64,000 bases of DNA from Nocardia africana NBRC 100379 (GTDB taxonomy: Bacteria; Actinomycetota; Actinomycetes; Mycobacteriales; Mycobacteriaceae). Below are positions 1 through 64,000 of this stretch, piece by piece (positions within the stretch are counted from its first letter, which is position 1; each line of letters starts with the position of its first letter). The stretch is taken from positions 682,001 through 746,000 of the forward strand of contig NZ_BDAV01000006.1 of the NCBI RefSeq assembly GCF_001612635.1, read 5' to 3'. Below the pieces are notes generated by a model. The model made no database searches, had not been told where the DNA came from, and saw nothing but the letters and a program-made list of their open reading frames with translations. The translations under genes were made by a program, and so were the position numbers.

Positions 1-47
1 TCTCTCAGGCCGGTCCACCGCATTCGTGGACGCTCGCGTATGGGAGC

Positions 48-72
48 GAGCGTTCCGACCATGGGAACGCTC
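48..72. promoter_or_regulatory. Perfect inverted repeat, probable repressor operator
   Basis: The 9-bp arms GAGCGTTCC (48-56) and GGAACGCTC (64-72) are exact reverse complements separated by 7 bases. The size and symmetry are typical of a TetR- or MarR-type operator. It ends 24 bases before the ATG at 97, so it lies in the promoter of the DUF1772 gene, and it argues against the in-frame ATG at 40 or 61 being the real start. The regulator is not in the window; a divergent gene just left of base 1 is a natural candidate (inference). Confidence 0.6.
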
Positions 73-96
73 ACCGTTTCCCGGTGTACTGAGTGC

Positions 97-612
97 ATGA
101 CAGCGACCACCGCCACCGCCACCTCGACCACCTCCGGCTTCGCGACCGGCTCCCTGATCGGCGCGACCGTCACCACCGGCCTGCTGGCCGGCGTCTTCTA
201 CGCCTACGCCAGCTCGGTGATGCTCGCGCTGCGTCAGCTCGACGACCGCACCTTCGTGGACGTGATGAACCGGATCAACACCGTCATCGTCAATCCGGTC
301 TTCATGCTGAGCTTCCTCGGTTCGGTCGCCTTCACCGGCCTCGCCGCCGTGCTGTACTGGCGCACCGATCAGCGCACCGTGCTGTGGTGGGTGCTGCTCG
401 CCCTGGCCCTGAACGTGATCAGTTTCCTCATCACCTCGGGCGGCAACGTGCCCCTGAACAACCAGCTCGCCGACACCTCCTCCGGCGATTTCGCCACCCT
501 GCGCCACCAGTTCGAAGGCCCCTGGATCACCCTCAACATCCTGCGAGCCCTCGCCAACACCGGCGCCCTCGGCGTCCTCGCCTGGGCCCTGCGCACCACG
601 AACAAGGGGTGA
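97..612 (+). CDS. DUF1772 (anthrone oxygenase-like) integral membrane protein
   Basis: This 171-residue protein has four hydrophobic segments, at about residues 15-38, 65-88, 93-113 and 145-166, and the NxPLNN motif (GGNVPLNNQL) characteristic of DUF1772, a family that includes anthrone-oxygenase-like proteins. The molecular role of bacterial members is mostly unknown. The ATG at 97 is chosen because the upstream in-frame ATGs at 40 and 61 fall in a palindromic operator. No strong ribosome site is visible, so the message may be nearly leaderless. Small membrane genes of this type are often controlled by a neighbouring TetR or MarR regulator; the inverted repeat at 48-72 agrees with that. The product class is fairly certain, the function is not. 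Confidence 0.8.
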   Translation: MTATTATATSTTSGFATGSLIGATVTTGLLAGVFYAYASSVMLALRQLDDRTFVDVMNRINTVIVNPVFMLSFLGSVAFTGLAAVLYWRTDQRTVLWWVLLALALNVISFLITSGGNVPLNNQLADTSSGDFATLRHQFEGPWITLNILRALANTGALGVLAWALRTTNKG

Positions 613-751
613 GGACCCCGCCTACCTGCCATAATCCGGGCCGGAAAAAACTTTCGAAAAATTTCGGCTGCCGTGTCGATCCATAGTGGGTGCCGTTCGA
701 CCTTGGGGTGAGAGGGTCCGGAGGGGATCCGCGAGACGAAGGAGACACACC

Positions 752-1168
752 ATGAAGTACATGCTGATCATGCGCGCCACGGACGAGGCCTACGCGAGCA
801 TGGGCGAGGTCGATTTCGACACTGTGCTGGAGACGATGGGCAAGTTCAACGACGAGTTGATCCGGGCGGGCGTGTTGCTCGCGGCCGAGGGGCTCGACCC
901 CGCCGACAGTGTGGTGGTCGACTACGACTCCGAAACCCCGGTCGTCACCGACGGTCCGTACGGCGAGACCAAGGAACTGTTCGGCGGGTTCTACCTGCTC
1001 AACGTCGCCTCGAAGGAGGAGGCGATCGAGTGGGCGAAGCGGATGCCGGTCATCGTCAAGGGGTGCAAGACCGAGATCCGGCGGGTGCCGACGATCGACG
1101 AATTCCCGCAGGACAACGTATGGATCCAGAAAGAGCGGGCGTGGCGCGAGGCCACCGGGCAGCTCTGA
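752..1168 (+). CDS. YCII-domain (DGPF) protein
   Basis: The 138-residue protein opens MKYMLIMRATDEAY and contains the DGPY-x-ETKE motif (about residues 66-74) that defines the YCII/DGPF group. A ribosome site (GAAGGAGA) lies 7-8 bases before the ATG. The family has a dimeric ferredoxin-like alpha/beta fold and no settled biochemical role. The sigma factor gene starts 13 bases downstream, so the two form an operon. DGPF proteins are the known genetic partners of ECF42 sigma factors, and a second copy of this pair occurs at 36231-37891. It could act as a signal-sensing partner or as a target of the sigma factor; the sequence does not decide. Confidence 0.9.
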   Translation: MKYMLIMRATDEAYASMGEVDFDTVLETMGKFNDELIRAGVLLAAEGLDPADSVVVDYDSETPVVTDGPYGETKELFGGFYLLNVASKEEAIEWAKRMPVIVKGCKTEIRRVPTIDEFPQDNVWIQKERAWREATGQL

Positions 1169-1181
1169 ACGGAACACCCGG

Positions 1182-2471
1182 ATGACGGCCGATCCCACCG
1201 GACGCGAGGCGGTCGCCGCGGTGTGGCGGATCGAATCCGCGCGCATCGTCGGCGCGCTCGCCCGCTACACCGGCGATTTCGCCCTGGCCGAAGATCTGGC
1301 GCAGGAAGCACTGGCCGAAGCACTGGTCACCTGGCCACGGGAGGGGACACCGCGCAATCCGGCCGGGTGGTTGCTCACGGTGGGGCGGCGGCGTGCGATC
1401 GACACCTTCCGCCGCCGGTCCGCCCTCGACGATCGCTACGCCGCCCTCGCCCACGAGCTGGGTGAGGGCGGCACGCTGACCGGCGGGCCCGGTTCGGATC
1501 CGATGCGCGCGGCGGCGCAACCGCTGTGGGATCCCGATCGCATCGACGACGACGTGCTGGCTCTGATCTTCACGGCATGTCATCCGGTGCTCTCCCGGGA
1601 GGCGCGGGTGGCCCTGACGCTGCGCGTGGTCGGCGGTCTCACCAGCGACGAGATCGCCAAAGCGTTCCTCGTTCCGGCCGCGACCGTCCAGGCGCGGATC
1701 ACCCGGGCGAAGAAAACGCTTGCCGCCGAACATATTCCGTTCGAAGTCCCCGAGGCGGCGCAGCGCCCTGCCCGCCTGAGCTCGGTGCTCAGCGTGATCT
1801 ATCTGATCTTCACCGAAGGTTCGTCGGCGAGCTCGGGCACCGAACTGATCCGCTTCGATCTGGCCGGGGAGGCACAGCGGCTGGCGCGGGTGCTGTCCCA
1901 CCTCGTGCCGGACGAACCGGAGGTGTACGGACTGCTGGCACTGCTCGAGCTGACCGCCGCTCGATTCCCGGCCCGCACCGGGACCGACGGTGAGCCGGTG
2001 TTGCTGGAGCATCAGGACCGGCGGCGCTGGGACCGTGCGGCGATCCGGCGCGGACGCGCCGCCCTCGCCCGCGCCGGACAGGTCGGTCGCGGGCTGGGCT
2101 ATTACGGGGTGCAGGCCGCGATCGCCGAATGCCACGCCGTCGCCGATTCGGTCGCCGACACCGACTGGGACCGCGTGGTGAGCCTCTACGAAGCTCTGGG
2201 CCGCTTGGCCCCGTCCCCGGTGGTCGAGCTGAACCGGGCGGTCGCGGTCGCGATGGCGAAGGGCCCGGACGCCGGGCTCGCGATCGTGGACGGTCTCCGC
2301 GCCGAGGGCGCGCTGCCGAATTCCCAACTGCTGCCGACGGTTCGGGGCGAACTGCTCGCCCGCCTGGGCCGCACGGGTGAAGCCCGCGAGGAGTGGGAGC
2401 TGGCGGTGCGCCTGTGCGGCAACGACCGAGAGCGTGCGGTCCTGCACCGCAAACTCGGCGACCTCGGCTGA
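1182..2471 (+). CDS. ECF42-type RNA polymerase sigma factor with long C-terminal extension
   Basis: The product has 429 residues, about twice the usual ECF sigma length. The sigma-2 region is at about residues 15-80 (ARYTGDFALAEDLAQEALAEA, then WLLTVGRRRAIDTFRR). The sigma-4 region follows at about 130-190 (LTLRVVGGLTSDEIAKAF and the recognition helix VPAATVQARITRAKKTL). Residues about 200-429 form the helical, TPR-like extension of ECF42 (DUF6596-type), with the signatures YLIFTEG, LLALLELTAARFPAR and SPVVELNRAVAVAM. No anti-sigma gene is adjacent; in ECF42 the C-terminal extension is thought to control activity. The ATG at 1182 follows the YCII stop by 13 bases. A homologue is at 36581. Confidence 0.93.
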   Translation: MTADPTGREAVAAVWRIESARIVGALARYTGDFALAEDLAQEALAEALVTWPREGTPRNPAGWLLTVGRRRAIDTFRRRSALDDRYAALAHELGEGGTLTGGPGSDPMRAAAQPLWDPDRIDDDVLALIFTACHPVLSREARVALTLRVVGGLTSDEIAKAFLVPAATVQARITRAKKTLAAEHIPFEVPEAAQRPARLSSVLSVIYLIFTEGSSASSGTELIRFDLAGEAQRLARVLSHLVPDEPEVYGLLALLELTAARFPARTGTDGEPVLLEHQDRRRWDRAAIRRGRAALARAGQVGRGLGYYGVQAAIAECHAVADSVADTDWDRVVSLYEALGRLAPSPVVELNRAVAVAMAKGPDAGLAIVDGLRAEGALPNSQLLPTVRGELLARLGRTGEAREEWELAVRLCGNDRERAVLHRKLGDLG

Positions 2472-2476
2472 GCATC

Positions 2477-2494
2477 CGGGCTCACCCGAGCCGG
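2477..2494. terminator. Weak hairpin between convergent genes
   Basis: GGCTC (2479-2483) pairs with GAGCC (2488-2492) across the loop ACCC. It sits between the stop of the sigma gene and the stop of the converging amidohydrolase gene. There is no T tract, so it is at best a weak bidirectional terminator. Confidence 0.3.
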
Positions 2495-2502
2495 CACCCC
2501 GG

Positions 2503-4242
2503 TCACGCGGCGGTCAGAAAGCGCCCCGTACGCTGCGATCCCAGCACCGGCGCGGCCGCACCGTTGCCGAAAACATAACGGCCGCCGACGAATACGGCAT
2601 TCACCGTGTCGTCGTTGCGATTGACCATGCGCGACAGATTGCCGAAGCACGGCATCGTCTGTTCGGTATAGCGTTCGAGTCCCGCATCCAGCCGGGCCGG
2701 GTCGATCACCACGGCGTCGGCGCGATCCCCGACCCGCAGATGTCCCGCGTCGAGCCCGTACCAGTCGGCCAGTTCCCCGGTGAGCCGGTGCACCGCGTGT
2801 TCCACCGACATGAACGGGCGGCCCGCCAGCTCGGCATCGCGCACCCGGCGCAGCAGCCGCAGCCCGAAGTTGTAGAAGGCCATATTGCGCAGGTGCGCAC
2901 CGGCGTCGGAGAAACCCAGCTGCATACCGGGGTCGGCGGCGAAGCGATCCAGCACCCGCGGCCGGTGGTTGGAGATCGTGGTGCGCCAGCGCACCTTCGG
3001 CCCGTACTCCACCACCAGATCGAGGAACGCGTCGACCGGATGCACTCCCCCGCGGTCCACGCCGACCTGACCGAAAGTCTTGCCGACGACCGAACTGTCC
3101 GGACATTCCACGATCTCGGCGTCGAAGAAGTCGCGATGCCACACCCGCGGGCCGAATTTTCGGTCGTAATCCTTGCGGAACTGCCGGCGATAGCTTTCGC
3201 TCTGCAGCATCCGGTGGCGCTCGTCCAGCTGATTCGACAGATGCAATGCCGCTGCGCCGGAACCGAATTCCTCGAACACCACCAGATCGATGCCGTCGGC
3301 GTACACCTCGAACGGCACCGGCAGATGCTGGAAGCGGAAGTCGCCGCCGAGTGCGTTGATCGCCCGCGCCAAGGCCGGAAACACGTGCGCCACCAGAGGA
3401 ATCGCCTTGATATCGGCCGCCGAGAGCAGACTCACCTTGAGGTGCGGCTGCCCGATTCCGAGACTCGACAGCGCCATCGCCAGCAGGCTCTGCGGCCGCG
3501 CCACATCGGGGCCGCCCTGCAGCGCCCGCCGGCGTGCGCGCAGGATCGCATTGAGCTGGTGCCGTTCGCGCAGCGTCGCATAGGTGGAGGGCAGGGTCCG
3601 GGAGCGGCAGGTCTCGCCGTCGAGTTTGTCGAACATCAGCTGCTGCGAGGACATGCCGACGAATCCGGCGTCGAGGGCCTCGTCCAGATGCCGGCGCATG
3701 GCGCGCAGTTCACCGGCGGTCGGCTTCACCTCGGTGCGGGTGGCGCGGTCCAGGCCCATCTCCGCGGCGCGCATATCCGAATGTCCCAGGAATGCGGCCA
3801 CATTCGGCCCCAGCGGCGAGGCTTCCAGAGCCGCGACGTATTCGTGCGCGTTCCGCCAGGTCTTCATATCGCCGACGGCGTCGATCACATGCCCGCGCGG
3901 GATGGCTTCTACCCGTCCGAACAGGTCGCCGGCGGTTTCGGCGTCGACGTGCACGGTGGACAGCGAACAGGAGCCGAGCAGGACGGTCGTGACACCGTGG
4001 CGCACCGATTCCGACAGCGACGGATCCAGCAGGACCTCCACGTCGTAATGGGTGTGGATGTCGAGCATCCCGGGGATCACCCATTTGCCGGTGGCGTCGA
4101 CGACGGTGTCGCAGCCGGATTCGTCCAGGGGCTCGGCCGAGACGGCGGCCACCCGCCCGTCGCGAATGCCCACGTCGCGCACCGCCGACGGCGCGCCCGT
4201 GCCGTCGAACCAGGTGCCGCCCTTGATGATGCTGTCGTACAT
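2503..4242 (-). CDS. N-acyl-D-amino-acid deacylase-like amidohydrolase
   Basis: This 579-residue amidohydrolase-superfamily protein starts MYDSIIKGGTWFDGTG, the usual D-aminoacylase opening. It carries the metal-binding HTHYD motif (about residues 68-72), the later histidine motif GHSDMR, the C-terminal Asp loop (FSDAGAH) and the closing VNAVFVGGRYVFGNG strand. The usual GNCG strand reads GSCSLS here, so substrate preference may differ from true D-aminoacylases. The ATG at 4242 has an AGAGGAAC ribosome site. It is the last gene of the operon with the acyl-CoA synthetase (39-base gap) and alcohol dehydrogenase. A plausible role is hydrolysing an N-acyl or cyclic amide to release an acid that the synthetase activates (inference). 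Confidence 0.88.
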   Translation of the reverse strand: MYDSIIKGGTWFDGTGAPSAVRDVGIRDGRVAAVSAEPLDESGCDTVVDATGKWVIPGMLDIHTHYDVEVLLDPSLSESVRHGVTTVLLGSCSLSTVHVDAETAGDLFGRVEAIPRGHVIDAVGDMKTWRNAHEYVAALEASPLGPNVAAFLGHSDMRAAEMGLDRATRTEVKPTAGELRAMRRHLDEALDAGFVGMSSQQLMFDKLDGETCRSRTLPSTYATLRERHQLNAILRARRRALQGGPDVARPQSLLAMALSSLGIGQPHLKVSLLSAADIKAIPLVAHVFPALARAINALGGDFRFQHLPVPFEVYADGIDLVVFEEFGSGAAALHLSNQLDERHRMLQSESYRRQFRKDYDRKFGPRVWHRDFFDAEIVECPDSSVVGKTFGQVGVDRGGVHPVDAFLDLVVEYGPKVRWRTTISNHRPRVLDRFAADPGMQLGFSDAGAHLRNMAFYNFGLRLLRRVRDAELAGRPFMSVEHAVHRLTGELADWYGLDAGHLRVGDRADAVVIDPARLDAGLERYTEQTMPCFGNLSRMVNRNDDTVNAVFVGGRYVFGNGAAAPVLGSQRTGRFLTAA

Positions 4243-4281
4243 GACAGTTCCTCTTTCACCCACCCGCCCCGGCGGGGCGCG

Positions 4282-5934
4282 TCAGATCTCTATCTCGCGC
4301 CGGACGACCTTGCCGGTCGCGTTGCGCGGCAACGGTTGCGCCGTGATCACCCAGCGGGCCGGCACCTTGAAGTAGGCGAGCCGCTCGGCGGTGAAGGCCC
4401 GCAGTTCGTCCTCGCTCACGGTGACCGGATCGGCGACGACCACGACGGCCGCCACCTCCTGTCCCAGATCCGCGTGCGGCACACCGAGTACCGCCGATTC
4501 CAGCACCGCGGGATGCTCGTCGAGCACATTCTCGATTTCGGTCGGATACACGTTCTCGCCACCGCGCAGGATGAGATCCGAGCGCCGCCCCGACAAGCGC
4601 AGCCGGCCCTCCTCGATCACACCGAAATCACCTGTGTGCAGCCATCTTCCGGCGTCTATGGCGTTCGCGGTGGCGGCCGGATCGTTCCAGTAGCCGAGCA
4701 TCACGTACGGGCTGCGCACGCAGATCTCGCCCTCCTCACCATCGGGCAGCGTCCTGTTGTCCGGATCGCGGATCTCGATGCTGACACCAATGATCGGCAT
4801 GCCCACGGTCTCGGGATGAGCGGCCAGGACCGGCGGCGTGGCAACCGTTGCCGCGGTGCCGCTTTCGGTGAGGCCGTAGCTGGTGGTGAGCGCGACCTCG
4901 GCCATCGGCAGTTCCCGGCGCAACCGCTGATGGAAGGCCGGCGAGGACGGGGCGGCATTGAGCGAGAACGCCACCAGGCTCGACAGGTCGTAGCGGGACA
5001 GGTCGTGTTCGAGCATGCGGCTGACCATCGTCGGCACCGCACCCCAATTGGTCACCCGTTCCCGTTCCATCAGCGACAACACTCGCTGCGGGTCGAAGCT
5101 GCCGGTGTTCAGCACCACGGTCGCGCCCGTGGCCAGCCGCGGAATGATCAGATTGTGCAGGCTGGCGATATGAAACAGCGGTGAGGTCAACAGGAATCGG
5201 CGGTCGCTGGGCCCGGGGCCGAGCTGTTGTCCGCGGAAGGCGGCGGCCATGGCATCGGTGAATCGGTGATAGTCGCAGACCGCCAGCAGGTTGCGCTGGG
5301 TGTGCACCACGCCCTTGGGCCGGCCGCTCGTGCCACTGGTGTAGAGGATGACCGCCGGGTCGTCCTCCGCGATCGCTACCTCCGGCGCCGGGCCGGGATG
5401 GTCGGCGATCAGCCGCGGCAGATCGGATTCCATGGTGAGAACCGGAATATCGCTGCCCACCTCGGCCAACAGGGCGGCGCGTTTGGCATCGGCGACGACC
5501 ACCGTCGGCGCGGTGTGCTCCAGACCGTAGGCGATTTCACGCGGCGCCCACCACGCGTTGTATCCGACCGGAATCGCGCCGAGCACCTGCGCCGCCCAGA
5601 ACGTCGTCACCCATTCCGGCGTGTTGGCGGCGAGGATCCCCACCCGATCGCCCTTGCCGACACCGTATCGATCGGCGAGTGCGCGCGCCAGAGCCGTTGC
5701 CGCGGCGCCGTGTTCGGCGAAGGTGATCCGGCGGTCCGGGGTCACCAGATAGTCGTGGTCACCCCAGGCCGTGCCCGCGTGGAACAGCTCGGCCATACTG
5801 CGCCGCCGGTTGCGCATCACCGGAATCGGCGCGCCCAGCACCTCTTCGACCGCCATTTCGAACGGCCCACCGGGACCGGTGAGCTCGGCGGTGATCCGGG
5901 CGGCGATGGCCTGCGGGTCGGCAGCTCGCGTCAT
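4282..5934 (-). CDS. Acyl-CoA synthetase (AMP-forming, class I adenylate-forming enzyme)
   Basis: The 550-residue protein is of normal length for the family. It carries the P-loop-like motif [15 protein letters not shown] (about residues 195-210), the A5 motif [10 protein letters not shown], the hinge/A7 region [23 protein letters not shown] and the A10 lysine motif [13 protein letters not shown] near the C-terminus. It should activate a carboxylate to its acyl-CoA through an acyl-AMP. The start is ambiguous between the ATG at 5934 and an in-frame GTG at 5943; the AGAAAG site suits 5934 better. The gap to the upstream dehydrogenase is under 20 bases, so the two are surely cotranscribed. The substrate is not readable; medium-chain or aromatic acids are possible. 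Confidence 0.92.
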
Positions 5935-5950
5935 AACCTTCACTTTCTGC

Positions 5951-6991
5951 TTACGGGATGAGCACGGCGCGACCGCGGATCAGTCCCCGGTCGAGTCGTT
6001 CGAATGCGGCGGGCCCCTCGGCGAGGTCGAAACGTTCCACCGAGACGTCGATGGCGCCGCGCTGCGCGAGCGCCACCGACGCGTACAGGTCACTTCTGGT
6101 GCCGCCGTAGGACTTTCGGACCGTGGCGCCCCAGGGCAGGCCGGGCCCACCGGCGGGCCCGGCGTCGATGCCCGGAATTCCGCCGTCGAGTCCCACCATC
6201 CGATACGCGCCGTTCGGCGCCACCGACTCGACGGCGAGCTTCGCGGTGGCGTCGTTGCCGACGAAGTCGAACACGGCCTCCGCGCCCCGGCCGTCGGTGC
6301 GGTCCAGAATGCGGGCGGCGGTCTTCTCGTCGGCCGTCAGCGTGAGATCGGCGCCGCACGCCGTGGCGAGCTCGAGTTTCTCCGCGGAGATGTCGACCGC
6401 GATGATGCGGCACGCCGTGGTGGCCTTCAGGATCTGCACCGCGACATGTCCGAGCCCGCCGATGCCGATCGCGACGGCGGTGGCGCCGGGCCGCAACTGG
6501 TCGGCGGCACCGCGGATGGCGTGATACGGCGTGAGCGCCGCATCGGCCAGCGGCGCCGCCCTCGCGAAGTCCAGCTCGCCGATCGGCACGAACGAATTCG
6601 CCGGAATGCGAACGTATTCCGCCATGCCCCCGTCGGGCCCGAGGCCGGGGCACGGCGGCATCGCGGTGCGACCGGCCGCCAGGCAGACGTTCTCGTTACC
6701 GCTCACGCATTCCCGGCACACGCCACAGGACCAGCACAGATAGACCAGGCCCCGCTCCCCCGCGCGACGACCGTCGACCTCGCTGCCGACCGCCTCGATG
6801 GTGCCGGCGATCTCGTGCCCCATCGTCAGCGGATCCTCGCGCAGCGGAAACGGCAAGCCGAGAACGAAGGAGTCCGAATGGCAGATGCCGGCCGCTCCGA
6901 CCTTCAACAGCAGATCGGTGGGTCCGATCTCGGGGATGGGGACCTCGCGTAGCTCCAGCGTGCCGGGCCCGGTCAATTGCAATGCGCGCAT
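5951..6991 (-). CDS. Zinc-dependent medium-chain alcohol dehydrogenase
   Basis: This is a 346-residue MDR dehydrogenase. The catalytic zinc ligands are visible in GICHSD (about residue 38) and GHEIAGT (about 61-67). The structural-zinc region has the expected cysteines ([18 protein letters not shown], about 88-105), and the NAD-binding GIGGLG motif is at about 173-178. It oxidises an alcohol or reduces an aldehyde with NAD(P). The ATG at 6991 has a GAGGAAAC ribosome site. It is the first gene of the operon with the acyl-CoA synthetase and amidohydrolase. The promoter overlaps the palindrome at 7053-7081 shared with the divergent TetR gene, so repression by that regulator is likely. Confidence 0.93.
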
Positions 6992-7052
6992 GTTCTGTTT
7001 CCTCACCGCGGCGTTCGGCGCAGCGCCGGACGTGACGTGGCACACACGGTAG

Positions 7053-7081
7053 CACTCACTGGACACGGCGTCCAGTGAGTG
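7053..7081. promoter_or_regulatory. Perfect 12-bp inverted repeat, TetR operator
   Basis: CACTCACTGGAC (7053-7064) and GTCCAGTGAGTG (7070-7081) are exact reverse complements around a 5-base centre. The repeat lies between the divergent dehydrogenase (start 6991) and TetR (start 7105) genes, where one repressor dimer pair could shut both promoters. The TetR start at 7105 leaves the operator outside the coding region, whereas the upstream GTG at 7075 would put it inside. Confidence 0.85.
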
Positions 7082-7104
7082 TGCGAGCGTCTATCATCGA
7101 CGTC

Positions 7105-7725
7105 ATGCCTTCGGAATCGACCACCCGGCGTGGATCGCTGCGCGATGAGCAGAAGCGGGCGACGCGGATGCGCATCGTGGAAGAGGCGCGGCAGCTGTTC
7201 GTGCGCGAGGGCTACCTGGGCGTGCGCGTCGACGACATCGCGGCCGCGGTCGGTTGCAGCCGGGCCACGTTCTATCTGCACTTCACCGGTAAGACCGAGG
7301 TGCTGCGGGCGATCGCCGAACAGGGCACGCTCGCCAGCGTCCAATTCTTCTACCGGGATCTGGACCGGGTCCTGGCCACCGGCTCCCGCGCGGAGTTCAC
7401 CACGTGGATGCGCCGGGCCATCGAGTGGTTCTTCGACAACAAGGATCTGCTCCCCGCCTGGGACGAGGCGACCGCCCTCGAACCGGAGTTCCGCGACCTC
7501 GCGCGCGAAGGCATCATGCAACTCGCCGACGGGATGCCGGATTATCTGGCGCGCTGGCCCGAGGGCCGCCGCGACGAAGCGCGCCTGCGCATCGAACTAC
7601 TCGTAGCGCAGCTGGAACGCTTCTTCACCCGGTGGGCGATGCAGGGCACGATCGAGGTCACCGCGGCCGCGGCCGCCGAAGTCCTCACCGATATCTGGTT
7701 CCCCGCCCTGCAGGCTCCCGAATAA
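7105..7725 (+). CDS. TetR-family transcriptional repressor
   Basis: The 206-residue protein has the standard TetR layout. Its helix-turn-helix is at about residues 20-66 (EEARQLFVREGYLGVRVDDIA, then GCSRATFYLHFTGKTEVL), followed by an all-helical ligand domain whose specificity cannot be read. It is transcribed away from the dehydrogenase / acyl-CoA synthetase / amidohydrolase operon, with a perfect palindrome between the two starts. It is probably the autoregulated local repressor of that operon, released by an acyl-CoA or alcohol-derived ligand (inference). Confidence 0.92.
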   Translation: MPSESTTRRGSLRDEQKRATRMRIVEEARQLFVREGYLGVRVDDIAAAVGCSRATFYLHFTGKTEVLRAIAEQGTLASVQFFYRDLDRVLATGSRAEFTTWMRRAIEWFFDNKDLLPAWDEATALEPEFRDLAREGIMQLADGMPDYLARWPEGRRDEARLRIELLVAQLERFFTRWAMQGTIEVTAAAAAEVLTDIWFPALQAPE

Positions 7726-7730
7726 CGCTG

Positions 7731-7752
7731 CCGGACAACGTTTCCGGTTATT
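7731..7752. terminator. Short hairpin between convergent TetR and TfoX-like genes
   Basis: CCGGA (7731-7735) pairs with TCCGG (7743-7747), the interior AACGTT is itself palindromic, and TTATTT follows on the plus strand. It is placed to end both converging transcripts but is short, so the call is tentative. Confidence 0.4.
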
Positions 7753-8083
7753 TGGGCGGGAGCGTACGGGCGTATCCGAGCCCGCGATCCAGCCAGGTGT
7801 GCAGCACCTCGTCGTCGTCGAGATATTCCGGAGCCACCCGCAGCCAGTTCCGCATCTCCCGTCCGCCCATCACCATCGGCGCGACTGCGGAGCCGTCGAT
7901 GAGCTCCTCGGCCTGCGCGGGATCGACCCGCACCAGCAGTCCGCCCTGGCCGCTGGCCGCCACCGCCATATTGCCGCCGACCAGGAAGGCCAGCCCGCCG
8001 AACATGCGCTTCTCGACCGTCTCGGTCACCGCGGGCCCGAGCAGGTCCCGGATCCGATCCGCCAACTCTTCGTCATAGGCCAT
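7748..8083 (-). CDS. TfoX N-terminal domain protein
   Basis: This 111-residue protein matches the TfoX_N domain over its whole length: MAYDEELADRIRDLL, then KRMFGGLAFLVGGNMAV (about residues 26-42) and the closing LDRGLGYARTLPPK. Isolated TfoX_N proteins are common in actinobacteria, and the competence role of enterobacterial TfoX should not be transferred to them. The gene converges on the TetR gene with a 22-base gap and diverges from the phosphatase gene. Confidence 0.88.
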   Translation of the reverse strand: MAYDEELADRIRDLLGPAVTETVEKRMFGGLAFLVGGNMAVAASGQGGLLVRVDPAQAEELIDGSAVAPMVMGGREMRNWLRVAPEYLDDDEVLHTWLDRGLGYARTLPPK

Positions 8084-8221
8084 ACGGCATTCTCACACCG
8101 GGCACCGACAGATACGGCCGCGATGCCGCGGCGGCCGGTCCGAAGAATTCACCGAGAATTCGCGCCCTTGGGAACCCGTAACGGTTGCTCCGGTCCGGTG
8201 GTTGGACCAGCATCCAACCTC

Positions 8222-9922
8222 ATGCGGAATCGCTTGAATCCTGCCGGTGACATCCCCGATACCGGAATCCCCGAGCAGCTGGCCGCCACCATGACGATGG
8301 CCGAACAGCACGAATGGCACCGGGGATATCTGCGGCGGCATGCGGTGTCGCGGCGGAACTTCCTGCGCGGTTCGGCCGCGGCCGCCGCGGTGGCCGCCGT
8401 CGGCACCTCGCCGTTCGCGGGACGCGCCTATGCCGATCAGGCGCAGCTCGCGGTCGGCGGCCGCCATGTCGGCTACGGCCCGGACGCCGCCAGCCAGCTG
8501 CGCTTCGCCGCGCAGCTGTCGCGAAACCCCGGCGGCACCAAGGTCTTCCTCGACCATGGCCCGACCCCGGCGCTCGGCGCGAGCATCGAGGCGGAGGTGC
8601 GCGATCTGGTGACCCAGATCCCCACCGGCGACAGCGGCGTCCTCGCCGCGGAACAGTTCTATGTGCACGCGCCGGTCGACGGCCTGCCCGGACGGCTGCC
8701 GCATTTCTACCGGTGGCGTACCTCCGACGGATTCGTCGGCGACATCCGCGCCGCGTCGACGGCGATGCCGAGTGTGCGCAACGCGGTCCTGCCCTTCCGG
8801 TTCACCATGATGGGCGATCAGGGCACCGACGACACGCCCACCCAGCCGGCGGGCGTCGCACCGGGCGACTACGACGACAAGTACTACAAGCCCGACAACG
8901 ACCCGGCGGTCCCGCATGCGGACAACGTGATGCGCCAGATCGTGGCCTGCAAACCCGATTTCCATGTGCTGGCCGGTGATATCGCCTACGCCGACCCGTC
9001 GGGCGCGGGTAAGAAGCCGCGCTACGTCGCCGCCGGCGACAAGCTGCCCGACGGATTCGACAAGTTCAATCCGTACGTGTGGGACGTGTATTTCGGCGCC
9101 ATCGAATCCAGCGCCTCGACCACGCCGTGGATGTTCGCCACCGGTAACCACGACATGGAGGCCGCCTACGACACCCACGGGTACGGCGGACATCTCGCCC
9201 GCCTGGACCTTCCGGCCAACGGGCCCGCGGGCTGTCCGTCTGCGTACTCGTTCACCTACGGCAATGTGGCGGTGCTGTCGCTGGACGCCAACGACGTCTC
9301 CTACGAGATCAAGGCCAACACCGGCTATTCGAGCGGCGCCCAGACCAGTTGGGTGGAAAGGACTCTCGCGGAGTACCGCGCGAATCCGGACATCGACTTC
9401 ATCGTCTGCTTCTTCCACCACTGCGCGTACTCGACCACCGATTCGCATGCCAGCGACGGCGGTCTGCGTGATGCCTGGTGCGCGCTGTTCGACCGCTATC
9501 AGGTCGACCTGGTGCTGCAGGGTCACAACCACATCTTCGAGCGCACCGACCCGATCCGCGGCGGCCGCCCGACCAAGGCGGCGGGCGACAATTCGATCGT
9601 CTACCCGGACGTGGACGGCACCGTCTACTACACGGTGGGCGGCGGCGGACGTCCCCGCTACGGCTTCCAGCCCGGCTCCCCGGAGACCTACCGCGGCCAC
9701 GAGGTGCCCGACACCACGGTCCCCAACAGCTACGTGTGGACACCGGCGGGCACCAAACAGGACGAGGCCGCGCCCTGGTCGCGGGTGCGGTTCCGCAACT
9801 ACTCGTTCATCCGGGTCGACGTGCGGCCGGGATTCTTCGCCAGTGAGATGGACGTGGTGGCCGTCGACGAGTACGGCCGCGAATTCGACAAGGTGACCTA
9901 TCGCCGGCGGGTGGGCCGCTGA
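8222..9922 (+). CDS. Tat-exported purple acid phosphatase-like metallophosphoesterase
   Basis: The product has about 566 residues. A twin-arginine signal (RHAVSRRNFLRG, then an Ala-rich hydrophobic stretch ending AYADQ) lies at about residues 40-75. A fibronectin-like N-terminal region follows, then the two-metal phosphatase motifs: GDQGTDD, GDIAYAD, GNHDME, FFHHCAYS and GHNHIFERTDP. This is the architecture of the mycobacterial Rv2577-type purple acid phosphatases, which release phosphate from organic esters outside the membrane. The start is uncertain: ATG at 8222 or 8291, neither with a clear ribosome site. The luciferase-like gene follows after 98 bases. Confidence 0.87.
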   Translation: MRNRLNPAGDIPDTGIPEQLAATMTMAEQHEWHRGYLRRHAVSRRNFLRGSAAAAAVAAVGTSPFAGRAYADQAQLAVGGRHVGYGPDAASQLRFAAQLSRNPGGTKVFLDHGPTPALGASIEAEVRDLVTQIPTGDSGVLAAEQFYVHAPVDGLPGRLPHFYRWRTSDGFVGDIRAASTAMPSVRNAVLPFRFTMMGDQGTDDTPTQPAGVAPGDYDDKYYKPDNDPAVPHADNVMRQIVACKPDFHVLAGDIAYADPSGAGKKPRYVAAGDKLPDGFDKFNPYVWDVYFGAIESSASTTPWMFATGNHDMEAAYDTHGYGGHLARLDLPANGPAGCPSAYSFTYGNVAVLSLDANDVSYEIKANTGYSSGAQTSWVERTLAEYRANPDIDFIVCFFHHCAYSTTDSHASDGGLRDAWCALFDRYQVDLVLQGHNHIFERTDPIRGGRPTKAAGDNSIVYPDVDGTVYYTVGGGGRPRYGFQPGSPETYRGHEVPDTTVPNSYVWTPAGTKQDEAAPWSRVRFRNYSFIRVDVRPGFFASEMDVVAVDEYGREFDKVTYRRRVGR

Positions 9923-10020
9923 ACCACGGCGCGTGCCGGGTCAACCCGCCGGCCCGCTGAGTCGTCCCGGACGGCCGCTGACCGGGCCGCCGGCCCACCA
10001 CGCCGCGGCCGGCGGCCACC

Positions 10021-10917
10021 ATGGCGGTCATGCGTTTCCATTTCGCCGAGGCAGGCGGGGATCCCGCGCACTGGGTCGACCTCGCGCGGGCCGCGGAACA
10101 GGCCGGTTTCACCGGCATCTGCCTGGCGGACAGCCTGGCCTATCCCCGCGACGGCGACCCGCGCTATCCGTATACCGCCGACGGACGGCGAGAGTTCCTG
10201 CGCGGCAAGCCTTTTGCCGAGCCGATGATCGCCGCCACCGCGATCGCCACGGCCACGACCACGCTGCGCGTCACACCGTTCGTGCTGAAATTGCCGGTGC
10301 GCCCGCCCGTCCTGGTGGCCAAACAGGCCGCGACGCTGGCGGTGCTGAGCGGTAACCGACTCTCGCTGGGAGTCGGAATCAGCCCGTGGCCACAGGATTT
10401 CGCCATGATGGGCGTGCCGTTCGAGCGGCGCGGCGCCCGTCTGGACGAAGGGATCGACATCGTGCGCGGCCTGAGCGGCGGTGGCGAATTCGCCTATCGC
10501 GGAGAGATATACGACCTGCCCGCCGTGGAGATCACTCCGGTCCCCACCACACCGATTCCGATCCTCGTCGGCGGGCACAGCGAGGCCGCGCTGCGCCGCG
10601 CGGTCCGGCGCGGCGACGGGTGGATGCACGCGGGCGGCACCCCCGAGGAACTGGCCGCGCTCCTGCGCCGCCTGGCCGCATTGCGTTCGGAGTACGAGAC
10701 TTCGGCGCCCGCACGAACGTCCGAATTCCAAGTCCACGTGGTATCGCGTAACCCCTTCGATACCGAAGGCATCGCGAATCTGGCCGCCTCGGGAGTGACC
10801 GATGTGATCGTCGGCTTCCGCAGCGTCCACGACACCGCGCCGGATACCCGCAGTCTCGCCGAGAAGATCGAGGCGATCGCCCACTACGGCGAGACCGTCG
10901 TCGCCGCCTGCCGATAG
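10021..10917 (+). CDS. Luciferase-like (probably F420-dependent) oxidoreductase, TIGR03619-like
   Basis: This 298-residue LLM-class protein has the typical opening MRFHFAEAGGDPAHWVDLARAAEQAGF and the TTTLRVTPFVLKLPVRPPVLVAKQAATLAVLSG strand-helix segment. The family signature GNRLSLGVGISPWPQDFAMMGV is at about residues 111-132, and the C-terminal PIPILVGGHSEAALRRAVRRGDGWM segment is also present. Actinobacterial members mostly use reduced F420 to act on diverse small molecules. The ATG at 10021 and the one at 10030 are both possible starts. It is followed after 7 bases by an NTF2-like gene, so the pair is an operon, a common arrangement in steroid or lipid catabolic loci. Confidence 0.87.
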   Translation: MAVMRFHFAEAGGDPAHWVDLARAAEQAGFTGICLADSLAYPRDGDPRYPYTADGRREFLRGKPFAEPMIAATAIATATTTLRVTPFVLKLPVRPPVLVAKQAATLAVLSGNRLSLGVGISPWPQDFAMMGVPFERRGARLDEGIDIVRGLSGGGEFAYRGEIYDLPAVEITPVPTTPIPILVGGHSEAALRRAVRRGDGWMHAGGTPEELAALLRRLAALRSEYETSAPARTSEFQVHVVSRNPFDTEGIANLAASGVTDVIVGFRSVHDTAPDTRSLAEKIEAIAHYGETVVAACR

Positions 10918-10924
10918 GAGAATC

Positions 10925-11344
10925 ATGACCGACCATCCGGCTCGGGCGGCGGGACTGGCATCCCAGCACGCCGTACGCACCAAGGACCGCGCCACCTGGC
11001 TGAATCTGTTCGCTCCGGATGCGGTGGTGGAGGACCCGATCGGCCGATCGCCGTACGACCCCGCCGGGAACGGCCACCGCGGCCGGGATGCCATCGCCGC
11101 GTTCTGGGACACCGCCATCGCCGAGAGCGATATCGCGTTCCGGATGCGCGACTCCTACGCCTGCGGCGCCGAAGTCGCCTTCGTCGGCACCATCACCAGC
11201 ATCCGGCGGGAGGTCACCGTCGAGGTCGACGGGGTGTTCACCTATCGGGTGGATGCCGACGGCCGCATCGCCGCCCTGCGCGCGTACTGGGAACTCGACC
11301 GGGCTCGCCGCACCACGTCCGGACCGGCGGAGACGGCCGGCTGA
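10925..11344 (+). CDS. NTF2-like / SnoaL-type protein
   Basis: The 139-residue protein fits the NTF2-like cone fold: an N-terminal helix (SQHAVRTKDRATWLNLFAPDAVVEDPIG), the typical HRGRDAIAAFWDTAI helix and strands ending FTYRVDADGRIAALRAYWE. It resembles SnoaL and ketosteroid-isomerase-like proteins, which either isomerise ketosteroid-type substrates or only bind them. An AGGAG site precedes the ATG. It follows the luciferase-like oxidoreductase at 7 bases and probably works on the same small molecule. Confidence 0.85.
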   Translation: MTDHPARAAGLASQHAVRTKDRATWLNLFAPDAVVEDPIGRSPYDPAGNGHRGRDAIAAFWDTAIAESDIAFRMRDSYACGAEVAFVGTITSIRREVTVEVDGVFTYRVDADGRIAALRAYWELDRARRTTSGPAETAG

Positions 11345-11356
11345 CCGGAATCCGGC

Positions 11357-12340
11357 CTACACTCCCAGCGCCGGGGCGAAGACCGACCACGAGTCGTGCA
11401 GATCGTCCTGCCAGTACACCCACGCGTGGGTGCCGTTGCGGTGCACGACCGTCGCCGGAATACCCAGGGCGGCAAGGCGACCGGTCAGCTGCCCGGTGCA
11501 CGAGTCGACCACGCTCTCCATCACGCCGCCGATCGCGACCCGGTTGGCCAGCGCGCCCGCGTTGCCGCCGATCGAGGGATCGGCGAGGGTGTCGTGCATG
11601 CCGGGCACTCCGTTGCCCGAGGAGATGTAGAGGGCCGTTCCGCGCAGACGATCGGCGTTCGCCACCGGATCGTGAGCGACCCAGGCCGGATCACCCGGCA
11701 CGCCCCACATATTCCCGGCATTCGCCCCGAAGACGCCGAGCTGCGAATACACATACGCCTGCGGTATCGGGCCGCTGGTCAGCGGGCACCCACTGTAGGC
11801 GCCGACCGCCTGGTACAGACCCGGCGCACCGATCGCCAGATCGAGAGACGAGGTCGCCGACATCGAGGTGCCCGCGACGGCATTGCGGCCCGTCATCTGG
11901 AACCGCGAGTTCAGCAGCGGCGGCAGCTCCTGGGTCAGGAACGTCGTCCACTGGTTGCGGCCCAGCACCGGATCGTCGGACTTCCAGTCGGTGTAGTAGC
12001 TGGCCCGCCCGCCCATCGGGACGATCACGTTCACCGGTTTATCGGCGAAGAATTGCGCGACGTCGGTGCGGGTGGTCCACGGCCCGCCGTCCTCGCCGCC
12101 GTCGACGGCGTTGAGCAGATACAGCGCCGGCGCCGCGAAATCCGGATGCGACATCCACACGGTGATCTGCTTGTTCATCGCCGGGGAATAGACCACCACC
12201 GAATACTGGCGACCGCCCAGCGGATGGACGTCGACGATGGCGGGACCGCCGGGATCTGCCGAGGCGACCGCGGGCACAATCGCGGCAATCGAGGCGAAGG
12301 CGGCGAACAGGACAGCAAAACAGCGCGGGAGCCGGTGCAT
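11357..12340 (-). CDS. Secreted antigen-85-like esterase / mycolyltransferase
   Basis: This 327-residue protein has a Sec signal peptide (residues 1-28, cleavage after AVASA) and the antigen 85 esterase fold. The nucleophile elbow AGTSMSATSS contains Ser159, the motif SYYTDWK is at about 114-120, and the C-terminal catalytic histidine is His305 in HAWVYWQDDL. Antigen 85 proteins move mycolic acids between trehalose, arabinogalactan and proteins in the outer cell envelope. The protein is a paralogue of the gene at 48218-49261. The ATG at 12340 is picked because it begins the signal peptide. No obvious operon partner: the VOC gene ends 161 bases upstream. Confidence 0.9.
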   Translation of the reverse strand: MHRLPRCFAVLFAAFASIAAIVPAVASADPGGPAIVDVHPLGGRQYSVVVYSPAMNKQITVWMSHPDFAAPALYLLNAVDGGEDGGPWTTRTDVAQFFADKPVNVIVPMGGRASYYTDWKSDDPVLGRNQWTTFLTQELPPLLNSRFQMTGRNAVAGTSMSATSSLDLAIGAPGLYQAVGAYSGCPLTSGPIPQAYVYSQLGVFGANAGNMWGVPGDPAWVAHDPVANADRLRGTALYISSGNGVPGMHDTLADPSIGGNAGALANRVAIGGVMESVVDSCTGQLTGRLAALGIPATVVHRNGTHAWVYWQDDLHDSWSVFAPALGV

Positions 12341-12501
12341 ACGCGGAGTATTCCACCCTGTCGTGATCCCCGCAGCACACTCGGCGGGTGTGTCCGCCGG
12401 GAGGCCGGGTCCGCAGGCCGTGACCTCCGCGGGCCCGGCACCGGCGGTCCGCATCCTGCGGGCTATCCCACCGCACGGGCCCCGGTCCCGTCACGCCGAC
12501 G

Positions 12502-12990
12502 TCACCACCGGGAAGGTCCGGTGGTGACGTCCGCGCAGGCGGCTCGGTGCGCGGCGACGGCGGCCCGGATCGCGGCGATATCGATCTTCGACATGGTCTG
12601 CAGCGCGGCGCCGGCCGCGGCCCCGTGCTCGCCGCCCATCAACGCCGGCAGTTCGGCCGGCACGACCTGCCACGACAGGCCGTAGCGATCGGTCAGCCAG
12701 CCGCACGGCCCCGGCTTGCCACCCGCGGTCAGCGCCGCCCACAGCCGGTCCACCTCGTCCTGCCCGTCGACCACCAGCTGAACGGAAGCCGCATCGGTGA
12801 AGGGGTGGCCGGGTCCGCCGTTCATCAGCGTGAGCGCGTGTCCGGCCAGATCGACCTGCACGATGAAGGCCGATCCGTCGGGGTTGCGGGTGATGCCGGT
12901 GATGCGGCCGCCGGGAATGTGCTCGGTATAGAACCGGGCGGCTTCCTCGGCGGCGGTGTCGAACCAGAGGAAGGTGCTGATGTCGGTCAT
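12502..12990 (-). CDS. VOC-superfamily (PhnB-like) protein
   Basis: The 162-residue protein has the PhnB / 3-demethylubiquinone-methyltransferase-like signature: MTDISTFLWFDTAAEEAARFYT, then GHALTLMNGGPGHPFT (about residues 48-63) and GWLTDRYGLSWQVVPAEL (about 95-112). These proteins have paired beta-alpha-beta-beta-beta modules and mostly unknown substrates. The start has a CAGGAGCG ribosome site. Upstream frames open further but give low-complexity Arg-rich translations and are not used. Confidence 0.88.
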   Translation of the reverse strand: MTDISTFLWFDTAAEEAARFYTEHIPGGRITGITRNPDGSAFIVQVDLAGHALTLMNGGPGHPFTDAASVQLVVDGQDEVDRLWAALTAGGKPGPCGWLTDRYGLSWQVVPAELPALMGGEHGAAAGAALQTMSKIDIAAIRAAVAAHRAACADVTTGPSRW

Positions 12991-13022
12991 GATCGCTCCT
13001 GGGGTGTGTGTCCAACTCGCTG

Positions 13023-13187
13023 TCACCCCCTGGTCGAGGCCGATCCCGCATATTCGACACAGTTCGCGAATTTTCTCGCGTCGGGATGGGCGGCCCAGGC
13101 GGCGCGCAGGCCGGCGATCTCCTCCCGCACGGTCCGTTCGACGATCGGCGTAGGAGTTGCCCATCCCCCGATAGAGTGTTCGAAGTG
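13023..13187 (-). other. Possible short coding remnant without a start
   Basis: One minus-strand frame ending in TGA at 13023 translates to a helical-looking stretch containing ERTVREEIAGLRAAWAAHPD and FANCVEYAGSAS. Codon use looks coding (G/C in third positions), but there is no start codon or ribosome site, and an in-frame stop lies just upstream at about 13190. It may be the 3' end of a deleted gene, or chance. I cannot name a family. Confidence 0.25.
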
Positions 13188-13190
13188 CGC

Positions 13191-13693
13191 TCAGCGCGAA
13201 TGCCGGGTGAACTCAACGGTGTACCGCACATTGCCGGGCGCGGTGGTGTGTCCATTGGTCGCCGTGAAGTCACACGTGGCTTCCAGCCGATATGTCCGAT
13301 CCAACTGCAGATCCGTCACCGCCGAATGCCACCAGTAGTCCGCTGGGATCGACGGATGGAAATCGTGGTACCCGCTCTTGCCGACCACCGAAGCACCGCA
13401 CGACATCGGCCCTTGCACGACGGCCTGCACAGACGGCGACAGACGGAGGGACCAAATCAACCGATTTCCGCCGTCCGCATTCTGCGTCGCATAAATCGCC
13501 TCACCCGTGAAGGTGCCGTGTTGCCCCTCGTAGCGATAGCTTTGATCCCCCGGATGGTAATCGTAAACCCTGCCGCTGTTCCCGGCTCCGCAGCGGCGCG
13601 CGGCACAGAAATCAGAAACGCTGCGGCACAAGCCGACAGCACTGTAAATACGACGCTTACTCTATGTGCCTGCGCACGGATACCGCCCGACAT
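13191..13693 (-). pseudogene. Secreted protein of unknown function, broken by a single-base frameshift
   Basis: Reading from an ATG at 13693 with a strong ribosome site (AGGGGGAG) gives a clear signal peptide: SVVFTVLSACAAAFLISVPRAAA then EPG. After that the frame becomes low-complexity. A second frame, running on to a stop at 13191, continues with NSGRVYDYHPGDQSYRYEG and a beta-rich domain ending VRYTVEFTRHSR, with two cysteines (about GPMSCGAS and EATCDF). Adding one base near 13584-13586, so that GAGCCGGG reads GAGCCCGGG, joins the halves into about 167 residues (EPG-NSGRVYDY). The family is unknown to me. It overlaps the cold-shock-like gene by 37 bases. Either a recent pseudogene or a sequence error. 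Confidence 0.72.
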
Positions 13694-13872
13694 TTGTACT
13701 CCCCCTGAGGAACATTCTCGATCTCGACATCGACTGGATCGCCCTCACGCAGCGCGAAAACGTCACCTTTGTCCACAGTGGACAAGTGAAACCACGCCAG
13801 TGAGCCGTCCGTCCGAGTCAGCACTCCGGTGCCGTTGCGGATGTTCCAGCGGTAGACCGTCGCACGCTCCAT
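13657..13872 (-). CDS. Small cold-shock-domain-like protein
   Basis: The 71-residue product resembles a cold-shock domain: TVYRWNIRNGTGVLTRTDGS corresponds to the strand-1/RNP1 region (usually GxIKWFNxxKGFGFI), followed by LAWFHLSTVDKGDVFALREGDPVDVEIENV. The canonical aromatic RNA-binding residues of RNP1 (KGFGF) are replaced by GTGVL, so nucleic-acid binding may be altered. The ATG at 13872 is chosen because it begins the domain. The broken secreted-protein gene starts inside its last codons on the same strand, suggesting translational coupling. Divergent members like this occur in Nocardia and Rhodococcus; function is inferred from fold only. Confidence 0.7.
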   Translation of the reverse strand: MERATVYRWNIRNGTGVLTRTDGSLAWFHLSTVDKGDVFALREGDPVDVEIENVPQGEYKCRAVSVRRHIE

Positions 13873-13959
13873 GACCCGCCCCCCTTCAACTGCGCCGTAT
13901 GATCGACCAGACCTCGTGATCATTGCATAGCCCGCAGTTCTCCGCAGCGGACCACTGTG

Positions 13960-14420
13960 CCTATGGCTCGGGGTGATTCCGTGGTCGCCGCTCGGCAGCG
14001 GTGTGCTGACCGGCAGTACAGCAAGGCCGATCTGGACACCTCGGCGGCGGGATCGCCGGAGGGCAGCCGCAAGAACGTCGCGCCGGCCAACGGTTCGCTG
14101 AACGCGCGCGGCCTGGCGATCGCCGAGGTGGTGAAGGAGGTCGCGGCGGAGTTGGACCGGACACCGGCGCAGACCGCACTGGCCTGGACGCTGCGGAATC
14201 CGGCGGTGACCGCTCCCATCATCGGCGCCCGCACCCCCGCTCAGCTCGCCGACAAGCTGGGCGCCCTCGATGTGGAATTCGATGCGGCGCAACTGGATCG
14301 ACTGGACGCGGCCAGTGCCGTCGAACCTGGGTTCCCGCACAATATGCTCGCCCGCGAGATGACCAACACGGTGATCAACGGCGATCTGACCATCGCCCCG
14401 CGTCTGATCTCCCGATGCCC
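13960..14420 (+). pseudogene. Aldo/keto reductase remnant (5'-truncated and frameshifted)
   Basis: The sequence encodes the C-terminal part of an aldo/keto reductase: GVIPWSPLGSGVLTG in one frame, then YSKADLDTSAAGSPEGSRKN, ELDRTPAQTALAWTLRNPAV and APIIGARTPAQLADKLGAL in the next. The junction at about 14015 reads GGCAGTACAGC, where GGCAAGTACAGC would give the expected TGKYSK, so one A is missing. The N-terminal two thirds of the barrel, including the catalytic Tyr/Lys region, is absent; only about 90 bases of other sequence separate it from the cold-shock-like gene. This is a deletion remnant and cannot make an active enzyme. Confidence 0.85.
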
Positions 14421-14467
14421 GGCAAGGGGCCGGCCACCACACCGGCCGCCGGCCCCATCGCCGTGGA

Positions 14468-15184
14468 TCAGGCGGCGGTGGTGAGGAATTCGGACGCCGC
14501 AGTGCGGTATCGGTCGACCAGCAGGCACACCACCGCCGGATGCGCACCGAGCGGTTCGGCGACCCCGTCGGCGCCCGCGTCGTGCAAGCGCTGCTGGAAC
14601 AGCCCGTGCGCCAGCAGATACGAGCCGACGAACACCCGCTCGGCGCCGGACTCACGCAGGGCGGCAACGACATCGGGTACTCGCGGCTCGCCGGTGGCGA
14701 TAGCGGCCGTGCGGACCGCGACCCCCAGCTCGTCGGCCAGCATGGCCGTCGCCCGGCGCACATCGTGGCGCGCCCGCGCGTCGGAGGATCCGGCCGCCGC
14801 GAAGACCACCGCATCGCCGGGACGCATCCCGGCCTCGTGCAACCGCATCCGCATCACCCGGGCCAGCATCGGGTCCGGGCCCATCGCGGGGCTCACCACC
14901 ACATCCGGATGTCCGCTGTCGCGCACCTCGCGCGGGACATCCTGGTAGACGTGGTAGCCGGAGGCGAGAAAGGCCGGAACCACTACGGCCGGAACACCGT
15001 TCAGCTCGCCCAGCACCTCGGCGGGGGTGGGGCCGAGCACGTCGACGAACGCGGTCCGTACCGGCACGTCGGCGCCGGTACGTCCCATCTCCGCACGCAC
15101 CGCATCGGCCACCGCGGCGATCATCCGCACCCCGGCGGCACTGCGGGTGCCGTGCGCCACCAGCACCAGCGCGGGGGCGCTCAC
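14468..15184 (-). CDS. CbiX/SirB-type sirohydrochlorin chelatase
   Basis: The 238-residue protein has two CbiX repeats. The first starts ALVLVAHGTRSAAGVRM with the metal-binding histidine in VAHGTR (about residue 9) and includes VPAFLASGYHVYQDVPREV with a second histidine. The second repeat has VFVGSYLLAHGLFQQRL. It should insert Fe2+ into sirohydrochlorin to make sirohaem. The GTG start at 15184 overlaps the HemD stop (GTGA), so the genes are translationally coupled. It ends the nitrate assimilation operon; sirohaem is the cofactor of NirB, which explains its place here. It matches the Mtb Rv0259c type. Confidence 0.9.
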   Translation of the reverse strand: MSAPALVLVAHGTRSAAGVRMIAAVADAVRAEMGRTGADVPVRTAFVDVLGPTPAEVLGELNGVPAVVVPAFLASGYHVYQDVPREVRDSGHPDVVVSPAMGPDPMLARVMRMRLHEAGMRPGDAVVFAAAGSSDARARHDVRRATAMLADELGVAVRTAAIATGEPRVPDVVAALRESGAERVFVGSYLLAHGLFQQRLHDAGADGVAEPLGAHPAVVCLLVDRYRTAASEFLTTAA

Positions 15185-16404
15185 CAGACCCCCGCCATGG
15201 GCGCGGGTCGCTGCGGACGCAACGACGGGGCGTACCCCACCGGCGGGCGGGTGTTGTCGACGCATTCGGCGGGGTCGAGGGCGAGCCGATAACCGCGCTT
15301 GACCACCGTCTGAATCGCCTTCGGTGTACCGAGACCCGCTCGGAGACGGGCGATTCCGGTCTCCACCGCATGGGTGTCGTCACCGCCGCCGGGCAGCGCC
15401 GCCAGCAGATCCTCCCGGGACACCACCCGGCCGGGCTGGCGGGCCAGCGCCCGCATCAACGCCATCGGCGCGGGAGCGAGCTGGCGCACCGAACCGTCGA
15501 CCACGACGCAGCCGCCGCGCACGCTCAATTCGTGCCCGGCGGCGTGAATGCGGTTGGCGCGCCGGGGAAGTTCCTCGGCGACGTGGCGGGCCAGCGCCCC
15601 GAGCCGCGCCCGGCCCGGCATGGACGTCGGCACCGCGAGTTCCTCGAGCGGCGCGGCGGTGATCGGCCCGACGCACGCCGGCAGCACCCGGGAACGCATC
15701 GCCTGCAGGACGCCCTCGAGCAGCCCGGTTTCCTTCGCTCGCATCAACATCGAGGCCACCGCGGGCGCGCTGGTGAACGTGACGCAGTCCAGTGCGGAGG
15801 TGACCACGCTCTCGATCAGGCGGTCCATCGGCACGCGATCGTCCGGTGGCACCCAGCGGTACACCGGCACCGGCACGACATCGGCGCCGGCACAGCGCAA
15901 TACCTCACAGAAGTCGGGTACCGGCTCCCATTCGGTGGTCGCACCGTGCAACTGCACCGCGATGCGCACACCCTCGACACCTGCCGCCAGCAGGTGATCG
16001 AGCACCTCGGCCGACGATTCGGAGGCCGGCGACCATTCCTCACGCAGTTCCGCGGCCCGGATGGCGCCCTTGGCCTTGGGGCCACGTGCCAGCATCCGGG
16101 TGGAAGCCAAAGTGTCCCGGAGATTTTCGGCCAGCCCCCACCCCTCGGCCGCTTCCATCCAGCCACGGAATCCGATGCCGGTGGTGGCGACGGTGATCTG
16201 CGGCGGATCGGCGACCAACTGCCGGGTGACACGCTCCAGCTCGGTGTCGTCGGCCAGCGGGATGATGCGAATCGCCGGGGCGGAAACGATATTCGCTCCT
16301 CGGCGACTCAGCAGCGTGGCCAGTTCGTCGGCCCGGCGGGCGGCTGTCACACCGATGGTGAAGCCGTCCAGGGGTTTCAATTCGGTGGGTCGCGCTTCGC
16401 TCAC
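15181..16404 (-). CDS. Uroporphyrinogen-III synthase fused to a winged-helix DNA-binding domain
   Basis: This 407-residue protein has two parts. Residues about 15-270 are HemD-like (FTIGVTAARRADELATLLSRRGA, VATTGIGFRGWMEAAE, CVTFTSAPAVASML). Residues about 300-395 form an OmpR-type winged helix (QLAPAPMALMRALARQPGRVVSREDLLAAL, then VETGIARLRAGLG and VVKRGYRLAL). The same fusion is known in mycobacteria (Rv0260c type). HemD closes the tetrapyrrole ring on the way to sirohaem; the C-terminal domain suggests a regulatory role in nitrate metabolism. Its start overlaps the nirD stop by 4 bases (ATGA). Confidence 0.92.
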   Translation of the reverse strand: MSEARPTELKPLDGFTIGVTAARRADELATLLSRRGANIVSAPAIRIIPLADDTELERVTRQLVADPPQITVATTGIGFRGWMEAAEGWGLAENLRDTLASTRMLARGPKAKGAIRAAELREEWSPASESSAEVLDHLLAAGVEGVRIAVQLHGATTEWEPVPDFCEVLRCAGADVVPVPVYRWVPPDDRVPMDRLIESVVTSALDCVTFTSAPAVASMLMRAKETGLLEGVLQAMRSRVLPACVGPITAAPLEELAVPTSMPGRARLGALARHVAEELPRRANRIHAAGHELSVRGGCVVVDGSVRQLAPAPMALMRALARQPGRVVSREDLLAALPGGGDDTHAVETGIARLRAGLGTPKAIQTVVKRGYRLALDPAECVDNTRPPVGYAPSLRPQRPAPMAGVW

Positions 16405-16793
16405 GGCGTACCGCCGTACTGCACCGGTTCGTTGGTCACCGCGACGACCCCGTCGACGACCCGCACACCGTAGACCGGCAGTGCGACCGAGTCGTCCTCG
16501 AGGCAGTGGCCGTCCAGCAGGGAGAACGCCTGCTTCAGCAGCGGCGAGGCGACGACCGGCACACCGGCGCGGTCACCCACGATGCCGCGCGACATGACCG
16601 CCGCCCGCCCGAACGGATCGATATTGCCGACGGCGTAGAGCGTGCCGTCGGGCAGCAGGAAGAGCGCGGCCTGCCGTCCGCCTCTGAGAAGCACCGCCAC
16701 GCCGCGGCCGGGGATCAGATAATCGAGCCGGCAGGCCGAGGTCCAGCCGGTGGTGGTTGCCGGTGCGAAGCCGGGTGTGTCGATAACGGTCAT
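16401..16793 (-). CDS. nirD: Nitrite reductase (NADH) small subunit
   Basis: This 130-residue Rieske-like protein matches NirD: WTSACRLDYLIPGRGVAVLL, LYAVGNIDPFGRAAVMSRGIVGDR and PLLKQAFSLLDGHCLEDDSVALPVYGVRVVDGVV. As usual for NirD, the canonical Rieske Cys/His ligands are missing, so it carries no cluster. It partners the NirB subunit encoded 65 bases upstream in reducing nitrite to ammonium in the cytoplasm. Its stop overlaps the HemD start. Confidence 0.95.
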   Translation of the reverse strand: MTVIDTPGFAPATTTGWTSACRLDYLIPGRGVAVLLRGGRQAALFLLPDGTLYAVGNIDPFGRAAVMSRGIVGDRAGVPVVASPLLKQAFSLLDGHCLEDDSVALPVYGVRVVDGVVAVTNEPVQYGGTP

Positions 16794-16858
16794 CGGTAAT
16801 CTCCTCCGAACGCCTTACCTAATAGGTACCGGTGTCCTGTTTCCGCACGATTACGTGG

Positions 16859-19414
16859 CTATTTCCCGGGCGTGGCAGTTGCGGCCGGCATGGCCGGCAT
16901 TTCGGGCAGGCCGAGCAGAACCGGCGTCTTGCGCTCCCCGCTCTCGTCGAAGGCGATCGTCGGATCGGCCTCCTCCGGCGCGTTGACGAAGGTGACGAAG
17001 CGCGAGAGCTTCGCCGGATCCTCCAGTACCGCAGCCCATTCGTCCTTGTAGCCGGCGACATGGCGGGCCATGCTCTCCTCCAGTTCGGCGGCGATGCCGA
17101 GGGAGTCCTCGCAGACGACCTGCTTCAGGTGTTCGATGCCGCCCTCGAGTGATTCCTGCCACGGCGCGGTCCGCTGCAGCCGGTCGGCGGTGCGGATGTA
17201 GAACATCAGATAGCGGTCGATGTAGCGGATCAACGTCTCGTCGTCGAGGTCTCCGGCCAGCAGCACCGCGTGCTTCGGCGTCAGGCCGCCGTTACCGCCG
17301 ACGTAGAGGTTCCAGCCGTTCTCGGTGGCGATGACGCCGACGTCCTTGCCGCGCGCCTCGGCGCATTCGCGGGCACAACCTGAGACCGCCAGCTTCAGCT
17401 TGTGCGGCGAGCGCAGCCCGCGGTAGCGCTTCTCCAGCAGCACCGCCATGCCGACCGAATCCTGCTGGCCGTAGCGGCACCAGGTGGAGCCCACGCAACT
17501 CTTCACGGTGCGCAGCGATTTGCCGTAGGCATGGCCGGATTCCATCCCCTTGTCGACCAGTCGCTGCCAGATCTGCGGTAGCTGCTCGACCCGCGCGCCG
17601 AACAGGTCGATGCGCTGACCACCGGTGACCTTGACGTAGAGGCCGAAATCCTTGGCGATCTGCCCGATTTCGATCAGCTGCTCGGGCGTCACCTCGCCAC
17701 CGGGCATCCGCGGCACCACCGAATAGGTGCCGTTCTTCTGCAGATTGGCCAGGAAGTGGTCGTTGGTGTCCTGCAGTGCGGACTGCTCACCGTCGAGGAT
17801 GTGATCGCTCGAGGTCGAGGCCAGGATGGAGGCGACGGTCGGCTTGCAGATATCGCAGCCGATTCCGGTGCCGTGCTTGGCGATCAGTTCCGAGAAGGTC
17901 CGGATACCGGTGACCCGCACGATCTCGAACAGTTCGGCCCGCGACTGGGTGAAGTGCTCGCACAGCGCCTTGGACATCTCCACGCCGGACTGCTCGAGCA
18001 GCTTCTTGATCATGGGAACGCAACCGCCGCAGGAGGTTCCGGCGGAGGTGCAGCTCTTGACACCGGCGATGTCGCAGGCGCCTTCGCGGATAGCTCCGAC
18101 GATGGCCCCTTTGCTCACGTTGTTGCAGGAGCAGATCTGCGCCTCGTCGGGCAGCGCGTCCGCCCCCAGCTCGGCGCCCGCGGGCGAGATGAGCGCGGCC
18201 GGTTCGGCGGGCAGTGCGCTGCCGACCAGCGGGCGCAGCGCCGCGTACTGCGAGGCGTCGCCGACCAGAATGCCGCCCAGCAGCGTCTTGGCGTCGTCGG
18301 AGATCACCAGCTTGGCGTAGGTGCCCTTGGCGGCGTCGTGCAGCACCACCGACAGCGCGCCCTCGGTGGTGGCGTGTGCGTCACCGAAGCTGGCCACGTC
18401 CACACCGAGCAGTTTCAACTTGGTCGACAGGTCGGCGCCCGGGAATTCGCCCGCGCCGCCGAGCAGCCGGTCCGCGACGATCTCGGCGGTGGTGTAGCCG
18501 GGAGCGACCAGGCCGTAGCAGGTGCCCTCCACGGCCGCGACCTCGCCGACGGCGTAGATGTTGGGATCGGAGGTGACCATGCCGAGGTCGGTGAGCGCAC
18601 CACCGCGCGGCCCGATCTCCAGTCCGGCGTCGCGGGCGATCTGATCGCGCGGCCGCACACCGGCGGAGAACACCACCAGCGAGGCGTCGATCACCGACTC
18701 GTCGGACAGCGAAACTCGCAGTCCGGCACCGTCTTCGGCGGGTTCGATGGCCGAGGTACCGACCCCCGTGTGCACGTGCAGGCCCAGATCGGTGACCAGC
18801 TTCTCGAGGATCGCGCCGCCACCCTCGTCGACCTGCACCGGCATCAGCCGCGGCGCGAACTCGACGACGTGCGGCGTCATTCCCATGAGCCGCAAGGCAT
18901 TCGCCGCCTCCAGACCGAGGAGACCACCGCCGACGACGACACCGACCGCGCCGGGGCCCGCCTTCTGGGCGGCGGCGCGGATGCCGTCGAGGTCCTCGAG
19001 GGTGCGGTAGACGAAACACTCGGGGCGATCGTGACCCGGCACCGGCGGCACGAAGGCATACGATCCGGTCGCGAGAACCAGTGCGTCGTAACCGATCACG
19101 TCTCCGGAGGAGGTGGTGACCTTACGCGCGGCGCGGTCGATCTCCTCGGCGCGCACGCCGAGGCGCAGATCCACCAGCGCGTCGCCGGCGTACTCGTTGC
19201 CGGGCAGGGCGAGCGCGCTCTTGTCCCAGGCGCCGACGTAGGACGACAGGCCGACGCGATCGTAGGCGGCCTGCGACTCCTCGCTCAGTACCACGATCTG
19301 CCAGCGCCCGGCCTCGTCGCGGGAGCGCAGCGCCTCCACGAACCGGTGCCCGACCATGCCGTGGCCGACGACCACCACGGTCTTGCGCTGCGTGGGTTCG
19401 ACTGTCGTGTTCAT
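16859..19414 (-). CDS. nirB: Nitrite reductase (NADH) large subunit
   Basis: The 851-residue NirB has all expected parts. The N-terminal FAD/NAD-binding domain includes VVVGHGMVGHRFVEAL (about 13-28) and GVVVGGGLLGLEAANAL. The BFD-like [2Fe-2S] region has cysteines at about 429-464 (CSCNNVSKGAI, SCGGC). The C-terminal sulfite/nitrite reductase repeats bind [4Fe-4S]/sirohaem through CVGSTWC (about 640) and SGCAREC (about 680). It reduces nitrite to ammonium with NADH. It lies between narK and nirD on the same strand with gaps of 26 and 65 bases, followed by sirohaem biosynthesis genes, so the set is self-sufficient for nitrite assimilation. Confidence 0.97.
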   Translation of the reverse strand: MNTTVEPTQRKTVVVVGHGMVGHRFVEALRSRDEAGRWQIVVLSEESQAAYDRVGLSSYVGAWDKSALALPGNEYAGDALVDLRLGVRAEEIDRAARKVTTSSGDVIGYDALVLATGSYAFVPPVPGHDRPECFVYRTLEDLDGIRAAAQKAGPGAVGVVVGGGLLGLEAANALRLMGMTPHVVEFAPRLMPVQVDEGGGAILEKLVTDLGLHVHTGVGTSAIEPAEDGAGLRVSLSDESVIDASLVVFSAGVRPRDQIARDAGLEIGPRGGALTDLGMVTSDPNIYAVGEVAAVEGTCYGLVAPGYTTAEIVADRLLGGAGEFPGADLSTKLKLLGVDVASFGDAHATTEGALSVVLHDAAKGTYAKLVISDDAKTLLGGILVGDASQYAALRPLVGSALPAEPAALISPAGAELGADALPDEAQICSCNNVSKGAIVGAIREGACDIAGVKSCTSAGTSCGGCVPMIKKLLEQSGVEMSKALCEHFTQSRAELFEIVRVTGIRTFSELIAKHGTGIGCDICKPTVASILASTSSDHILDGEQSALQDTNDHFLANLQKNGTYSVVPRMPGGEVTPEQLIEIGQIAKDFGLYVKVTGGQRIDLFGARVEQLPQIWQRLVDKGMESGHAYGKSLRTVKSCVGSTWCRYGQQDSVGMAVLLEKRYRGLRSPHKLKLAVSGCARECAEARGKDVGVIATENGWNLYVGGNGGLTPKHAVLLAGDLDDETLIRYIDRYLMFYIRTADRLQRTAPWQESLEGGIEHLKQVVCEDSLGIAAELEESMARHVAGYKDEWAAVLEDPAKLSRFVTFVNAPEEADPTIAFDESGERKTPVLLGLPEMPAMPAATATPGK

Positions 19415-19440
19415 GACTGTCCTCCGATGCTTTCCGATGG

Positions 19441-20916
19441 TCAGGCGCGAGCCGAGGTGGTGGACTGGATGGAATCGGTGTCCGGCGACCGTTCGGCCTC
19501 GAGCACCAGCGCCTCCGCCTCGGCGACGACACCGGAATCGCTTCGCGCCGAACGCGTTCCGGGCCGCCGCAGGAAGATCGACCAGACGACGGTGGCGCAG
19601 ACGACGTAGAAGGCCAGAAACACCCAGAACGCGGTGGTCGCGGAATTGGTGGAGGCGTAGGAGGAGCGCAGCACCAGGTTGATGGCCACACCCCCCAGGG
19701 CGCCGATGGCGCCGACGAAGCCGATCAGCGCGCCCGAGGTGTTGCGCGACCAGGCGGCCTGCTCCTCGGGGCTCACCGGAAGGCTCTTGGACTTCGCGTC
19801 GAAGACCGACGGGATGATCTTGGTGACCGACCCGTTGCCGATCCCGGAGAGCACGAACAGGGCGATGAACCCGGCGACCAGGGTGACCATGGTCGCTCCC
19901 GAGGCCACGCCGCCGTGGTGGTCGGCGGAGACGCTGGACACCGCGACCACGACGGCGGCCACCATCATCCCCGCGAATCCGGCCAGGGTGACCCGGCTGC
20001 CACCGAACCGGTCGGCCAGTTTGCCGCCGTAGGGTCGGGCCAGCGATCCGAGCAGCGGACCGATGAAGGCGATCTGCGCGGCGTGCAGACTCGCCTGCGC
20101 GGCCGAATCACCGCCGGCCTTGAAGCCGATCTGCAGAATCTGCCCGAAGGCGAAGCTGAAGCCGATGAACGAGCCGAACGTGCCGATGTAGAGGAAGGCG
20201 ATCGCCCAGGACTGCGGAACCTTCAGCGACTCCAGCATGTAGGACAGGTCGGCCTTCTGATTGCGCAGATTGTCCATGTAGAGCGCGGCGCCGAGTCCGG
20301 CGATCGCGATGAACGCCAGATACACGAGGCAGACGACCGACGCGTACGCATTGCCGAGCGTCGCGATCACCAGCAGGCCGATCAGCTGGATCACCGGGAC
20401 GCCGATATTGCCGCCGCCGGCGTTCATGCCCAGCGCCCAGCCCTTGAGCCGCTGCGGGTAGAAGGCGTTGATATTGGTCATCGAGGAGGCGAAGTTGCCG
20501 CCACCCAGGCCCGCGAACGCCGCCACCACCATGAACGTGGTGTAGGACGTGCCCGGCTGGTTGATGAAGTACAGCGTCAGCAGCGTCGGGACCAGCAGCA
20601 TCAGCGCGCTGAAGATCGTCCAGTTGCGGCCGCCGAAGCGCGCGGTGGCGACGGTGTAGGGAATGCGCAGAATGCCGCCGACCAGGGTCGGCATGGCGAC
20701 CAGGAAGAACTTCCCGGCGGCGTCGATGCCGAACTTGTCCGCCGGCATGAACAGCACCATCACCGACCAGATCGACCACACCGAAAATCCGACATGTTCG
20801 GCGACGACCGACCAGATCAGATTGCGGCGGGCGATCTTGTTGCCGCCGGCCTCCCAGGCCGCGACATCCTCGGCATCCCACTGCTCGATGTCGTGGTTAC
20901 GCGTCAGCGTGCTCAA
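19441..20916 (-). CDS. narK: Nitrate/nitrite MFS transporter, NarK family
   Basis: This is a 491-residue MFS protein with about 12 membrane segments. The two nitrate signatures of the NNP family are present in Gly-rich helices: AAFAGLGGGNFASSMTN (helix 5) and FVLSGIGNGSVTKIIPS (helix 11), along with the substrate-site Arg region RIPYTVATARFGGRN. A TTG start at 20916 follows a CAGGAGG site at 5 bases; the open frame further upstream covers the regulatory region. It should import nitrate and/or export nitrite for the nirBD genes behind it. A GlnR box lies about 130 bases upstream. A paralogue is at 23406. Confidence 0.93.
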   Translation of the reverse strand: MSTLTRNHDIEQWDAEDVAAWEAGGNKIARRNLIWSVVAEHVGFSVWSIWSVMVLFMPADKFGIDAAGKFFLVAMPTLVGGILRIPYTVATARFGGRNWTIFSALMLLVPTLLTLYFINQPGTSYTTFMVVAAFAGLGGGNFASSMTNINAFYPQRLKGWALGMNAGGGNIGVPVIQLIGLLVIATLGNAYASVVCLVYLAFIAIAGLGAALYMDNLRNQKADLSYMLESLKVPQSWAIAFLYIGTFGSFIGFSFAFGQILQIGFKAGGDSAAQASLHAAQIAFIGPLLGSLARPYGGKLADRFGGSRVTLAGFAGMMVAAVVVAVSSVSADHHGGVASGATMVTLVAGFIALFVLSGIGNGSVTKIIPSVFDAKSKSLPVSPEEQAAWSRNTSGALIGFVGAIGALGGVAINLVLRSSYASTNSATTAFWVFLAFYVVCATVVWSIFLRRPGTRSARSDSGVVAEAEALVLEAERSPDTDSIQSTTSARA

Positions 20917-21043
20917 CAGGGCCTCCTGAAATCCGGTTGGCCCCAAGGTAGAAAACGGGTATTGCCGCGATGCTGCGCAGCATGACGCGCAAATCAACGG
21001 TTGCTCACGCGTTCGGCGGTTTCCCGGTGAGAACCGGGACTTT

Positions 21044-21080
21044 GTTTCGCCCATATGACACAACGGTTTCCGTGCGTCAC
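21044..21080 (-). promoter_or_regulatory. Probable GlnR box upstream of the narK-nirBD operon
   Basis: On the minus strand the region reads GTGAC-n5-GAAAC-n6-GTCAT-n6-GAAAC. The known actinobacterial GlnR consensus is gTnAC-n6-GaAAC repeated. Three of the four half-sites are exact, one (GTCAT) differs at its last base, and one spacer is one base short. It lies 128 bases before the TTG start of narK, where an activator site is expected. GlnR is the global nitrogen regulator that activates nitrate and nitrite assimilation genes in Streptomyces and mycobacteria. Confidence 0.75.
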
Positions 21081-21234
21081 AAAGTGCCGACGCTCACCCG
21101 GGAAGTCGGTGAGGTCGATACCGGCGAGTGGCCCGGACCACATGCCGCGGGCGTCGGCTCACATCATGGCGACAAGCTCACCGCGGCGCAACCCGAGCGG
21201 TGAAATCTCCGAAAGGTCGCGCCGCGGCAGCCGA

Positions 21235-22482
21235 TCAGTGCCAGGTGTCCTCGAGCATGCGTGGCTTACATGCCTGCCAGGCGCCGGCCACCAGCACCAC
21301 TACGGCAACGGCCAGCAGCGCGAACGGCGCGCCCCAGCCGCCGACCACGCTGTGCAGCACGCCGAACAGCAGCGGGCCGACGCAGGCGACGGTGTAGCCG
21401 ACGCCCTGCGTGAAGCCCGACAGCGCCGCCGAACCGGCCTGGGTGCGGGTGCGCAGATTGATCAGTGTGAGCGCCATCGGGAAGGTGCTCGGGCCCAGGC
21501 CCAGCAGCAGCACCCACAGCCACGGTGCGCTCATCGGCGCGATCAGCAGGCCGGCGAAGGCGGCGAAAAACGCTATCGCGCAACCGATCACGACGGGGAA
21601 CGGATTGCGGATGCGGGCGGTGAACGAGGGCGCGGTCAACGCGGCCGCCAAGCCCATGAAGGAGAAGAAGGCGACCATCGTGCCGCCGAAGCTCGCGTCG
21701 GCGCCCGCGTCGGCGAAGAGTTTCGGCAGCCAGGTGAACATCGAGTAGGTGACCAGCGAGGTCATGCCGAACATGGCGGCCATCCCCCACGCCAGCGGCG
21801 ACCGCCGGATATTGCCCCCGCGTGTGGGCTGTTCGCCCGGTACCTCGGCCACCGCGGTGGTGTCGGCGCGGTCGTGGCCGCGCCGCCCCCGCAGCACACC
21901 CAGCCACGGCACCGCCGCCGCGAAACCGAGCAGCGCCCACAGCCCGAGCGAGACCCGCCAGCCGGCCGCATCGGCGACCGGGACCGCGATCAGCGCCGGC
22001 ACCACGGTGCCGATCTGCACCATCGTGATGTACACCGAGCTCAGTACCGCCAGCCGGTCGGCGAAATAGCGCTTGACCAGCGGCGGGATCACGACATTGC
22101 CGATGCCCATGCCGGCCAGCGCCAACGCGGACAGACTCAGCAGCTCCCAGGTGTCGGGCACCAGCGCCCGGGTGAGCTGCCCGGCCCCGGCCATGCACAT
22201 GGCGACCAGCGCGGTGCGTTCCAGGCCGAGCCGGCGCACGAAGATCGGGGTGATCAATCCGGCCAGCGCGAACATGGCGGTCGGGATCATGCCGAAGACG
22301 CCGACGACGGCCGTGGAATAGCCGATATCGGCGCCGATCCGCTCGGCGAGCGGGGTGAAGGCGGTGACCGCCACGCGCAGCGTGAGCGCCGAGACGACGA
22401 TCGCGACGAGAACGAGAATCCGGCCCTCGGTCAGGCCGCGGCGCCGGATTTCGGTAGTCGACTGCAGATTGGTAACCGTCAC
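21235..22482 (-). CDS. CynX/NimT-type MFS transporter
   Basis: This 415-residue membrane protein has about 12 hydrophobic segments and the CynX/NimT-family pattern: ALTLRVAVTAFTPLAERI in helix 1, GNVVIPPLVKRYF in helix 4, and FTQGVGYTVACVGPLLFGVLH in helix 10. Family members handle cyanate, nitroimidazoles or other small compounds; the substrate is unknown here. The GTG at 22482 is preferred because a TATGAT -10 hexamer lies only 7-12 bases before it, implying a leaderless message; the upstream TTG at 22521 would be upstream of that promoter. Its regulator is probably the divergent GntR protein. Confidence 0.87.
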   Translation of the reverse strand: MTVTNLQSTTEIRRRGLTEGRILVLVAIVVSALTLRVAVTAFTPLAERIGADIGYSTAVVGVFGMIPTAMFALAGLITPIFVRRLGLERTALVAMCMAGAGQLTRALVPDTWELLSLSALALAGMGIGNVVIPPLVKRYFADRLAVLSSVYITMVQIGTVVPALIAVPVADAAGWRVSLGLWALLGFAAAVPWLGVLRGRRGHDRADTTAVAEVPGEQPTRGGNIRRSPLAWGMAAMFGMTSLVTYSMFTWLPKLFADAGADASFGGTMVAFFSFMGLAAALTAPSFTARIRNPFPVVIGCAIAFFAAFAGLLIAPMSAPWLWVLLLGLGPSTFPMALTLINLRTRTQAGSAALSGFTQGVGYTVACVGPLLFGVLHSVVGGWGAPFALLAVAVVVLVAGAWQACKPRMLEDTWH

Positions 22483-22487
22483 CGAGA

Positions 22488-22502
22488 AATCATAGGATGA
22501 TT
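22488..22502. promoter_or_regulatory. Inverted repeat overlapping the transporter -10, candidate GntR operator
   Basis: AATCAT (22488-22493) and ATGATT (22497-22502) are exact reverse complements around AGG. The minus-strand TATGAT hexamer is inside the repeat, so a bound regulator would block the transporter promoter. The divergent GntR gene starts about 40 bases away. Confidence 0.5.
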
Positions 22503-22541
22503 GGATGAAAGCGGGCAACAAATGTGAGGAGGGGTACTCTA

Positions 22542-23216
22542 TTGGCCGTGCAACCAGTCCGGCGCACCAGCCTCATCGCTCAGGTCACCGAACAGCTGCG
22601 CGCTGAAATCCGTTCGGGGCGTTGGCCGATCGGCTCGCGCATACCCACCGAACCGGAACTCACCGAATTGACCGGCACCGGCCGCAACACCGTGCGCGAA
22701 GCGGTGCAGGCGCTCGTGCACGCCGGCATGCTCGAACGCCGGCAGGGTTCGGGCACCTACGTCATCGCCGCGTCCGACCTCGGCGGCACCCTCACCAAAT
22801 ACTTCGCCGACGCGGTCGAACGCGATGTCCTCGAACTGCGCCAGGCCCTCGACGTGCAGGCCGCCCGCCTGGCCGCGCTGCGCCGCGACGACAACGACGT
22901 GCAGACCCTGCTGCGACTGCTCGACCGGCGCAGCCAGGTCTGGGATACCGACAGCACCGCGGCGGTCGACGCGGACGTGGCCCTGCACCGCGCCATCGTC
23001 GCGGCGAGCCACAACACCGTCTACCTCGAGTTCTACGATTCGCTGCTGCCCGTGATCGAGGACGTGATCCGTTCCCGCACAACCAAATACGGCAACCAGT
23101 ATCACGACGAACACGCCGAGCTGGTCCACGCTGTGATCGACGGCGACGCCGACCGGGCCGCTCGCGCCGCCAACTGCTTCCTCGGCTCGCTCATCGCCGA
23201 ATACCCCGAACGGTGA
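22542..23216 (+). CDS. GntR-family (FadR subfamily) regulator
   Basis: The 224-residue protein has an N-terminal winged helix (LIAQVTEQLRAEIRSGRWPIGSRIPTEPEL, then NTVREAVQALVHAGMLERRQGSGTYV, about residues 10-75). A FadR-type helical C-terminal domain (FCD) follows, with the metal/ligand residues D and H in VALHRAIVAASHN and a later HAELVHAV. The TTG at 22542 sits 9 bases behind an AGGAGG site; the GTG at 22548 is the alternative. It diverges from a CynX-type transporter and precedes a NarK paralogue, and probably represses the transporter. Its ligand cannot be read. Confidence 0.88.
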   Translation: MAVQPVRRTSLIAQVTEQLRAEIRSGRWPIGSRIPTEPELTELTGTGRNTVREAVQALVHAGMLERRQGSGTYVIAASDLGGTLTKYFADAVERDVLELRQALDVQAARLAALRRDDNDVQTLLRLLDRRSQVWDTDSTAAVDADVALHRAIVAASHNTVYLEFYDSLLPVIEDVIRSRTTKYGNQYHDEHAELVHAVIDGDADRAARAANCFLGSLIAEYPER

Positions 23217-23405
23217 CGGATTCCGCCGGCAGGTAAACGATTCGTCACCACGGTGCCGATCGTGGGGTGAGCGAGTGTTGCTGCGAACGTCACGGAGCGT
23301 GAATCGGACGTAATTTCGCCTTCCTACCGTGGATACGACCGCCGGACCCGCACCTCCGGGTCCCCGAGATGAGGGCGGTCGCACCCCTTCGAGAGGAACG
23401 CGCCG

Positions 23406-24872
23406 ATGACTACCACCGACGCCGCGATATCGGCCACCGCCGCTCCCGACTTCCACTATCAGGCCCGCGGCCGCTGGCTCGATCACTGGGAGCCCGACAA
23501 CGAAACCTTCTGGGAGAACGGCGGAAAACGCACTGCCCGTAAGAATCTCGCCTTCTCGGTCTTCTCCGAGAATCTCGGATTCAGTATCTGGGTGCTGTGG
23601 GCCAGCGTGGTCACCGCCATGGGTTCGGCGGGCTTTCATTATCTGAGCGGGCCCGACGCCGTCGCCAATTCGCTGCTGCTCACCTCCACCCCCACCCTCG
23701 TCGGCGCCGCGTTGCGCGTGCCCTACACCTTCGCCATTCCGAAATTCGGTGGCCGGGCGTTCACCGTCTTCAGCGCGGGCATGTTGCTGCTGCCGACGCT
23801 GGGGCTGGTCTATTTCGTCAATCAGCCCGGCACGCCGTTCTGGGTGTTCATGCTGCTGGCCGCGCTCGCCGGCGTGGGTGGTGGCAATTTCTCCTCGTCG
23901 ATGGCGAATATCAATTTCTTCTACCCCGAGGGCAAGAAGGGCGCCGCGCTCGGAATCAACGCCGCGGGCGGCAATATGGGGGTCGCGCAGACCCAACTGC
24001 TGGTGCCGCTGATCATCACCCTCGGCACCCATCTCATGGCCAAGGATCCGGCCGGCTACCGGTTCGGCATCACCCTCGCCGTGCTGGTGTGGATTCCGTT
24101 CATCCTGGTCGCCATGTTCGGCGCCCTGCGGTACATGGATTCGATCACCGGCGCGAAATCCGACGGCAGTTCCTATCGGCCGGCATTGACCAATCGGCAC
24201 ACCTGGATCATGGCGGTGCTCTACATCGGCACCTTCGGATCGTTCATCGGGTTCTCGTTCGCCTTCCCCACCCTGCTCAAATCCACCTTTCCGGAGCTGG
24301 CCAAGATCGGCTGGATGTCCACGATCGGTAATCTCGCCTTCCTCGGCGCCTTCGTCGGATCGCTGAGCCGGCCGTTCGGCGGCTGGATCGCGGACCGGTT
24401 CACCGGCGCCCGGATCACGGTCTACGTGTTCGCCGGTATGGCCGGCGCCACCGCGCTGATCGTGGCCGCGCTCTCGGTGAAGAACTTCCCGCTGTATCTG
24501 ATCTCGTTCCTGCTGCTGTTCGTGCTGTCGGGGATCGGCAACGGGTCCACCTACCGGATGATCCCCTCGATCTTCGGAGCCGAGGCCAAGCGCCGCGCCG
24601 CCGAACACGGCCAGGACCCGGCGACCGCGCTGGCCGCGGCCAAACGGCAGGCGGGTGCGGCGATCGGTGTGGTCGGCGCGGTGGGTGCGGCCGGCGGGTG
24701 GGTGCTGCAGCAGGCGCTGCGGGAATCCAACATCCACTTCGGCGGAATGGCACCGGCCTTCTGGGCCTATGCCGTCGCCTTCCTGGTGATGGGCGGACTC
24801 ACCTGGTGGTTCTATCTGCGCTCGTCGTTCGCCGTCGGACGGGTGCCGTCCCTGGCCCATGCGGGCGTCTAG
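23406..24872 (+). CDS. Nitrate/nitrite MFS transporter, NarK family (second copy)
   Basis: This 488-residue NNP-family protein has about 12 membrane segments and both nitrate signatures: LAALAGVGGGNFSSSMANINFFYP and VLSGIGNGSTYRMIPSIFG. The opening YQARGRWLDHWEPDNETFWENGGKRTARKNLAFSVF is typical of mycobacterial and nocardial NarK. It has a GAGGAAC site 7 bases before the ATG. It stands alone, 189 bases behind GntR, and is not in the nirBD operon, so it may be controlled differently (for example for nitrate respiration or nitrite export). Half-site-like sequences occur upstream (23240-23320), but no convincing GlnR array. Confidence 0.93.
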   Translation: MTTTDAAISATAAPDFHYQARGRWLDHWEPDNETFWENGGKRTARKNLAFSVFSENLGFSIWVLWASVVTAMGSAGFHYLSGPDAVANSLLLTSTPTLVGAALRVPYTFAIPKFGGRAFTVFSAGMLLLPTLGLVYFVNQPGTPFWVFMLLAALAGVGGGNFSSSMANINFFYPEGKKGAALGINAAGGNMGVAQTQLLVPLIITLGTHLMAKDPAGYRFGITLAVLVWIPFILVAMFGALRYMDSITGAKSDGSSYRPALTNRHTWIMAVLYIGTFGSFIGFSFAFPTLLKSTFPELAKIGWMSTIGNLAFLGAFVGSLSRPFGGWIADRFTGARITVYVFAGMAGATALIVAALSVKNFPLYLISFLLLFVLSGIGNGSTYRMIPSIFGAEAKRRAAEHGQDPATALAAAKRQAGAAIGVVGAVGAAGGWVLQQALRESNIHFGGMAPAFWAYAVAFLVMGGLTWWFYLRSSFAVGRVPSLAHAGV

Positions 24873-24926
24873 GGTCGCGGACTCGTGAACCGCGGGCTCG
24901 CCGGTCGCATTCGATCGGCGGGCCCG

Positions 24927-25778
24927 CTAGAGCATCAAGCGAATCATGTCGGCGGTGTGCGCCAGACCGGGAAACGCTTCCGCCGTCGACCGCGGATGCA
25001 GCGCGTGCACCGCGAGCCGGAACATGACCGCGCGCAACAACATCTGCGGCCACTCCGGCAGATCCGACCAGCGGTCGAGCAAGCCCGGATCCGCACCGCC
25101 CCAGGACAGGGCGTCGACCACGATCACCCCGGCCGCCCAGGACGCGGGCCGCCAGTACGGGGTGATGTCGGTGAGTCCCGGCGCCTGGCCGTTCGCGAAC
25201 AACACCGTGCCGAACAGATCGCCGTGCACCAGCTGCGACGGTATCTGCACCGGTTTACGCAACGTCGCGAGCTGCGCCAGCATGTCGATGCTGTGACGGC
25301 CGTCCGGCGTGGTCACCGGCAGCATGCCGCCGGCCTTCAGGCTGCGCAACGGCACCGACTCCCAAGCCGCCCGGTCCGCGGCGACGAAGACGTCGACATC
25401 GCCCCACGGCGCGATCGGCTGCTGCGCCAGGAAGCGCGGACGCTCCAGCCGCGCGGTGGCGTGATGCAGGCGCAGCGACACCGACACCACCTCGTCGTGG
25501 CGTGGTTCCGGAGTGCCGTCCATATAGGTATCGGCACGCCAGCCGGACACCACGTAGCGACCGTCGGTGGCGCGCACCGGCCGTGCCAGCCGCACCCCGT
25601 CTACCTGCAGTGTCTCCCGGACCTTCGCCGACCACGCCGCCCGGGCGTGATCGGCCACCGGGCTGAGCACCACCTCTCCGCACCGCCACCCACCGTCCCA
25701 GTCGCCCAGCGCGACCGGGGACACTTCGCGCAGCCCGAAGGTGGCCCGAACATGCTCCGGAGGTTCGACAGATGTCAC
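24927..25778 (-). CDS. TIGR02569-family protein (Rv3205c-like)
   Basis: The 283-residue protein is of the actinobacterial TIGR02569 type: PPEHVRATFGLREVSPVALG at the start, GWRADTYMDGTPEPRHDEVV in the middle, and the kinase-like SQLVHGDLFGTVLFANGQAPGLTDITPYWRP at about 186-216. The HGDLFGTVLF segment recalls the catalytic loop (HxDxxxxN) of aminoglycoside-phosphotransferase folds, with TDI at the DFG-like position, so it may be a distant kinase-fold protein, possibly inactive. It lies 74 bases behind moeZ on the same strand, as in mycobacteria. The function is not known. Confidence 0.85.
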   Translation of the reverse strand: MTSVEPPEHVRATFGLREVSPVALGDWDGGWRCGEVVLSPVADHARAAWSAKVRETLQVDGVRLARPVRATDGRYVVSGWRADTYMDGTPEPRHDEVVSVSLRLHHATARLERPRFLAQQPIAPWGDVDVFVAADRAAWESVPLRSLKAGGMLPVTTPDGRHSIDMLAQLATLRKPVQIPSQLVHGDLFGTVLFANGQAPGLTDITPYWRPASWAAGVIVVDALSWGGADPGLLDRWSDLPEWPQMLLRAVMFRLAVHALHPRSTAEAFPGLAHTADMIRLML

Positions 25779-25852
25779 GGCCGTACCGTAACCCCGGGAA
25801 CTTGTCCACTCGAGACAACGCGCCGGAGGTCAGGGCACGGAAACGACCACCG

Positions 25853-27052
25853 TCAGTAGACGGGCAGGCTCGGGTCGACCTGGTTGGCCCAAGCGACGAT
25901 TCCGCCCTGGAGGTGGGTGGCGTCGGAGAATCCGGCGCGCTTCAGGGCGGCCAACGCTTCCGCGGACCGAATGCCGGTCTTGCAGTGCAGCACGATCGGG
26001 GTGTTCTGCGGGAGTTCGGCGAGGGCCTCGCCGGACAGGATGCGGTCCTTGGGGATGAGGGTCGCGCCGTCGATGCGGACGATGTCCCATTCCACCGGTT
26101 CGCGAACGTCGATGATGGCGACGTCCTTGCCCGCGTCGAGCATGTCCTTGAGCTCGCGCGCGGTCACCGTGGAACCCACCGCGGCGGCCTGGCCCTCCTC
26201 GGAGACCACACCGCAGAAGGCCTCGTAGTCGATGAGCTCGGTGATGGGCTGACGCTCGGGATCGCGCCGCAGCTTGATGGTGCGGTAGTTCATATCCAGT
26301 GCGTCGTAGACCATCAGCCGGCCGAGCAGGGTCTCCCCGATGCCGGTGATCAGCTTGATCGCCTCGGTGACCATGATCGAACCGATCGACGCGCACAGCA
26401 CGCCCAGCACACCGCCCTCGGCGCAGGACGGGACCATGCCCGGCGGCGGCGCCTCGGGGTACAGGTCGCGGTAGTTGATGCCGCGCTTCTCACCGTTCGG
26501 GCCGTCGGGGGCGTCCTCCCAGAACACCGACACCTGACCCTCGAACCGGTAGATCGACCCCCACACGTACGGCTTCCCCGCCAGCACGGCGGCGTCGTTG
26601 ACCAGATAGCGGGTGGCGAAGTTGTCGGTGCCGTCGACGATCAGGTCGTACTGCGCGAACAGGTCGACCGCGTTCTCCGGCTCCAGGCGGATCTTGTGCA
26701 GCACCACCTCGACGCCGGAATTGATCTCCAGAATCGAATCGCGCGCGCTGTCGGCCTTGCTGCGGCCGATATCGGATTCGCCGTGGATGATCTGCCGCTG
26801 CAGATTCGACGCGTCGACCTCGTCGAACTCCACGATGCCGAGCGTGCCGACACCGGCGGCGGCGAGATACAGCAGCGCCGGCGAGCCCAGACCACCCGCA
26901 CCGATCACCAGGACCTTGGCATTCTTCAGGCGTTTCTGGCCGTCCATCCCCACGTCGGGAATAATCAGATGCCGGCTGTAGCGGGCGACCTCATCCCTGG
27001 TCAGCTCCGCGGCCGGTTCGACCAGTGGCGGCAGGGACTGTGGTGATGACAC
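25853..27052 (-). CDS. moeZ: Adenylyltransferase/sulfurtransferase MoeZ
   Basis: The 399-residue protein joins a ThiF/MoeB E1-like domain and a rhodanese domain. The nucleotide-binding GAGGLGS is at residues 51-57, followed by DEVDASNLQRQIIH and the cysteine segment VPSCAEGGVLGVLCASIGS. The rhodanese domain starts around residue 290 and has the active-site cysteine in LHCKTGIRS (about 356). MoeZ adenylates and thiolates ubiquitin-like sulfur carriers for molybdopterin, thiocarboxylate (CysO) and related sulfur pathways. The GTG start at 27052 has a GAGGAG site. It would serve the molybdenum enzyme encoded at 43229. Confidence 0.96.
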   Translation of the reverse strand: MSSPQSLPPLVEPAAELTRDEVARYSRHLIIPDVGMDGQKRLKNAKVLVIGAGGLGSPALLYLAAAGVGTLGIVEFDEVDASNLQRQIIHGESDIGRSKADSARDSILEINSGVEVVLHKIRLEPENAVDLFAQYDLIVDGTDNFATRYLVNDAAVLAGKPYVWGSIYRFEGQVSVFWEDAPDGPNGEKRGINYRDLYPEAPPPGMVPSCAEGGVLGVLCASIGSIMVTEAIKLITGIGETLLGRLMVYDALDMNYRTIKLRRDPERQPITELIDYEAFCGVVSEEGQAAAVGSTVTARELKDMLDAGKDVAIIDVREPVEWDIVRIDGATLIPKDRILSGEALAELPQNTPIVLHCKTGIRSAEALAALKRAGFSDATHLQGGIVAWANQVDPSLPVY

Positions 27053-27165
27053 GTCGCAGACTCCTCGAATCGAATTCGCCGATAGGGCTTGCATGTGCAA
27101 CGCGGCGAACCGAGCCGTTCTTCCCGTGCCGCCTCTCCGCGAGCCGTGGTGCCGGCATGCCGTTG

Positions 27166-28284
27166 CTATCCCCGAGGATACGGCCAGGGGTTGAAGCGGC
27201 ATTTCTTACCGTCCATCGGCACCACGCCCTGCGGGTCCAACGTCGCGATGTCGTTGTTGCGGGTGCCGAAGGTCTGTTGCATCATCACCGGCGCCAATCC
27301 CCCGTCGGTCTCGCACGGCTGATGCTCGTGGTAGCCGATGGCGTGGCCGACCTCGTGGTTGATCTGATATTGGCGATAGGAGCCGATATCGCCCTCGAAG
27401 GCGGTGGCGCCGCGCACCCAGCGCACCTCCGAGAGCACCACGCGGCCGAGATCGGAGTTGTAGCAGGAGGAGTCGATCGGAATTTCGAAACCGCAGGCCG
27501 ATTTGGTGGTCTGCCGGGAGGTCAGCGAGATGCGGAAATCCGGTTCGCCGTTGTCGATCCGGCGGAAGCCGAAGCGCTGATCGTGGGTCCAGCTCTTGGG
27601 ATTGGCCAGGGTCGCCTCCACCATCTTGGCGACCGAATCGTCCCCACCGAGCGAGGCGGTGTCGACCCCGTTCTCCACCTCGACGGTGTAGGTGAACAGA
27701 TGTTCCTGCCCGGCCCCGACCTGCGCCGACGCACCGGGGACGATATGCCAGGTGCCCGCCGCCGTCTCCGTGAACGGCCCGCCGGCGGGCAGCGCGCCGG
27801 AGGGCGGATCGCCGGCGAATTTGCCGTCGCCCTTGGGTGGTGCGCCGATGATGCCGGCCTTGCTGGTGTGCTGGCTGAGCCGGCCGAGCGCGGGGGTGGA
27901 GCCGCCGGAATTGGTGGTACCCCCCTTGACGGCGTCCACGATCACCAGCGCGGTGATGATCACCAGTACCGGAAGTGCGTAGGCCCGCCAGCCGTAGGTG
28001 GACACGAACCGCCCCAGCGCGCTCTGCTTCTTCGTATCCCGTTCCGGCCGCGGCCGATTCGCCGACTCGTGGGCACCGGTCGGATCCCATTTCGCGCGCA
28101 GCGGCTGATGAGAACGGTCGCCATTGCCGGAATACAGGCCGAGCGGATCGTAGAATTCGGAGCTTTCCGTCGATTGCTGCCGGTCACGCCGGCCGGTAGC
28201 GGCCGATTCCGCGCGCGCGGCCAGAACGCCGGCGGGGCGAGGCGAATCGGGCCCGCCGGTCGGTCTGCCCCGTTGATCGCTCAC
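27166..28284 (-). CDS. DUF3152 membrane-anchored metzincin-like protein (Rv3207c-like)
   Basis: The 372-residue protein has a disordered, charged N-terminus (1-95), one membrane segment (about 101-119, YALPVLVIITALVIVDAV), a Gly/Pro-rich linker and a DUF3152 domain. Near residues 309-319 it has the zinc protease-like motif HEVGHAIGYHEH (HExxHxxGxxH), with paired cysteines around it (CGFE, SSCYNS, QPCET, KKCRF). A secreted or periplasmic metalloprotease function is plausible, though not established for this family. The start is GTG. The moeZ start follows after 113 bases on the same strand. Confidence 0.9.
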   Translation of the reverse strand: MSDQRGRPTGGPDSPRPAGVLAARAESAATGRRDRQQSTESSEFYDPLGLYSGNGDRSHQPLRAKWDPTGAHESANRPRPERDTKKQSALGRFVSTYGWRAYALPVLVIITALVIVDAVKGGTTNSGGSTPALGRLSQHTSKAGIIGAPPKGDGKFAGDPPSGALPAGGPFTETAAGTWHIVPGASAQVGAGQEHLFTYTVEVENGVDTASLGGDDSVAKMVEATLANPKSWTHDQRFGFRRIDNGEPDFRISLTSRQTTKSACGFEIPIDSSCYNSDLGRVVLSEVRWVRGATAFEGDIGSYRQYQINHEVGHAIGYHEHQPCETDGGLAPVMMQQTFGTRNNDIATLDPQGVVPMDGKKCRFNPWPYPRG

Positions 28285-28346
28285 CCCCCCAGATTCTCAC
28301 AGGCCGTTCTGTGGCACCTACATACCTGCCGTTGACCGGCGGGGGT

Positions 28347-28382
28347 TGCGAGAAATCTCACGACTGTGCGAGATTTCTCACG
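28347..28382. repeat. Two tandem 16-bp repeats, 20 bp apart, in a divergent promoter region
   Basis: TGCGAGAAATCTCACG (28347-28362) and TGCGAGATTTCTCACG (28367-28382) differ only at the AA/TT centre, so each is nearly the reverse complement of the other's core (GAGAAATCTC / GAGATTTCTC). Spacing is 20 bp, about two helical turns, so two dimers would bind on one face of the helix. They lie between the DUF3152 start (28284) and the TetR start (28568). A regulator binding site is the simplest reading. Confidence 0.7.
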
Positions 28383-28411
28383 GCGGCCAGTTACTGACAG
28401 GTTGCCAATAG

Positions 28412-29230
<819 letters not shown>

Positions 29231-29258
29231 GTTCTCGGGAAATCCGGCACAACGTTTC

Positions 29259-29294
29259 GGCCCCGGCTTGCTTCGACAGCAGGCCGGGGCCTTT
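29259..29294. terminator. Strong intrinsic terminator between TetR and DUF3107 genes
   Basis: GGCCCCGGCTTGCT (29259-29272) pairs with AGCAGGCCGGGGCC (29278-29291) over 14 positions with one G-T pair and a 5-base loop, followed by TTTCC. It separates two converging genes and could act on both. Confidence 0.8.
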
Positions 29295-29333
29295 CCGTTC
29301 GTCATGCCCGCAGCGACTTCGCCGCGGTCGCTT

Positions 29334-29561
29334 CTACACCGCCGCGAAACCCACGCGGCCGCTGGTGGAGGTGCCGATTTCGACATAGGCCACCTTCGCG
29401 GCCTGGATCAGGTACTTGCGACCCTTCTCGTCCTCGAGGGTCAGCACACCGCCCGAACCGCTCAGCGCGCCGGATACCAGCGCCTCGACCTCCTCCGGGG
29501 TCTGCGAGCTGGCGATCACCAGTTCCCGCGGGCTATCCGAAATGCCGATCTTGACCTCCAC
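29334..29561 (-). CDS. DUF3107 protein (TB9.4-like)
   Basis: The 75-residue protein (VEVKIGISDSPRELVIASSQ, TLEDEKGRKYLIQAAKVAYVEIG) is a member of the small actinobacterial DUF3107 family, which includes mycobacterial TB9.4. The GTG at 29561 is chosen because an AGGAGG site lies exactly 6 bases before it; the in-frame TTG at 29567 would touch that site. It follows the ferritin-like gene on the same strand (124-base gap). Function unknown; it is nearly universal in mycolic-acid actinobacteria. Confidence 0.9.
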   Translation of the reverse strand: MEVKIGISDSPRELVIASSQTPEEVEALVSGALSGSGGVLTLEDEKGRKYLIQAAKVAYVEIGTSTSGRVGFAAV

Positions 29562-29685
29562 GGCCAACCTCCTAGAGTCCAGATGGTGTCGCTGCCCAGG
29601 CTAGTGCAGCCAACGGGTCGGAGACGACGCGCCTGCCTGTGCTGTCAGCGAACAGCCGCCGGTCCCGACGGCCGTCGCCGGCGGC

Positions 29686-30384
29686 TCATCCCAGGCTCAG
29701 CACCCGCATCCGCTCGGCATGCGAGTTCTGCATCCGTTCGAACAACGCCGCCACCCCGTTGAGGTCGCCGGTCGCGGTGAGGACCAGTTCGGTCAGTTCG
29801 TCGCGCTGGGCCATCACGTACTGCGCCTGGGTGATGGCCTCGCCGAGCAGCCGCCGGCCCCACAGCGTGAGCCGGTCGCGCTCGGAGCGGCTGACGGTGA
29901 CCGCCCGGCGCACCTCCTCGATGACGAATTCCGAGTGGTGGGTTTCGGCCAGCACATCGCGCACGACCGCGGCCACCTCCGGCGCGAGCGCATCGGCGAG
30001 CACCGCGTAGAAGTCGGCGGCGATGCCGTCGCCGACGTAGAACTTCACCATCGACTCGAGCCAGGTCGAGGGATCGGTCGAGGCGTGGTAGTCGTCCAAC
30101 GCCCGGACGAACGGCGCCATCGCGTCGAAGACGTCGACTCCGCGTCCCTGCAGCGCCCGCTCCAGCGTTTCGAAATGCTCCATCTCGGCGGCGGCCATCT
30201 TCGCCACCGCCACCTTGCCTCGTAGCGTGGGCGATAATTTCGCCTCTTCCGCCAGGCGGTAGAACGCGGAGATCTCACCGTAGGCGAGAACCGCGAACAG
30301 ATCGGTGACACCGAGATGGTCGGCGGGGATTCGATGATCGGATTCGGTCGAAACACCCAGCGCGCCAGATGTGTTTGCACCCAT
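29686..30384 (-). CDS. Ferritin-like-fold protein (Rv3210c-like)
   Basis: The 232-residue all-helical protein has a ferritin-like pattern with acidic and histidine residues spaced as in di-iron carboxylate proteins: FAVLAYGEISAFYRLAEEA, AKMAAAEMEHFETLERAL, and DVLAETHHSEFVIEEVRRAV. It resembles the tRNA-hydroxylase-type ferritin-like family found beside DUF3107 and rhlE in mycobacteria. The ExxH pairs (EMEHFE, ETHHSE) could bind two irons, but catalysis is unproven. The ATG at 30384 starts MGANTSGALG; there is no obvious ribosome site. Confidence 0.87.
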   Translation of the reverse strand: MGANTSGALGVSTESDHRIPADHLGVTDLFAVLAYGEISAFYRLAEEAKLSPTLRGKVAVAKMAAAEMEHFETLERALQGRGVDVFDAMAPFVRALDDYHASTDPSTWLESMVKFYVGDGIAADFYAVLADALAPEVAAVVRDVLAETHHSEFVIEEVRRAVTVSRSERDRLTLWGRRLLGEAITQAQYVMAQRDELTELVLTATGDLNGVAALFERMQNSHAERMRVLSLG

Positions 30385-30513
30385 GGACACCACCCTAGTG
30401 GGTCGGCGCCCGGAGGGGGCGGCGGCGCGACGCCGGAAAGAGTTCCCCCGCCGGCGGCACCTCACACCAGGATGTCCGAACCGACAAGTAGCTGGTGCCG
30501 ATCACGCGCCCGA

Positions 30514-31587
30514 TCACGCCTGGTCGCCCAGGAACTTCTCCAGATAGCTCCACGTGGTGTCGCGGGCGATCAGGATGCCCAGATGGCTGCCGGGCGAGGT
30601 CTCGTACCGCACCTCGCGGGCGCCCGTCAGTGTCCGCTGCCCGTGCGCCACCGCCGCCGCGGGCGTGATCACGTCGTCGGTCCCGCCCACGAGCAGGACC
30701 GGGGCGGTGATCTCGGCCAGCGCGATCGGGCGGGCGCCGACGTGCACCACGCCCTCGCCGATGTCGTTGGCGAGCATGAACCGGCTCCAGAGCTGGTTGT
30801 AGAAGCGGCCGGGATAGCCGGGCAGCTGGGACTGGAACCGGTCGATGGTCTCCATGCGGGCCAGCGTCGCGGAATCGGTCAGATTGCTCGCCAGGAACAT
30901 CGGCCGGCGCAATTCCCGGTCCCAGGCCGCGGCCCGGTAGGCGATGCGGGTCAGCGGCGCCGGCACACCGCCGGTCGCCCGGACCAGGTTCGACACGATC
31001 CGCCCGCCGTCGATGCGCGCCAGCGCGCGGACCTGCGGAACCCCGTTCACGCGGTTGTAGTCCAGCGGTGCGCCGACGGCCGTCACGGAGCGAATCGGCA
31101 GGGTCGCGTCGGCCGCGGCGGTGAGCAGTGACAGCACGCCGCCGAGCGACCAGCCGACCAGATCGACGGGAGCTCCGTCGCGATCGGCCGAGACGCGGCG
31201 CACCGCCTCGGGCAGGATGTCGTCGACCCAGTCCTCGAATCCCATGCGGCGGTCGGCGAAGCCGATCTCGCCGTAGTCGACCAGATAGGGGCGGCGGCCG
31301 ATCTCCAGCAGGAAGCGGGCCATACTCTGGTCCGGGCGCAGGTCGAAGCACACCGCGGGGGCCGCCAGCGGCGGAACCATCAGCACCGCCGTGTCGTCGG
31401 CGGGCGGCGGTCCGGCGGGATCGACGTCGTAGCGGCGCAGCAGCCGGTGCGGTTCGTCCCAGAGCACCGTCGAGGGAGTGGGAGCGGGCTCCTCGATGCC
31501 GTCGCCGAAGGTCAGCGCCCATGCGTTGCGGGCCGCGACGCCCACGGTCTCTGCCAAGCTCACGGACACCAATTTATCGTGTGACAC
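30514..31587 (-). CDS. Alpha/beta hydrolase (PhaC-like fold)
   Basis: The 357-residue protein has an alpha/beta hydrolase core: TAVLMVPPLAAPAVCFDLRPDQSMARFLLE, the nucleophile elbow VGWSLGGVLS (Ser near residue 148), VLLVGGTDDVITP with the acid, and the catalytic His in PGSHLGILIARDT. The arrangement resembles the PhaC/long-chain hydrolase group, but the usual PHA-synthase cysteine nucleophile is serine here, so it is more likely an esterase or lipase. The GTG at 31587 is one of three possible starts (also 31569 and 31563). It sits between the ferritin-like gene and rhlE, interrupting the mycobacterial gene order, and diverges from rhlE. Confidence 0.82.
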   Translation of the reverse strand: MSHDKLVSVSLAETVGVAARNAWALTFGDGIEEPAPTPSTVLWDEPHRLLRRYDVDPAGPPPADDTAVLMVPPLAAPAVCFDLRPDQSMARFLLEIGRRPYLVDYGEIGFADRRMGFEDWVDDILPEAVRRVSADRDGAPVDLVGWSLGGVLSLLTAAADATLPIRSVTAVGAPLDYNRVNGVPQVRALARIDGGRIVSNLVRATGGVPAPLTRIAYRAAAWDRELRRPMFLASNLTDSATLARMETIDRFQSQLPGYPGRFYNQLWSRFMLANDIGEGVVHVGARPIALAEITAPVLLVGGTDDVITPAAAVAHGQRTLTGAREVRYETSPGSHLGILIARDTTWSYLEKFLGDQA

Positions 31588-31830
31588 ACCGTCTCACATA
31601 TGTGGGCTGGGCCACGCCGGGCCGGACCACCCGCAGACCCCGGTCGCGAACCCGGCGGCGAAAGCGGACATATCGAACCCTCGGTGCGCGCGCACATACT
31701 CCCGCGATATCGCCGTTCCCGCCGGCCGCGCAATTTCGCCGGTCACGACGAATTACCGTGTGCCGCAGACGGACCGGACGCCGCACCGCCGCGCACGACA
31801 GCGGGAGCGAGGCGAAGAAAACTATCACGC

Positions 31831-31836
31831 TACAAT
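31831..31836 (+). promoter_or_regulatory. Candidate -10 element (TACAAT) for the rhlE transcript
   Basis: TACAAT lies in a locally AT-richer stretch in the 517-base region between the alpha/beta hydrolase and rhlE starts. If used, transcription would begin near 31843 and leave a leader of about 260 bases. No clear -35 is visible. Confidence 0.4.
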
Positions 31837-32104
31837 CTCTATGGGCAACGGAAATTTTCGCTCGCACCGCCATATCCCGGCCGGCATATCGGGACCGGTG
31901 GTCGAGGCAGTGCGACAAGGGGTAACCGAAGCCCACCGAAAATGTGCGCGCACCAGATCCGCGACCCCTTTGCGCCGCGCCCGGACAGCGATCCGGGTGG
32001 CGAGAGTGCAGGTGGAACCCGCCGGAAATGTGGTGGCCCGGAAATCCGGTCCCAATCCACCCTCGTGCGCGCTGGATGCGACAAACACGAGGAAGGCACG
32101 AATC

Positions 32105-33748
<1,644 letters not shown>

Positions 33749-33774
33749 TCGCCGGATCGGTTAGTCTCGCTGAC

Positions 33775-34992
33775 GTGCTCGCACCCGAGCGGCGGACGCG
33801 CGCCGACCTCTATGCCGCAGTCGCGATCGCCGTTGTGGTGGCGATCGCGGCCGCTGTCGTGTGGTCGACGAGCGACGCCCGCGGCACCGAATCCGACCCC
33901 GCGGCGCATCCGTCCTCGGTGGCGCCGGCGGCCGACAGGCTGCCGGACGCCCTCACCGAACGGTGGCAGGCGCCCGACGACGTCTCCGCGCGAGCGCTGA
34001 CCTCCAGCGGCGTCGCCATCACCGGTGACGGCGGCACCGTCCGTGGTCTCGATCCGGCCACCGGGCGCGAGCTGTGGAAGTATCAGCGCGATCTGCCCCT
34101 GTGCGCGCTGGAGAGCCAGTTCGCCACCGTGATCGCCACCTATCGCGATCCGCGTGGTTGCAGCCAGACCACGATGCTCGGCGCGGAGGACGGGCGTCGG
34201 CGCACCGCGCGCAGCAGCTATATGGACTCGCAGGTCCGGCTGTCGACCGACGGCACCTACGTGCTGGCCCAGGGCCCGCGCCGGCTGGAGGTGTGGCGTT
34301 CGGATCTGGTCCGCACGCTCGAGTACGGCTACGTCGACGCGCAGGTGAACCCGCACACGCAGCCCCGGCACGACTGCACGCTGCTGTCGGCGGCCTCGGG
34401 CGGCAGTCGCCTGGCCGTGCTCGAACGCTGCCCCGACGACGCCGCGGACCGGCTGACGGTGCTGAATCCTGCGCCCAAGGAGGCCTCCGCCCCGGAGGAG
34501 TACGGCTCGCACGTCTTGACCGAACCCGGAGCGGCGGCCGCCAACGCCCGCGTCGTGGCGGTCGCGGACAACCGGATAGCGCTGTATCTTCCCGGAACCG
34601 ATGCCGCCCCACCGGAATTCGCGATCTACGACGCCAATGCGAATTCACTTGCGGTGCACCACCTTTCCGCGCCGATCGCCGACAACAGCACGGTCACCCG
34701 GCTCGGGTCGGCGTATTTCGTGTTCACCGGCAACAGTGTGATCGCGCTGAGCGCGAGCACCTTCGAGCCGCTGTGGACCGCACCGGACGCCCTGGGCGCG
34801 CCGGCGATGATGGCAGGCAACGTCCTGGTGCCGGTGGCCGACGGCATCGCGGCACTCGATCCCGGCAGCGGCGCCCAGCAGAAGCGGATCCCGTTGCGGC
34901 GCAGCGGCTACCACGGGGAGCCGATCTCGCTGGCCGTGAGCGGGCCGGTGGTGCTGGAGTTGCGGGGCGGCCGGCTCTACGGAACCAGCTGA
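33775..34992 (+). CDS. Membrane-anchored beta-propeller-like protein (Rv3212-like)
   Basis: The 405-residue protein has one N-terminal membrane segment (about residues 12-31, YAAVAIAVVVAIAAAVVW) and an extracytoplasmic domain with repeats of the PQQ/propeller type: GDGGTVRGLDPATGRELWKYQRD, VIALSASTFEPLWTAPDALG, LVPVADGIAALDPGSGAQQ. It begins with GTG 26 bases behind rhlE, as the Rv3211-Rv3212 pair does in mycobacteria. It may act as an envelope scaffold or sensor; no enzymatic residues are recognised. Confidence 0.87.
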   Translation: MLAPERRTRADLYAAVAIAVVVAIAAAVVWSTSDARGTESDPAAHPSSVAPAADRLPDALTERWQAPDDVSARALTSSGVAITGDGGTVRGLDPATGRELWKYQRDLPLCALESQFATVIATYRDPRGCSQTTMLGAEDGRRRTARSSYMDSQVRLSTDGTYVLAQGPRRLEVWRSDLVRTLEYGYVDAQVNPHTQPRHDCTLLSAASGGSRLAVLERCPDDAADRLTVLNPAPKEASAPEEYGSHVLTEPGAAAANARVVAVADNRIALYLPGTDAAPPEFAIYDANANSLAVHHLSAPIADNSTVTRLGSAYFVFTGNSVIALSASTFEPLWTAPDALGAPAMMAGNVLVPVADGIAALDPGSGAQQKRIPLRRSGYHGEPISLAVSGPVVLELRGGRLYGTS

Positions 34993-35048
34993 GTCCTCGC
35001 ATCCATCCGTCCGGCCGGTCGGTCCCGCGGTGCGGCATGATCGGGATC

Positions 35049-35660
35049 ATGAGTGCATCGGACAGGGACTATCGGCTGGTGCTGCTGCGGCACGGCGAGA
35101 CCGCGTGGTCGGCGGCACGCAAACACACCGGGCGCACCGATATCGCGCTCACCGAACGGGGTGAAGCACAAGCGCGAGCGGCCGGAAAGGTCCTGGCGGG
35201 TCTCGACCTGAGCGATCCGCTGGTGCTGACCAGCCCGAAGAAGCGTGCCGTGCACAGCGCCGAACTGGCCGGGCTGCCCGATCCGCGGGTCGACGACGAC
35301 CTGGTCGAATGGGATTACGGCGACTACGAGGGCCTGACCACCCCGCAGATCCGCGAAACCGCCCCCGGTTGGACCGTGTTCACCGGTGACGTACCGGGCG
35401 GCGAATCCGCCGACGCGGTCGGCGCGCGGGCCGATCGGGTGCTGGAATCGGTGGCGCCGGCATTGCGCACCCGTGATGTGGTGCTGGTCGGGCACGGACA
35501 TTTCTCCCGGGTGCTGATCGCGCGCTGGGCCGGTTTCCCGGCCCGGGAAGGACGGCGATTCTTCCTGTCCACCGCCGCGATCAGCGTGCTCGGCCACGAC
35601 CATCAGTCCGCCACGATTCTGGCGCACAACATCGTGGCGTCACCCGAGGCAGGCCGATGA
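35049..35660 (+). CDS. Histidine phosphatase (phosphoglycerate-mutase-like acid phosphatase, Rv3214-like)
   Basis: The 203-residue protein has the RHG signature LVLLRHGETAWS (phosphorylated His at about residue 16), the second arginine in SPKKRAVHSA, the glutamate region EWDYGDYEG and the second catalytic histidine in VLVGHGHFSRVL. The mycobacterial counterpart (gpm2, Rv3214) is a broad-specificity acid phosphatase rather than a mutase. The ATG at 35049 is used; an in-frame ATG at 35037 is the alternative. Its TGA overlaps the next ATG by 4 bases. Confidence 0.92.
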   Translation: MSASDRDYRLVLLRHGETAWSAARKHTGRTDIALTERGEAQARAAGKVLAGLDLSDPLVLTSPKKRAVHSAELAGLPDPRVDDDLVEWDYGDYEGLTTPQIRETAPGWTVFTGDVPGGESADAVGARADRVLESVAPALRTRDVVLVGHGHFSRVLIARWAGFPAREGRRFFLSTAAISVLGHDHQSATILAHNIVASPEAGR

Positions 35661-36136
35661 TTCGCCGCGCCACGCCCGAGGATGTCCCCGCCCTCGCCGA
35701 ACTGGTCTACGACCTCGCCGACTACGAGAAGTCACGCGAACTCTGCGCGCTGACCGCCGACGACCTGCACGCCGCTCTGTTCGGTCCGGCGCCCGCGGTG
35801 TTCGCCCACGTCGCGACCGTCGATGGGCGGGTCGCCGGATGCGCGATCTGGTTCCTGAACTATTCGACCTGGACCGGTAGGCACGGCATCTACCTGGAAG
35901 ATCTCTACGTCCGGCCGGAGGCGCGCGGTCGTGGCCTGGGCAAGGCGCTGCTCGCCGAACTGGCCCGCGAGGCCGTGGCCAACGGGTACACCCGGGTGGA
36001 TTGGTCGGTGCTGGACTGGAATACGCCCTCGATCGAGTTCTACCGCGGCCTGGGCGCGGTCGCGCAGGACGAGTGGACCGGATTCCGGCTCGCGGGTGAC
36101 GCGCTGGCCCGGCTCGCCGATTCCGGAAATTCCTGA
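35657..36136 (+). CDS. GNAT N-acetyltransferase (diamine-acetyltransferase-like, Rv3216-like)
   Basis: The 159-residue protein has the GNAT core: IRRATPEDVPALAELVYDLADYEKS at the start, YLEDLYVRPEARGRGLGKALLAEL with the acetyl-CoA pyrophosphate loop RGRGLGKAL (about residue 90-100), and WSVLDWNTPSIEFYRGLGA. This pattern matches the SSAT-like diamine/amino-acid acetyltransferases. It overlaps the phosphatase gene by 4 bases (ATGA) and is therefore translationally coupled. Confidence 0.92.
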   Translation: MIRRATPEDVPALAELVYDLADYEKSRELCALTADDLHAALFGPAPAVFAHVATVDGRVAGCAIWFLNYSTWTGRHGIYLEDLYVRPEARGRGLGKALLAELAREAVANGYTRVDWSVLDWNTPSIEFYRGLGAVAQDEWTGFRLAGDALARLADSGNS

Positions 36137-36230
36137 GAATTTTCCATGCGGCTGTCGATTCGGTGGCGGGGTGCGCGTCGAAGAGTTGAATGGCTCGAAA
36201 GGCGGGCCACCCACTCGGAGGACGAAACCC

Positions 36231-36572
36231 ATGTCGCAGTATCTGATCCTCATCTACCAGGACGAGCGAGCCGCGGCCGAACCGGAATCCGGCAGCGCGA
36301 TGCTCGACAGCCACCGGCGGTTCGGTCAGGACCACGCGGCGGCGCTGCGCGGCGGAAACGCCTTGCACCACAGCCACACCGCCACCAGTGTGCGGCCGGA
36401 CGGCGCCGGTGACTTCGTGATCACCGACGGCCCGTTCGCCGAGACCAAGGAGCAGCTCGGCGGTTACTACCTGATCGAGGCCGAGGACCTCGACGCCGCG
36501 ATCGCCATCGCCCGCCGGGTGCCGATGAGCTCCGGGGGCGTGGAAGTGCGCCCGGTCCTCGAATTGAGCTGA
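36231..36572 (+). CDS. YCII-domain (DGPF) protein, second copy
   Basis: The 113-residue protein has the DGPF motif in full (ITDGPFAETKEQLGGYYLIEAEDLDAAI). A CGGAGGA site lies 8 bases before the ATG. The sigma factor gene follows after 8 bases. This repeats the YCII/ECF42 arrangement at 752-2471, but the two YCII proteins are quite different in sequence, so the pairs probably arrived or diverged separately and may answer different signals. Confidence 0.92.
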   Translation: MSQYLILIYQDERAAAEPESGSAMLDSHRRFGQDHAAALRGGNALHHSHTATSVRPDGAGDFVITDGPFAETKEQLGGYYLIEAEDLDAAIAIARRVPMSSGGVEVRPVLELS

Positions 36573-36580
36573 GCCGCACC

Positions 36581-37891
36581 GTGCTCGACCGTGGCTCCCC
36601 CGATCACAGCCGCCCCGGCAGCGGCTCTCCCGACCGCGCCTGCGCCGACCGGGTCGTCGCTGCGGTGGCCGACGCGCATCGCCGGGAGTGGGCGTTCGTG
36701 CTGGCGGCGACCGCGCGGGTGACCCACGACCTCGAGCTCGCCGAGGAATGCGTTCAGGACGCGTACGCCCAGGCATTGGTGCGATGGGCCGCGGACGGAA
36801 TTCCGTCCCGGCCCGCTGCCTGGCTGACCACGGTGGCGCGCAACCGCGCACTGGATCTGCTGCGCCGCCGGTCCACCGCGCGACGGGCGTTGCCGCTGCT
36901 GATCGCGGACGAAAAGACCACCACGACAACAGATTTCGATGCGATCGACCCGTACGACCCGCAATTTCCCGACGACCGTCTGCGACTGATCTGCACCTGC
37001 TGCCATCCGGCACTGGCCCCGCAGACCCAGGTCGCGCTGACCCTGCGTCTGGTCTGCGGACTCACCACGGCCGAGGTCGCGCGGGCCTTCCTGGTGGCCG
37101 AGCCGACGATGGCCGCGCGGATCACCCGCGCCAAGAAGAAGATCGCGGCCGCCCGGATCCCCTACCGGGTGCCGGGCCCCGCGGAACTGCCCGAGCGCAT
37201 CGAGGCCGTGCTGGCGGTGGTGCATCTGCTGTTCACCACCGGGCACACCGCACCGTCGGGCGACGACCTCATCCGGCGCGATCTCACCGAACGTGCCCTC
37301 GATCTGGCGCGGATGCTGCACGGTCTGCTGCCCGAGGACCCGGAGATCGCCGGCCTGCTGGCTCTCCTGCTGCTCACCGACGCCCGCCGCGCGGCGCGGG
37401 TGACCCCCGAGGGCGCCATGGTCGCGCTGGCCGATCAGGACCGCGCGCGCTGGGATCGGGAGGAGATCACCCAGGGCATCGCGCTGGTGCGTTTCGCGCT
37501 GGAACGGCGGCCGGGACGCTACGCGCTGCAGGCCGCGATCGCCGCAGTGCACGCCGAGGCGCCCAGCTACGACGCCACGGACTGGCAGGAGATCCGCGGG
37601 CTCTACGACGTGCTGAGCCGGATCTGGCCCTCGCCGGTGGTCGCGCTCAATCGAGCCGTCGCGATCGGGATGGCCGGCGATCCCGCCGCGGGGTTTGCCG
37701 CGCTCGACGCACTCGCCACCGAACCGCAGCTGGCCGGGTACAGCTACCTCCCCGCCGCACGCGCGCACTTCCTGACCGAACTCGGGCGGTTCGACGAGGC
37801 GCGGCTCGCCTACTCCGAGGCCCTGCTGCTGACCGAGAACGCCGCCGAGCGTGAATTTCTCGACCGCCGCCTGGCCGAGCTCGACCGATAG
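36581..37891 (+). CDS. ECF42-type RNA polymerase sigma factor, second copy
   Basis: This 436-residue protein has sigma-2 (ARVTHDLELAEECVQDAYAQAL, WLTTVARNRALDLLRRRS), sigma-4 (ALTLRLVCGLTTAEVARAFLVAEPTMAARITRAKKK) and the roughly 250-residue ECF42 C-terminal domain (VVHLLFTTGHTAPSG, LLALLLLTDARRAARV, SPVVALNRAVAIGMAG). It starts with GTG 8 bases behind its YCII partner and is followed after 9 bases by a GNAT gene, probably in the same operon. No anti-sigma factor is adjacent. Confidence 0.94.
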   Translation: MLDRGSPDHSRPGSGSPDRACADRVVAAVADAHRREWAFVLAATARVTHDLELAEECVQDAYAQALVRWAADGIPSRPAAWLTTVARNRALDLLRRRSTARRALPLLIADEKTTTTTDFDAIDPYDPQFPDDRLRLICTCCHPALAPQTQVALTLRLVCGLTTAEVARAFLVAEPTMAARITRAKKKIAAARIPYRVPGPAELPERIEAVLAVVHLLFTTGHTAPSGDDLIRRDLTERALDLARMLHGLLPEDPEIAGLLALLLLTDARRAARVTPEGAMVALADQDRARWDREEITQGIALVRFALERRPGRYALQAAIAAVHAEAPSYDATDWQEIRGLYDVLSRIWPSPVVALNRAVAIGMAGDPAAGFAALDALATEPQLAGYSYLPAARAHFLTELGRFDEARLAYSEALLLTENAAEREFLDRRLAELDR

Positions 37892-37900
37892 GGTGGGCTG

Positions 37901-38515
37901 ATGGAGGCCACCGTTCGTCCCGTGACGGAATCGGAAGTGCCGGAGCTGGCCCGGGTGCTGGGTCTGGCGTTCGACGACGATCCGATCATGCGGTGGTGCA
38001 TACCGGCCGACCGCACCCGGCCCGCCCGCGCGGCGACCATGTTCGGCACGCTGATCCGGCATCTGTACCTGGCGCACGGGGCGGTCGACGCGGCTTTCGA
38101 CGAATCGGGCCGGATCGTCGGGGGCGCGGTCTGGTCGCCGCCCGGGCGGTGGAATTCCTCGGACGCCGACCAGCTGCGGATGCTGCCGGCATTGGCGCGT
38201 GCGTTCCGGTCGCGACTGCTCGCCGCCGGGCGGATGTCGGATCGGATGAGCAAGGCGCATCCGCACGAACCGCACTGGTACCTCGCCATCGTCGGCACCG
38301 ATCCCGCGGTCCGCGGTAAGGGCTACGGCCACGCCCTGCTGGCGCCGCGGCTGGCGCACTGTGACGAAACCGGCGCGCCCGCCTACCTGGAATCCAGCAA
38401 GTTCGCCAATATCGCCTATTACGAGCGCTACGGCTTCGATCTGCGCGGCGAACTCGACGCCACCGGGGGCGGACCGCTGCTGTGGCCGATGTGGCGTCAG
38501 TCCGCGGCGTCGTAG
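37901..38515 (+). CDS. GNAT N-acetyltransferase
   Basis: The 204-residue acetyltransferase has an N-terminal VRPVTESEVPELARVLGLAFDDDPI and the core HWYLAIVGTDPAVRGKGYGHALLAPRL, in which AVRGKGYG is the acetyl-CoA loop, then AYLESSKFANIAYYERYGF. The substrate is unknown. It lies 9 bases behind the ECF42 gene and so may be part of that regulon. Its 3' end overlaps the converging membrane-protein gene by 19 bases. Confidence 0.92.
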   Translation: MEATVRPVTESEVPELARVLGLAFDDDPIMRWCIPADRTRPARAATMFGTLIRHLYLAHGAVDAAFDESGRIVGGAVWSPPGRWNSSDADQLRMLPALARAFRSRLLAAGRMSDRMSKAHPHEPHWYLAIVGTDPAVRGKGYGHALLAPRLAHCDETGAPAYLESSKFANIAYYERYGFDLRGELDATGGGPLLWPMWRQSAAS

Positions 38516-38943
38516 GCCTGGGCCATCCAGCGCACCGACGGCGGCGAGAAGATCAGGCCGAGGGTGACGAGGGCGACCAGCCCGACCGGGACGCCCAGTT
38601 CGAACCGATGTGAGCTGAGCATGTACCACGCGGCGGGCAGCAGCAGGACCTGTGCGATCACCACGATGGCCCGGCCCCAGCGCTTCCCGCGCAGCAGGCC
38701 GATACCGGCGGCCAGCACCGCGCCGGCCAGGATGACGAACCAGGCGGCGGTGCCGTAGGCCGATTTCGCGGAGGTGTCCGCCGACGTGATGCCCTGCACC
38801 ACGAGCACGATCGCGATGATCACCCCGATCAGCCCCTCGAGCGTGGCCAGCGCACCCGCGCCGCGCACCGTGCCGGGAGTCGGGTCGGCCGCGCCGCCGG
38901 TGGTGCCGCCGGTGCTCTCACTGTCCGCGTTCTGCTTCGCCAC
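38497..38943 (-). CDS. Four-helix membrane protein (Rv3217c-like)
   Basis: This 148-residue protein has four hydrophobic segments (about 33-52, 66-86, 90-108, 117-133) after a hydrophilic, Thr/Gly-rich N-terminus. Position and topology match mycobacterial Rv3217c, next to the Rv3218-like lipid kinase and whiB1. The ATG at 38943 is 92 bases from the divergent kinase start. Its 3' end overlaps the GNAT gene on the other strand by 19 bases. Function unknown. Confidence 0.85.
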   Translation of the reverse strand: MAKQNADSESTGGTTGGAADPTPGTVRGAGALATLEGLIGVIIAIVLVVQGITSADTSAKSAYGTAAWFVILAGAVLAAGIGLLRGKRWGRAIVVIAQVLLLPAAWYMLSSHRFELGVPVGLVALVTLGLIFSPPSVRWMAQAYDAAD

Positions 38944-39035
38944 CCGCCCAGCGTAGAACCGCGCGAACCGGGCCTCGCACGCGTGGTCGCCTCCACGGCG
39001 CGATCCGGTGGCGATCGCTCAGTAGGCTGCTCAGG

Positions 39036-40061
39036 GTGCGGACGCTGTTGATCGTGAATCCGAATGCCACCTCGACCACTCCGGCCACAAGGGATCTGCT
39101 CGCCCACGCGCTGGAGAGCCGCACCCAGCTCATCGTGGCCCATACCCAGCATCGCGGGCACGCCGCCGAATTGGCGCAGTGGGCGACCGATGCCGAGATG
39201 GACCTGATCGTGGTGCACGGCGGCGACGGCACGGTCAACGAGACCGTCAACGGCTTCCTCCCCCTGCCGGAACAGGGCATGTCCGGACCGGACCCGGCCG
39301 GTGCCGCGGAGTCGGCCGCCGCGCGACGATCGGGCACCTGGATCCCGCGACTGGGTGTGATCCCCGGCGGTTCGGCGAACGTGTTCGCGCGCTCGCTGGG
39401 TATCGAGGCGGATCCGGTGGCCGCGACCAACCAGCTCATCGACCTGCTCTCGCTCGACCACGACGACGCGCATGCCGGCGACCGCCGGATCGGCCTGATG
39501 GTCGCCGACGGCCGCTGGTGCGCGTTCAGCGCGGGCGTCGGGCTGGACGCCGACGTGTGCGAGGCGATCGATCGCAGTCGCGCCGCGGGCCACGCCGCGA
39601 CCCCGGCCCGGTATCTGCGCACCACGGTCCGGCAATTCTTCCGGGCCAAGCGGCGCGAGCCGGCGATCACCGTACGTGTGCCCGGACACGAACCGGTGCC
39701 GGGCGTGCATTACGCCTTCGTGACGAACACCAGTCCGTGGACGTATCTCGACAGCACCCCGGTGCGCACCAACCCCGGGACGACGTTCGAACGCGGACTG
39801 GGTGTGTTTGCGATGCGCACGATGGGGGTATTGCCGACACTGTCGGTTGCCAGGCAACTCCTGGCTTCCGACGGAGATCCGAAGGCCCGCAATTTATTTC
39901 GCGTCGACGATGTATCTTCGGTGCGAATCGAGGCCGACGACGAGGTCGGTCTGCAAATCGATGGCGACTTCATCGGCCGCCGCAACGTGGTGGATTTCAC
40001 CTCGGTGCCGGAGGTGCTCGAAGTGGTCGCTCCCAAGCCGGTATCCGGCCGACACAACTGA
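39036..40061 (+). CDS. Diacylglycerol/sphingosine kinase-family lipid kinase (Rv3218-like)
   Basis: The 341-residue protein has the DAGK catalytic domain at the N-terminus: TLLIVNPNATSTTPAT, the VVHGGDGTVNETVNGFL nucleotide loop (GGDGT, about residues 62-66), and the LGVIPGGSANVFARSLGI motif. The C-terminal domain has FSAGVGLDADVCEAIDRS and ends with IDGDFIGRRNVVDF. It probably phosphorylates diacylglycerol or a related membrane lipid. Start is GTG. It lies directly upstream of the whiB1 promoter region, in the mycobacterial order. Confidence 0.92.
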   Translation: MRTLLIVNPNATSTTPATRDLLAHALESRTQLIVAHTQHRGHAAELAQWATDAEMDLIVVHGGDGTVNETVNGFLPLPEQGMSGPDPAGAAESAAARRSGTWIPRLGVIPGGSANVFARSLGIEADPVAATNQLIDLLSLDHDDAHAGDRRIGLMVADGRWCAFSAGVGLDADVCEAIDRSRAAGHAATPARYLRTTVRQFFRAKRREPAITVRVPGHEPVPGVHYAFVTNTSPWTYLDSTPVRTNPGTTFERGLGVFAMRTMGVLPTLSVARQLLASDGDPKARNLFRVDDVSSVRIEADDEVGLQIDGDFIGRRNVVDFTSVPEVLEVVAPKPVSGRHN

Positions 40062-40073
40062 GAAACATCGCAG

Positions 40074-40096
40074 TTGTGCTGCGGAAACCAGCACAA
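40074..40096. promoter_or_regulatory. 8-bp inverted repeat after the lipid-kinase stop
   Basis: TTGTGCTG (40074-40081) and CAGCACAA (40089-40096) are exact reverse complements around 7 bases. It starts 13 bases after the kinase stop and about 200 bases before whiB1. There is no T tract, so it could be a weak terminator hairpin or a protein site. Confidence 0.5.
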
Positions 40097-40142
40097 GCGA
40101 GTACAAAGGACTCCGCAGGCCCGGCTTTTCAGGGCTTTAGAG

Positions 40143-40158
40143 CGTGAGCTTCCCCACG
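40143..40158. promoter_or_regulatory. CRP/Cmr-like site, distal, upstream of whiB1
   Basis: CGTGAGCTTCCCCACG has the GTGA-n8-CAC form of mycobacterial CRP (Rv3676) sites, with CCACG in place of TCACA in the right half. It resembles the CRP site I remember before M. tuberculosis whiB1 (GTGAG, then CCCACG). It is 49 bp (centre to centre) upstream of a second, better site. Confidence 0.5.
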
Positions 40159-40191
40159 GTGCACCCGAAGGCTATTGACATCTACGGTGTT

Positions 40192-40207
40192 CGTGAAAGC
40201 ATTCACA
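40192..40207. promoter_or_regulatory. CRP/Cmr-like site, proximal, upstream of whiB1
   Basis: CGTGAAAGCATTCACA matches TGTGA-n6-TCACA at nine of ten defined positions. It lies 89 bases before the whiB1 ATG and just behind a TTGACA -35-like hexamer (40175-40180). In mycobacteria whiB1 is directly controlled by the cAMP receptor protein, so this is a plausible conserved site. Confidence 0.7.
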
Positions 40208-40295
40208 AGCAACCGTGCGGAAACATTCGAGACGCACAAGTGAACGGACCACAAACCAGCGGCGCCTTGCGGCGCCCATGCAAAGGAGCAGAGGA

Positions 40296-40550
40296 ATGGA
40301 CTGGCGCCACAAGGCCATCTGTCGCGACGAGGACCCCGAGCTGTTCTTCCCGGTGGGTAACAGTGGTCCGGCGCTCGCGCAGATTGCCGATGCCAAGCTG
40401 GTCTGCGCCCGCTGCCCCGTGACCGCCGACTGCCTGTCCTGGGCCCTGTCCTCCGGACAGGATGCCGGCGTGTGGGGTGGCATGAGCGAAGACGAGCGCC
40501 GGGCGCTGAAGCGGCGCAACGCCCGAACCCGCACTCGCAGCGTCGTCTGA
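40296..40550 (+). CDS. whiB1: WhiB1 [4Fe-4S] transcriptional regulator
   Basis: The 84-residue protein has the four cluster cysteines at 9, 37, 40 and 46 (CxxCxxxxxC for the last three), the GVWGGMSEDERR turn (about 58-69) and a basic C-terminal tail (RRNARTRTRS) for DNA contact, exactly as in WhiB1. Mycobacterial WhiB1 is essential, its cluster reacts with nitric oxide, and it binds sigma-A. An AGAGGA site precedes the ATG. Two CRP-like sites lie upstream and two hairpins downstream; it stands as a single-gene unit between the lipid kinase and pdtaS, as in mycobacteria. Confidence 0.97.
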   Translation: MDWRHKAICRDEDPELFFPVGNSGPALAQIADAKLVCARCPVTADCLSWALSSGQDAGVWGGMSEDERRALKRRNARTRTRSVV

Positions 40551-40558
40551 GACGCGCG

Positions 40559-40603
40559 GCGTTACCGGCCCGTAGTACACCGCACAGCCGCGACCGGTAA
40601 CGC
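40559..40603. repeat. 10-bp inverted repeat with long loop behind whiB1
   Basis: GCGTTACCGG (40559-40568) and CCGGTAACGC (40594-40603) are exact reverse complements separated by 25 bases. The pair starts 8 bases after the whiB1 stop and ends 6 bases before the terminator stem, so the whiB1 message would end in two stacked hairpins. It may stabilise the 3' end or serve as a second terminator stem. Confidence 0.65.
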
Positions 40604-40609
40604 ATTTCG

Positions 40610-40646
40610 GCCCGGCACCGGAAAGGTGCCGGGCTTCACTGTTTTT
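40610..40646 (+). terminator. Intrinsic terminator of whiB1
   Basis: GCCCGGCACC (40610-40619) pairs perfectly with GGTGCCGGGC (40625-40634) over a GGAAA loop and is followed by TTCACTGTTTTT. The position and the T tract make this the whiB1 terminator. Confidence 0.88.
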
Positions 40647-40744
40647 GATGCCGGATTGTTTTCCCGCCCTATTTCGCATAACCATTGGACGGCGATTCGG
40701 ACTTATCCGATTTCCGCGAGTGGCGGTGCTTGCGCGAGGCGCTT

Positions 40745-42259
40745 TCAGCGCGAGTTGCGGCGACCCAGCGGTACCCGCAGCACCGCGTCGGTGCCGATAT
40801 CGGCGCCCGGATGCAAACCGATCGAGCCCCCGAGTTCCGCGGTGACCAGAGTGCGCACGATCTGCAATCCCAGCCGATCGGAACCGTCCAGGCTGAATCC
40901 CTCCGGCAATCCGCGCCCGTCGTCGCTGATGATGACATCCAGCCAGCGCGCCGAACGCTCGGAACGTATTGTGACAGTTCCATTTTCGCCTGCGTCGAAG
41001 GCATGCTCGATCGCGTTCTGCACCAATTCGGTCAGCACCATCACCAACGGCGTCGCGCGTTCGGCCGAGAAAACCCCCAGCGAACCGTCGCGGCGGACCT
41101 TGATGCGCGCGGTGTGCACGGTCGCCACATCGGCCATGATCGGCAGCAGGCGGTCCACCACCTCGTCGAGGTCGACCTCCTCGTCCACCGACATCGACAG
41201 CATCTCGTGCACGGAGGCGATGGAGGTGACGCGGCGCACCGATTCGGTGAGCGCCACCCGGGCCTCCTCGTTCTCGGTGCGGCGCGCCTGCAGGCGCAGC
41301 AGCGCGGCGACGGTCTGCAGGTTGTTCTTCACCCGATGATGGATCTCGCGGATGGTGGCGTCCTTGGACAGCAGCGCCCGGTCGCGGCGCTTGACCTCGG
41401 TGACGTCGCGGACCAGGACCGCGGCCCCCGCCAGTTCACCGTGCGGGCGTAGCACCAACGTGCGCAGCAGCACCGTCGCGCCGCGCGCCTCCACCTCCAT
41501 CCGCCGGCCCGATTTGCCGGCCAATGCGGCCTGGATGTCGCTGACGACTTCCTGCGCGTCGAACGGATCGGTGATCAGCGAGCGGGTCGACTGGGCCAGA
41601 TCCTGTCCGGCCAGTTCGCTCTGCAGGCCCATGCGGTGATACGCCGACAACGCGTTCGGGCTGGCGTAGACGACCAGGCCGGCGGTGTCGAGGCGGATGA
41701 AGCCGTCCCCCGCGCGCGGGCTGGAATGGGAGCCGGTGCGATCCTCCAGCGTGGGGAAGGTGCCGTCGGCGATCATCTGACACAGATCGTCGGCGCAGCT
41801 CATATAGGCGTGTTCGAGACTGCCGCGGACCTTCGACCGCTGCATGTCGGTGTCGCGGCCGAGCACGGCGATGACGTCGGTGCCGCAGCGCACCGGAATA
41901 CCCTCGCGGATGACCCGCGCGGGGGTGGGATGGTAGACGCCGGTGGATTCGCCGTCGCCCTCCACGCGCACGATCTCCCCCGAGCTCAGGGCCTGGAAGA
42001 TCTGCGGATGCTCCTGGCGCGAGGCCAGCGACCCCACCAGATCGTCGGGCTGCACGGTCGGGGCGGTCGTGGGCCGGCACTGGGCGACGCACACCACGTC
42101 GGCCCCGTCGGTGACCGGGCCGATGCCGACCCACAGCTGCAGATCGGCGAACGACAGATCGGCCAGCAGCTGCCAATCCCCCACCACGCGCTGCAGATGA
42201 TCTACCGCCGCACCGGGGAGATCGGTGTGTTCGGCGAGCAGATCACTAAGAGTGGACAC
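40745..42259 (-). CDS. pdtaS: Sensor histidine kinase PdtaS
   Basis: This 504-residue soluble kinase has a GAF-like N-terminus (1-150), a PAS domain (about 170-285) and the HisKA_2 dimerisation box REIHHRVKNNLQTVAALLRLQ with the phospho-His near residue 304. A HATPase follows (LVQNAIEHAF N box, ISDDGRGLPEGF G1 box, GLQIV). PdtaS signals to the RNA-binding response regulator PdtaR, which is encoded elsewhere in mycobacteria and is not in this window. It matches Rv3220c in position and architecture. GTG start; the biotin-protein gene is 54 bases upstream on the same strand. Confidence 0.95.
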   Translation of the reverse strand: MSTLSDLLAEHTDLPGAAVDHLQRVVGDWQLLADLSFADLQLWVGIGPVTDGADVVCVAQCRPTTAPTVQPDDLVGSLASRQEHPQIFQALSSGEIVRVEGDGESTGVYHPTPARVIREGIPVRCGTDVIAVLGRDTDMQRSKVRGSLEHAYMSCADDLCQMIADGTFPTLEDRTGSHSSPRAGDGFIRLDTAGLVVYASPNALSAYHRMGLQSELAGQDLAQSTRSLITDPFDAQEVVSDIQAALAGKSGRRMEVEARGATVLLRTLVLRPHGELAGAAVLVRDVTEVKRRDRALLSKDATIREIHHRVKNNLQTVAALLRLQARRTENEEARVALTESVRRVTSIASVHEMLSMSVDEEVDLDEVVDRLLPIMADVATVHTARIKVRRDGSLGVFSAERATPLVMVLTELVQNAIEHAFDAGENGTVTIRSERSARWLDVIISDDGRGLPEGFSLDGSDRLGLQIVRTLVTAELGGSIGLHPGADIGTDAVLRVPLGRRNSR

Positions 42260-42313
42260 GGGAACAAAGGCTACGGCACGCGCCCGCGAGCCGAAGTCGT
42301 GTCGCGGCGGAAG

Positions 42314-42529
42314 CTACGAGATGACGGCGATCAGATCACCCTTCTGCAGGACGTCGCCGGGCTTCACATTGATCGAGGCCACGGTTCCGTCCGACTCGGC
42401 CACCACCGGAATCTCCATCTTCATCGATTCCAGCAGGACCAGGGTGTCACCTTCATGCACCGCCGCACCCTCCTGCGCGACGATCTGGAAGACGGTCGAC
42501 ACCATCTCCGCGAGCACTTCCTCAGCCAT
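42314..42529 (-). CDS. Biotin/lipoyl attachment protein (TB7.3-like, Rv3221c)
   Basis: The 71-residue protein is a single biotinyl domain with the modified lysine Lys37 in ESMKMEIPV. Length and sequence fit the mycobacterial TB7.3 protein (71 residues). Which carboxylase, if any, it serves is unknown. The ATG at 42529 has a GGAAGGG site. It is probably cotranscribed with pdtaS. It ends the conserved mycobacterial block; the next genes in mycobacteria (rshA, sigH) are not here. Confidence 0.93.
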   Translation of the reverse strand: MAEEVLAEMVSTVFQIVAQEGAAVHEGDTLVLLESMKMEIPVVAESDGTVASINVKPGDVLQKGDLIAVIS

Positions 42530-42602
42530 GACACCCTTCCGGTCGATCGGCCCGTATCCGCTGACGGTACAGCCAACCACATCCGTAGCGACAGCGTCCG
42601 AT

Positions 42603-43085
42603 TCAGTCCCGGTCTCGATCATCGGCAAGCGGATTCGGCCCTGGTTCATCCGCCACGATCCAGCGACCGGTTGCCGGGACCGCGCACAGCACGAGAATCA
42701 GCAGGCTCACGACGATCGGAACGAACAGGAAGGAGAAACCTCGGTTGAGGAGTTGCGCAACGCTCGCGATCAGTGCCGCGCCCGAAGCGACGATCAACAG
42801 GAAACGACCCGTCTTCAGGTACGCCAGCAGAAGGAACCCGCCGACGCACCATGCCAGCCCGATGCCGACGGCGACGATCCCCATGACGACCAGGTCTGTG
42901 TTCCCGCCGGTGTCCGGATATTCGCGGGCGTGATCCTCGATCGCGACGACCGTGTAGAGAACCCACATGATTCCGCCGAATCCGGCGAGTGGACCGAAGA
43001 CCAGCGCGGTGACGGCCGCGGTGACGGCGGTCGCGCCATGGGGGGCCGGCGTCGGTAACCCCGGATGATCGTGCGGATCTTTCAC
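42603..43085 (-). CDS. Four-helix membrane protein of unknown function
   Basis: The 160-residue protein has four hydrophobic segments (about 20-48, 65-90, 93-113, 117-140) and hydrophilic ends with His/Pro-rich N-terminal and Asp-rich C-terminal tails. I recognise no family. The start is GTG. It is 73 bases upstream of the biotin-protein gene on the same strand, and lies at the right-hand edge of the conserved block, so it may be lineage-specific. Confidence 0.7.
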   Translation of the reverse strand: MKDPHDHPGLPTPAPHGATAVTAAVTALVFGPLAGFGGIMWVLYTVVAIEDHAREYPDTGGNTDLVVMGIVAVGIGLAWCVGGFLLLAYLKTGRFLLIVASGAALIASVAQLLNRGFSFLFVPIVVSLLILVLCAVPATGRWIVADEPGPNPLADDRDRD

Positions 43086-43228
43086 GCCCGTCCCTATCGT
43101 CTGTCGTTCGTGCGAACCTATCGCACCGCGCCTGCGCCTCCGGACCTCCGCGGCCGGCGCGCCCCTCGAACAGTCGCCCTACAGCCCCGGCGATAGGTCA
43201 CCCGCGAATCGCTTTGTGCCCGAGCATA

Positions 43229-45382
43229 TTACGCGGTAGCGCTCACCTTGACCCAGGTGTTGTTGACCGCGGCGGTCCCGGACAGCGGATCGACCAGCGC
43301 CGGGTCGTGGAGGAGGTTGACGTTGGCGCCCGGGAGCGAGGCGGCGACCCGCCAGCCCACGCCGGGTTCGCGGTGGCCCCAGCCGTGCGGGATCGCGACC
43401 GTGCCGGGGCGGATATCGTCGCCGACCTCGAGAGTCACCACGATCGAACCGGTCGGCGAGGAGACCGTGACCGGTTCGCCGTCGGCCAGCCCGCGCGCGC
43501 CGGCGTCGGCCGGGTGCATGAGGACGGTGCAGCGATCGCGGCCCTTCACCATGGCCGGGACGTTGTGCAACCAGGAGTTGTTGCTGCGCAGGTGGCGTCG
43601 TCCGATCAGGCGCAGATCGAATCCGCCGGCTGCGGTGCGCGGTGCGGCCGGCAGATCGGCGAGCAGTTTCGCCACCTCGGCACGGAATTCCGGCGGCGCC
43701 AGCCGGACCTTGCGGTCGCGAGTGCCGATCAGCGTGCGCAGGCGCGGGCGCAGCGGTCCGAGATCGATCCCGCCCGCGCAGGCGCGCAGCTTGGTGATGG
43801 TGAGGCCCGCACGGCCGCGGCGCAGCACGCCGTACGGACCGGCCGCGATGCCCAAGGCGGCCAGCCGCATAGGCGAGAGTCGTTCGAAGACCGCGTTGAG
43901 CGCCCTGCCGGTGAGGCGTCGCGCGGGCAGCGGCACCACCTCGGTGACCAGCCGCGCCAGGATCTGCCAGTCCTCGAGGCCGTCGGCCGGCGGCTCGAAG
44001 ACCCTGGCGTCGTAGCGCAGGTTGTTGCGCACGCTGAACACCGGGAACAGCAGATTGACGTCCTCGCGCTCGAGCTGGGACACCGGCGGCAGGATGATGT
44101 CGGCGTGCCGGGTGGTCTCGGTGACGTACATGTCCACGGCCACAAAGAAATCCAGAGATTCCAGCGCCGCGTCCAGGCGTCCCCGCTGTGGTGTCGACAG
44201 CACCGGATTGCCGGCATAGGTGACCATCGCCCGGATCTGCCCGCGGCCCTCGGTGAGGATCTCGTCGGCCAGCGCCGCCACCGGCAGTTCGGAACGGAAG
44301 GACTTGTAGCGGCCCGACCGATCGGTCCACGCCCCGTGCCCCATCGGCAGGTATTTGGCGTATCGGGCGGCGTCGACCGGCGCGGTCGCGAACATCTGCC
44401 CACCCGCCCGGTCCAGATTGCCGGTCACCGCGTTGATCGTGTTCACCAGCCAGTGCGTGAGCGTGCCGGTCACCTGCTGACATACGCCGATCCGCGCGTA
44501 GAGCACGGCCGAGCGCGCCGCGGCATGGTCGCGGGCGAAACCGCGAATGGTCTCGGCGTCGACACCCGCATGCGGGGCAGCCAGTTCGGGAGTGCACTGC
44601 GCGACGGTCTCGCGCAGTTCGTCCCAGCCCGAACAACGCGCGCGCACGGCCCGCTCGTCGCACAACTTCTCGTCGATCAGCACGTGGAGCACGGCCAGCA
44701 GCAGATACACGTCCCCACCGGGAACGACCGCGATGTGCCGATCGGCCAGTCGCGCGGTCTCGGTGCGGCGCGGATCGATCACCACGACGGTGCCGCCGCG
44801 CTCACGCACCCGCTTGATGCGCTGCTTGGCGTTCGGCATGGTGGTCACCGACCCGTTCGACACGGCCGGATTCGCGCCCAGGATCACCAGCCGGTCGGTG
44901 CGGTCGATATCGGCGACCGGCATCAGGACATTGGATCCGAACATCCGCCAGGCCGCGAACTCCTGCGGGAACTGATCGATCGACGAGGCGGAGAAGAAGT
45001 TGCGGGTCAGCAGCGCCACCCGCAGCAGTACGCCGTAGAGCACCGAAGAACTGTGTGCCGCAGGGTTTCCCAGATACATGCCGATCGCGCTCGGACCGTA
45101 TTCGGAGCGGATCGCGCGCAGCCGCTGCCCGATCTCCCGGAAAGCCTCGTCCCAGCCGATCGGCTCGAACCGATCCCCGACTCGGCGCACCGGCGTGCGG
45201 AGCCGGTCCGGGTCGTGGTGCAGGGCACCCATCGCGGTGGCCTTCGGGCAGATATATCCCTCGGACAGCACATCGTCGGGGTTACCCTCGATCCGGACGA
45301 CGCGGTCACCCTCGACGGTGACCCGGATTCCACAGTGCGCCTCACACAGAGTGCACTGTCGCGAAACAATGCGAGTATCCAT
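43229..45382 (-). CDS. Molybdopterin-dependent oxidoreductase, formate dehydrogenase/nitrate reductase-like (DMSO reductase family)
   Basis: The 717-residue protein opens with a [4Fe-4S] site (CTLCEAHC, Cys10/13/17, and a fourth in GYICPKA). The molybdopterin domains follow, with segments such as RVGDRFEPIGWDEAF, LVILGANPAVSNGS, VVVIDPRRTETARLAD, ETTRHADIILPPVSQLER and the C-terminal molydopterin-dinucleotide-binding domain (NNSWLHNVPAMVKGRD, GLADGEPVTVSSPTGSI). No electron-transfer subunit is next to it, so it may be soluble and work alone or with distant partners. The true ATG at 45382 has the cluster motif right after it; upstream in-frame translation is non-coding. It needs cofactor made with moeZ-type genes. 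Confidence 0.92.
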   Translation of the reverse strand: MDTRIVSRQCTLCEAHCGIRVTVEGDRVVRIEGNPDDVLSEGYICPKATAMGALHHDPDRLRTPVRRVGDRFEPIGWDEAFREIGQRLRAIRSEYGPSAIGMYLGNPAAHSSSVLYGVLLRVALLTRNFFSASSIDQFPQEFAAWRMFGSNVLMPVADIDRTDRLVILGANPAVSNGSVTTMPNAKQRIKRVRERGGTVVVIDPRRTETARLADRHIAVVPGGDVYLLLAVLHVLIDEKLCDERAVRARCSGWDELRETVAQCTPELAAPHAGVDAETIRGFARDHAAARSAVLYARIGVCQQVTGTLTHWLVNTINAVTGNLDRAGGQMFATAPVDAARYAKYLPMGHGAWTDRSGRYKSFRSELPVAALADEILTEGRGQIRAMVTYAGNPVLSTPQRGRLDAALESLDFFVAVDMYVTETTRHADIILPPVSQLEREDVNLLFPVFSVRNNLRYDARVFEPPADGLEDWQILARLVTEVVPLPARRLTGRALNAVFERLSPMRLAALGIAAGPYGVLRRGRAGLTITKLRACAGGIDLGPLRPRLRTLIGTRDRKVRLAPPEFRAEVAKLLADLPAAPRTAAGGFDLRLIGRRHLRSNNSWLHNVPAMVKGRDRCTVLMHPADAGARGLADGEPVTVSSPTGSIVVTLEVGDDIRPGTVAIPHGWGHREPGVGWRVAASLPGANVNLLHDPALVDPLSGTAAVNNTWVKVSATA

Positions 45383-45459
45383 GGCACATCCTCTCACGGG
45401 CGCGGCATCTCGCAGCGTACCGGCGTCCGCGGCATCGGTACAGCCCCGCCGGATCGTCG

Positions 45460-46260
45460 CTAGCGGCCGCGGATCTCGTAGAGCAGGGTGCGGCCGTCGC
45501 GGACGACCGTGCGCACGGATTGCCGGTAGGTCGTATGGCCGCCGTCGGGCCGATACTCCTCGATATCCACATCGAACAGATCGGGCTCGCGCGTGGTGAT
45601 GTGGACGCAGTACGTGGTCCCGACCGGGATCACGGTGTCGATCGCCTGCTGCAACCCCTCCGCGGGGGCGACGTTGACGGTATCCGGGGCGACGAACGCC
45701 TGGGCGCGCTCGCCGCTGCGCTCGGTGTAGTACGAATATTCGAATCCCAGAATCGAATTCGGCCCGTCGGTGATGCCACCGGCGCCGTTGCCCACCACGA
45801 TGCCGTCGTGCGCCTCGGCCGGACATGCCGGAGTCCGCGGCCCCGGGGCCGGGGCGCTGGTTGCGGTGGAGCCGGCCGGAGCGGGGGTCGTCGAGGTAGC
45901 GACCGCGGCGGCGGTGCCCGGCTCCTTCCGCGTCGCCGTGACCGTCAGGGCGATTCCGGCACCGGCGAGGGCGAGCACGACGACGGCGGCCGACGCGGCG
46001 ATCCACCATTTGCGGCCACGAGGCCGGCGCGGCGGACGCGTCGCCGGACCCAGTGCGAGCTGGATGGCATCGGGATCGATCGCCCATTCCGGCGACTCCG
46101 GTGGGCGCCGGACGATTCGCGGCGGCGAGGCCGCGGGGCGGGAATCCCGCAGCGGCGGTGGCTGCGGCGGACGGGGCGGCGAATACCACTCGGCGGAGCC
46201 CACCGGCGGCCCGAACGGTTGCGGCGCGTGCCCGGGCGGCCGGTTGGATTCAGAACTCAT
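45460..46260 (-). CDS. Membrane-anchored Pro-rich hypothetical protein
   Basis: The 266-residue protein has a disordered Pro/Arg-rich N-terminus (1-86), one membrane segment (about residues 87-108, IAASAAVVVLALAGAGIALTV), an Ala/Pro/Thr linker and a C-terminal extracytoplasmic domain of about 125 residues, with two cysteines (TPACPAEA, TYCVHI) and the segment SILGFEYSYYTERSGERAQAF. This layout is common in Nocardia and may be the DUF8176 type, but I am not sure. Transcribed behind no obvious partner; it diverges from the WS/DGAT gene. Function unknown. Confidence 0.8.
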   Translation of the reverse strand: MSSESNRPPGHAPQPFGPPVGSAEWYSPPRPPQPPPLRDSRPAASPPRIVRRPPESPEWAIDPDAIQLALGPATRPPRRPRGRKWWIAASAAVVVLALAGAGIALTVTATRKEPGTAAAVATSTTPAPAGSTATSAPAPGPRTPACPAEAHDGIVVGNGAGGITDGPNSILGFEYSYYTERSGERAQAFVAPDTVNVAPAEGLQQAIDTVIPVGTTYCVHITTREPDLFDVDIEEYRPDGGHTTYRQSVRTVVRDGRTLLYEIRGR

Positions 46261-46671
46261 CACATCCCTCACGCCCGCTGCTGTCCCGCGGGGAAGACGA
46301 TGCCAGCACTTGCCCGGGTGCACAACCGGAAGCCGCTCCCAGCAGTGGGAGGTACTCCTTGCCATTCACGCACGATCTTGGCTACGGATCTGCATCGAGG
46401 GCGCTTCCGGCAATCATGCGGGGAACGTATCGGCCATAACACTGCCGAGCCGAATTAATACACAACAGCTATCACTGCATGGAATCGATAGTTGGTCGTG
46501 GCCGCCCGGAGTGACCGCTCAGACCACCCACCATCCACGCGCTCATTGGGGTTTCCCGCATTCTTCGCGAGAGGAGTTTCGCATTGTTCGGCCGTCGCGA
46601 ATTTCCGCACCGGATTTCCCGCCGCCACCGCGGTATCAGCGGCCGCGACTGTAGACTCCGCCGCAGAAAGA

Positions 46672-46704
46672 ATTGTGCGGACGAATTCTCTCCGTCCGCA
46701 CAAT
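46672..46704. promoter_or_regulatory. Perfect 12-bp inverted repeat just before the WS/DGAT start
   Basis: ATTGTGCGGACG (46672-46683) and CGTCCGCACAAT (46693-46704) are exact reverse complements with a 9-base centre (AATTCTCTC). It ends 18 bases before the ATG at 46723 and just downstream of a possible -10 (TAGACT, 46652-46657). It could be an operator at the transcription start or a leader hairpin next to the ribosome site. No T tract follows. Confidence 0.75.
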
Positions 46705-46722
46705 GTCCGGCCAGGAGTAATC

Positions 46723-48189
46723 ATGACGACGAAAACGATCCGCGACGCGGGCAGCGGTCTCCACGTCACCGTCGAACAACTGAGTCCGCGCGATGCGGTA
46801 TTCGTCTACGACGAGTTCGAGCGGCATCCATCGAATATCGTCGCGGCCTACGTTTTCGCCGGCGCGGCGGACGCGACCGGATCCGAAGGCCGGACGGTGA
46901 GCCGGACAGAGGTGCGGGCATGGATGCGGGAGCGGCTCGGTTACGCACCGCTGTTCCATCGCCGGCTGGAACACGCACCGGGCGACGTCGACCTGCCGTA
47001 CTGGGTCCCCGACCCGAGCGTCGACATCGATCGTCACGTGACGATCGAGGAACGCGCGTCGTGGCCCTGGGCGCAGGTGCGGGAGCGCCTGGCCGAAATC
47101 GCCGCGGCCCGTATGGATCTCACCCGACCGCCGTGGGAGCTGCACCTCTTCGACCGCGTACACGGTTTTCCCGGGACCACCGAGCCGGTGAGGATCGTGG
47201 TGCTGAAGTTTCATCACAGCGTCGGCGACGGTGTGGCCACCCGCGCACTCGAGATGAGACTGTTCGGCGCGGCGGACACCCATCCGCCACTCCCCACAAT
47301 CGATCACCGCTGGTCGCAGCGCGCCGCACTGCTGCGCGCCGCCGCCGTCACGCCGTATCGGTTCGCCCGTTTCGTCTCCGGCGTGGCCCGTACGCGGGCG
47401 GCGGCACGCACGGTCCGGGCCGCGGTCGCGGATAACCTGCTCCGCGAACCGATTCCGCTGCGTCCCGCCACGCGGTTCAATCGCCGCATCGGCGCGAGGC
47501 CCGTCTTCGATCTCGTCACCCTGCCACTCACGCAGGTCAGGGCGGCGAAAGCGGCGGTCGCGGAACGCATTACGGTCAACGACCTGCTGCTGGCCGTCGT
47601 CTCGGGCGCACTCTCGGCCTATCTCGGCGAACACGGCGAAACCCCGCCCGAATCCCTGAGCGCGATGGTGCCGATCTCGATGCGCGGGCTCGCCCAGTGG
47701 AATTCGGCGAATCAGCTGTGCCAGATGTCGGTGGACCTGCATACGGACCTCGCCGATCCGCTGGAACGCCTGCGCGCGATCCGGCAATCGACCCGGGACG
47801 AGAAGCAGCGCTGGGCCGACCCGGCGGTGATCGCCCGCGAGAGCCGTATGCAGACCTCACCCGCCTGGCTGCTGCGGCTGGCCGGATGGGCTCGCGCACA
47901 GCGAGATTTCGACGACGCCGACACGGTGCCGCTGTCCAACACCACCGTCAGCAATGTGCCGCCGGTCGCGGACCGTCTGGAATTCCTCGGCGCACCGGTG
48001 ATCAGCGTCTTCGGTGTCCTTCCGATCATGGACGGCGACGGGCTGCGGCATCTGATCACCTCCCAGGGAGATCAGGTGGTGATCGCGGTCAGCTCCGACG
48101 CGGGCATGCTCCCGGATCCGGCGCGCTACGGCGAACTGCTGCTGCGCTCGTTCCGCGAGCTGAGTGAACATCTCACAACCGGGGGGTGA
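46723..48189 (+). CDS. Wax ester synthase / diacylglycerol acyltransferase (WS/DGAT)
   Basis: This 488-residue protein has the catalytic HHxxxDG motif as HHSVGDG (residues 164-170), the LTRPPWELHLFDRVHGF segment before it, the C-terminal WES domain with VNDLLLAVVSGAL and MVPISMRG, and the NTTVSNVPP motif near 410. Such enzymes make storage triacylglycerol or wax esters from acyl-CoA. An AGGAG site precedes the ATG. A 12-bp inverted repeat lies just upstream. It converges on the second mycolyltransferase gene with a 28-base gap. Confidence 0.95.
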   Translation: MTTKTIRDAGSGLHVTVEQLSPRDAVFVYDEFERHPSNIVAAYVFAGAADATGSEGRTVSRTEVRAWMRERLGYAPLFHRRLEHAPGDVDLPYWVPDPSVDIDRHVTIEERASWPWAQVRERLAEIAAARMDLTRPPWELHLFDRVHGFPGTTEPVRIVVLKFHHSVGDGVATRALEMRLFGAADTHPPLPTIDHRWSQRAALLRAAAVTPYRFARFVSGVARTRAAARTVRAAVADNLLREPIPLRPATRFNRRIGARPVFDLVTLPLTQVRAAKAAVAERITVNDLLLAVVSGALSAYLGEHGETPPESLSAMVPISMRGLAQWNSANQLCQMSVDLHTDLADPLERLRAIRQSTRDEKQRWADPAVIARESRMQTSPAWLLRLAGWARAQRDFDDADTVPLSNTTVSNVPPVADRLEFLGAPVISVFGVLPIMDGDGLRHLITSQGDQVVIAVSSDAGMLPDPARYGELLLRSFRELSEHLTTGG

Positions 48190-48217
48190 TCGGCCGCCCG
48201 GCGGCGCGCGGATCGGA

Positions 48218-49261
48218 TCAGTCCGCGCCGATCGCCGCCGCCATCATCGGCCATGATTTGTGCAGGTCGTCCTGCCAATAACCCCACGAGTGGGTCCCGG
48301 CCGGGTGGAAGTTGTAGGTGATGTCCGTGCGTCCGAGTTCCCGGGTGCGCTCGGCGAGTTTGGCCGTGCAGTAATTCGCCGCCGATTCGATACCGCCGCC
48401 GAGCAGCACCTGATTCGCCAATACCCCGGTGTTCGCCCGCACACTCGGGTCGGCGAGGCTGTCGTGCCGGCCGGGAAGTCCGCTGGCGCTGGAGATGTAC
48501 ATCGGGATTCGCGGCAGCCGGTCGGCGTGCAGATACGGGTCGTGCGCCTTCCAGCCCTCACCCCCGACCGGCCCCCACATATTCGTCGCATCGCCCTTGC
48601 CCAGGCTGATTACCAGGCTGACGAACGACTGGCCGATCGGGTCGCTGGTCATCGCGCAACCGCTGTACGCGGAGACGCTCCGATAGAGCGCGGGCGCCTC
48701 GATCGCCAGATCCAGCACCGAGGTCCCGGCCATCGAGATGCCGGCCAGCGCGTTGACGCCGGTGGCGCCGAAGGCCGAATCGACCACGGGCGGAAGCTCT
48801 TCGGTGAGGAAGGTGGCCCACCTGTTCCGGCCGTTGTTGTTCAACTTCTTCGCCAGGCCGGGGTCGTCGCGTTGCCAGTCGGTGTAGTAGCTGAACGCGC
48901 CCTCCATCGGGATCACCACGTTGACGTGCTTGTCGGCGAAGAAGTCCGCGGCGTCGGTCTGCGCCAGCCAGGTCGCGGCGTCCTCGCCGCCGCCGGCGCC
49001 GTTGAGCAGATACAGCGTGGGCGCCGGGGTATCGGTGTCCTTCGCGCGCAACACCTGCAGCGCGATGGCGCGATCCATCGACGGCGAGTAGACACTGATC
49101 TGAAGGACACGTCCAGGACCTGCGGTTTCGCTGACGATGTGCGCCGCCGGCGCGGCCAAGACGGTCGGCGCGACCGACGTCCACAGCAGGGCGGCCGCCC
49201 CGAGATATGCCCCCAGACAGGCGATCACGCGTACCACGCCGGTCCTCTTACCGCTCGACAC
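48218..49261 (-). CDS. Secreted antigen-85-like mycolyltransferase
   Basis: The 347-residue protein has a signal sequence (about residues 1-38, VIACLGAYLGAAALLWTS...LAAPA) and the antigen-85 fold. The elbow AGISMAGTSVLD contains Ser176, SYYTDWQ is at about 124-130, and the closing HSWGYWQDDL contains catalytic His324. Mycolyltransferases place mycolic acids on trehalose, arabinogalactan or, in corynebacteria, on small porin proteins. GTG start at 49261 (or 49264) behind AGAGG. Two small genes lie directly upstream on the same strand (gaps of 70-71 bases), suggesting one transcript. It is similar to the gene at 11357 but not identical. Confidence 0.9.
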   Translation of the reverse strand: MSSGKRTGVVRVIACLGAYLGAAALLWTSVAPTVLAAPAAHIVSETAGPGRVLQISVYSPSMDRAIALQVLRAKDTDTPAPTLYLLNGAGGGEDAATWLAQTDAADFFADKHVNVVIPMEGAFSYYTDWQRDDPGLAKKLNNNGRNRWATFLTEELPPVVDSAFGATGVNALAGISMAGTSVLDLAIEAPALYRSVSAYSGCAMTSDPIGQSFVSLVISLGKGDATNMWGPVGGEGWKAHDPYLHADRLPRIPMYISSASGLPGRHDSLADPSVRANTGVLANQVLLGGGIESAANYCTAKLAERTRELGRTDITYNFHPAGTHSWGYWQDDLHKSWPMMAAAIGAD

Positions 49262-49331
49262 CACTACCACCTCTACACACCACTGTGGGGGCGCACCCGG
49301 TCCGAGTGAGCCCCCACAATCGACAACTGGA

Positions 49332-49448
49332 TTATTTTCCGGCGGCCGGGGTGCCACCGCTGAGGGTGATGAGCGCATTCACGATGGTGGTTCCGACCGA
49401 ACCGGCGCTCTGTGTGCCCATTCCCAGAATATCGATGAGCGATCCCAT
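49332..49448 (-). CDS. Small hydrophobic peptide (38 aa), candidate PorA/PorH-like envelope peptide
   Basis: An ATG with an AGGAGA site 8 bases upstream opens a 38-residue frame, MGSLIDILGMGTQSAGSVGT, then a hydrophobic NALITLS segment and a GGTPAAGK tail, ending in TAA. It has no cleavable signal, is rich in Gly/Ser/Thr, and shares its N-terminal pattern MGSxxDxL with the peptide encoded 70 bases upstream. Its own ribosome site, the matching neighbour and the mycolyltransferase 70 bases downstream argue that it is a gene. Corynebacterial PorA/PorH are peptides of similar size, O-mycoloylated on serine; homology is not shown here. Confidence 0.65.
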   Translation of the reverse strand: MGSLIDILGMGTQSAGSVGTTIVNALITLSGGTPAAGK

Positions 49449-49518
49449 ATCTTTCTCCTACATATCCGTGCATCGAGTTACCGCGCGCAACCCGATGAAT
49501 ACGAGCGGTTGCGTCGAA

Positions 49519-49632
49519 TTACTTGACGATGTTTCCGAGCGATCCGAGGAAGGTTGCCCAGAGCCCGTCACCCGCGACTGCGGAACCCAGGGCCGGAATC
49601 AACGCGGTAAGCAAGTCGCCCATCGAACCCAT
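49519..49632 (-). CDS. Small hydrophobic peptide (37 aa), candidate PorA/PorH-like envelope peptide
   Basis: An ATG with an AGGAG site 8 bases upstream opens a 37-residue frame: MGSMGDLLTALIPALGSAVA, then GDGLWATFLGSLGNIVK and TAA. It is almost entirely apolar plus Gly/Ser, with one Trp, two Asp and one Lys, and would form an amphipathic or membrane helix. The WATFLGSLG end recalls the ends of corynebacterial PorA-type peptides (memory, not a search). It is the first of three same-strand genes (peptide, peptide, mycolyltransferase). The next in-frame ATG at 49623 is a less likely start. Too short for ordinary gene finding. Confidence 0.65.
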   Translation of the reverse strand: MGSMGDLLTALIPALGSAVAGDGLWATFLGSLGNIVK

Positions 49633-50391
49633 CGATGAATCTCCTTTTGTGAGCGTGTTCAATCGCCTCTCAGGCGCCGGAATCACGTCTGAGAGTTATC
49701 GGTCACGGCCGGTACCGGTTAGTGACCGAGGCAACATATCAAGCGTCCACTTTTCAAGCAAGCGCCTCCTCTAAAACCTGGAGCCGCACTTCAGCCCGAA
49801 AATAGCTACTTTTCAGCAACTTCCAGCTGGAATCGGCTCCCTCGAACCGGACCGCAGTCCGCGAGACGAACGGCGTGACGCTCGGCGAGTTACCTTGCTC
49901 GACAACACGTTTCACTTCCGGCCGGAAGTTTCGTGTCGCGCGGAATCGGGTACAGGTTTGTGCACGCACCACATCGCTCGACGGTCTCGGCAGGTCCTCG
50001 AGACCCTTCGTTTTGCTAGGAAATTTTTTTTCGGAACCCCGCCGGAGACCCGACACCCCCGGGAATCGGGCACACAACGCCGCTCGAGACCGGTGATCCC
50101 GGCCGTGCGGACGGTGTGCGATGATCATGACGAACAGCTCGGACGGCCGGCCGCTTCCTCGTCGCGGAGGCCGAAGTTGTTCTCTCCATGGGCTTTTCCT
50201 GGTCAATAGACCGAGTGCTAGTGCTCGACCCTCACCGATGCCTGCCCGGCGGGACGCCCTCCACAGCTGCGTCGTCGCCCTGGGTTTGCCGCGCCGTTAC
50301 GCCGTGTCGACTCGTCCTGTCTCCGGCCTGCCCGCGGCGCCGCATCGGCCGCACATCGGATGTCGATCGAACATCGAAAGGACTTTGGCAC
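49633..50391. other. 759-base gap with palindrome, hairpin and T8 tract
   Basis: This region between the divergent small-peptide operon and the P450 gene has no convincing protein gene; the 150-codon minus frame (49754-50206) has poor codon bias and composition. It holds a perfect 16-bp palindrome ACTTCCGGCCGGAAGT (49914-49929), a hairpin GGTCTCG/CGAGACC (49983-49989 with 49999-50005) and a run of eight T (50024-50031). The base composition is lower in GC than the flanking genes. It could contain promoters for both sides, and possibly a small RNA ending at the T run. Confidence 0.5.
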
Positions 50392-51657
50392 GTGACATAT
50401 TCGGATTCGGTGCAGGCCGCGGACGCGATCCTCGAACTGACCGACGACTTCTACCAGGACCCGCACGCGGTCTACCGGGAGCTCCGGGCCCGCGGCCCGA
50501 TCCATCGCATCCGGCTGGACGGGGTGCTGGGCTGGTTGGTGGTCGATCACGACGTCGCCAAGCAGGCCTTTCTCGAGCCCGGAATCAGCAAGAAGATCGG
50601 CTCCCCGGAAGGCCGGGCCGTGCTGGCGCAGAACGGCGCGGTCGACCAGTTCAACGGCGCGATCAACGACAATATGCTGTTCGCGGACCCGCCGCAGCAC
50701 ACTCGCCTGCGCAAACTCGTGACCAAGGCCTTCACCGGCCGCGCCATCCGCGAACTGGGTCCCCGCATCACCACCATCGCGGACGAACTGCTCGCGGAGA
50801 TGGGCACCCGCGATCGGGTCGACCTGCTGGACGCCTATGCCTTTCCGCTACCGGTCGCCGTGATCTGCGAACTGCTGGGTGTTCCGGACGACGACAAGGA
50901 CGATTTCCGCGCGTGGACGGCGGTGGTCGTCAACGATTCCGCGCCGATCGAGGAGCGCACCACCGCGGGCATCGGTTTCTTCACCTATATGACGAAGCTG
51001 ATCGCCGCGCGTACCGACAGCCCCGGCGACGATCTGCTCTCGGAGCTGATCGTCGCGAAGGAGGACGGCGACCGGCTCGACCAGAGCGAGCTGATCTCGA
51101 TGCTGTTGCTCCTGCTGGCGGCCGGGCACGAAACCACGGTCAACCTGATCGGCAACGCGGTCTACGAGATGCTGCGGAATCCGCACATCGCCGACCGGCT
51201 GCGGGCCGAGCCGGAAACCGTTCCGGCCTATGTCGAGGAAATTCTGCGCAGCCAGGGGCCGGTGCACCTGGCCACCGCGCGCTACACCACCCGGCCGATC
51301 GTGCTGGGCGGCCGGGAGATAGGCGCCGGCGAATTCATCATGATCTCGCTGGCGGCCGCCAACCGCGACGCCGACCGCTTCACCCACCCGGATCGGATCG
51401 ACGTCGATCGTGCGGACACTCGGCATATCGCCTTCGGGCACGGCATCCACTTCTGCCTCGGCGCGGCCCTGGCCCGGATGGAGGCCACCATCGCGATCAA
51501 CCGGCTGCTCGATCGTATTCCGGAGCTGTCCCTGGACCCCGAGTACGGGGAACCGATCTGGCGTCGGAGTCTGCTGATCCGCGGACTCGCGGCGCTGCCG
51601 GTGAGCATGGCGCCGGCGAACGAGCCGGAGTTGGAGTTGGAGTTCTCGGCGGTGTGA
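50392..51657 (+). CDS. Cytochrome P450
   Basis: The 421-residue soluble P450 has the I-helix motif LLAAGHETTVNLI (about 243), the K-helix ExxR (EEILRSQ, with E and R three apart), the heme-ligand loop AFGHGIHFCLGAALAR with Cys355, and a Glu/Leu-rich C-terminus. It is of the bacterial CYP107-like class, acting on macrolides, steroids or terpenes, with the substrate unknown. The GTG at 50392 follows a GAAAGGA site. No ferredoxin or ferredoxin reductase is adjacent, so electron partners must come from elsewhere. Its upstream region is long and unusual in composition. Confidence 0.93.
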   Translation: MTYSDSVQAADAILELTDDFYQDPHAVYRELRARGPIHRIRLDGVLGWLVVDHDVAKQAFLEPGISKKIGSPEGRAVLAQNGAVDQFNGAINDNMLFADPPQHTRLRKLVTKAFTGRAIRELGPRITTIADELLAEMGTRDRVDLLDAYAFPLPVAVICELLGVPDDDKDDFRAWTAVVVNDSAPIEERTTAGIGFFTYMTKLIAARTDSPGDDLLSELIVAKEDGDRLDQSELISMLLLLLAAGHETTVNLIGNAVYEMLRNPHIADRLRAEPETVPAYVEEILRSQGPVHLATARYTTRPIVLGGREIGAGEFIMISLAAANRDADRFTHPDRIDVDRADTRHIAFGHGIHFCLGAALARMEATIAINRLLDRIPELSLDPEYGEPIWRRSLLIRGLAALPVSMAPANEPELELEFSAV

Positions 51658-51702
51658 TCGACGGATATCGCCGGGCGGCCGGTCTGCCGCCCGGCGTCGG
51701 TC

Positions 51703-52596
51703 TCACCGCCTGCGGACCACGATCACCGGGCATTCGGAGGACTGCAGCAGGGCATGGCTGGTCGAACCGAGCAGCATGCCGGTGAATCCGCCGCGGCCGT
51801 GACTGCCGACCACCACCAGCTGGGAGTGTTCGGATTCGGCGAGCAGCGCACGAGCCGGCCGATCGGCCCAGACCACCGGCCGCACATCGACATCCGGATA
51901 CTGTTCCCGCCATCCGGCCAGACTCTCCGAGAGAGCGGCGCGCTCCGATTCGCGCACGGCGTCCCAGCCGGCCACCGCGACCTCGGGCAGGCTGATATCG
52001 CTCCAGGTGTGCACGGCGATCAGCGGCACCTTCCGCCGCGACGCCTCGTCGAAGGCGACGCCGATGGCGGGTTCGCTGTTCTCGGTGCCGTCGACACCGA
52101 CCACCACCGGCTTCGCCGCGGTCACCATGTCGGTCGCGGAATTTCCGGGGATCACCGCGACCGGGCAGTTCGCCCGCTGCACCACCGCCGAACTCACCGA
52201 ACCGAGCAGCACCCGCCGGACGGCGCCACGCCCGCGACTGCCGACCACCACGCGATAGGCCCGTTCCGAGCGTTTGATCAGGGTCGGGATGATCGGATCG
52301 AACACCAGCTCGGCATCGACCTCCAGCGGCCCCTCGACCAATCCGGCGATCCGGCGCGCCTCGGCGACGATGCGCTCACCGTCCGCGCGCACCCAATCGG
52401 CCCCACCGGTCCACACCTCCGAGCCGAAACCGGTCGGCAGCGTGGCCGAGGTGACGATGTTCAGACGCCGCCCGTGCAGCACGGCGTCGACCGCCGCCCA
52501 GGCCACCGCCTGATAGGAAATCTCCGAGCCGTCGACGCCGACCAGGATGGGCCGGTCGGGCTCGTCCGCGGTATGCGCGTCAACCGATTCCGTCAT
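51703..52596 (-). CDS. Two-domain universal stress protein
   Basis: The 297-residue protein has two tandem Usp domains. Each opens with a PxxVGVDGSE/DGTE strand (ILVGVDGSEISYQAVAWA, about residue 17; VVVGVDGTENSEPAIGVA, about 163) and closes with the ATP-binding GxxGxG(9)S/G motif (VVGSRGRGAVRRVLLGSVSSAV and VVGSHGRGGFTGMLLGSTSHAL). ATP or cAMP binding is likely. It resembles the mycobacterial DosR-regulon Usp proteins, often induced by hypoxia or stationary phase. A GGAGCGA site precedes the ATG. It converges with P450 across about 45 bases. Confidence 0.94.
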   Translation of the reverse strand: MTESVDAHTADEPDRPILVGVDGSEISYQAVAWAAVDAVLHGRRLNIVTSATLPTGFGSEVWTGGADWVRADGERIVAEARRIAGLVEGPLEVDAELVFDPIIPTLIKRSERAYRVVVGSRGRGAVRRVLLGSVSSAVVQRANCPVAVIPGNSATDMVTAAKPVVVGVDGTENSEPAIGVAFDEASRRKVPLIAVHTWSDISLPEVAVAGWDAVRESERAALSESLAGWREQYPDVDVRPVVWADRPARALLAESEHSQLVVVGSHGRGGFTGMLLGSTSHALLQSSECPVIVVRRR

Positions 52597-52887
52597 AGGT
52601 CGCTCCACTTCATCTCGGCGAGCGGTTTCCGCGCCGAGATTACCCGGGAGAACGGGAGGCGGCATCGTTCGTTCCGAATAAGTAACGCCAATCGCGGCCG
52701 ACGGTGGTCACGCCGGGCAGACGGCGCATGCCGCTCGATGCAGCAATTTCTCAGCGTACGGCGTCGCGGTTCCCGGCACGAACGTCGAACCGCCTAGTTG
52801 CGCGCAGGTATCGATATGCAGACAAGTTGAGCCACAATGGTTCCGGCGCGGTGGTCGGTCTCTACACGGCGCGGTTATGTTGGATCC

Positions 52888-54156
52888 ATGTCTCGCGATT
52901 CGACACCGGCCAAGATCGCCCGCAATCGCCGGGCGCGACTCGGTCCGCTGGTGGTCGTCGCGGCATTGGCATCGATCGCGACCGCGGCCGCCGCCGCGTC
53001 GGCGGACCCCTCCGACACGACGGCCGCATGGGAGGGGCAGGCCTTCTACGACGCACCGGCCGGGGCGATCGCCGGACCGCACGGCTCGGTGATCCGGGCC
53101 CGCAGCATCACCGGCGATCCGGGCCTGCCCGGGGCGCGGAATCTGCTCGTGCTGTATCGCTCGGTGGATCTGCAGGGCCATCCGGTCGCGGTCTCGGGAA
53201 CGCTGGCGGTGCCCGACGGCACACCGCCACCGGACGGCTGGCCGCTCATCTCGTGGGCGCACGGCACCACCGGAGTGGCCGATATCTGCGCCCCCTCGCG
53301 CGACACCGGTCCCGACTACCCCGCCCACGACTACACCGCGCAGGTGCGCGAGGTACAGCAGCGCTGGCTCGCGGCCGGATACGCGGTGGCGCAGACCGAT
53401 TACCAAGGGCTCGGCACACCGGGCCCGCACGGCTACCTGATCGGCGCCACCGAGGCGCGCGCCGTCGCGGATATGGCGCTGGCCGCCCGCGAACTCGACG
53501 CGTCGATCGGCACGCGGTGGGCGGCGATCGGCCACTCGCAGGGCGGCCAGGCGGCGATCTTCACCGATGCGCAGGCCCGCGCCTGGGCACCCGGACTCGA
53601 TCTGCGCGGTGTGGTGGCACTCGCACCGGCGTCGCAGGTGGAATTCGGCATCGGAGCGCAGCGGCTGGCGAGCACGGTCGGGGCGGGCGCTGCCCTGACC
53701 GGCGCGCTCGGCAACTCGAATGCGTTCCTGCCGTTACTGATTCGCGGCGCGCAGACCGCCGGGAACATCGATCCCTCCCGCTTCCTGACCCCGCGCGCAC
53801 TGAGCCTGCTGCCCGAGGCCGACACCGGATGCCTCGGCGCCTTGCGCGCGCCGGACAGCTGGGGCGGCCTGCCCGCCGACGCGGCGTTCAGTCCGCTCGG
53901 CGACGCCACACCCCTCCTCCGCGTCCTGACCGACAACGATCCCAGCACACTGCGCATCGACGTGCCGCTGCTGGTGGCGCAGGGCAGCGACGACACGACG
54001 GTGCCCCCGCGCGCGACCGACGCGATGGTCGCCCGTCTGCGCCTGGCCGATCAGCAGGTCACCTACCGGACCTACCCCGGCGCCGACCACCGCGGCATCC
54101 TGCAGGCCTCACTCCCCGACGCCCTCGCCTGGATCGACGCGCGCTTCGCCTCCTGA
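52888..54156 (+). CDS. Secreted lipase / alpha/beta hydrolase (secretory lipase family)
   Basis: The 422-residue protein has a Sec signal peptide (about residues 1-39, ending AAAAASA). The hydrolase core has WPLISWAHGTTGVADICAPS (oxyanion region), the nucleophile elbow IGHSQGGQAA with Ser217, a lid region, and the acid/His part QGSDDTTVPP and ADHRGILQASLPD. It matches the secretory lipase (LIP) family, which cleaves triacylglycerol or short esters outside the cell. The ATG at 52888 is 14-20 bases behind a TATGTT -10-like hexamer, so the message may be nearly leaderless. Confidence 0.92.
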   Translation: MSRDSTPAKIARNRRARLGPLVVVAALASIATAAAAASADPSDTTAAWEGQAFYDAPAGAIAGPHGSVIRARSITGDPGLPGARNLLVLYRSVDLQGHPVAVSGTLAVPDGTPPPDGWPLISWAHGTTGVADICAPSRDTGPDYPAHDYTAQVREVQQRWLAAGYAVAQTDYQGLGTPGPHGYLIGATEARAVADMALAARELDASIGTRWAAIGHSQGGQAAIFTDAQARAWAPGLDLRGVVALAPASQVEFGIGAQRLASTVGAGAALTGALGNSNAFLPLLIRGAQTAGNIDPSRFLTPRALSLLPEADTGCLGALRAPDSWGGLPADAAFSPLGDATPLLRVLTDNDPSTLRIDVPLLVAQGSDDTTVPPRATDAMVARLRLADQQVTYRTYPGADHRGILQASLPDALAWIDARFAS

Positions 54157-54216
54157 ATCCGACTCGGCTCCAGGACATTCGGACGCTCCGTGACAGGCCG
54201 GCGCTGCCGCCTTCGT

Positions 54217-55013
54217 CTATTTCCCGGCGTATATCTCTCGCATGTTCTTGCCCATGAGGGCGACGGCGGTCTTGCGGGGCAGTATTCGGGACAGCAGTGT
54301 GCCGTTGAAGCGGTTGGCGCGACCGGGGATCACCGAGGGTTGTCTGCCGAGTGCGGCCAGGCCGGCGGCGACCACCGGGGCCACCGGCATCACCTTCGGG
54401 GAATTGCGGACCGTGCGCGGCTGGTCGGCGCGGTAGCCGGGGTGTCGGTGGGGCCGGGCACGACCGCGACGACGTCGACGCCGTGCGGACGCCATTCGTC
54501 CCACAGTGATTCGGCGAGATTCAGTGTCAGCGCCTTGGTGCCCGCGTACGAGGCGTACATGGGGGTGCCGAGCAGGCCGGACATGGAGCTGAGCAGAATC
54601 ACCCCGCCGCGGCCGCGGTCGATCATCGGCGGGACGAATCGGTGCAGCACGGTCATCATCGCGGTCACGTTGATATCGATCGTCTTCAGATGCCGTTCCA
54701 GCGGTGTATCCAGCCACATGCCACACACCGAGAGCCCGGCGTTGTAGACGATCAGGCCCAGTTCGATGTCGTCGACCAGCAGCGCCACCGATTCCAGCAC
54801 CTCGGGCGCGGTGATGTCGCCGGTGACGGTGTGGGTGCGGATTCCGTAGCGGTCGGCCAGATCCGTTGCCAGCGTGTCGAGTTCGTCCTTCTCGAGCGCG
54901 ACCATGACGAGGCTCAGGCCGCGCTCGGCGAGCTGACGGCAGAATTCGGCCCCCAGTCCCAGTGCGGCACCGACCACCAACGCCCACGGCCCGTACCGCT
55001 GCGGAAAGCTCAT
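54217..55013 (-). pseudogene. SDR-family oxidoreductase broken by a single-base frameshift
   Basis: The N-terminal frame (from ATG 55013, MSFPQRYGPWALVVGAALGLGAEFC) has the dinucleotide loop, IVYNAGLS, the SSMSG serine and the YASYAGTKA catalytic Tyr/Lys, then ends in PGPTDTPATAPTS. The C-terminal part (YRADQPRTVRNSPKVMPVAP, then RANRFNGTLLSRILPRKTAV, ending 54217) is in another frame. Adding one base at 54436-54442 turns ACCCCGGCTACC into ACCCCGGGCTACC and yields PGPTDTPGYRADQP, the family's usual wording. The repaired protein would be about 265 residues. It is close in form to the SDR at 61090-61914. Confidence 0.82.
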
Positions 55014-55105
55014 CTGCTGTCTCCTCGACCTCGATCAGAAACGGGTGCGAGTCCGATCATCGCATCCGAGAACGCGATAGCTGTTGCGAGTACGTAGCGT
55101 TCGGA

Positions 55106-56092
55106 TCACCAGCGGTTGCGCGCCTCTTCCGCCCAGCCGGTGAGGCCGTCGAACTCCACCCAGTCCCCCTCGTCGGTGCGGGCGCGGCCGGTGAAGTGCC
55201 CGAAACACTGATGGGTGTCGTTGGCCAGGACTCCCAGCGCGGTCCGGGATTCGCGCACATGGAAGGGAGTGAACTCCACGGCGACGCGCGGGCCGCGAAT
55301 CCGCCAGGGCCGCAACCAATCCCGGCGGTCGTACTCCCATTCCAGCTCATCGCCGATCTTGTGCAACCGGCCGCGCACGAACAGCGCGTTCTCGGTCGAA
55401 CCGGTGCCGTCGGTCCACCTGCCGCCGAGCTGGATCGCCGTCTCCGGACCGCAGCCCGCGGCCCAGTTCCACGCGATGGAGTACGGCCACTTCCCGCGTC
55501 CGTGATCGAGGACGGCGAACCCGTCGTCGATCACGTAGGCGACGCCGTCCACGGTGAGGGTGCCCGATACCGGACGGCCGAGATCCTTCACGGTGTACTG
55601 GAAGCGCTTTCCACTCCACGGCACCACGACACCGAGCGATTCGTGTCCCGCCGGCAGCCCGGCCGTCAGATCGATATCGATGCGCGGGGTGGCGGCGTGA
55701 ATCCTGGTGCCGCCCGGATCGTTTCGCAATTCGATCACCAGATCGCCGGCATGTCCGGACGCGGTGCCGACACCGCTGCGATCGGGAAGGTGCACACCGC
55801 GGGCGAACGCCTTCACCACATCCTTGACGATCTCGGTGCCGTTCGCCCGATCGAGGATATAAATCCCCTGCAGCCCGGCGTAATCCAGCGACGTCAGCAC
55901 GATTCCGATGATGTGGCCGGGGGTGACGATGCCCCAGTACTCCCACCGCTTGGTGCGACCCCAGCCGCGCAGATTCGCCCGGTGCAGCGGCCGCCGAGTC
56001 CAGCCCACCGCGTCGGGATTCAGCCGGCCCCGCGGCGTGCACAGATCGACACTCGCGGTGATCTCACGCTCGGTGGTCACCCGTTCGGCCAT
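55106..56092 (-). CDS. DUF2804 protein
   Basis: The 328-residue protein matches the DUF2804 family: LCTPRGRLNPDAVGWTRRPLHRANLRGWGRTKRWEYWGI at the start, HGRGKWPYSIAWNWAAGCG (about 195-213) and DRRDWLRPWRIRGPRVAVEFTPFHVRESRT. Such proteins are mostly beta and often lie next to fatty-acid, sterol or lipid genes in actinobacteria; biochemical function unknown. The ATG at 56092 has a GGAGGG site. The divergent TetR gene starts 210 bases away. Confidence 0.88.
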   Translation of the reverse strand: MAERVTTEREITASVDLCTPRGRLNPDAVGWTRRPLHRANLRGWGRTKRWEYWGIVTPGHIIGIVLTSLDYAGLQGIYILDRANGTEIVKDVVKAFARGVHLPDRSGVGTASGHAGDLVIELRNDPGGTRIHAATPRIDIDLTAGLPAGHESLGVVVPWSGKRFQYTVKDLGRPVSGTLTVDGVAYVIDDGFAVLDHGRGKWPYSIAWNWAAGCGPETAIQLGGRWTDGTGSTENALFVRGRLHKIGDELEWEYDRRDWLRPWRIRGPRVAVEFTPFHVRESRTALGVLANDTHQCFGHFTGRARTDEGDWVEFDGLTGWAEEARNRW

Positions 56093-56253
56093 CGTGGCCC
56101 TCCTTCGCTGCCGCGGTCGCCGCGACCACGGTCGGTCCATTGTCGCGGGCGGGCCGGCCATCACGAACGGGCCACGCCTGGGACGAGGCCATGACCGGCA
56201 CAGATGTCCGAGGTCATGCTGGACGTGTTGCGCTTCCAGTAGCTCTGAGTATG

Positions 56254-56275
56254 CTCATTAATGAGTGCACTCATT
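56254..56275. promoter_or_regulatory. Overlapping palindromes, TetR operator
   Basis: CTCATTAATGAG (56254-56265) and AATGAGTGCACTCATT (56260-56275) are both perfect palindromes and share six bases, giving three CTCATT/AATGAG half sites. It ends 26 bases before the TetR GTG at 56302. Autoregulation by that TetR protein, and possibly control of the hydratase operon behind it, is the natural reading. Confidence 0.8.
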
Positions 56276-56301
56276 CTTATCTGACCGATAGGAGGTGTCG
56301 G

Positions 56302-56958
56302 GTGGCGAGTACACAGCAGAGCCAGCAGGTCGGGCGGCGGGCGCGCAATATGCGCGAGAAGCAGAGCCGGATCTTCGAGGTGGCCGCGCGGTTGTTTGCC
56401 GAACACGGGTTCGCCGCCGTCACCACCCAGCAGATCTCCGATCGGGCCGATATCGCCGCGGGCACGTTGTTCCGCTACGCCTCGTCCAAGGGCCAGCTGT
56501 TGCTCATGGTCTACAACGAGGATTTCCGGTCGGCACTCGAGACCGGCGCCCGCCGCGCGCGCGATATCGCCGATCCGGTCGGCGCGATCACGGCACTGCT
56601 GCGGCCGATCCTGGTCGCGGCCGCGCGCAATACCGAGAACACCATCGCCTACCAGCGCGAATTGCTGTTCGGCCCGCCCGAGGAAACCTACCGGGAACAG
56701 GGGCTGGCGTTGGTGGCGCGGCTCGAGTCGGTCCTCGCCGAAATCCTGCTGACCGCTGTTGCGGACTCCGGCGAGCCGACGGCCGCGCAGCGGGAGGCGG
56801 CTCGCCTGGCGGGCCGCAGTCTCTTCGCGGTACTGCACATGGCACTGGTGCGCCCGTCCACCGGCATCCACCCCCACCACGATCCCATCGACGATCTGCA
56901 CGCCCAGATCGCTCAGCTCGTCGCCGGTTTCCGCAGCGCCGCGGCCACCGGAATCTGA
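56302..56958 (+). CDS. TetR-family regulator of the oleate hydratase operon
   Basis: The 218-residue protein has a helix-turn-helix at about residues 16-64 (NMREKQSRIFEVAARLFAEHGFAAVTTQQISDRADIAAGTLFRYASSKGQLLL). The following helical domain is typical of fatty-acid-responsive TetR proteins, though the ligand cannot be read. The GTG at 56302 has a GGAGG site at 6 bases. The 3-hydroxyacyl-CoA-dehydrogenase-like gene starts 41 bases downstream, then the oleate hydratase gene. A fatty-acid or fatty-acyl-CoA ligand is likely (inference). Confidence 0.93.
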   Translation: MASTQQSQQVGRRARNMREKQSRIFEVAARLFAEHGFAAVTTQQISDRADIAAGTLFRYASSKGQLLLMVYNEDFRSALETGARRARDIADPVGAITALLRPILVAAARNTENTIAYQRELLFGPPEETYREQGLALVARLESVLAEILLTAVADSGEPTAAQREAARLAGRSLFAVLHMALVRPSTGIHPHHDPIDDLHAQIAQLVAGFRSAAATGI

Positions 56959-56999
56959 AGAACACCAACGCGGGCCACGGTCCGCAGAACGGAGTCGAC

Positions 57000-57860
57000 A
57001 TGTCCGGCACGATTCGCAAGGTGAGCGTCCTCGGGACCGGAGTCCTGGGATCCCAGATCGCCTTCCAGACCGCCTTCCACGGTTTCGAGGTGACCGCCTA
57101 CGACATCAACGACGAGGCGCTGACAGCGGCGCACGAGCGTTTCGACAAACTCGCGGCCACCTACCGTGAGCAGGTACCGGGCGCGGGCGACGGCAAGGCC
57201 GAGGCCACCGCCGCGGGCATCGCGCTCACCAGCGATCTCGCCGAGGCCGCCCGGGACGCGGACCTGATCATCGAGGCGGTGCCCGAGGTGCTGTCGATCA
57301 AACAGGACACCTATCACCGGCTCGGCGAACTCGCGCCCGAGCACACCATCTTCGCCACCAACTCCTCGACGCTGCTGCCCAGCGATATGAAGGACGCCAC
57401 CGGGCGCCCGGACCGATTCCTCGCTCTGCACTTCGCGAATCAGGTGTGGCACTTCAACACCGCCGAGGTCATGGGTACCGAGGACACCGATCCGAAGGTG
57501 TACCAGGCGGTGGTGGAATTCGCCCGTGCCATCGGCATGGTGCCGATCGAACTGCACAAGGAGAAGGCCGGCTACGTCCTCAACTCGCTGCTCGTGCCGT
57601 TCCTCAACTCGGCGATGGCGCTGGCGGCGGGCGGCTACGCCGAGCCGAAGGCGGTCGACGAGACCTGGCGCATCGGCACCGGCGCACCCGCCGGCCCCTT
57701 CCAGATCCTCGACATCGTCGGTCTCACCACGCCGTACAACATCCTGGTCAACAGCGGCGAGGACGGCCAGAAGCTGGCGCAGTGGCTGAAGTCGGAATAC
57801 ATCGACAAGGGCAAGCTCGGCCTGGCCAGCGGTGAGGGCTTCTATCGATACAACGCGTAA
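57000..57860 (+). CDS. 3-hydroxyacyl-CoA dehydrogenase-like enzyme (possible hydroxy-fatty-acid dehydrogenase)
   Basis: The 286-residue protein has a Rossmann domain with VSVLGTGVLGSQIAFQTA (residues 8-25), DLIIEAVPE, the serine of FATNSSTLLPSD (about 120) and the histidine motif RFLALHFANQVWHFNTAEVM, then the helical C-terminal domain. In the HAD family these are the catalytic Ser/His/Glu region. It lies 66 bases before oleate hydratase. That enzyme forms 10-hydroxystearate, and a member of this family oxidises that alcohol in Micrococcus luteus (from memory), so this gene may do the same. An A at 57000 begins the ATG. Confidence 0.9.
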   Translation: MSGTIRKVSVLGTGVLGSQIAFQTAFHGFEVTAYDINDEALTAAHERFDKLAATYREQVPGAGDGKAEATAAGIALTSDLAEAARDADLIIEAVPEVLSIKQDTYHRLGELAPEHTIFATNSSTLLPSDMKDATGRPDRFLALHFANQVWHFNTAEVMGTEDTDPKVYQAVVEFARAIGMVPIELHKEKAGYVLNSLLVPFLNSAMALAAGGYAEPKAVDETWRIGTGAPAGPFQILDIVGLTTPYNILVNSGEDGQKLAQWLKSEYIDKGKLGLASGEGFYRYNA

Positions 57861-57926
57861 GGGGTTACAGCACAGTCACATTCGATAGTCGGGGCGCGAA
57901 CAACCTACAGGCAGGAGAAGACCCGG

Positions 57927-59693
57927 ATGTACTACAGCAGCGGCAACTACGAGGCGTTCGCTCGCCCGCGCAAACCCGAGGGCGTCGACGACAAGACGGC
58001 GTGGTTCGTCGGGGCGGGCCTGGCCTCGCTGTCGGGCGCGGCCTTCCTGATCCGCGACGGGCAGATGTCCGGTGACCGGATCACCATCCTGGAGCGCTTG
58101 AAGCTGCCCGGCGGCGCGCTCGACGGAATCAAGGAGCCGGCAAAGGGTTTCGTCATCCGTGGTGGCCGCGAGATGGAGAACCACTTCGAATGCCTGTGGG
58201 ATCTGTTCCGATCGGTGCCCTCGATCGAGATCGAGGGCGCGAGCGTTCTCGACGAGTTCTACTGGCTGAACAAGGACGATCCGAACTACTCGCTGCAGCG
58301 CGCCACCGTGGATCGCGGACAGGACGCGCATACCGACGGGCTCTTCGCGCTGAACGACAGGGCACAGAAGGACCTCGCGAAGATCTTCCTCGCCACCCGC
58401 GAGGAGATGGAGAACAAGCGCATCGACGAAGTGTTCGGCAAGGACTTCCTGCAAAGCAACTTCTGGCTGTACTGGCGCACGATGTTCGCCTTCGAGGAGT
58501 GGCACAGCGCGCTGGAGATGAAGCTGTACCTGCACCGGTTCGTCCACCACATCGGCGGACTGCCGGACTTCTCGGCACTGAAGTTCACCAAGTACAACCA
58601 GTACGAATCGCTGGTGCTGCCGCTGTATCGGTGGCTGCTCGATCAGGGCGTGACGGTCCGGTTCGATACCGAGGTCACCGACATCGACTTCGACATCACC
58701 CCGGATCGCAAGCAGGCCACCGGTATTCACTGGGTTTCGGACGGGGTCGAGGGTGGCGTCCGGCTGGGCCCGGACGATCTGTTGTTCACCACGATCGGGT
58801 CGCTGGTGGAGAACTCCGACGAGGGCGATCACCACACCCCGGCGAAGCTGAACGAGGGACCGGCACCCGCATGGGAATTGTGGCGGCGGATCGCGGCCGT
58901 GGACCCCGCCTTCGGCCGCCCCGACGTCTTCGGATCCCATATCCCCGAGACCAAATGGGAATCGGCGACGGTCACCACGCTCGATCAGCGCATCCCGGAA
59001 TACATCCGCAAGATCTGCAAGCGGGATCCGTTCAGCGGCAAGGTCGTCACCGGCGGAATCGTCACCGCCCGCGATTCGAGCTGGCTGCTGAGCTGGACGG
59101 TGAACCGGCAGCCGCACTTCAAACAGCAGCCGGCCGATCAGATCGTGGTGTGGGTCTACTCGCTGTTCGTCGACAAGCCGGGCGACTACGTGCACAAGAC
59201 GATGCAGGAGTGCACCGGCGAGGAGATCACCCAGGAGTGGCTGTACCACTTGGGCGTTCCGCTCGACGACATCCCGGAACTGGCGGCCGAGGCGGCGAAG
59301 TGCGTGCCGGTGATGATGCCGTACGTCACCTCGTTCTTCATGCCGCGCCAGGCCGGTGATCGGCCCGACGTGGTGCCGGAGGGCGCGGTGAACTTCGCCT
59401 TCATCGGCCAGTTCGCCGAAACGAGCCGGGACTGCATCTTCACCACCGAGTACTCGGTGCGCACCGGTATGGAGGCCGCTTATCGGCTGCTGGGCATCGA
59501 GCGCGGCGTGCCGGAGGTGTTCAACTCCACCTACGACGTCCGCAGCCTGCTCAACGCGGTCGGCCACATGCGCGACGGGGCCGCGCTGAAGATTCCGGGT
59601 CCGGAGGCGTTGCGGCGCAGGCTCATCGGGAAGTTGGAGAGTTCGGAGGTCGGGCAGCTGCTCTCCGAGTACGGGCTCATCGCCGACAAGTAG
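57927..59693 (+). CDS. ohyA: Oleate hydratase (MCRA family, FAD-dependent)
   Basis: The 588-residue enzyme has the FAD-binding start WFVGAGLASLSGAAFLI (residues 27-43), RGGREMENHFECLWDLF (about 79-95) with the catalytic glutamate region, KYNQYESLVLPLYRWL, the GVTVRFDTEVTDIDFD strand and ARDSSWLLSWTVNRQPHFKQQ. It adds water across the C9-C10 double bond of oleate, giving 10-hydroxystearate. An AGGAGAAGA site precedes the ATG. It is preceded by a 3-hydroxyacyl-CoA-dehydrogenase-like gene and a TetR regulator, giving a coherent hydroxy-fatty-acid unit. Confidence 0.95.
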   Translation: MYYSSGNYEAFARPRKPEGVDDKTAWFVGAGLASLSGAAFLIRDGQMSGDRITILERLKLPGGALDGIKEPAKGFVIRGGREMENHFECLWDLFRSVPSIEIEGASVLDEFYWLNKDDPNYSLQRATVDRGQDAHTDGLFALNDRAQKDLAKIFLATREEMENKRIDEVFGKDFLQSNFWLYWRTMFAFEEWHSALEMKLYLHRFVHHIGGLPDFSALKFTKYNQYESLVLPLYRWLLDQGVTVRFDTEVTDIDFDITPDRKQATGIHWVSDGVEGGVRLGPDDLLFTTIGSLVENSDEGDHHTPAKLNEGPAPAWELWRRIAAVDPAFGRPDVFGSHIPETKWESATVTTLDQRIPEYIRKICKRDPFSGKVVTGGIVTARDSSWLLSWTVNRQPHFKQQPADQIVVWVYSLFVDKPGDYVHKTMQECTGEEITQEWLYHLGVPLDDIPELAAEAAKCVPVMMPYVTSFFMPRQAGDRPDVVPEGAVNFAFIGQFAETSRDCIFTTEYSVRTGMEAAYRLLGIERGVPEVFNSTYDVRSLLNAVGHMRDGAALKIPGPEALRRRLIGKLESSEVGQLLSEYGLIADK

Positions 59694-59700
59694 ACGGGAT

Positions 59701-60210
59701 TCAGTCGCGGGGATCGGTCTTCGGCCGGTCCCCGCTTCGCCGCGCGAAGGTGGACAGGAGTTCCCGTGCCTGCTCACCGCCGTCGAGCAGGCGCCCGGTG
59801 CGGCGGGCGATGCGCCACCCGTCGGATTCGCGGCGAAGTTCGAGCCGGTGCACACTCGCGCGCAGCACCTCGTAACCCTCCGATTCGCGGTGTATCAGCA
59901 GTGATTCGAAGACCGCGAGCGCCTCGTCGCCGTCGATATCGATGCGTGCGGGGCCCTGGAAATGCGCCGAACCGGACCTGATCAGGCCCTGATGTGCGGG
60001 CGAGTGCACCATCGCGCGCACCTGGTCCCGGCCCCGCATCCGCCATCCCTCGACATCGTATTCGCCGTCGGGACACCATAATTCGGCAGTCGCCTCGGCC
60101 TCTCCGGCGTCCACCAGCGGTCCGTAGGAGGCGATGAGGCGCATGATCGCCAGTTCGTCCTCTACCCGCCGCAATCGGCGCAGGACGTCCGTCGGTTCGA
60201 TCTCGGCCAT
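59701..60210 (-). CDS. NTF2-like (SnoaL_4/limonene-epoxide-hydrolase-like) protein
   Basis: The 169-residue protein starts EIEPTDVLRRLRRVEDELAIMRLIASYGPLVD and has DGEYDVEGWRMRGRDQVRAMVHSP and VHRLELRRESDGWRIARRTGRLLDG, typical of SnoaL_4/NTF2-like cone folds. It is the last gene of an operon with a luciferase-like oxidoreductase and an SDR. An AGGAGAA site precedes the ATG at 60210. Converges on the oleate hydratase gene with 7 bases between them. Substrate unknown. Confidence 0.88.
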   Translation of the reverse strand: MAEIEPTDVLRRLRRVEDELAIMRLIASYGPLVDAGEAEATAELWCPDGEYDVEGWRMRGRDQVRAMVHSPAHQGLIRSGSAHFQGPARIDIDGDEALAVFESLLIHRESEGYEVLRASVHRLELRRESDGWRIARRTGRLLDGGEQARELLSTFARRSGDRPKTDPRD

Positions 60211-60232
60211 CGCGTTCTCCTCTCTCTCGGGC

Positions 60233-61093
60233 TCACCGGTTCGCCAGTTCGGCCAGTACCGCCAGCTGATCGCAGTACTGGTCGGCCGAGTTCGCGGTGA
60301 CGGTACATCCGGCCAGTGTGGCGCCCGCATCCGCGAGAGCCGCCAGCCGCCGCGTCACCCGGTCCGGCTCGCCCAGCGGGTCCAGCGGACCGGCGGGGAG
60401 CACCACCTCGAACCCGGGCGGCGAATCGACCTGCGAGAGCATCGTTTTCAGCTCGGCCGTCGGCAACCCGAACGGCATCCACCCATCGCCGAAGCGGACC
60501 GCGCGGCGCAGCGAGCGCATGGTTCGCCCGCCCACCCAGATCGGCACCCGGAACTGCACTCCGGCCGGTTCGACGATCATCCCGGAGAAGCTGTAATGCG
60601 TTCCGGCATACTCGGGTTCGCGCACGCCGAACGCGGCGCGCAGCGCGGCTATCGCATCGTCGGCGCGCTCTCCGCGCCCCTCCCAGGTGGCCCCGAGCAG
60701 ATCGAATTCCGCCCGCAGAGATCCCACCCCGACCCCCAGGACGACCCGCCCGCCACTGATCCGGTCCAGGGTGCCGTAGCGCTTGGCGATCTCGAGCGGG
60801 TGGTGGTACGGCAGCACCAGCACCGAGGTGGCGAGCCGGATCCGGGTGGTGCGGGCGGCCAGATACGACAGCGTGGCCACCGGATCCCAATAGGTCGCAC
60901 CTCGGGACGCGGCCACCGACGCCGGTACCGCGGTGTGTTCACTGCAGGTGAGGTGGTCGAATCCGAGCCGATCGGCGGCCTCGGCGATGCGGGCGAGCTC
61001 GTCCGTCCCGGCGTCGGCCTCCCACGGCGAGTACTGCCCGGGAAACCGCACCACGATCGGCGAGGACAGGGCCAGGCGCAGCGGCGCGCTCAT
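60233..61093 (-). CDS. Luciferase-like (probably F420-dependent) oxidoreductase
   Basis: This 286-residue LLM protein opens LRLALSSPIVVRFPGQYSPWEA, with HLTCSEHTAVP (residues 47-57), TTRIRLATSVLVLPYHHPLEIAKRYGTLDRISGGRVVLGVGVGSL, and PIWVGGRTMRSLRRAVRFGDGWMPFG. It lies between an SDR and an NTF2-like gene; its ATG overlaps the SDR stop by 4 bases (ATGA). This SDR / LLM / NTF2 trio is common in actinobacterial small-molecule catabolic operons. The substrate is unknown. A similar LLM/NTF2 pair is at 10021-11344. Confidence 0.92.
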   Translation of the reverse strand: MSAPLRLALSSPIVVRFPGQYSPWEADAGTDELARIAEAADRLGFDHLTCSEHTAVPASVAASRGATYWDPVATLSYLAARTTRIRLATSVLVLPYHHPLEIAKRYGTLDRISGGRVVLGVGVGSLRAEFDLLGATWEGRGERADDAIAALRAAFGVREPEYAGTHYSFSGMIVEPAGVQFRVPIWVGGRTMRSLRRAVRFGDGWMPFGLPTAELKTMLSQVDSPPGFEVVLPAGPLDPLGEPDRVTRRLAALADAGATLAGCTVTANSADQYCDQLAVLAELANR

Positions 61094-61914
61094 CGCGGAT
61101 CCGGTTCGGCGCCGATCAGCTTCTGCATCCGGCGATGCCCGCCCAGCACGATCGCCGCCCGGTCCGGACCGCTGCTGCGCGCCGCCGTCTCGGCATTGCC
61201 GCCCGCGACGAACACCGGTCCGTTCGCCAGCTGCTCGAGCCCTTCGCGCGCCACATCGGCCGGTTCGGCCACGAGCATTCCGGGAATGTCGAAATTCAAT
61301 CCCGCCCGCGCCATCGCCGGCGTCCGGGTGACACCCAGCACCAGATGCAGCACATCGACGTTGTAGTCCCGCAGTTCCAGCCACAAGCTCTCGGCGAAGA
61401 TCCGCAGATACGCCTTGGAGCCGCCGTAGACGGTGTGGCGGGCCGAACCGCAGTACCCGGTGAGCGAGCCGACCAGCACGATGCCGCCGCGGCGCCGTTC
61501 GCGCATGCCACGCCCGAAATGATGGACCAGCGCCAGTGGCACGGTGACGTTCAGCGCGTTCATGGCGGCGAACGCATCGAGATCGCCGTCGAGGAATTCG
61601 GCACTGTGGGTGTTGGCCCCCGCGTTGTAGACGAGCAGACCGACCTCCACGTCGGCGGTGGCGGATTCGACGCGAGCCGGTGCGTCGGCCGCGGTGAGAT
61701 CGACCACCACCGTCCGGACCTGGACACCACGGGCGGCAACACGGTCGGCGGTCTCGGCCAGCGGGCCTTCCCGCCGCGCCAGCAGGACGATATTGATCCC
61801 CGCGGCGGCGAGCCGGTCGGCGAACTCCGCGCCGACCCCCTCCGAACCGCCGGCGATGACGGCCCACGGTCCGTAGCGGTGCGGATCGATGATGTCGTTC
61901 GGTTCTGCGGCCAT
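61090..61914 (-). CDS. SDR-family oxidoreductase
   Basis: The 274-residue protein has the dinucleotide loop AVIAGGSEGVGAEFADRLAAAG, VYNAGANTH, the catalytic serine in LVGSLTGY and the Tyr/Lys pair in YGGSKAYL. It ends with FDIPGMLVAEPADVAREGLEQLANGP. The ATG at 61914 is 14 bases from the palindrome at 61928. First gene of the SDR / LLM / NTF2 operon, overlapping the LLM gene by 4 bases. It is related to the frameshifted SDR at 54217. Reduces or oxidises an unknown carbonyl/alcohol with NAD(P). Confidence 0.92.
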   Translation of the reverse strand: MAAEPNDIIDPHRYGPWAVIAGGSEGVGAEFADRLAAAGINIVLLARREGPLAETADRVAARGVQVRTVVVDLTAADAPARVESATADVEVGLLVYNAGANTHSAEFLDGDLDAFAAMNALNVTVPLALVHHFGRGMRERRRGGIVLVGSLTGYCGSARHTVYGGSKAYLRIFAESLWLELRDYNVDVLHLVLGVTRTPAMARAGLNFDIPGMLVAEPADVAREGLEQLANGPVFVAGGNAETAARSSGPDRAAIVLGGHRRMQKLIGAEPDPR

Positions 61915-61927
61915 GCCCGGACGGTAA

Positions 61928-61943
61928 CCGAAACACGTTTCGG
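61928..61943. promoter_or_regulatory. Inverted repeat CCGAAAC-AC-GTTTCGG before the SDR operon
   Basis: CCGAAAC (61928-61934) and GTTTCGG (61937-61943) are exact reverse complements around AC, and the repeat ends 14 bases before the SDR ATG. It is the size and place of a TetR-family operator. The regulator is not obvious in the window. Confidence 0.6.
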
Positions 61944-62374
61944 CTCGGCGCGCGCTCCCGCTCACCGGACACTCCGCACCGCGAAGGAAAGCACTGCTCA
62001 GGGTGAAATGAACGCTGTTCACTAAATTGCCCAAAGATGCTGTGCCGCAACGTTTTCAGTTCGTGATCATGCCGATCGCCCACACGACGCATTCGCCAGT
62101 ATTTTCGAACATGGTTGCCGAGCAGCGTTTTCCCGGAAACGGGACACTCGGTATCACATTTCTTCATTTCGAAAACTCGCCGTGAAACTTGCATTTCGAA
62201 GGCGCCGGACGGCGTGAACACTTCGGGTAGCGCACCCTCGAGGTCGGGGTTATGCTCGTGCGCGAATTTCGAAATCGTCTGGCGGTCCGCGCATTCGAGT
62301 CAGCCGTGCACAGCGGAAGGTGGGGGAACTGTGCCATCTCCGCACAGGTGGATGTGGATCCGGAAGTATCGATC
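61944..62374. other. 431-base intergenic region before the CvnA-like gene
   Basis: This divergent region holds a short inverted repeat TGAAC-GCT-GTTCA (62009-62021) and lower-GC stretches with no convincing gene; the 87-codon plus frame (62115-62378) is not coding-like. Promoters of the SDR operon and the conservon must lie here. The kinase-like frame is open from 62252, but the family starts later. Confidence 0.45.
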
Positions 62375-63805
62375 GTGACCTATTCAGTGAATTCACCGCA
62401 GGCTCCCGGCGGGGCCGCCACATCCCGGCCGGCGCGACGAGTACCGGCCTTTCTCCTTCCCGCGACGATCTGTGTCTTCACCGGCGCCGCGGCCTGCCTC
62501 GGCATGCTCCGGTTCGCGCCCGAGACCGAACGAGTGGCCTTCGCTGTCGCCGCCGGGGCCGTGGGGCTCGCCTTGGCCGTGACGTCGGGATTCGCCGGAC
62601 ACTACCGTGACCAGGCAATTCGCTATCGGGAGGCGAACGATCGAGCCGAGCGGGCGGCCGCGAACTACGTCGCCGAGAGCGAGGCGCGCCTGGCCGCCGC
62701 CCACGACACCGCGACCGTGGCGCGGCGGGAGGCGAGCGGCAGCGAGAACCGCCGGGTAGCCGCGATGGCGGCGTTCGCCGGCGCCGCCGGGCGAATGCAG
62801 GCGATGACCACCTCGATGCTGGCCGAACTGCGCGAAATGGAACATCGGCACGCCGATCCGTCGGTGCTGGCCGATCTGCTGACCCTCGATCATCGCACCG
62901 CGCAGGCCGGACGCCTGGCCGACAGTATCGCCGTGCTCAGCGGCGCCCGCTCCGGTCGCCGGTGGGCGAAACCCATTGCGATGGAATCGATTCTGCGCGG
63001 CGCCATGGGTCGCGTCGCGGGCTACCGCCGGGTGCGCCTGCGCGCGGTCGCCGAAATCGCGATCGCCGGTCATGCCGCCGAGGGAGTCATGCACGCGCTG
63101 GCCGAGCTGATCGACAACGCGTGCAACTTCTCCCCGCCCACCACCGAAGTCCACGTCTACGCCGCCGAAGTGCCGGCCGGCGTCGTGGTCACCATCGAGG
63201 ACAGCGGACTCGTGATGAGCGAATCCGCCCTGCGCCGCGCCGAACAGGCGGTATCAGGCACCCTGACCGGACGCGGAGCCGATACCGATCTGTCCTCGTT
63301 GACCGGCACCCGGCTCGGGCTCGCGGTGGTCGGCAACCTGGCGCGCAAACACGCGCTCACCGTGTCGTATCGCCCGTCGGCGATCGGCGGCACGGCGGTC
63401 GTCGTGGTCGTTCCGCGCGATCTGACCACGCGCCTGGACCGCTCCCCCGGCTCCACCGCGACGATCCAGCTGCCGCCCGCGGAGCGGGTCACGACTCCGG
63501 CCGCCCTTCCGGCGAGTCCGTTCGGACCGCCCGTCACCGACGACCGGGAAGCAGGCGTGCCCACCTCGGCCACGGAACAACCTGCCACGCAACAGTTTCC
63601 GCCTATCGACCGGTCGGCGGAGCCACTGCCCAAGCGCCGCCGTGGCAGCACGCTCGCCGCGGTCCATCCCGACGGCCTGCGCGGCGCCACCGCCGAGGAT
63701 TCGGCCTACCCGCGGACGCGACCCTCAGCCCTCGGCGCCTTCCAGCGCGCGGTCTCGGCCCCGGATTCCCCCTCCCCTTCGATTGCCCTGGAGAACGATC
63801 GATGA
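62375..63805 (+). CDS. Conservon sensor-like ATPase (CvnA-type histidine-kinase-like protein)
   Basis: The 476-residue protein has two membrane segments (about residues 24-46 and 53-74), a helical linker (YREANDRAERAAANYVAESEARLAAAHD), a DHp-like segment (AAFAGAAGRMQAMTTSMLAELREMEHRH) and an HATPase domain (LAELIDNACNFSPPTTEV N box, IEDSGLVMSESALR G1-like, TRLGLAVVGNLARKHAL). The C-terminus is Pro/Thr-rich (360-476). CvnA proteins lead four-gene conservons (Cvn A-D) in Streptomyces and relatives. The GTG at 62375 has a GGAAG site; its TGA overlaps the CvnB start. Confidence 0.9.
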   Translation: MTYSVNSPQAPGGAATSRPARRVPAFLLPATICVFTGAAACLGMLRFAPETERVAFAVAAGAVGLALAVTSGFAGHYRDQAIRYREANDRAERAAANYVAESEARLAAAHDTATVARREASGSENRRVAAMAAFAGAAGRMQAMTTSMLAELREMEHRHADPSVLADLLTLDHRTAQAGRLADSIAVLSGARSGRRWAKPIAMESILRGAMGRVAGYRRVRLRAVAEIAIAGHAAEGVMHALAELIDNACNFSPPTTEVHVYAAEVPAGVVVTIEDSGLVMSESALRRAEQAVSGTLTGRGADTDLSSLTGTRLGLAVVGNLARKHALTVSYRPSAIGGTAVVVVVPRDLTTRLDRSPGSTATIQLPPAERVTTPAALPASPFGPPVTDDREAGVPTSATEQPATQQFPPIDRSAEPLPKRRRGSTLAAVHPDGLRGATAEDSAYPRTRPSALGAFQRAVSAPDSPSPSIALENDR

Positions 63806-64000
63806 CCACTTCCGTACCGGCGCACCTGGATTGGCTTCTGGACCAGCTGCTGGCCCGCACCCCGCACAGCCGCCACGCCCTGCTGCTGTCCAGTGACGGC
63901 CTCAAGATCTGCCATACCCCGGAACTGTCGGTGGACAAGGCCGATCAGCTGGCCGCGATCGCGGCCGGTATCCAGAGCCTCTCGCACGGCGCCTCGGTCG
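63802..64000 (+). CDS. Roadblock/LC7-domain protein (CvnB-type), 5' part
   Basis: The first 66 residues are visible: TTSVPAHLDWLLDQLLARTP, then HALLLSSDGLKICHTPELSVDKADQLAAIAAGIQSLSHGAS, a Roadblock/LC7 N-terminal half. The gene overlaps cvnA by 4 bases (ATGA) and runs out of the window. With CvnA it forms the start of a conservon; a DUF742 protein (CvnC) and a small GTPase (CvnD) are expected just beyond 64000. Confidence 0.9.
   Translation, partial: MTTSVPAHLDWLLDQLLARTPHSRHALLLSSDGLKICHTPELSVDKADQLAAIAAGIQSLSHGASV

Follow-up and report, generated by a model that had tools for sequence, protein, structure and literature searches.

The closest described counterpart of the locus considered here is the pore of Corynebacterium glutamicum, whose peptides PorA and PorH are encoded as a pair and are reported to depend on the mycoloyltransferase Cmt1, O-mycoloylation of at least one of the residues PorA S15 and PorH S56 being required for surface assembly and a five-plus-five ring being modelled for the complex (PMC12632848). 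Both peptides are stated to have no presequence, and their export is called unexplained (PMC3792995). In a model of PorA two helices form a hook, and S15 sits in the turn that enters MytC (PMC11927696), and a loop characteristic of MytC is said to set peptide specificity (PMC5310785). In the sources as available to us, paired tiny helical porins together with demonstrated protein mycoloylation are described for Corynebacterium. MytC orthologues are reported in Nocardia, Gordonia and Rhodococcus, while the same 2017 paper treats the existence of protein mycoloylation outside Corynebacterium as an open question (PMC5310785). In full-text searches of open-access literature none of the titles and abstracts listed describes such peptides in Nocardia or Rhodococcus; subscription papers lie mostly outside this scope and may hold an earlier mention.

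The locus compared with this system was found in the window, i.e., the whole stretch of 64,000 nucleotides that was analyzed, and comprises the following features:

49733-49761, minus strand: promoter-like site, with -35 box TTGCTT at 49761-49756, a 17-nt spacer and -10 box TATGTT at 49738-49733
49701-49727, minus strand: inverted repeat GGTCAC-N15-GTGACC directly following the -10 box, a candidate operator or 5' stem
49519-49632, minus strand: PEP2, leaderless peptide of 37 amino acids, start ATG, first gene of the unit
49332-49448, minus strand: PEP1, leaderless peptide of 38 amino acids, start ATG, second gene
49282-49320, minus strand: hairpin between PEP1 and EST, in a region folding at -45 kcal/mol
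48218-49264, minus strand: EST, secreted mycoloyltransferase of the Cmt1/MytC kind, start GTG at 49264 or 49261, equally plausible
46723-48189, plus strand: WS/DGAT-family O-acyltransferase, convergent with EST

The order of transcription on the minus strand is promoter-like site, inverted repeat, PEP2, PEP1, hairpin and EST; a cytochrome P450 gene lies upstream of the unit on the plus strand and, together with EST and the WS/DGAT gene, flanks the peptide pair. Both tandem frames described in the earlier note, of 38 and 37 codons and each beginning MGSxxDxL, are present as claimed. Its gaps of about 70 bases also hold, as 70 nt separate PEP2 from PEP1 and about 67 nt separate PEP1 from EST, counted to GTG 49264. 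An AGGAG site at 8 bases, claimed for both frames, was found at that distance from the ATG of PEP2, that of PEP1 lying 6 nt from its ATG.

Judged by their codon and conservation patterns, both frames are real genes. Just 4 frames of 28-75 codons in the 64 kb pass a filter for a ribosome site and apolar composition, and PEP1 and PEP2 are the sole ones among these 4 with an MGS or MSS start, which argues that they are more than a chance occurrence. Since high G+C content yields many spurious frames and stem-loops flank the pair on both sides, PEP1 and PEP2 could be taken for chance frames within a conserved RNA leader. This candidate explanation was rejected on conservation and codon pattern, and we regard it as hardly credible: amino acids are conserved across genera, pN/pS is 0.45 for PEP2 (74 distinct DNA sequences) and 0.50 for PEP1 (55 sequences), with synonymous sites partly saturated, vs 1.1 to 1.7 in the other frames where these are readable, ribosome sites precede the collected copies of both peptides, intact frames are duplicated in tandem, and Rfam gave no match across 49200-49900. 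The third codon position accounts for 53% and 51% of the differences in the same PEP2 and PEP1 sets, respectively, the +1 frame of PEP1 is open in just 3 of its 55 sequences, and the RNA structure between PEP2 and PEP1 is ordinary (z -0.89). Pfam returned no match for the 37- and 38-residue peptides, nor the MspA domain (about 180 residues), and an NCBIfam scan of 23 PEP2 members gave three weak hits, each of a single member. A plasmid origin was considered and rejected, a tblastn search with PEP2 of a plasmid collection giving no match.

In alignments of tblastn hits, collected with no demand for an MGS start, M1, G2 and S3 are invariant (16/16 rows of PEP2, 14/14 of PEP1), as are S17 and S31 of PEP2 (16/16) and S14 and S30 of PEP1 (14/14); the larger sequence collection required an MGS start, and conservation of MGS is therefore not readable from it. 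In the wider alignments PEP2 S3 and S31 and PEP1 S3 and S30 remain invariant, PEP2 Ser17 is nearly so and PEP1 Ser14 is no longer so. The invariant serines lie in Gly/Ala/Ser surroundings and in this resemble mapped O-mycoloylation sites, reported to be Ser, less often Thr, amid small residues and without a strict motif (PMC11066868). Past residue 3 of the related sequences, GS with an apolar residue next in line occurs more often than expected (159 occurrences vs 20 expected for PEP2, 34 vs 14 for PEP1). The predicted structures, both of modest confidence, give PEP2 two helices (4-19 and 24-36) with a turn at 20-23 near S17 (mean pLDDT 70.5), and PEP1 a helix at 4-29 followed by a loose tail (mean pLDDT 67.8). 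The amphipathic-helix check proposed in the earlier note gave a modest result, the helical hydrophobic moment of the two peptides exceeding that of shuffles at p 0.08 and 0.07.

The unit recurs far beyond the window. A first search detected PEP2 in 19 of 60 genomes at E <= 0.1, two of them weakly, and 18 of the 21 loci kept, from 16 genomes, hold PEP2, PEP1 and EST together. Among 148 Nocardia genomes the raw profile matches numbered 57 for PEP2, 53 for PEP1 and 55 for EST; after removal of weak-only entries (hits in long frames, G091, G134, G145 and G161 for PEP2 and G063 for PEP1, dropped before counting) they were 53, 52 and 55. All 52 PEP1-bearing Nocardia genomes also have PEP2 and EST, although the 148 genomes, an even draw from a larger group, are mutually related and such linkage counts do not represent independent events. 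The earlier note would have abandoned its proposal had the frames lacked conservation; this refutation fails, because homologues stand in the same order in the 16 genomes of the first search and in 52 of the 148 Nocardia genomes. EST occurs without peptides in three genomes (G069, G137 and G152), where the upstream filter shows none; the EST sequences of these genomes cluster in the enzyme tree, though with a support of 84 that falls short of the starred level, and the peptides were thus probably lost in one event. Conversely, G001 carries a lone PEP2-like gene, EST, PEP1 and WS/DGAT not being found in the stretches read, and this gene is probably a remnant. In some species multiple peptide pairs precede one enzyme gene, up to three pairs being found, in N. 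neocaledoniensis (L189).

The earlier note had suggested a nocardial system, which proved too narrow, as Speluncibacter, Prescottella and Rhodococcus show the same PEP2-PEP1-enzyme order. A PEP1 profile built from Nocardia rows matched 31 of 201 family genomes, 11 of them Nocardia and some weakly; a wider profile matched 59 of 401 genomes and 9 of 31 genera, several weakly, and as it included rows from other genera, its matches in those genomes arise partly by construction. By reading of the loci the pair was verified in Speluncibacter, Prescottella, Rhodococcus (R. oryzae, R. spelaei, R. erythropolis and relatives) and the genus g25. In L134, L137, L140, L143, L145, L148 and L152, belonging to some Prescottella-type genomes and one other genome, the neighboring mycoloyltransferase is just 37-42% identical to EST. 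The g25 locus L149 (3287-5246) holds a PEP2-like frame (44 amino acids) and a longer PEP1-like frame (58 amino acids) on the same strand after a WS/DGAT gene, and no mycoloyltransferase match within the 6 kb read.

EST has a Pfam Esterase domain, and its best match among solved structures is Cmt1 of C. glutamicum (234 bits, residues 44-344), PS1 scoring 143 and Ag85A 95 bits. By sequence, the enzyme thus resembles Cmt1/MytC, which is the C. glutamicum protein O-mycoloyltransferase, more closely than it does antigen 85, for which the score does not exceed 95 bits, and the antigen-85-like label given to it previously has to be replaced. Its residues S177, E293 and H325 align to the MytC triad S189, E310 and H341 (named in PMC11927696) and are invariant in 10/10 aligned orthologues. 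In a tree of 77 rows the EST orthologues, the three peptide-less ESTs and two Tomitella enzymes form a clade of 28 rows (SH-aLRT 99), which none of the genome's other sampled mycoloyltransferase paralogues enter. Corynebacterial Cmt1 belongs to a neighboring group, and both sit, with the R. jostii enzyme of L223, in a group of 41 rows (SH-aLRT 91). The tree was made by a quick method, has 22 open forks, leaves out L168, L170, L171, L172, L292, L301 and L302, and holds duplicate rows from overlapping loci (L155/L156, L284/L288, L131/L153), so that the sampling of paralogues is incomplete. Around the genome's 18 other mycoloyltransferase hits the same filter found no such peptides; one of the window's own genes, at 11360-12328 on the minus strand, is a second mycoloyltransferase-like gene, 50% identical to EST and without tiny peptides by the filter.

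The unit had been proposed to comprise three genes. Two conserved leaderless peptides with a mycoloyltransferase of the Cmt1/MytC kind stand; a fourth gene, for the WS/DGAT enzyme, has to be added. In the window this enzyme scores 333 bits against TIGR02946 (cut-off 309.95), matches both solved structures (PDB 6CHJ and 7NXG) and bears the HHxxxDG motif, which is present in 37/37 WS/DGAT matches of the searched loci; in these three respects it is like the known WS/DGAT O-acyltransferases. At E <= 1e-90, 49 of the 52 Nocardia genomes with the peptides hold one copy each, and none of the 96 without them has any. In two of the three exceptions, G015 and G029, the gene is probably lost at a contig end, pieces of it remaining in L201 and L184, on contigs of equal length; for the third, G138, no WS/DGAT was seen in L111 or L204. 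The gene adjoins EST in the Nocardia and Speluncibacter loci read (L173-L202), save for L187, where the sequence stops at this point, and the peptide-less L193. Wherever both genes share a contig (48/48 genomes), it lies immediately 3' of EST, convergent in 30 genomes and co-directional in 18, with frames that touch or overlap in some of the latter; in G154 the two are on separate contigs. In Prescottella-type genomes, R. oryzae, R. spelaei and g25 it is found 5' of the pair on the same strand. The R. erythropolis-type loci have only a distant WS/DGAT relative, at the locus edge, and N. camponoti no close WS/DGAT nearby. Because the gene switches side and strand and yet stays beside the unit, it is probably tied to it functionally. 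We know of no WS/DGAT member with an assigned peptide substrate, and among the literature matches listed no paper joins 'wax ester synthase' with mycoloylation terms.

This linkage leaves room for a reading in which PEP1 and PEP2 are not substrates at all, being instead small cofactors, activators or membrane tethers of both acyltransferases, which would act on glycolipids or wax-type lipids. The link of the peptides to the WS/DGAT gene is as tight as that to the mycoloyltransferase, and the 18 co-directional arrangements, some with touching or overlapping frames, would suit it; however, several pairs per single enzyme suit substrates better, two different kinds of peptide are kept, and the hairpin ahead of the enzyme gene suggests unequal amounts. 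Considering these points, we find such a role doubtful. A comparably doubtful proposal makes the peptides substrates of both enzymes: the cytoplasmic WS/DGAT enzyme would O-acylate the leaderless peptides from acyl-CoA, allowing them to insert into the envelope and pass through it despite lacking a signal peptide; the secreted MytC-type enzyme would add mycolate afterwards, fixing them as a two-component mycomembrane pore. If true, double lipidation would give WS/DGAT enzymes a new function and explain how leaderless peptides of this sort are exported.

Upstream of the pair, TATGTTGC is invariant in an alignment of this region from 13 Nocardia loci, where a TTG box precedes it by 17-18 nt, and most Nocardia copies share such a promoter-like site; in the same 13 sequences GTCAC of the inverted repeat is invariant and GTGAC mostly kept. 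TATGTTG[CT] occurs in 20 of 35 named PEP2-bearing loci and TACGTT, at equal spacing, in five further Nocardia loci, the remaining named loci showing neither box. The hairpin region between PEP1 and EST folds with z -3.24, 0 of 200 shuffles being as low. A hairpin lies 3' of PEP1 in 35/35 scored named loci (L173-L209 minus L193 and L208, which have no scorable pair), with best energies of -28.7 to -44.8 kcal/mol; L143, L145, L148 and L149 were unscored because the PEP1 pattern did not fit. Energies of -35 kcal/mol or below were found in 22/35 loci vs 20/377 random stretches of the same loci, and perfect stems of at least 11 pairs in 15/35 loci vs 3/390 random stretches; at the cut-off of -28.7 kcal/mol, itself the weakest value observed, the figures are 35/35 and 124/377. 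Some of the named loci come from strains of one species or from closely related species and so are not independent, and the stem sequences vary between lineages. From the position of the hairpin we infer that peptide output may exceed enzyme output.

Taken together, these data lead us to read the locus, with modest confidence, as a dedicated cassette for making and lipidating a pair of tiny mycomembrane peptides. PEP1 and PEP2 would be made in excess over EST and would exit the cytoplasm without a signal peptide, as stated for PorA and PorH; secreted EST would move mycolate from trehalose monomycolate onto conserved serines, the candidate acceptors being Ser3, Ser17 and Ser31 of PEP2 and Ser3, Ser30 and perhaps Ser14 of PEP1. 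Within the mycomembrane the two helical peptides may then assemble with each other, forming either a two-component pore or a structural layer anchored by lipid, and the WS/DGAT enzyme, in the least certain step, may add a second acyl group or supply an acyl lipid. Lipidation, export and pore formation we infer by analogy. In favor of the cassette stand the strict peptide-enzyme linkage in 52/52 peptide-pair genomes, the repeated pairs ahead of one enzyme, the kinship of EST with Cmt1/MytC, the single clade of EST orthologues, the lack of such peptides, by the filter, around the genome's 18 other hits, the coding signature, the invariant serines and the constant place of WS/DGAT next to EST. 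Against the cassette we count the three EST-only genomes, the pairs beside a distant or no mycoloyltransferase, the R. erythropolis-type loci and N. camponoti lacking a close WS/DGAT, the modest structure confidence, and the marginal homology to PorA and absent homology to PorH described below. The genome also carries four MspA-type porin genes elsewhere, and a further pore is therefore not obviously needed.

Being small, apolar and paired, the peptides could also be secreted signals, bacteriocins or surfactants of the two-peptide type, modified or trimmed by the neighboring enzymes, and one of the weak NCBIfam hits mentioned above is to the RiPP peptide TigB (E 0.035, 1 of 23 PEP2 members). 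We consider this quite improbable: no transporter, protease or immunity gene was recognized among the five neighbors scanned, the sequences are conserved across genera and not diversified, and the partner is an envelope mycoloyltransferase.

Small frames of similar look were noted at various other loci. Prescottella-type genomes hold additional small MGS/MSS peptides, frequently paired and belonging to at least four other classes, which follow near the first pair and its mycoloyltransferase (L143:3555-4660, L145:3938-4280, L148:1585-2415, L151:5182-6130, L209:8267-9232). In Tomitella L210 and L211 an EST-clade enzyme is surrounded, on one strand or on both, by several different GS-rich frames 39-59 codons long, which do not match PEP1 or PEP2. 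Near Rhodococcus mycoloyltransferases a 30-codon frame MGSI...TGSL is found (L223:4147-4239, L225:8861-8953, L227:7347-7439, L247:8713-8805, L214:5376-5468), and L216:11364-11756 and L217:11365-11757 of this genus hold a second diverged pair of 61 and 47 codons, the smaller ending in ALSGGELKAAK like PEP1. Small apolar GS-bearing frames, single or paired, also lie by mycoloyltransferases of Lolliginicoccus (L236:5407-5625 and 6931-7053, L246:6948-7070), Hoyosella (L242:5386-5816) and g25 (L274:538-1018). The C-terminus of a Corynebacterium mycoloyltransferase (L280), GSVTGSVTG, shows the GS-apolar motif of the peptides.

Whether PEP1 and PEP2 belong to the PorA and PorH families was examined with the curated NCBIfam models, which match corynebacterial PorA and PorH taken as controls; they gave no match for PEP1 and PEP2 of the window, the 23 PEP2 members or one Rhodococcus relative. 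The PorA model, for which C. glutamicum was the positive control, is narrow: 0/301 family genomes, Corynebacterium included, scored over its cut-off, and 5/301 matched at E <= 0.01, three Corynebacterium and two g25 with internal stops. Failure of the peptides to match it is thus weak evidence on distant kinship. Comparison of profiles, fifteen in all, gave scores against PorA that were reached by 3 (PEP2), 1 (PEP1) and 4 (third class) of 100 column shuffles, and scores against PorH that were reached by 30 (PEP2) and 10 (PEP1) of 100. The rarity of such PorA scores among shuffles, the agreement in size, pairing and absence of a leader, and the narrowness of the curated model, which makes failing it say little, would fit PEP1 and PEP2 being true but very diverged members of a PorA/PorH superfamily, the cassette being an old family member and not an analogue. 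Yet the best PEP2-PorA alignment, which pairs Ser3 with PorA Ser15, reaches just 5% probability in a register that omits half of PorA, the PorH scores are reached more often by shuffles, and with fifteen comparisons made we hold true kinship to be improbable. Membership of PEP1 and PEP2 in either family is, on this sequence evidence, not supported. The PorA/PorH-like designation of the earlier note accordingly survives for the paired, leaderless, apolar nature of the peptides, their sequence placing neither in the PorA or PorH families.

In about one third of the sampled Nocardia, as well as in several related genera, the cassette sets a candidate substrate pair beside a MytC-type enzyme. It also brings in a second lipid enzyme, for which a role is suggested. 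The peptide genes are short enough for usual annotation to miss. Further pairs of tiny GS-rich peptides occur near other mycoloyltransferases in other genera, and the cassette may be one member of a larger set. If the reading as a lipidating cassette is true, protein mycoloylation and tiny outer-membrane peptides extend well beyond Corynebacterium, and the locus makes mycoloylation outside that genus directly testable.

Compared with known systems, EST resembles Cmt1/MytC (PDB 4H18, 8QHF) in best solved match and aligned triad; by tblastn, its identity with the orthologue of Cmt1 in a relative of C. glutamicum is about 41%, and the two fall into separate clades of the enzyme tree. The corynebacterial enzyme gene lies elsewhere, whereas that of PEP1 and PEP2 adjoins them, and a WS/DGAT gene belongs to their unit. 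To our knowledge, pore peptides and Cmt1 are not in one locus in Corynebacterium, and no WS/DGAT is known there. The porH-porA pair is placed between the groEL2 and ppk2 genes (PMC3792995), PEP1 and PEP2 by EST, WS/DGAT and P450. The MspA-type porins NfpA/NfpB of Nocardia and Rhodococcus are reported as likewise two-component outer-membrane channels from the same organism group (PMC9233653, PMC5310785), but they differ in being beta-barrels of about 200 residues with Sec signal peptides. The likeness to PorA/PorH (NF033925, NF033937, NF033938; TC 1.B.34, 1.B.59) consists of two adjacent genes for tiny, apolar, helical and leaderless peptides, PEP1 and PEP2 (38 and 37 residues) being slightly shorter than PorA/PorH-type peptides of about 40-60 residues, and of the tie to a Cmt1/MytC enzyme, stated for PorA/PorH in PMC12632848. 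From its sequences, the PEP1/PEP2 cassette appears to encode a set of outer-membrane peptides, anchored by lipid and not described before, similar to PorA and PorH in anatomy and not filed as members of their families.
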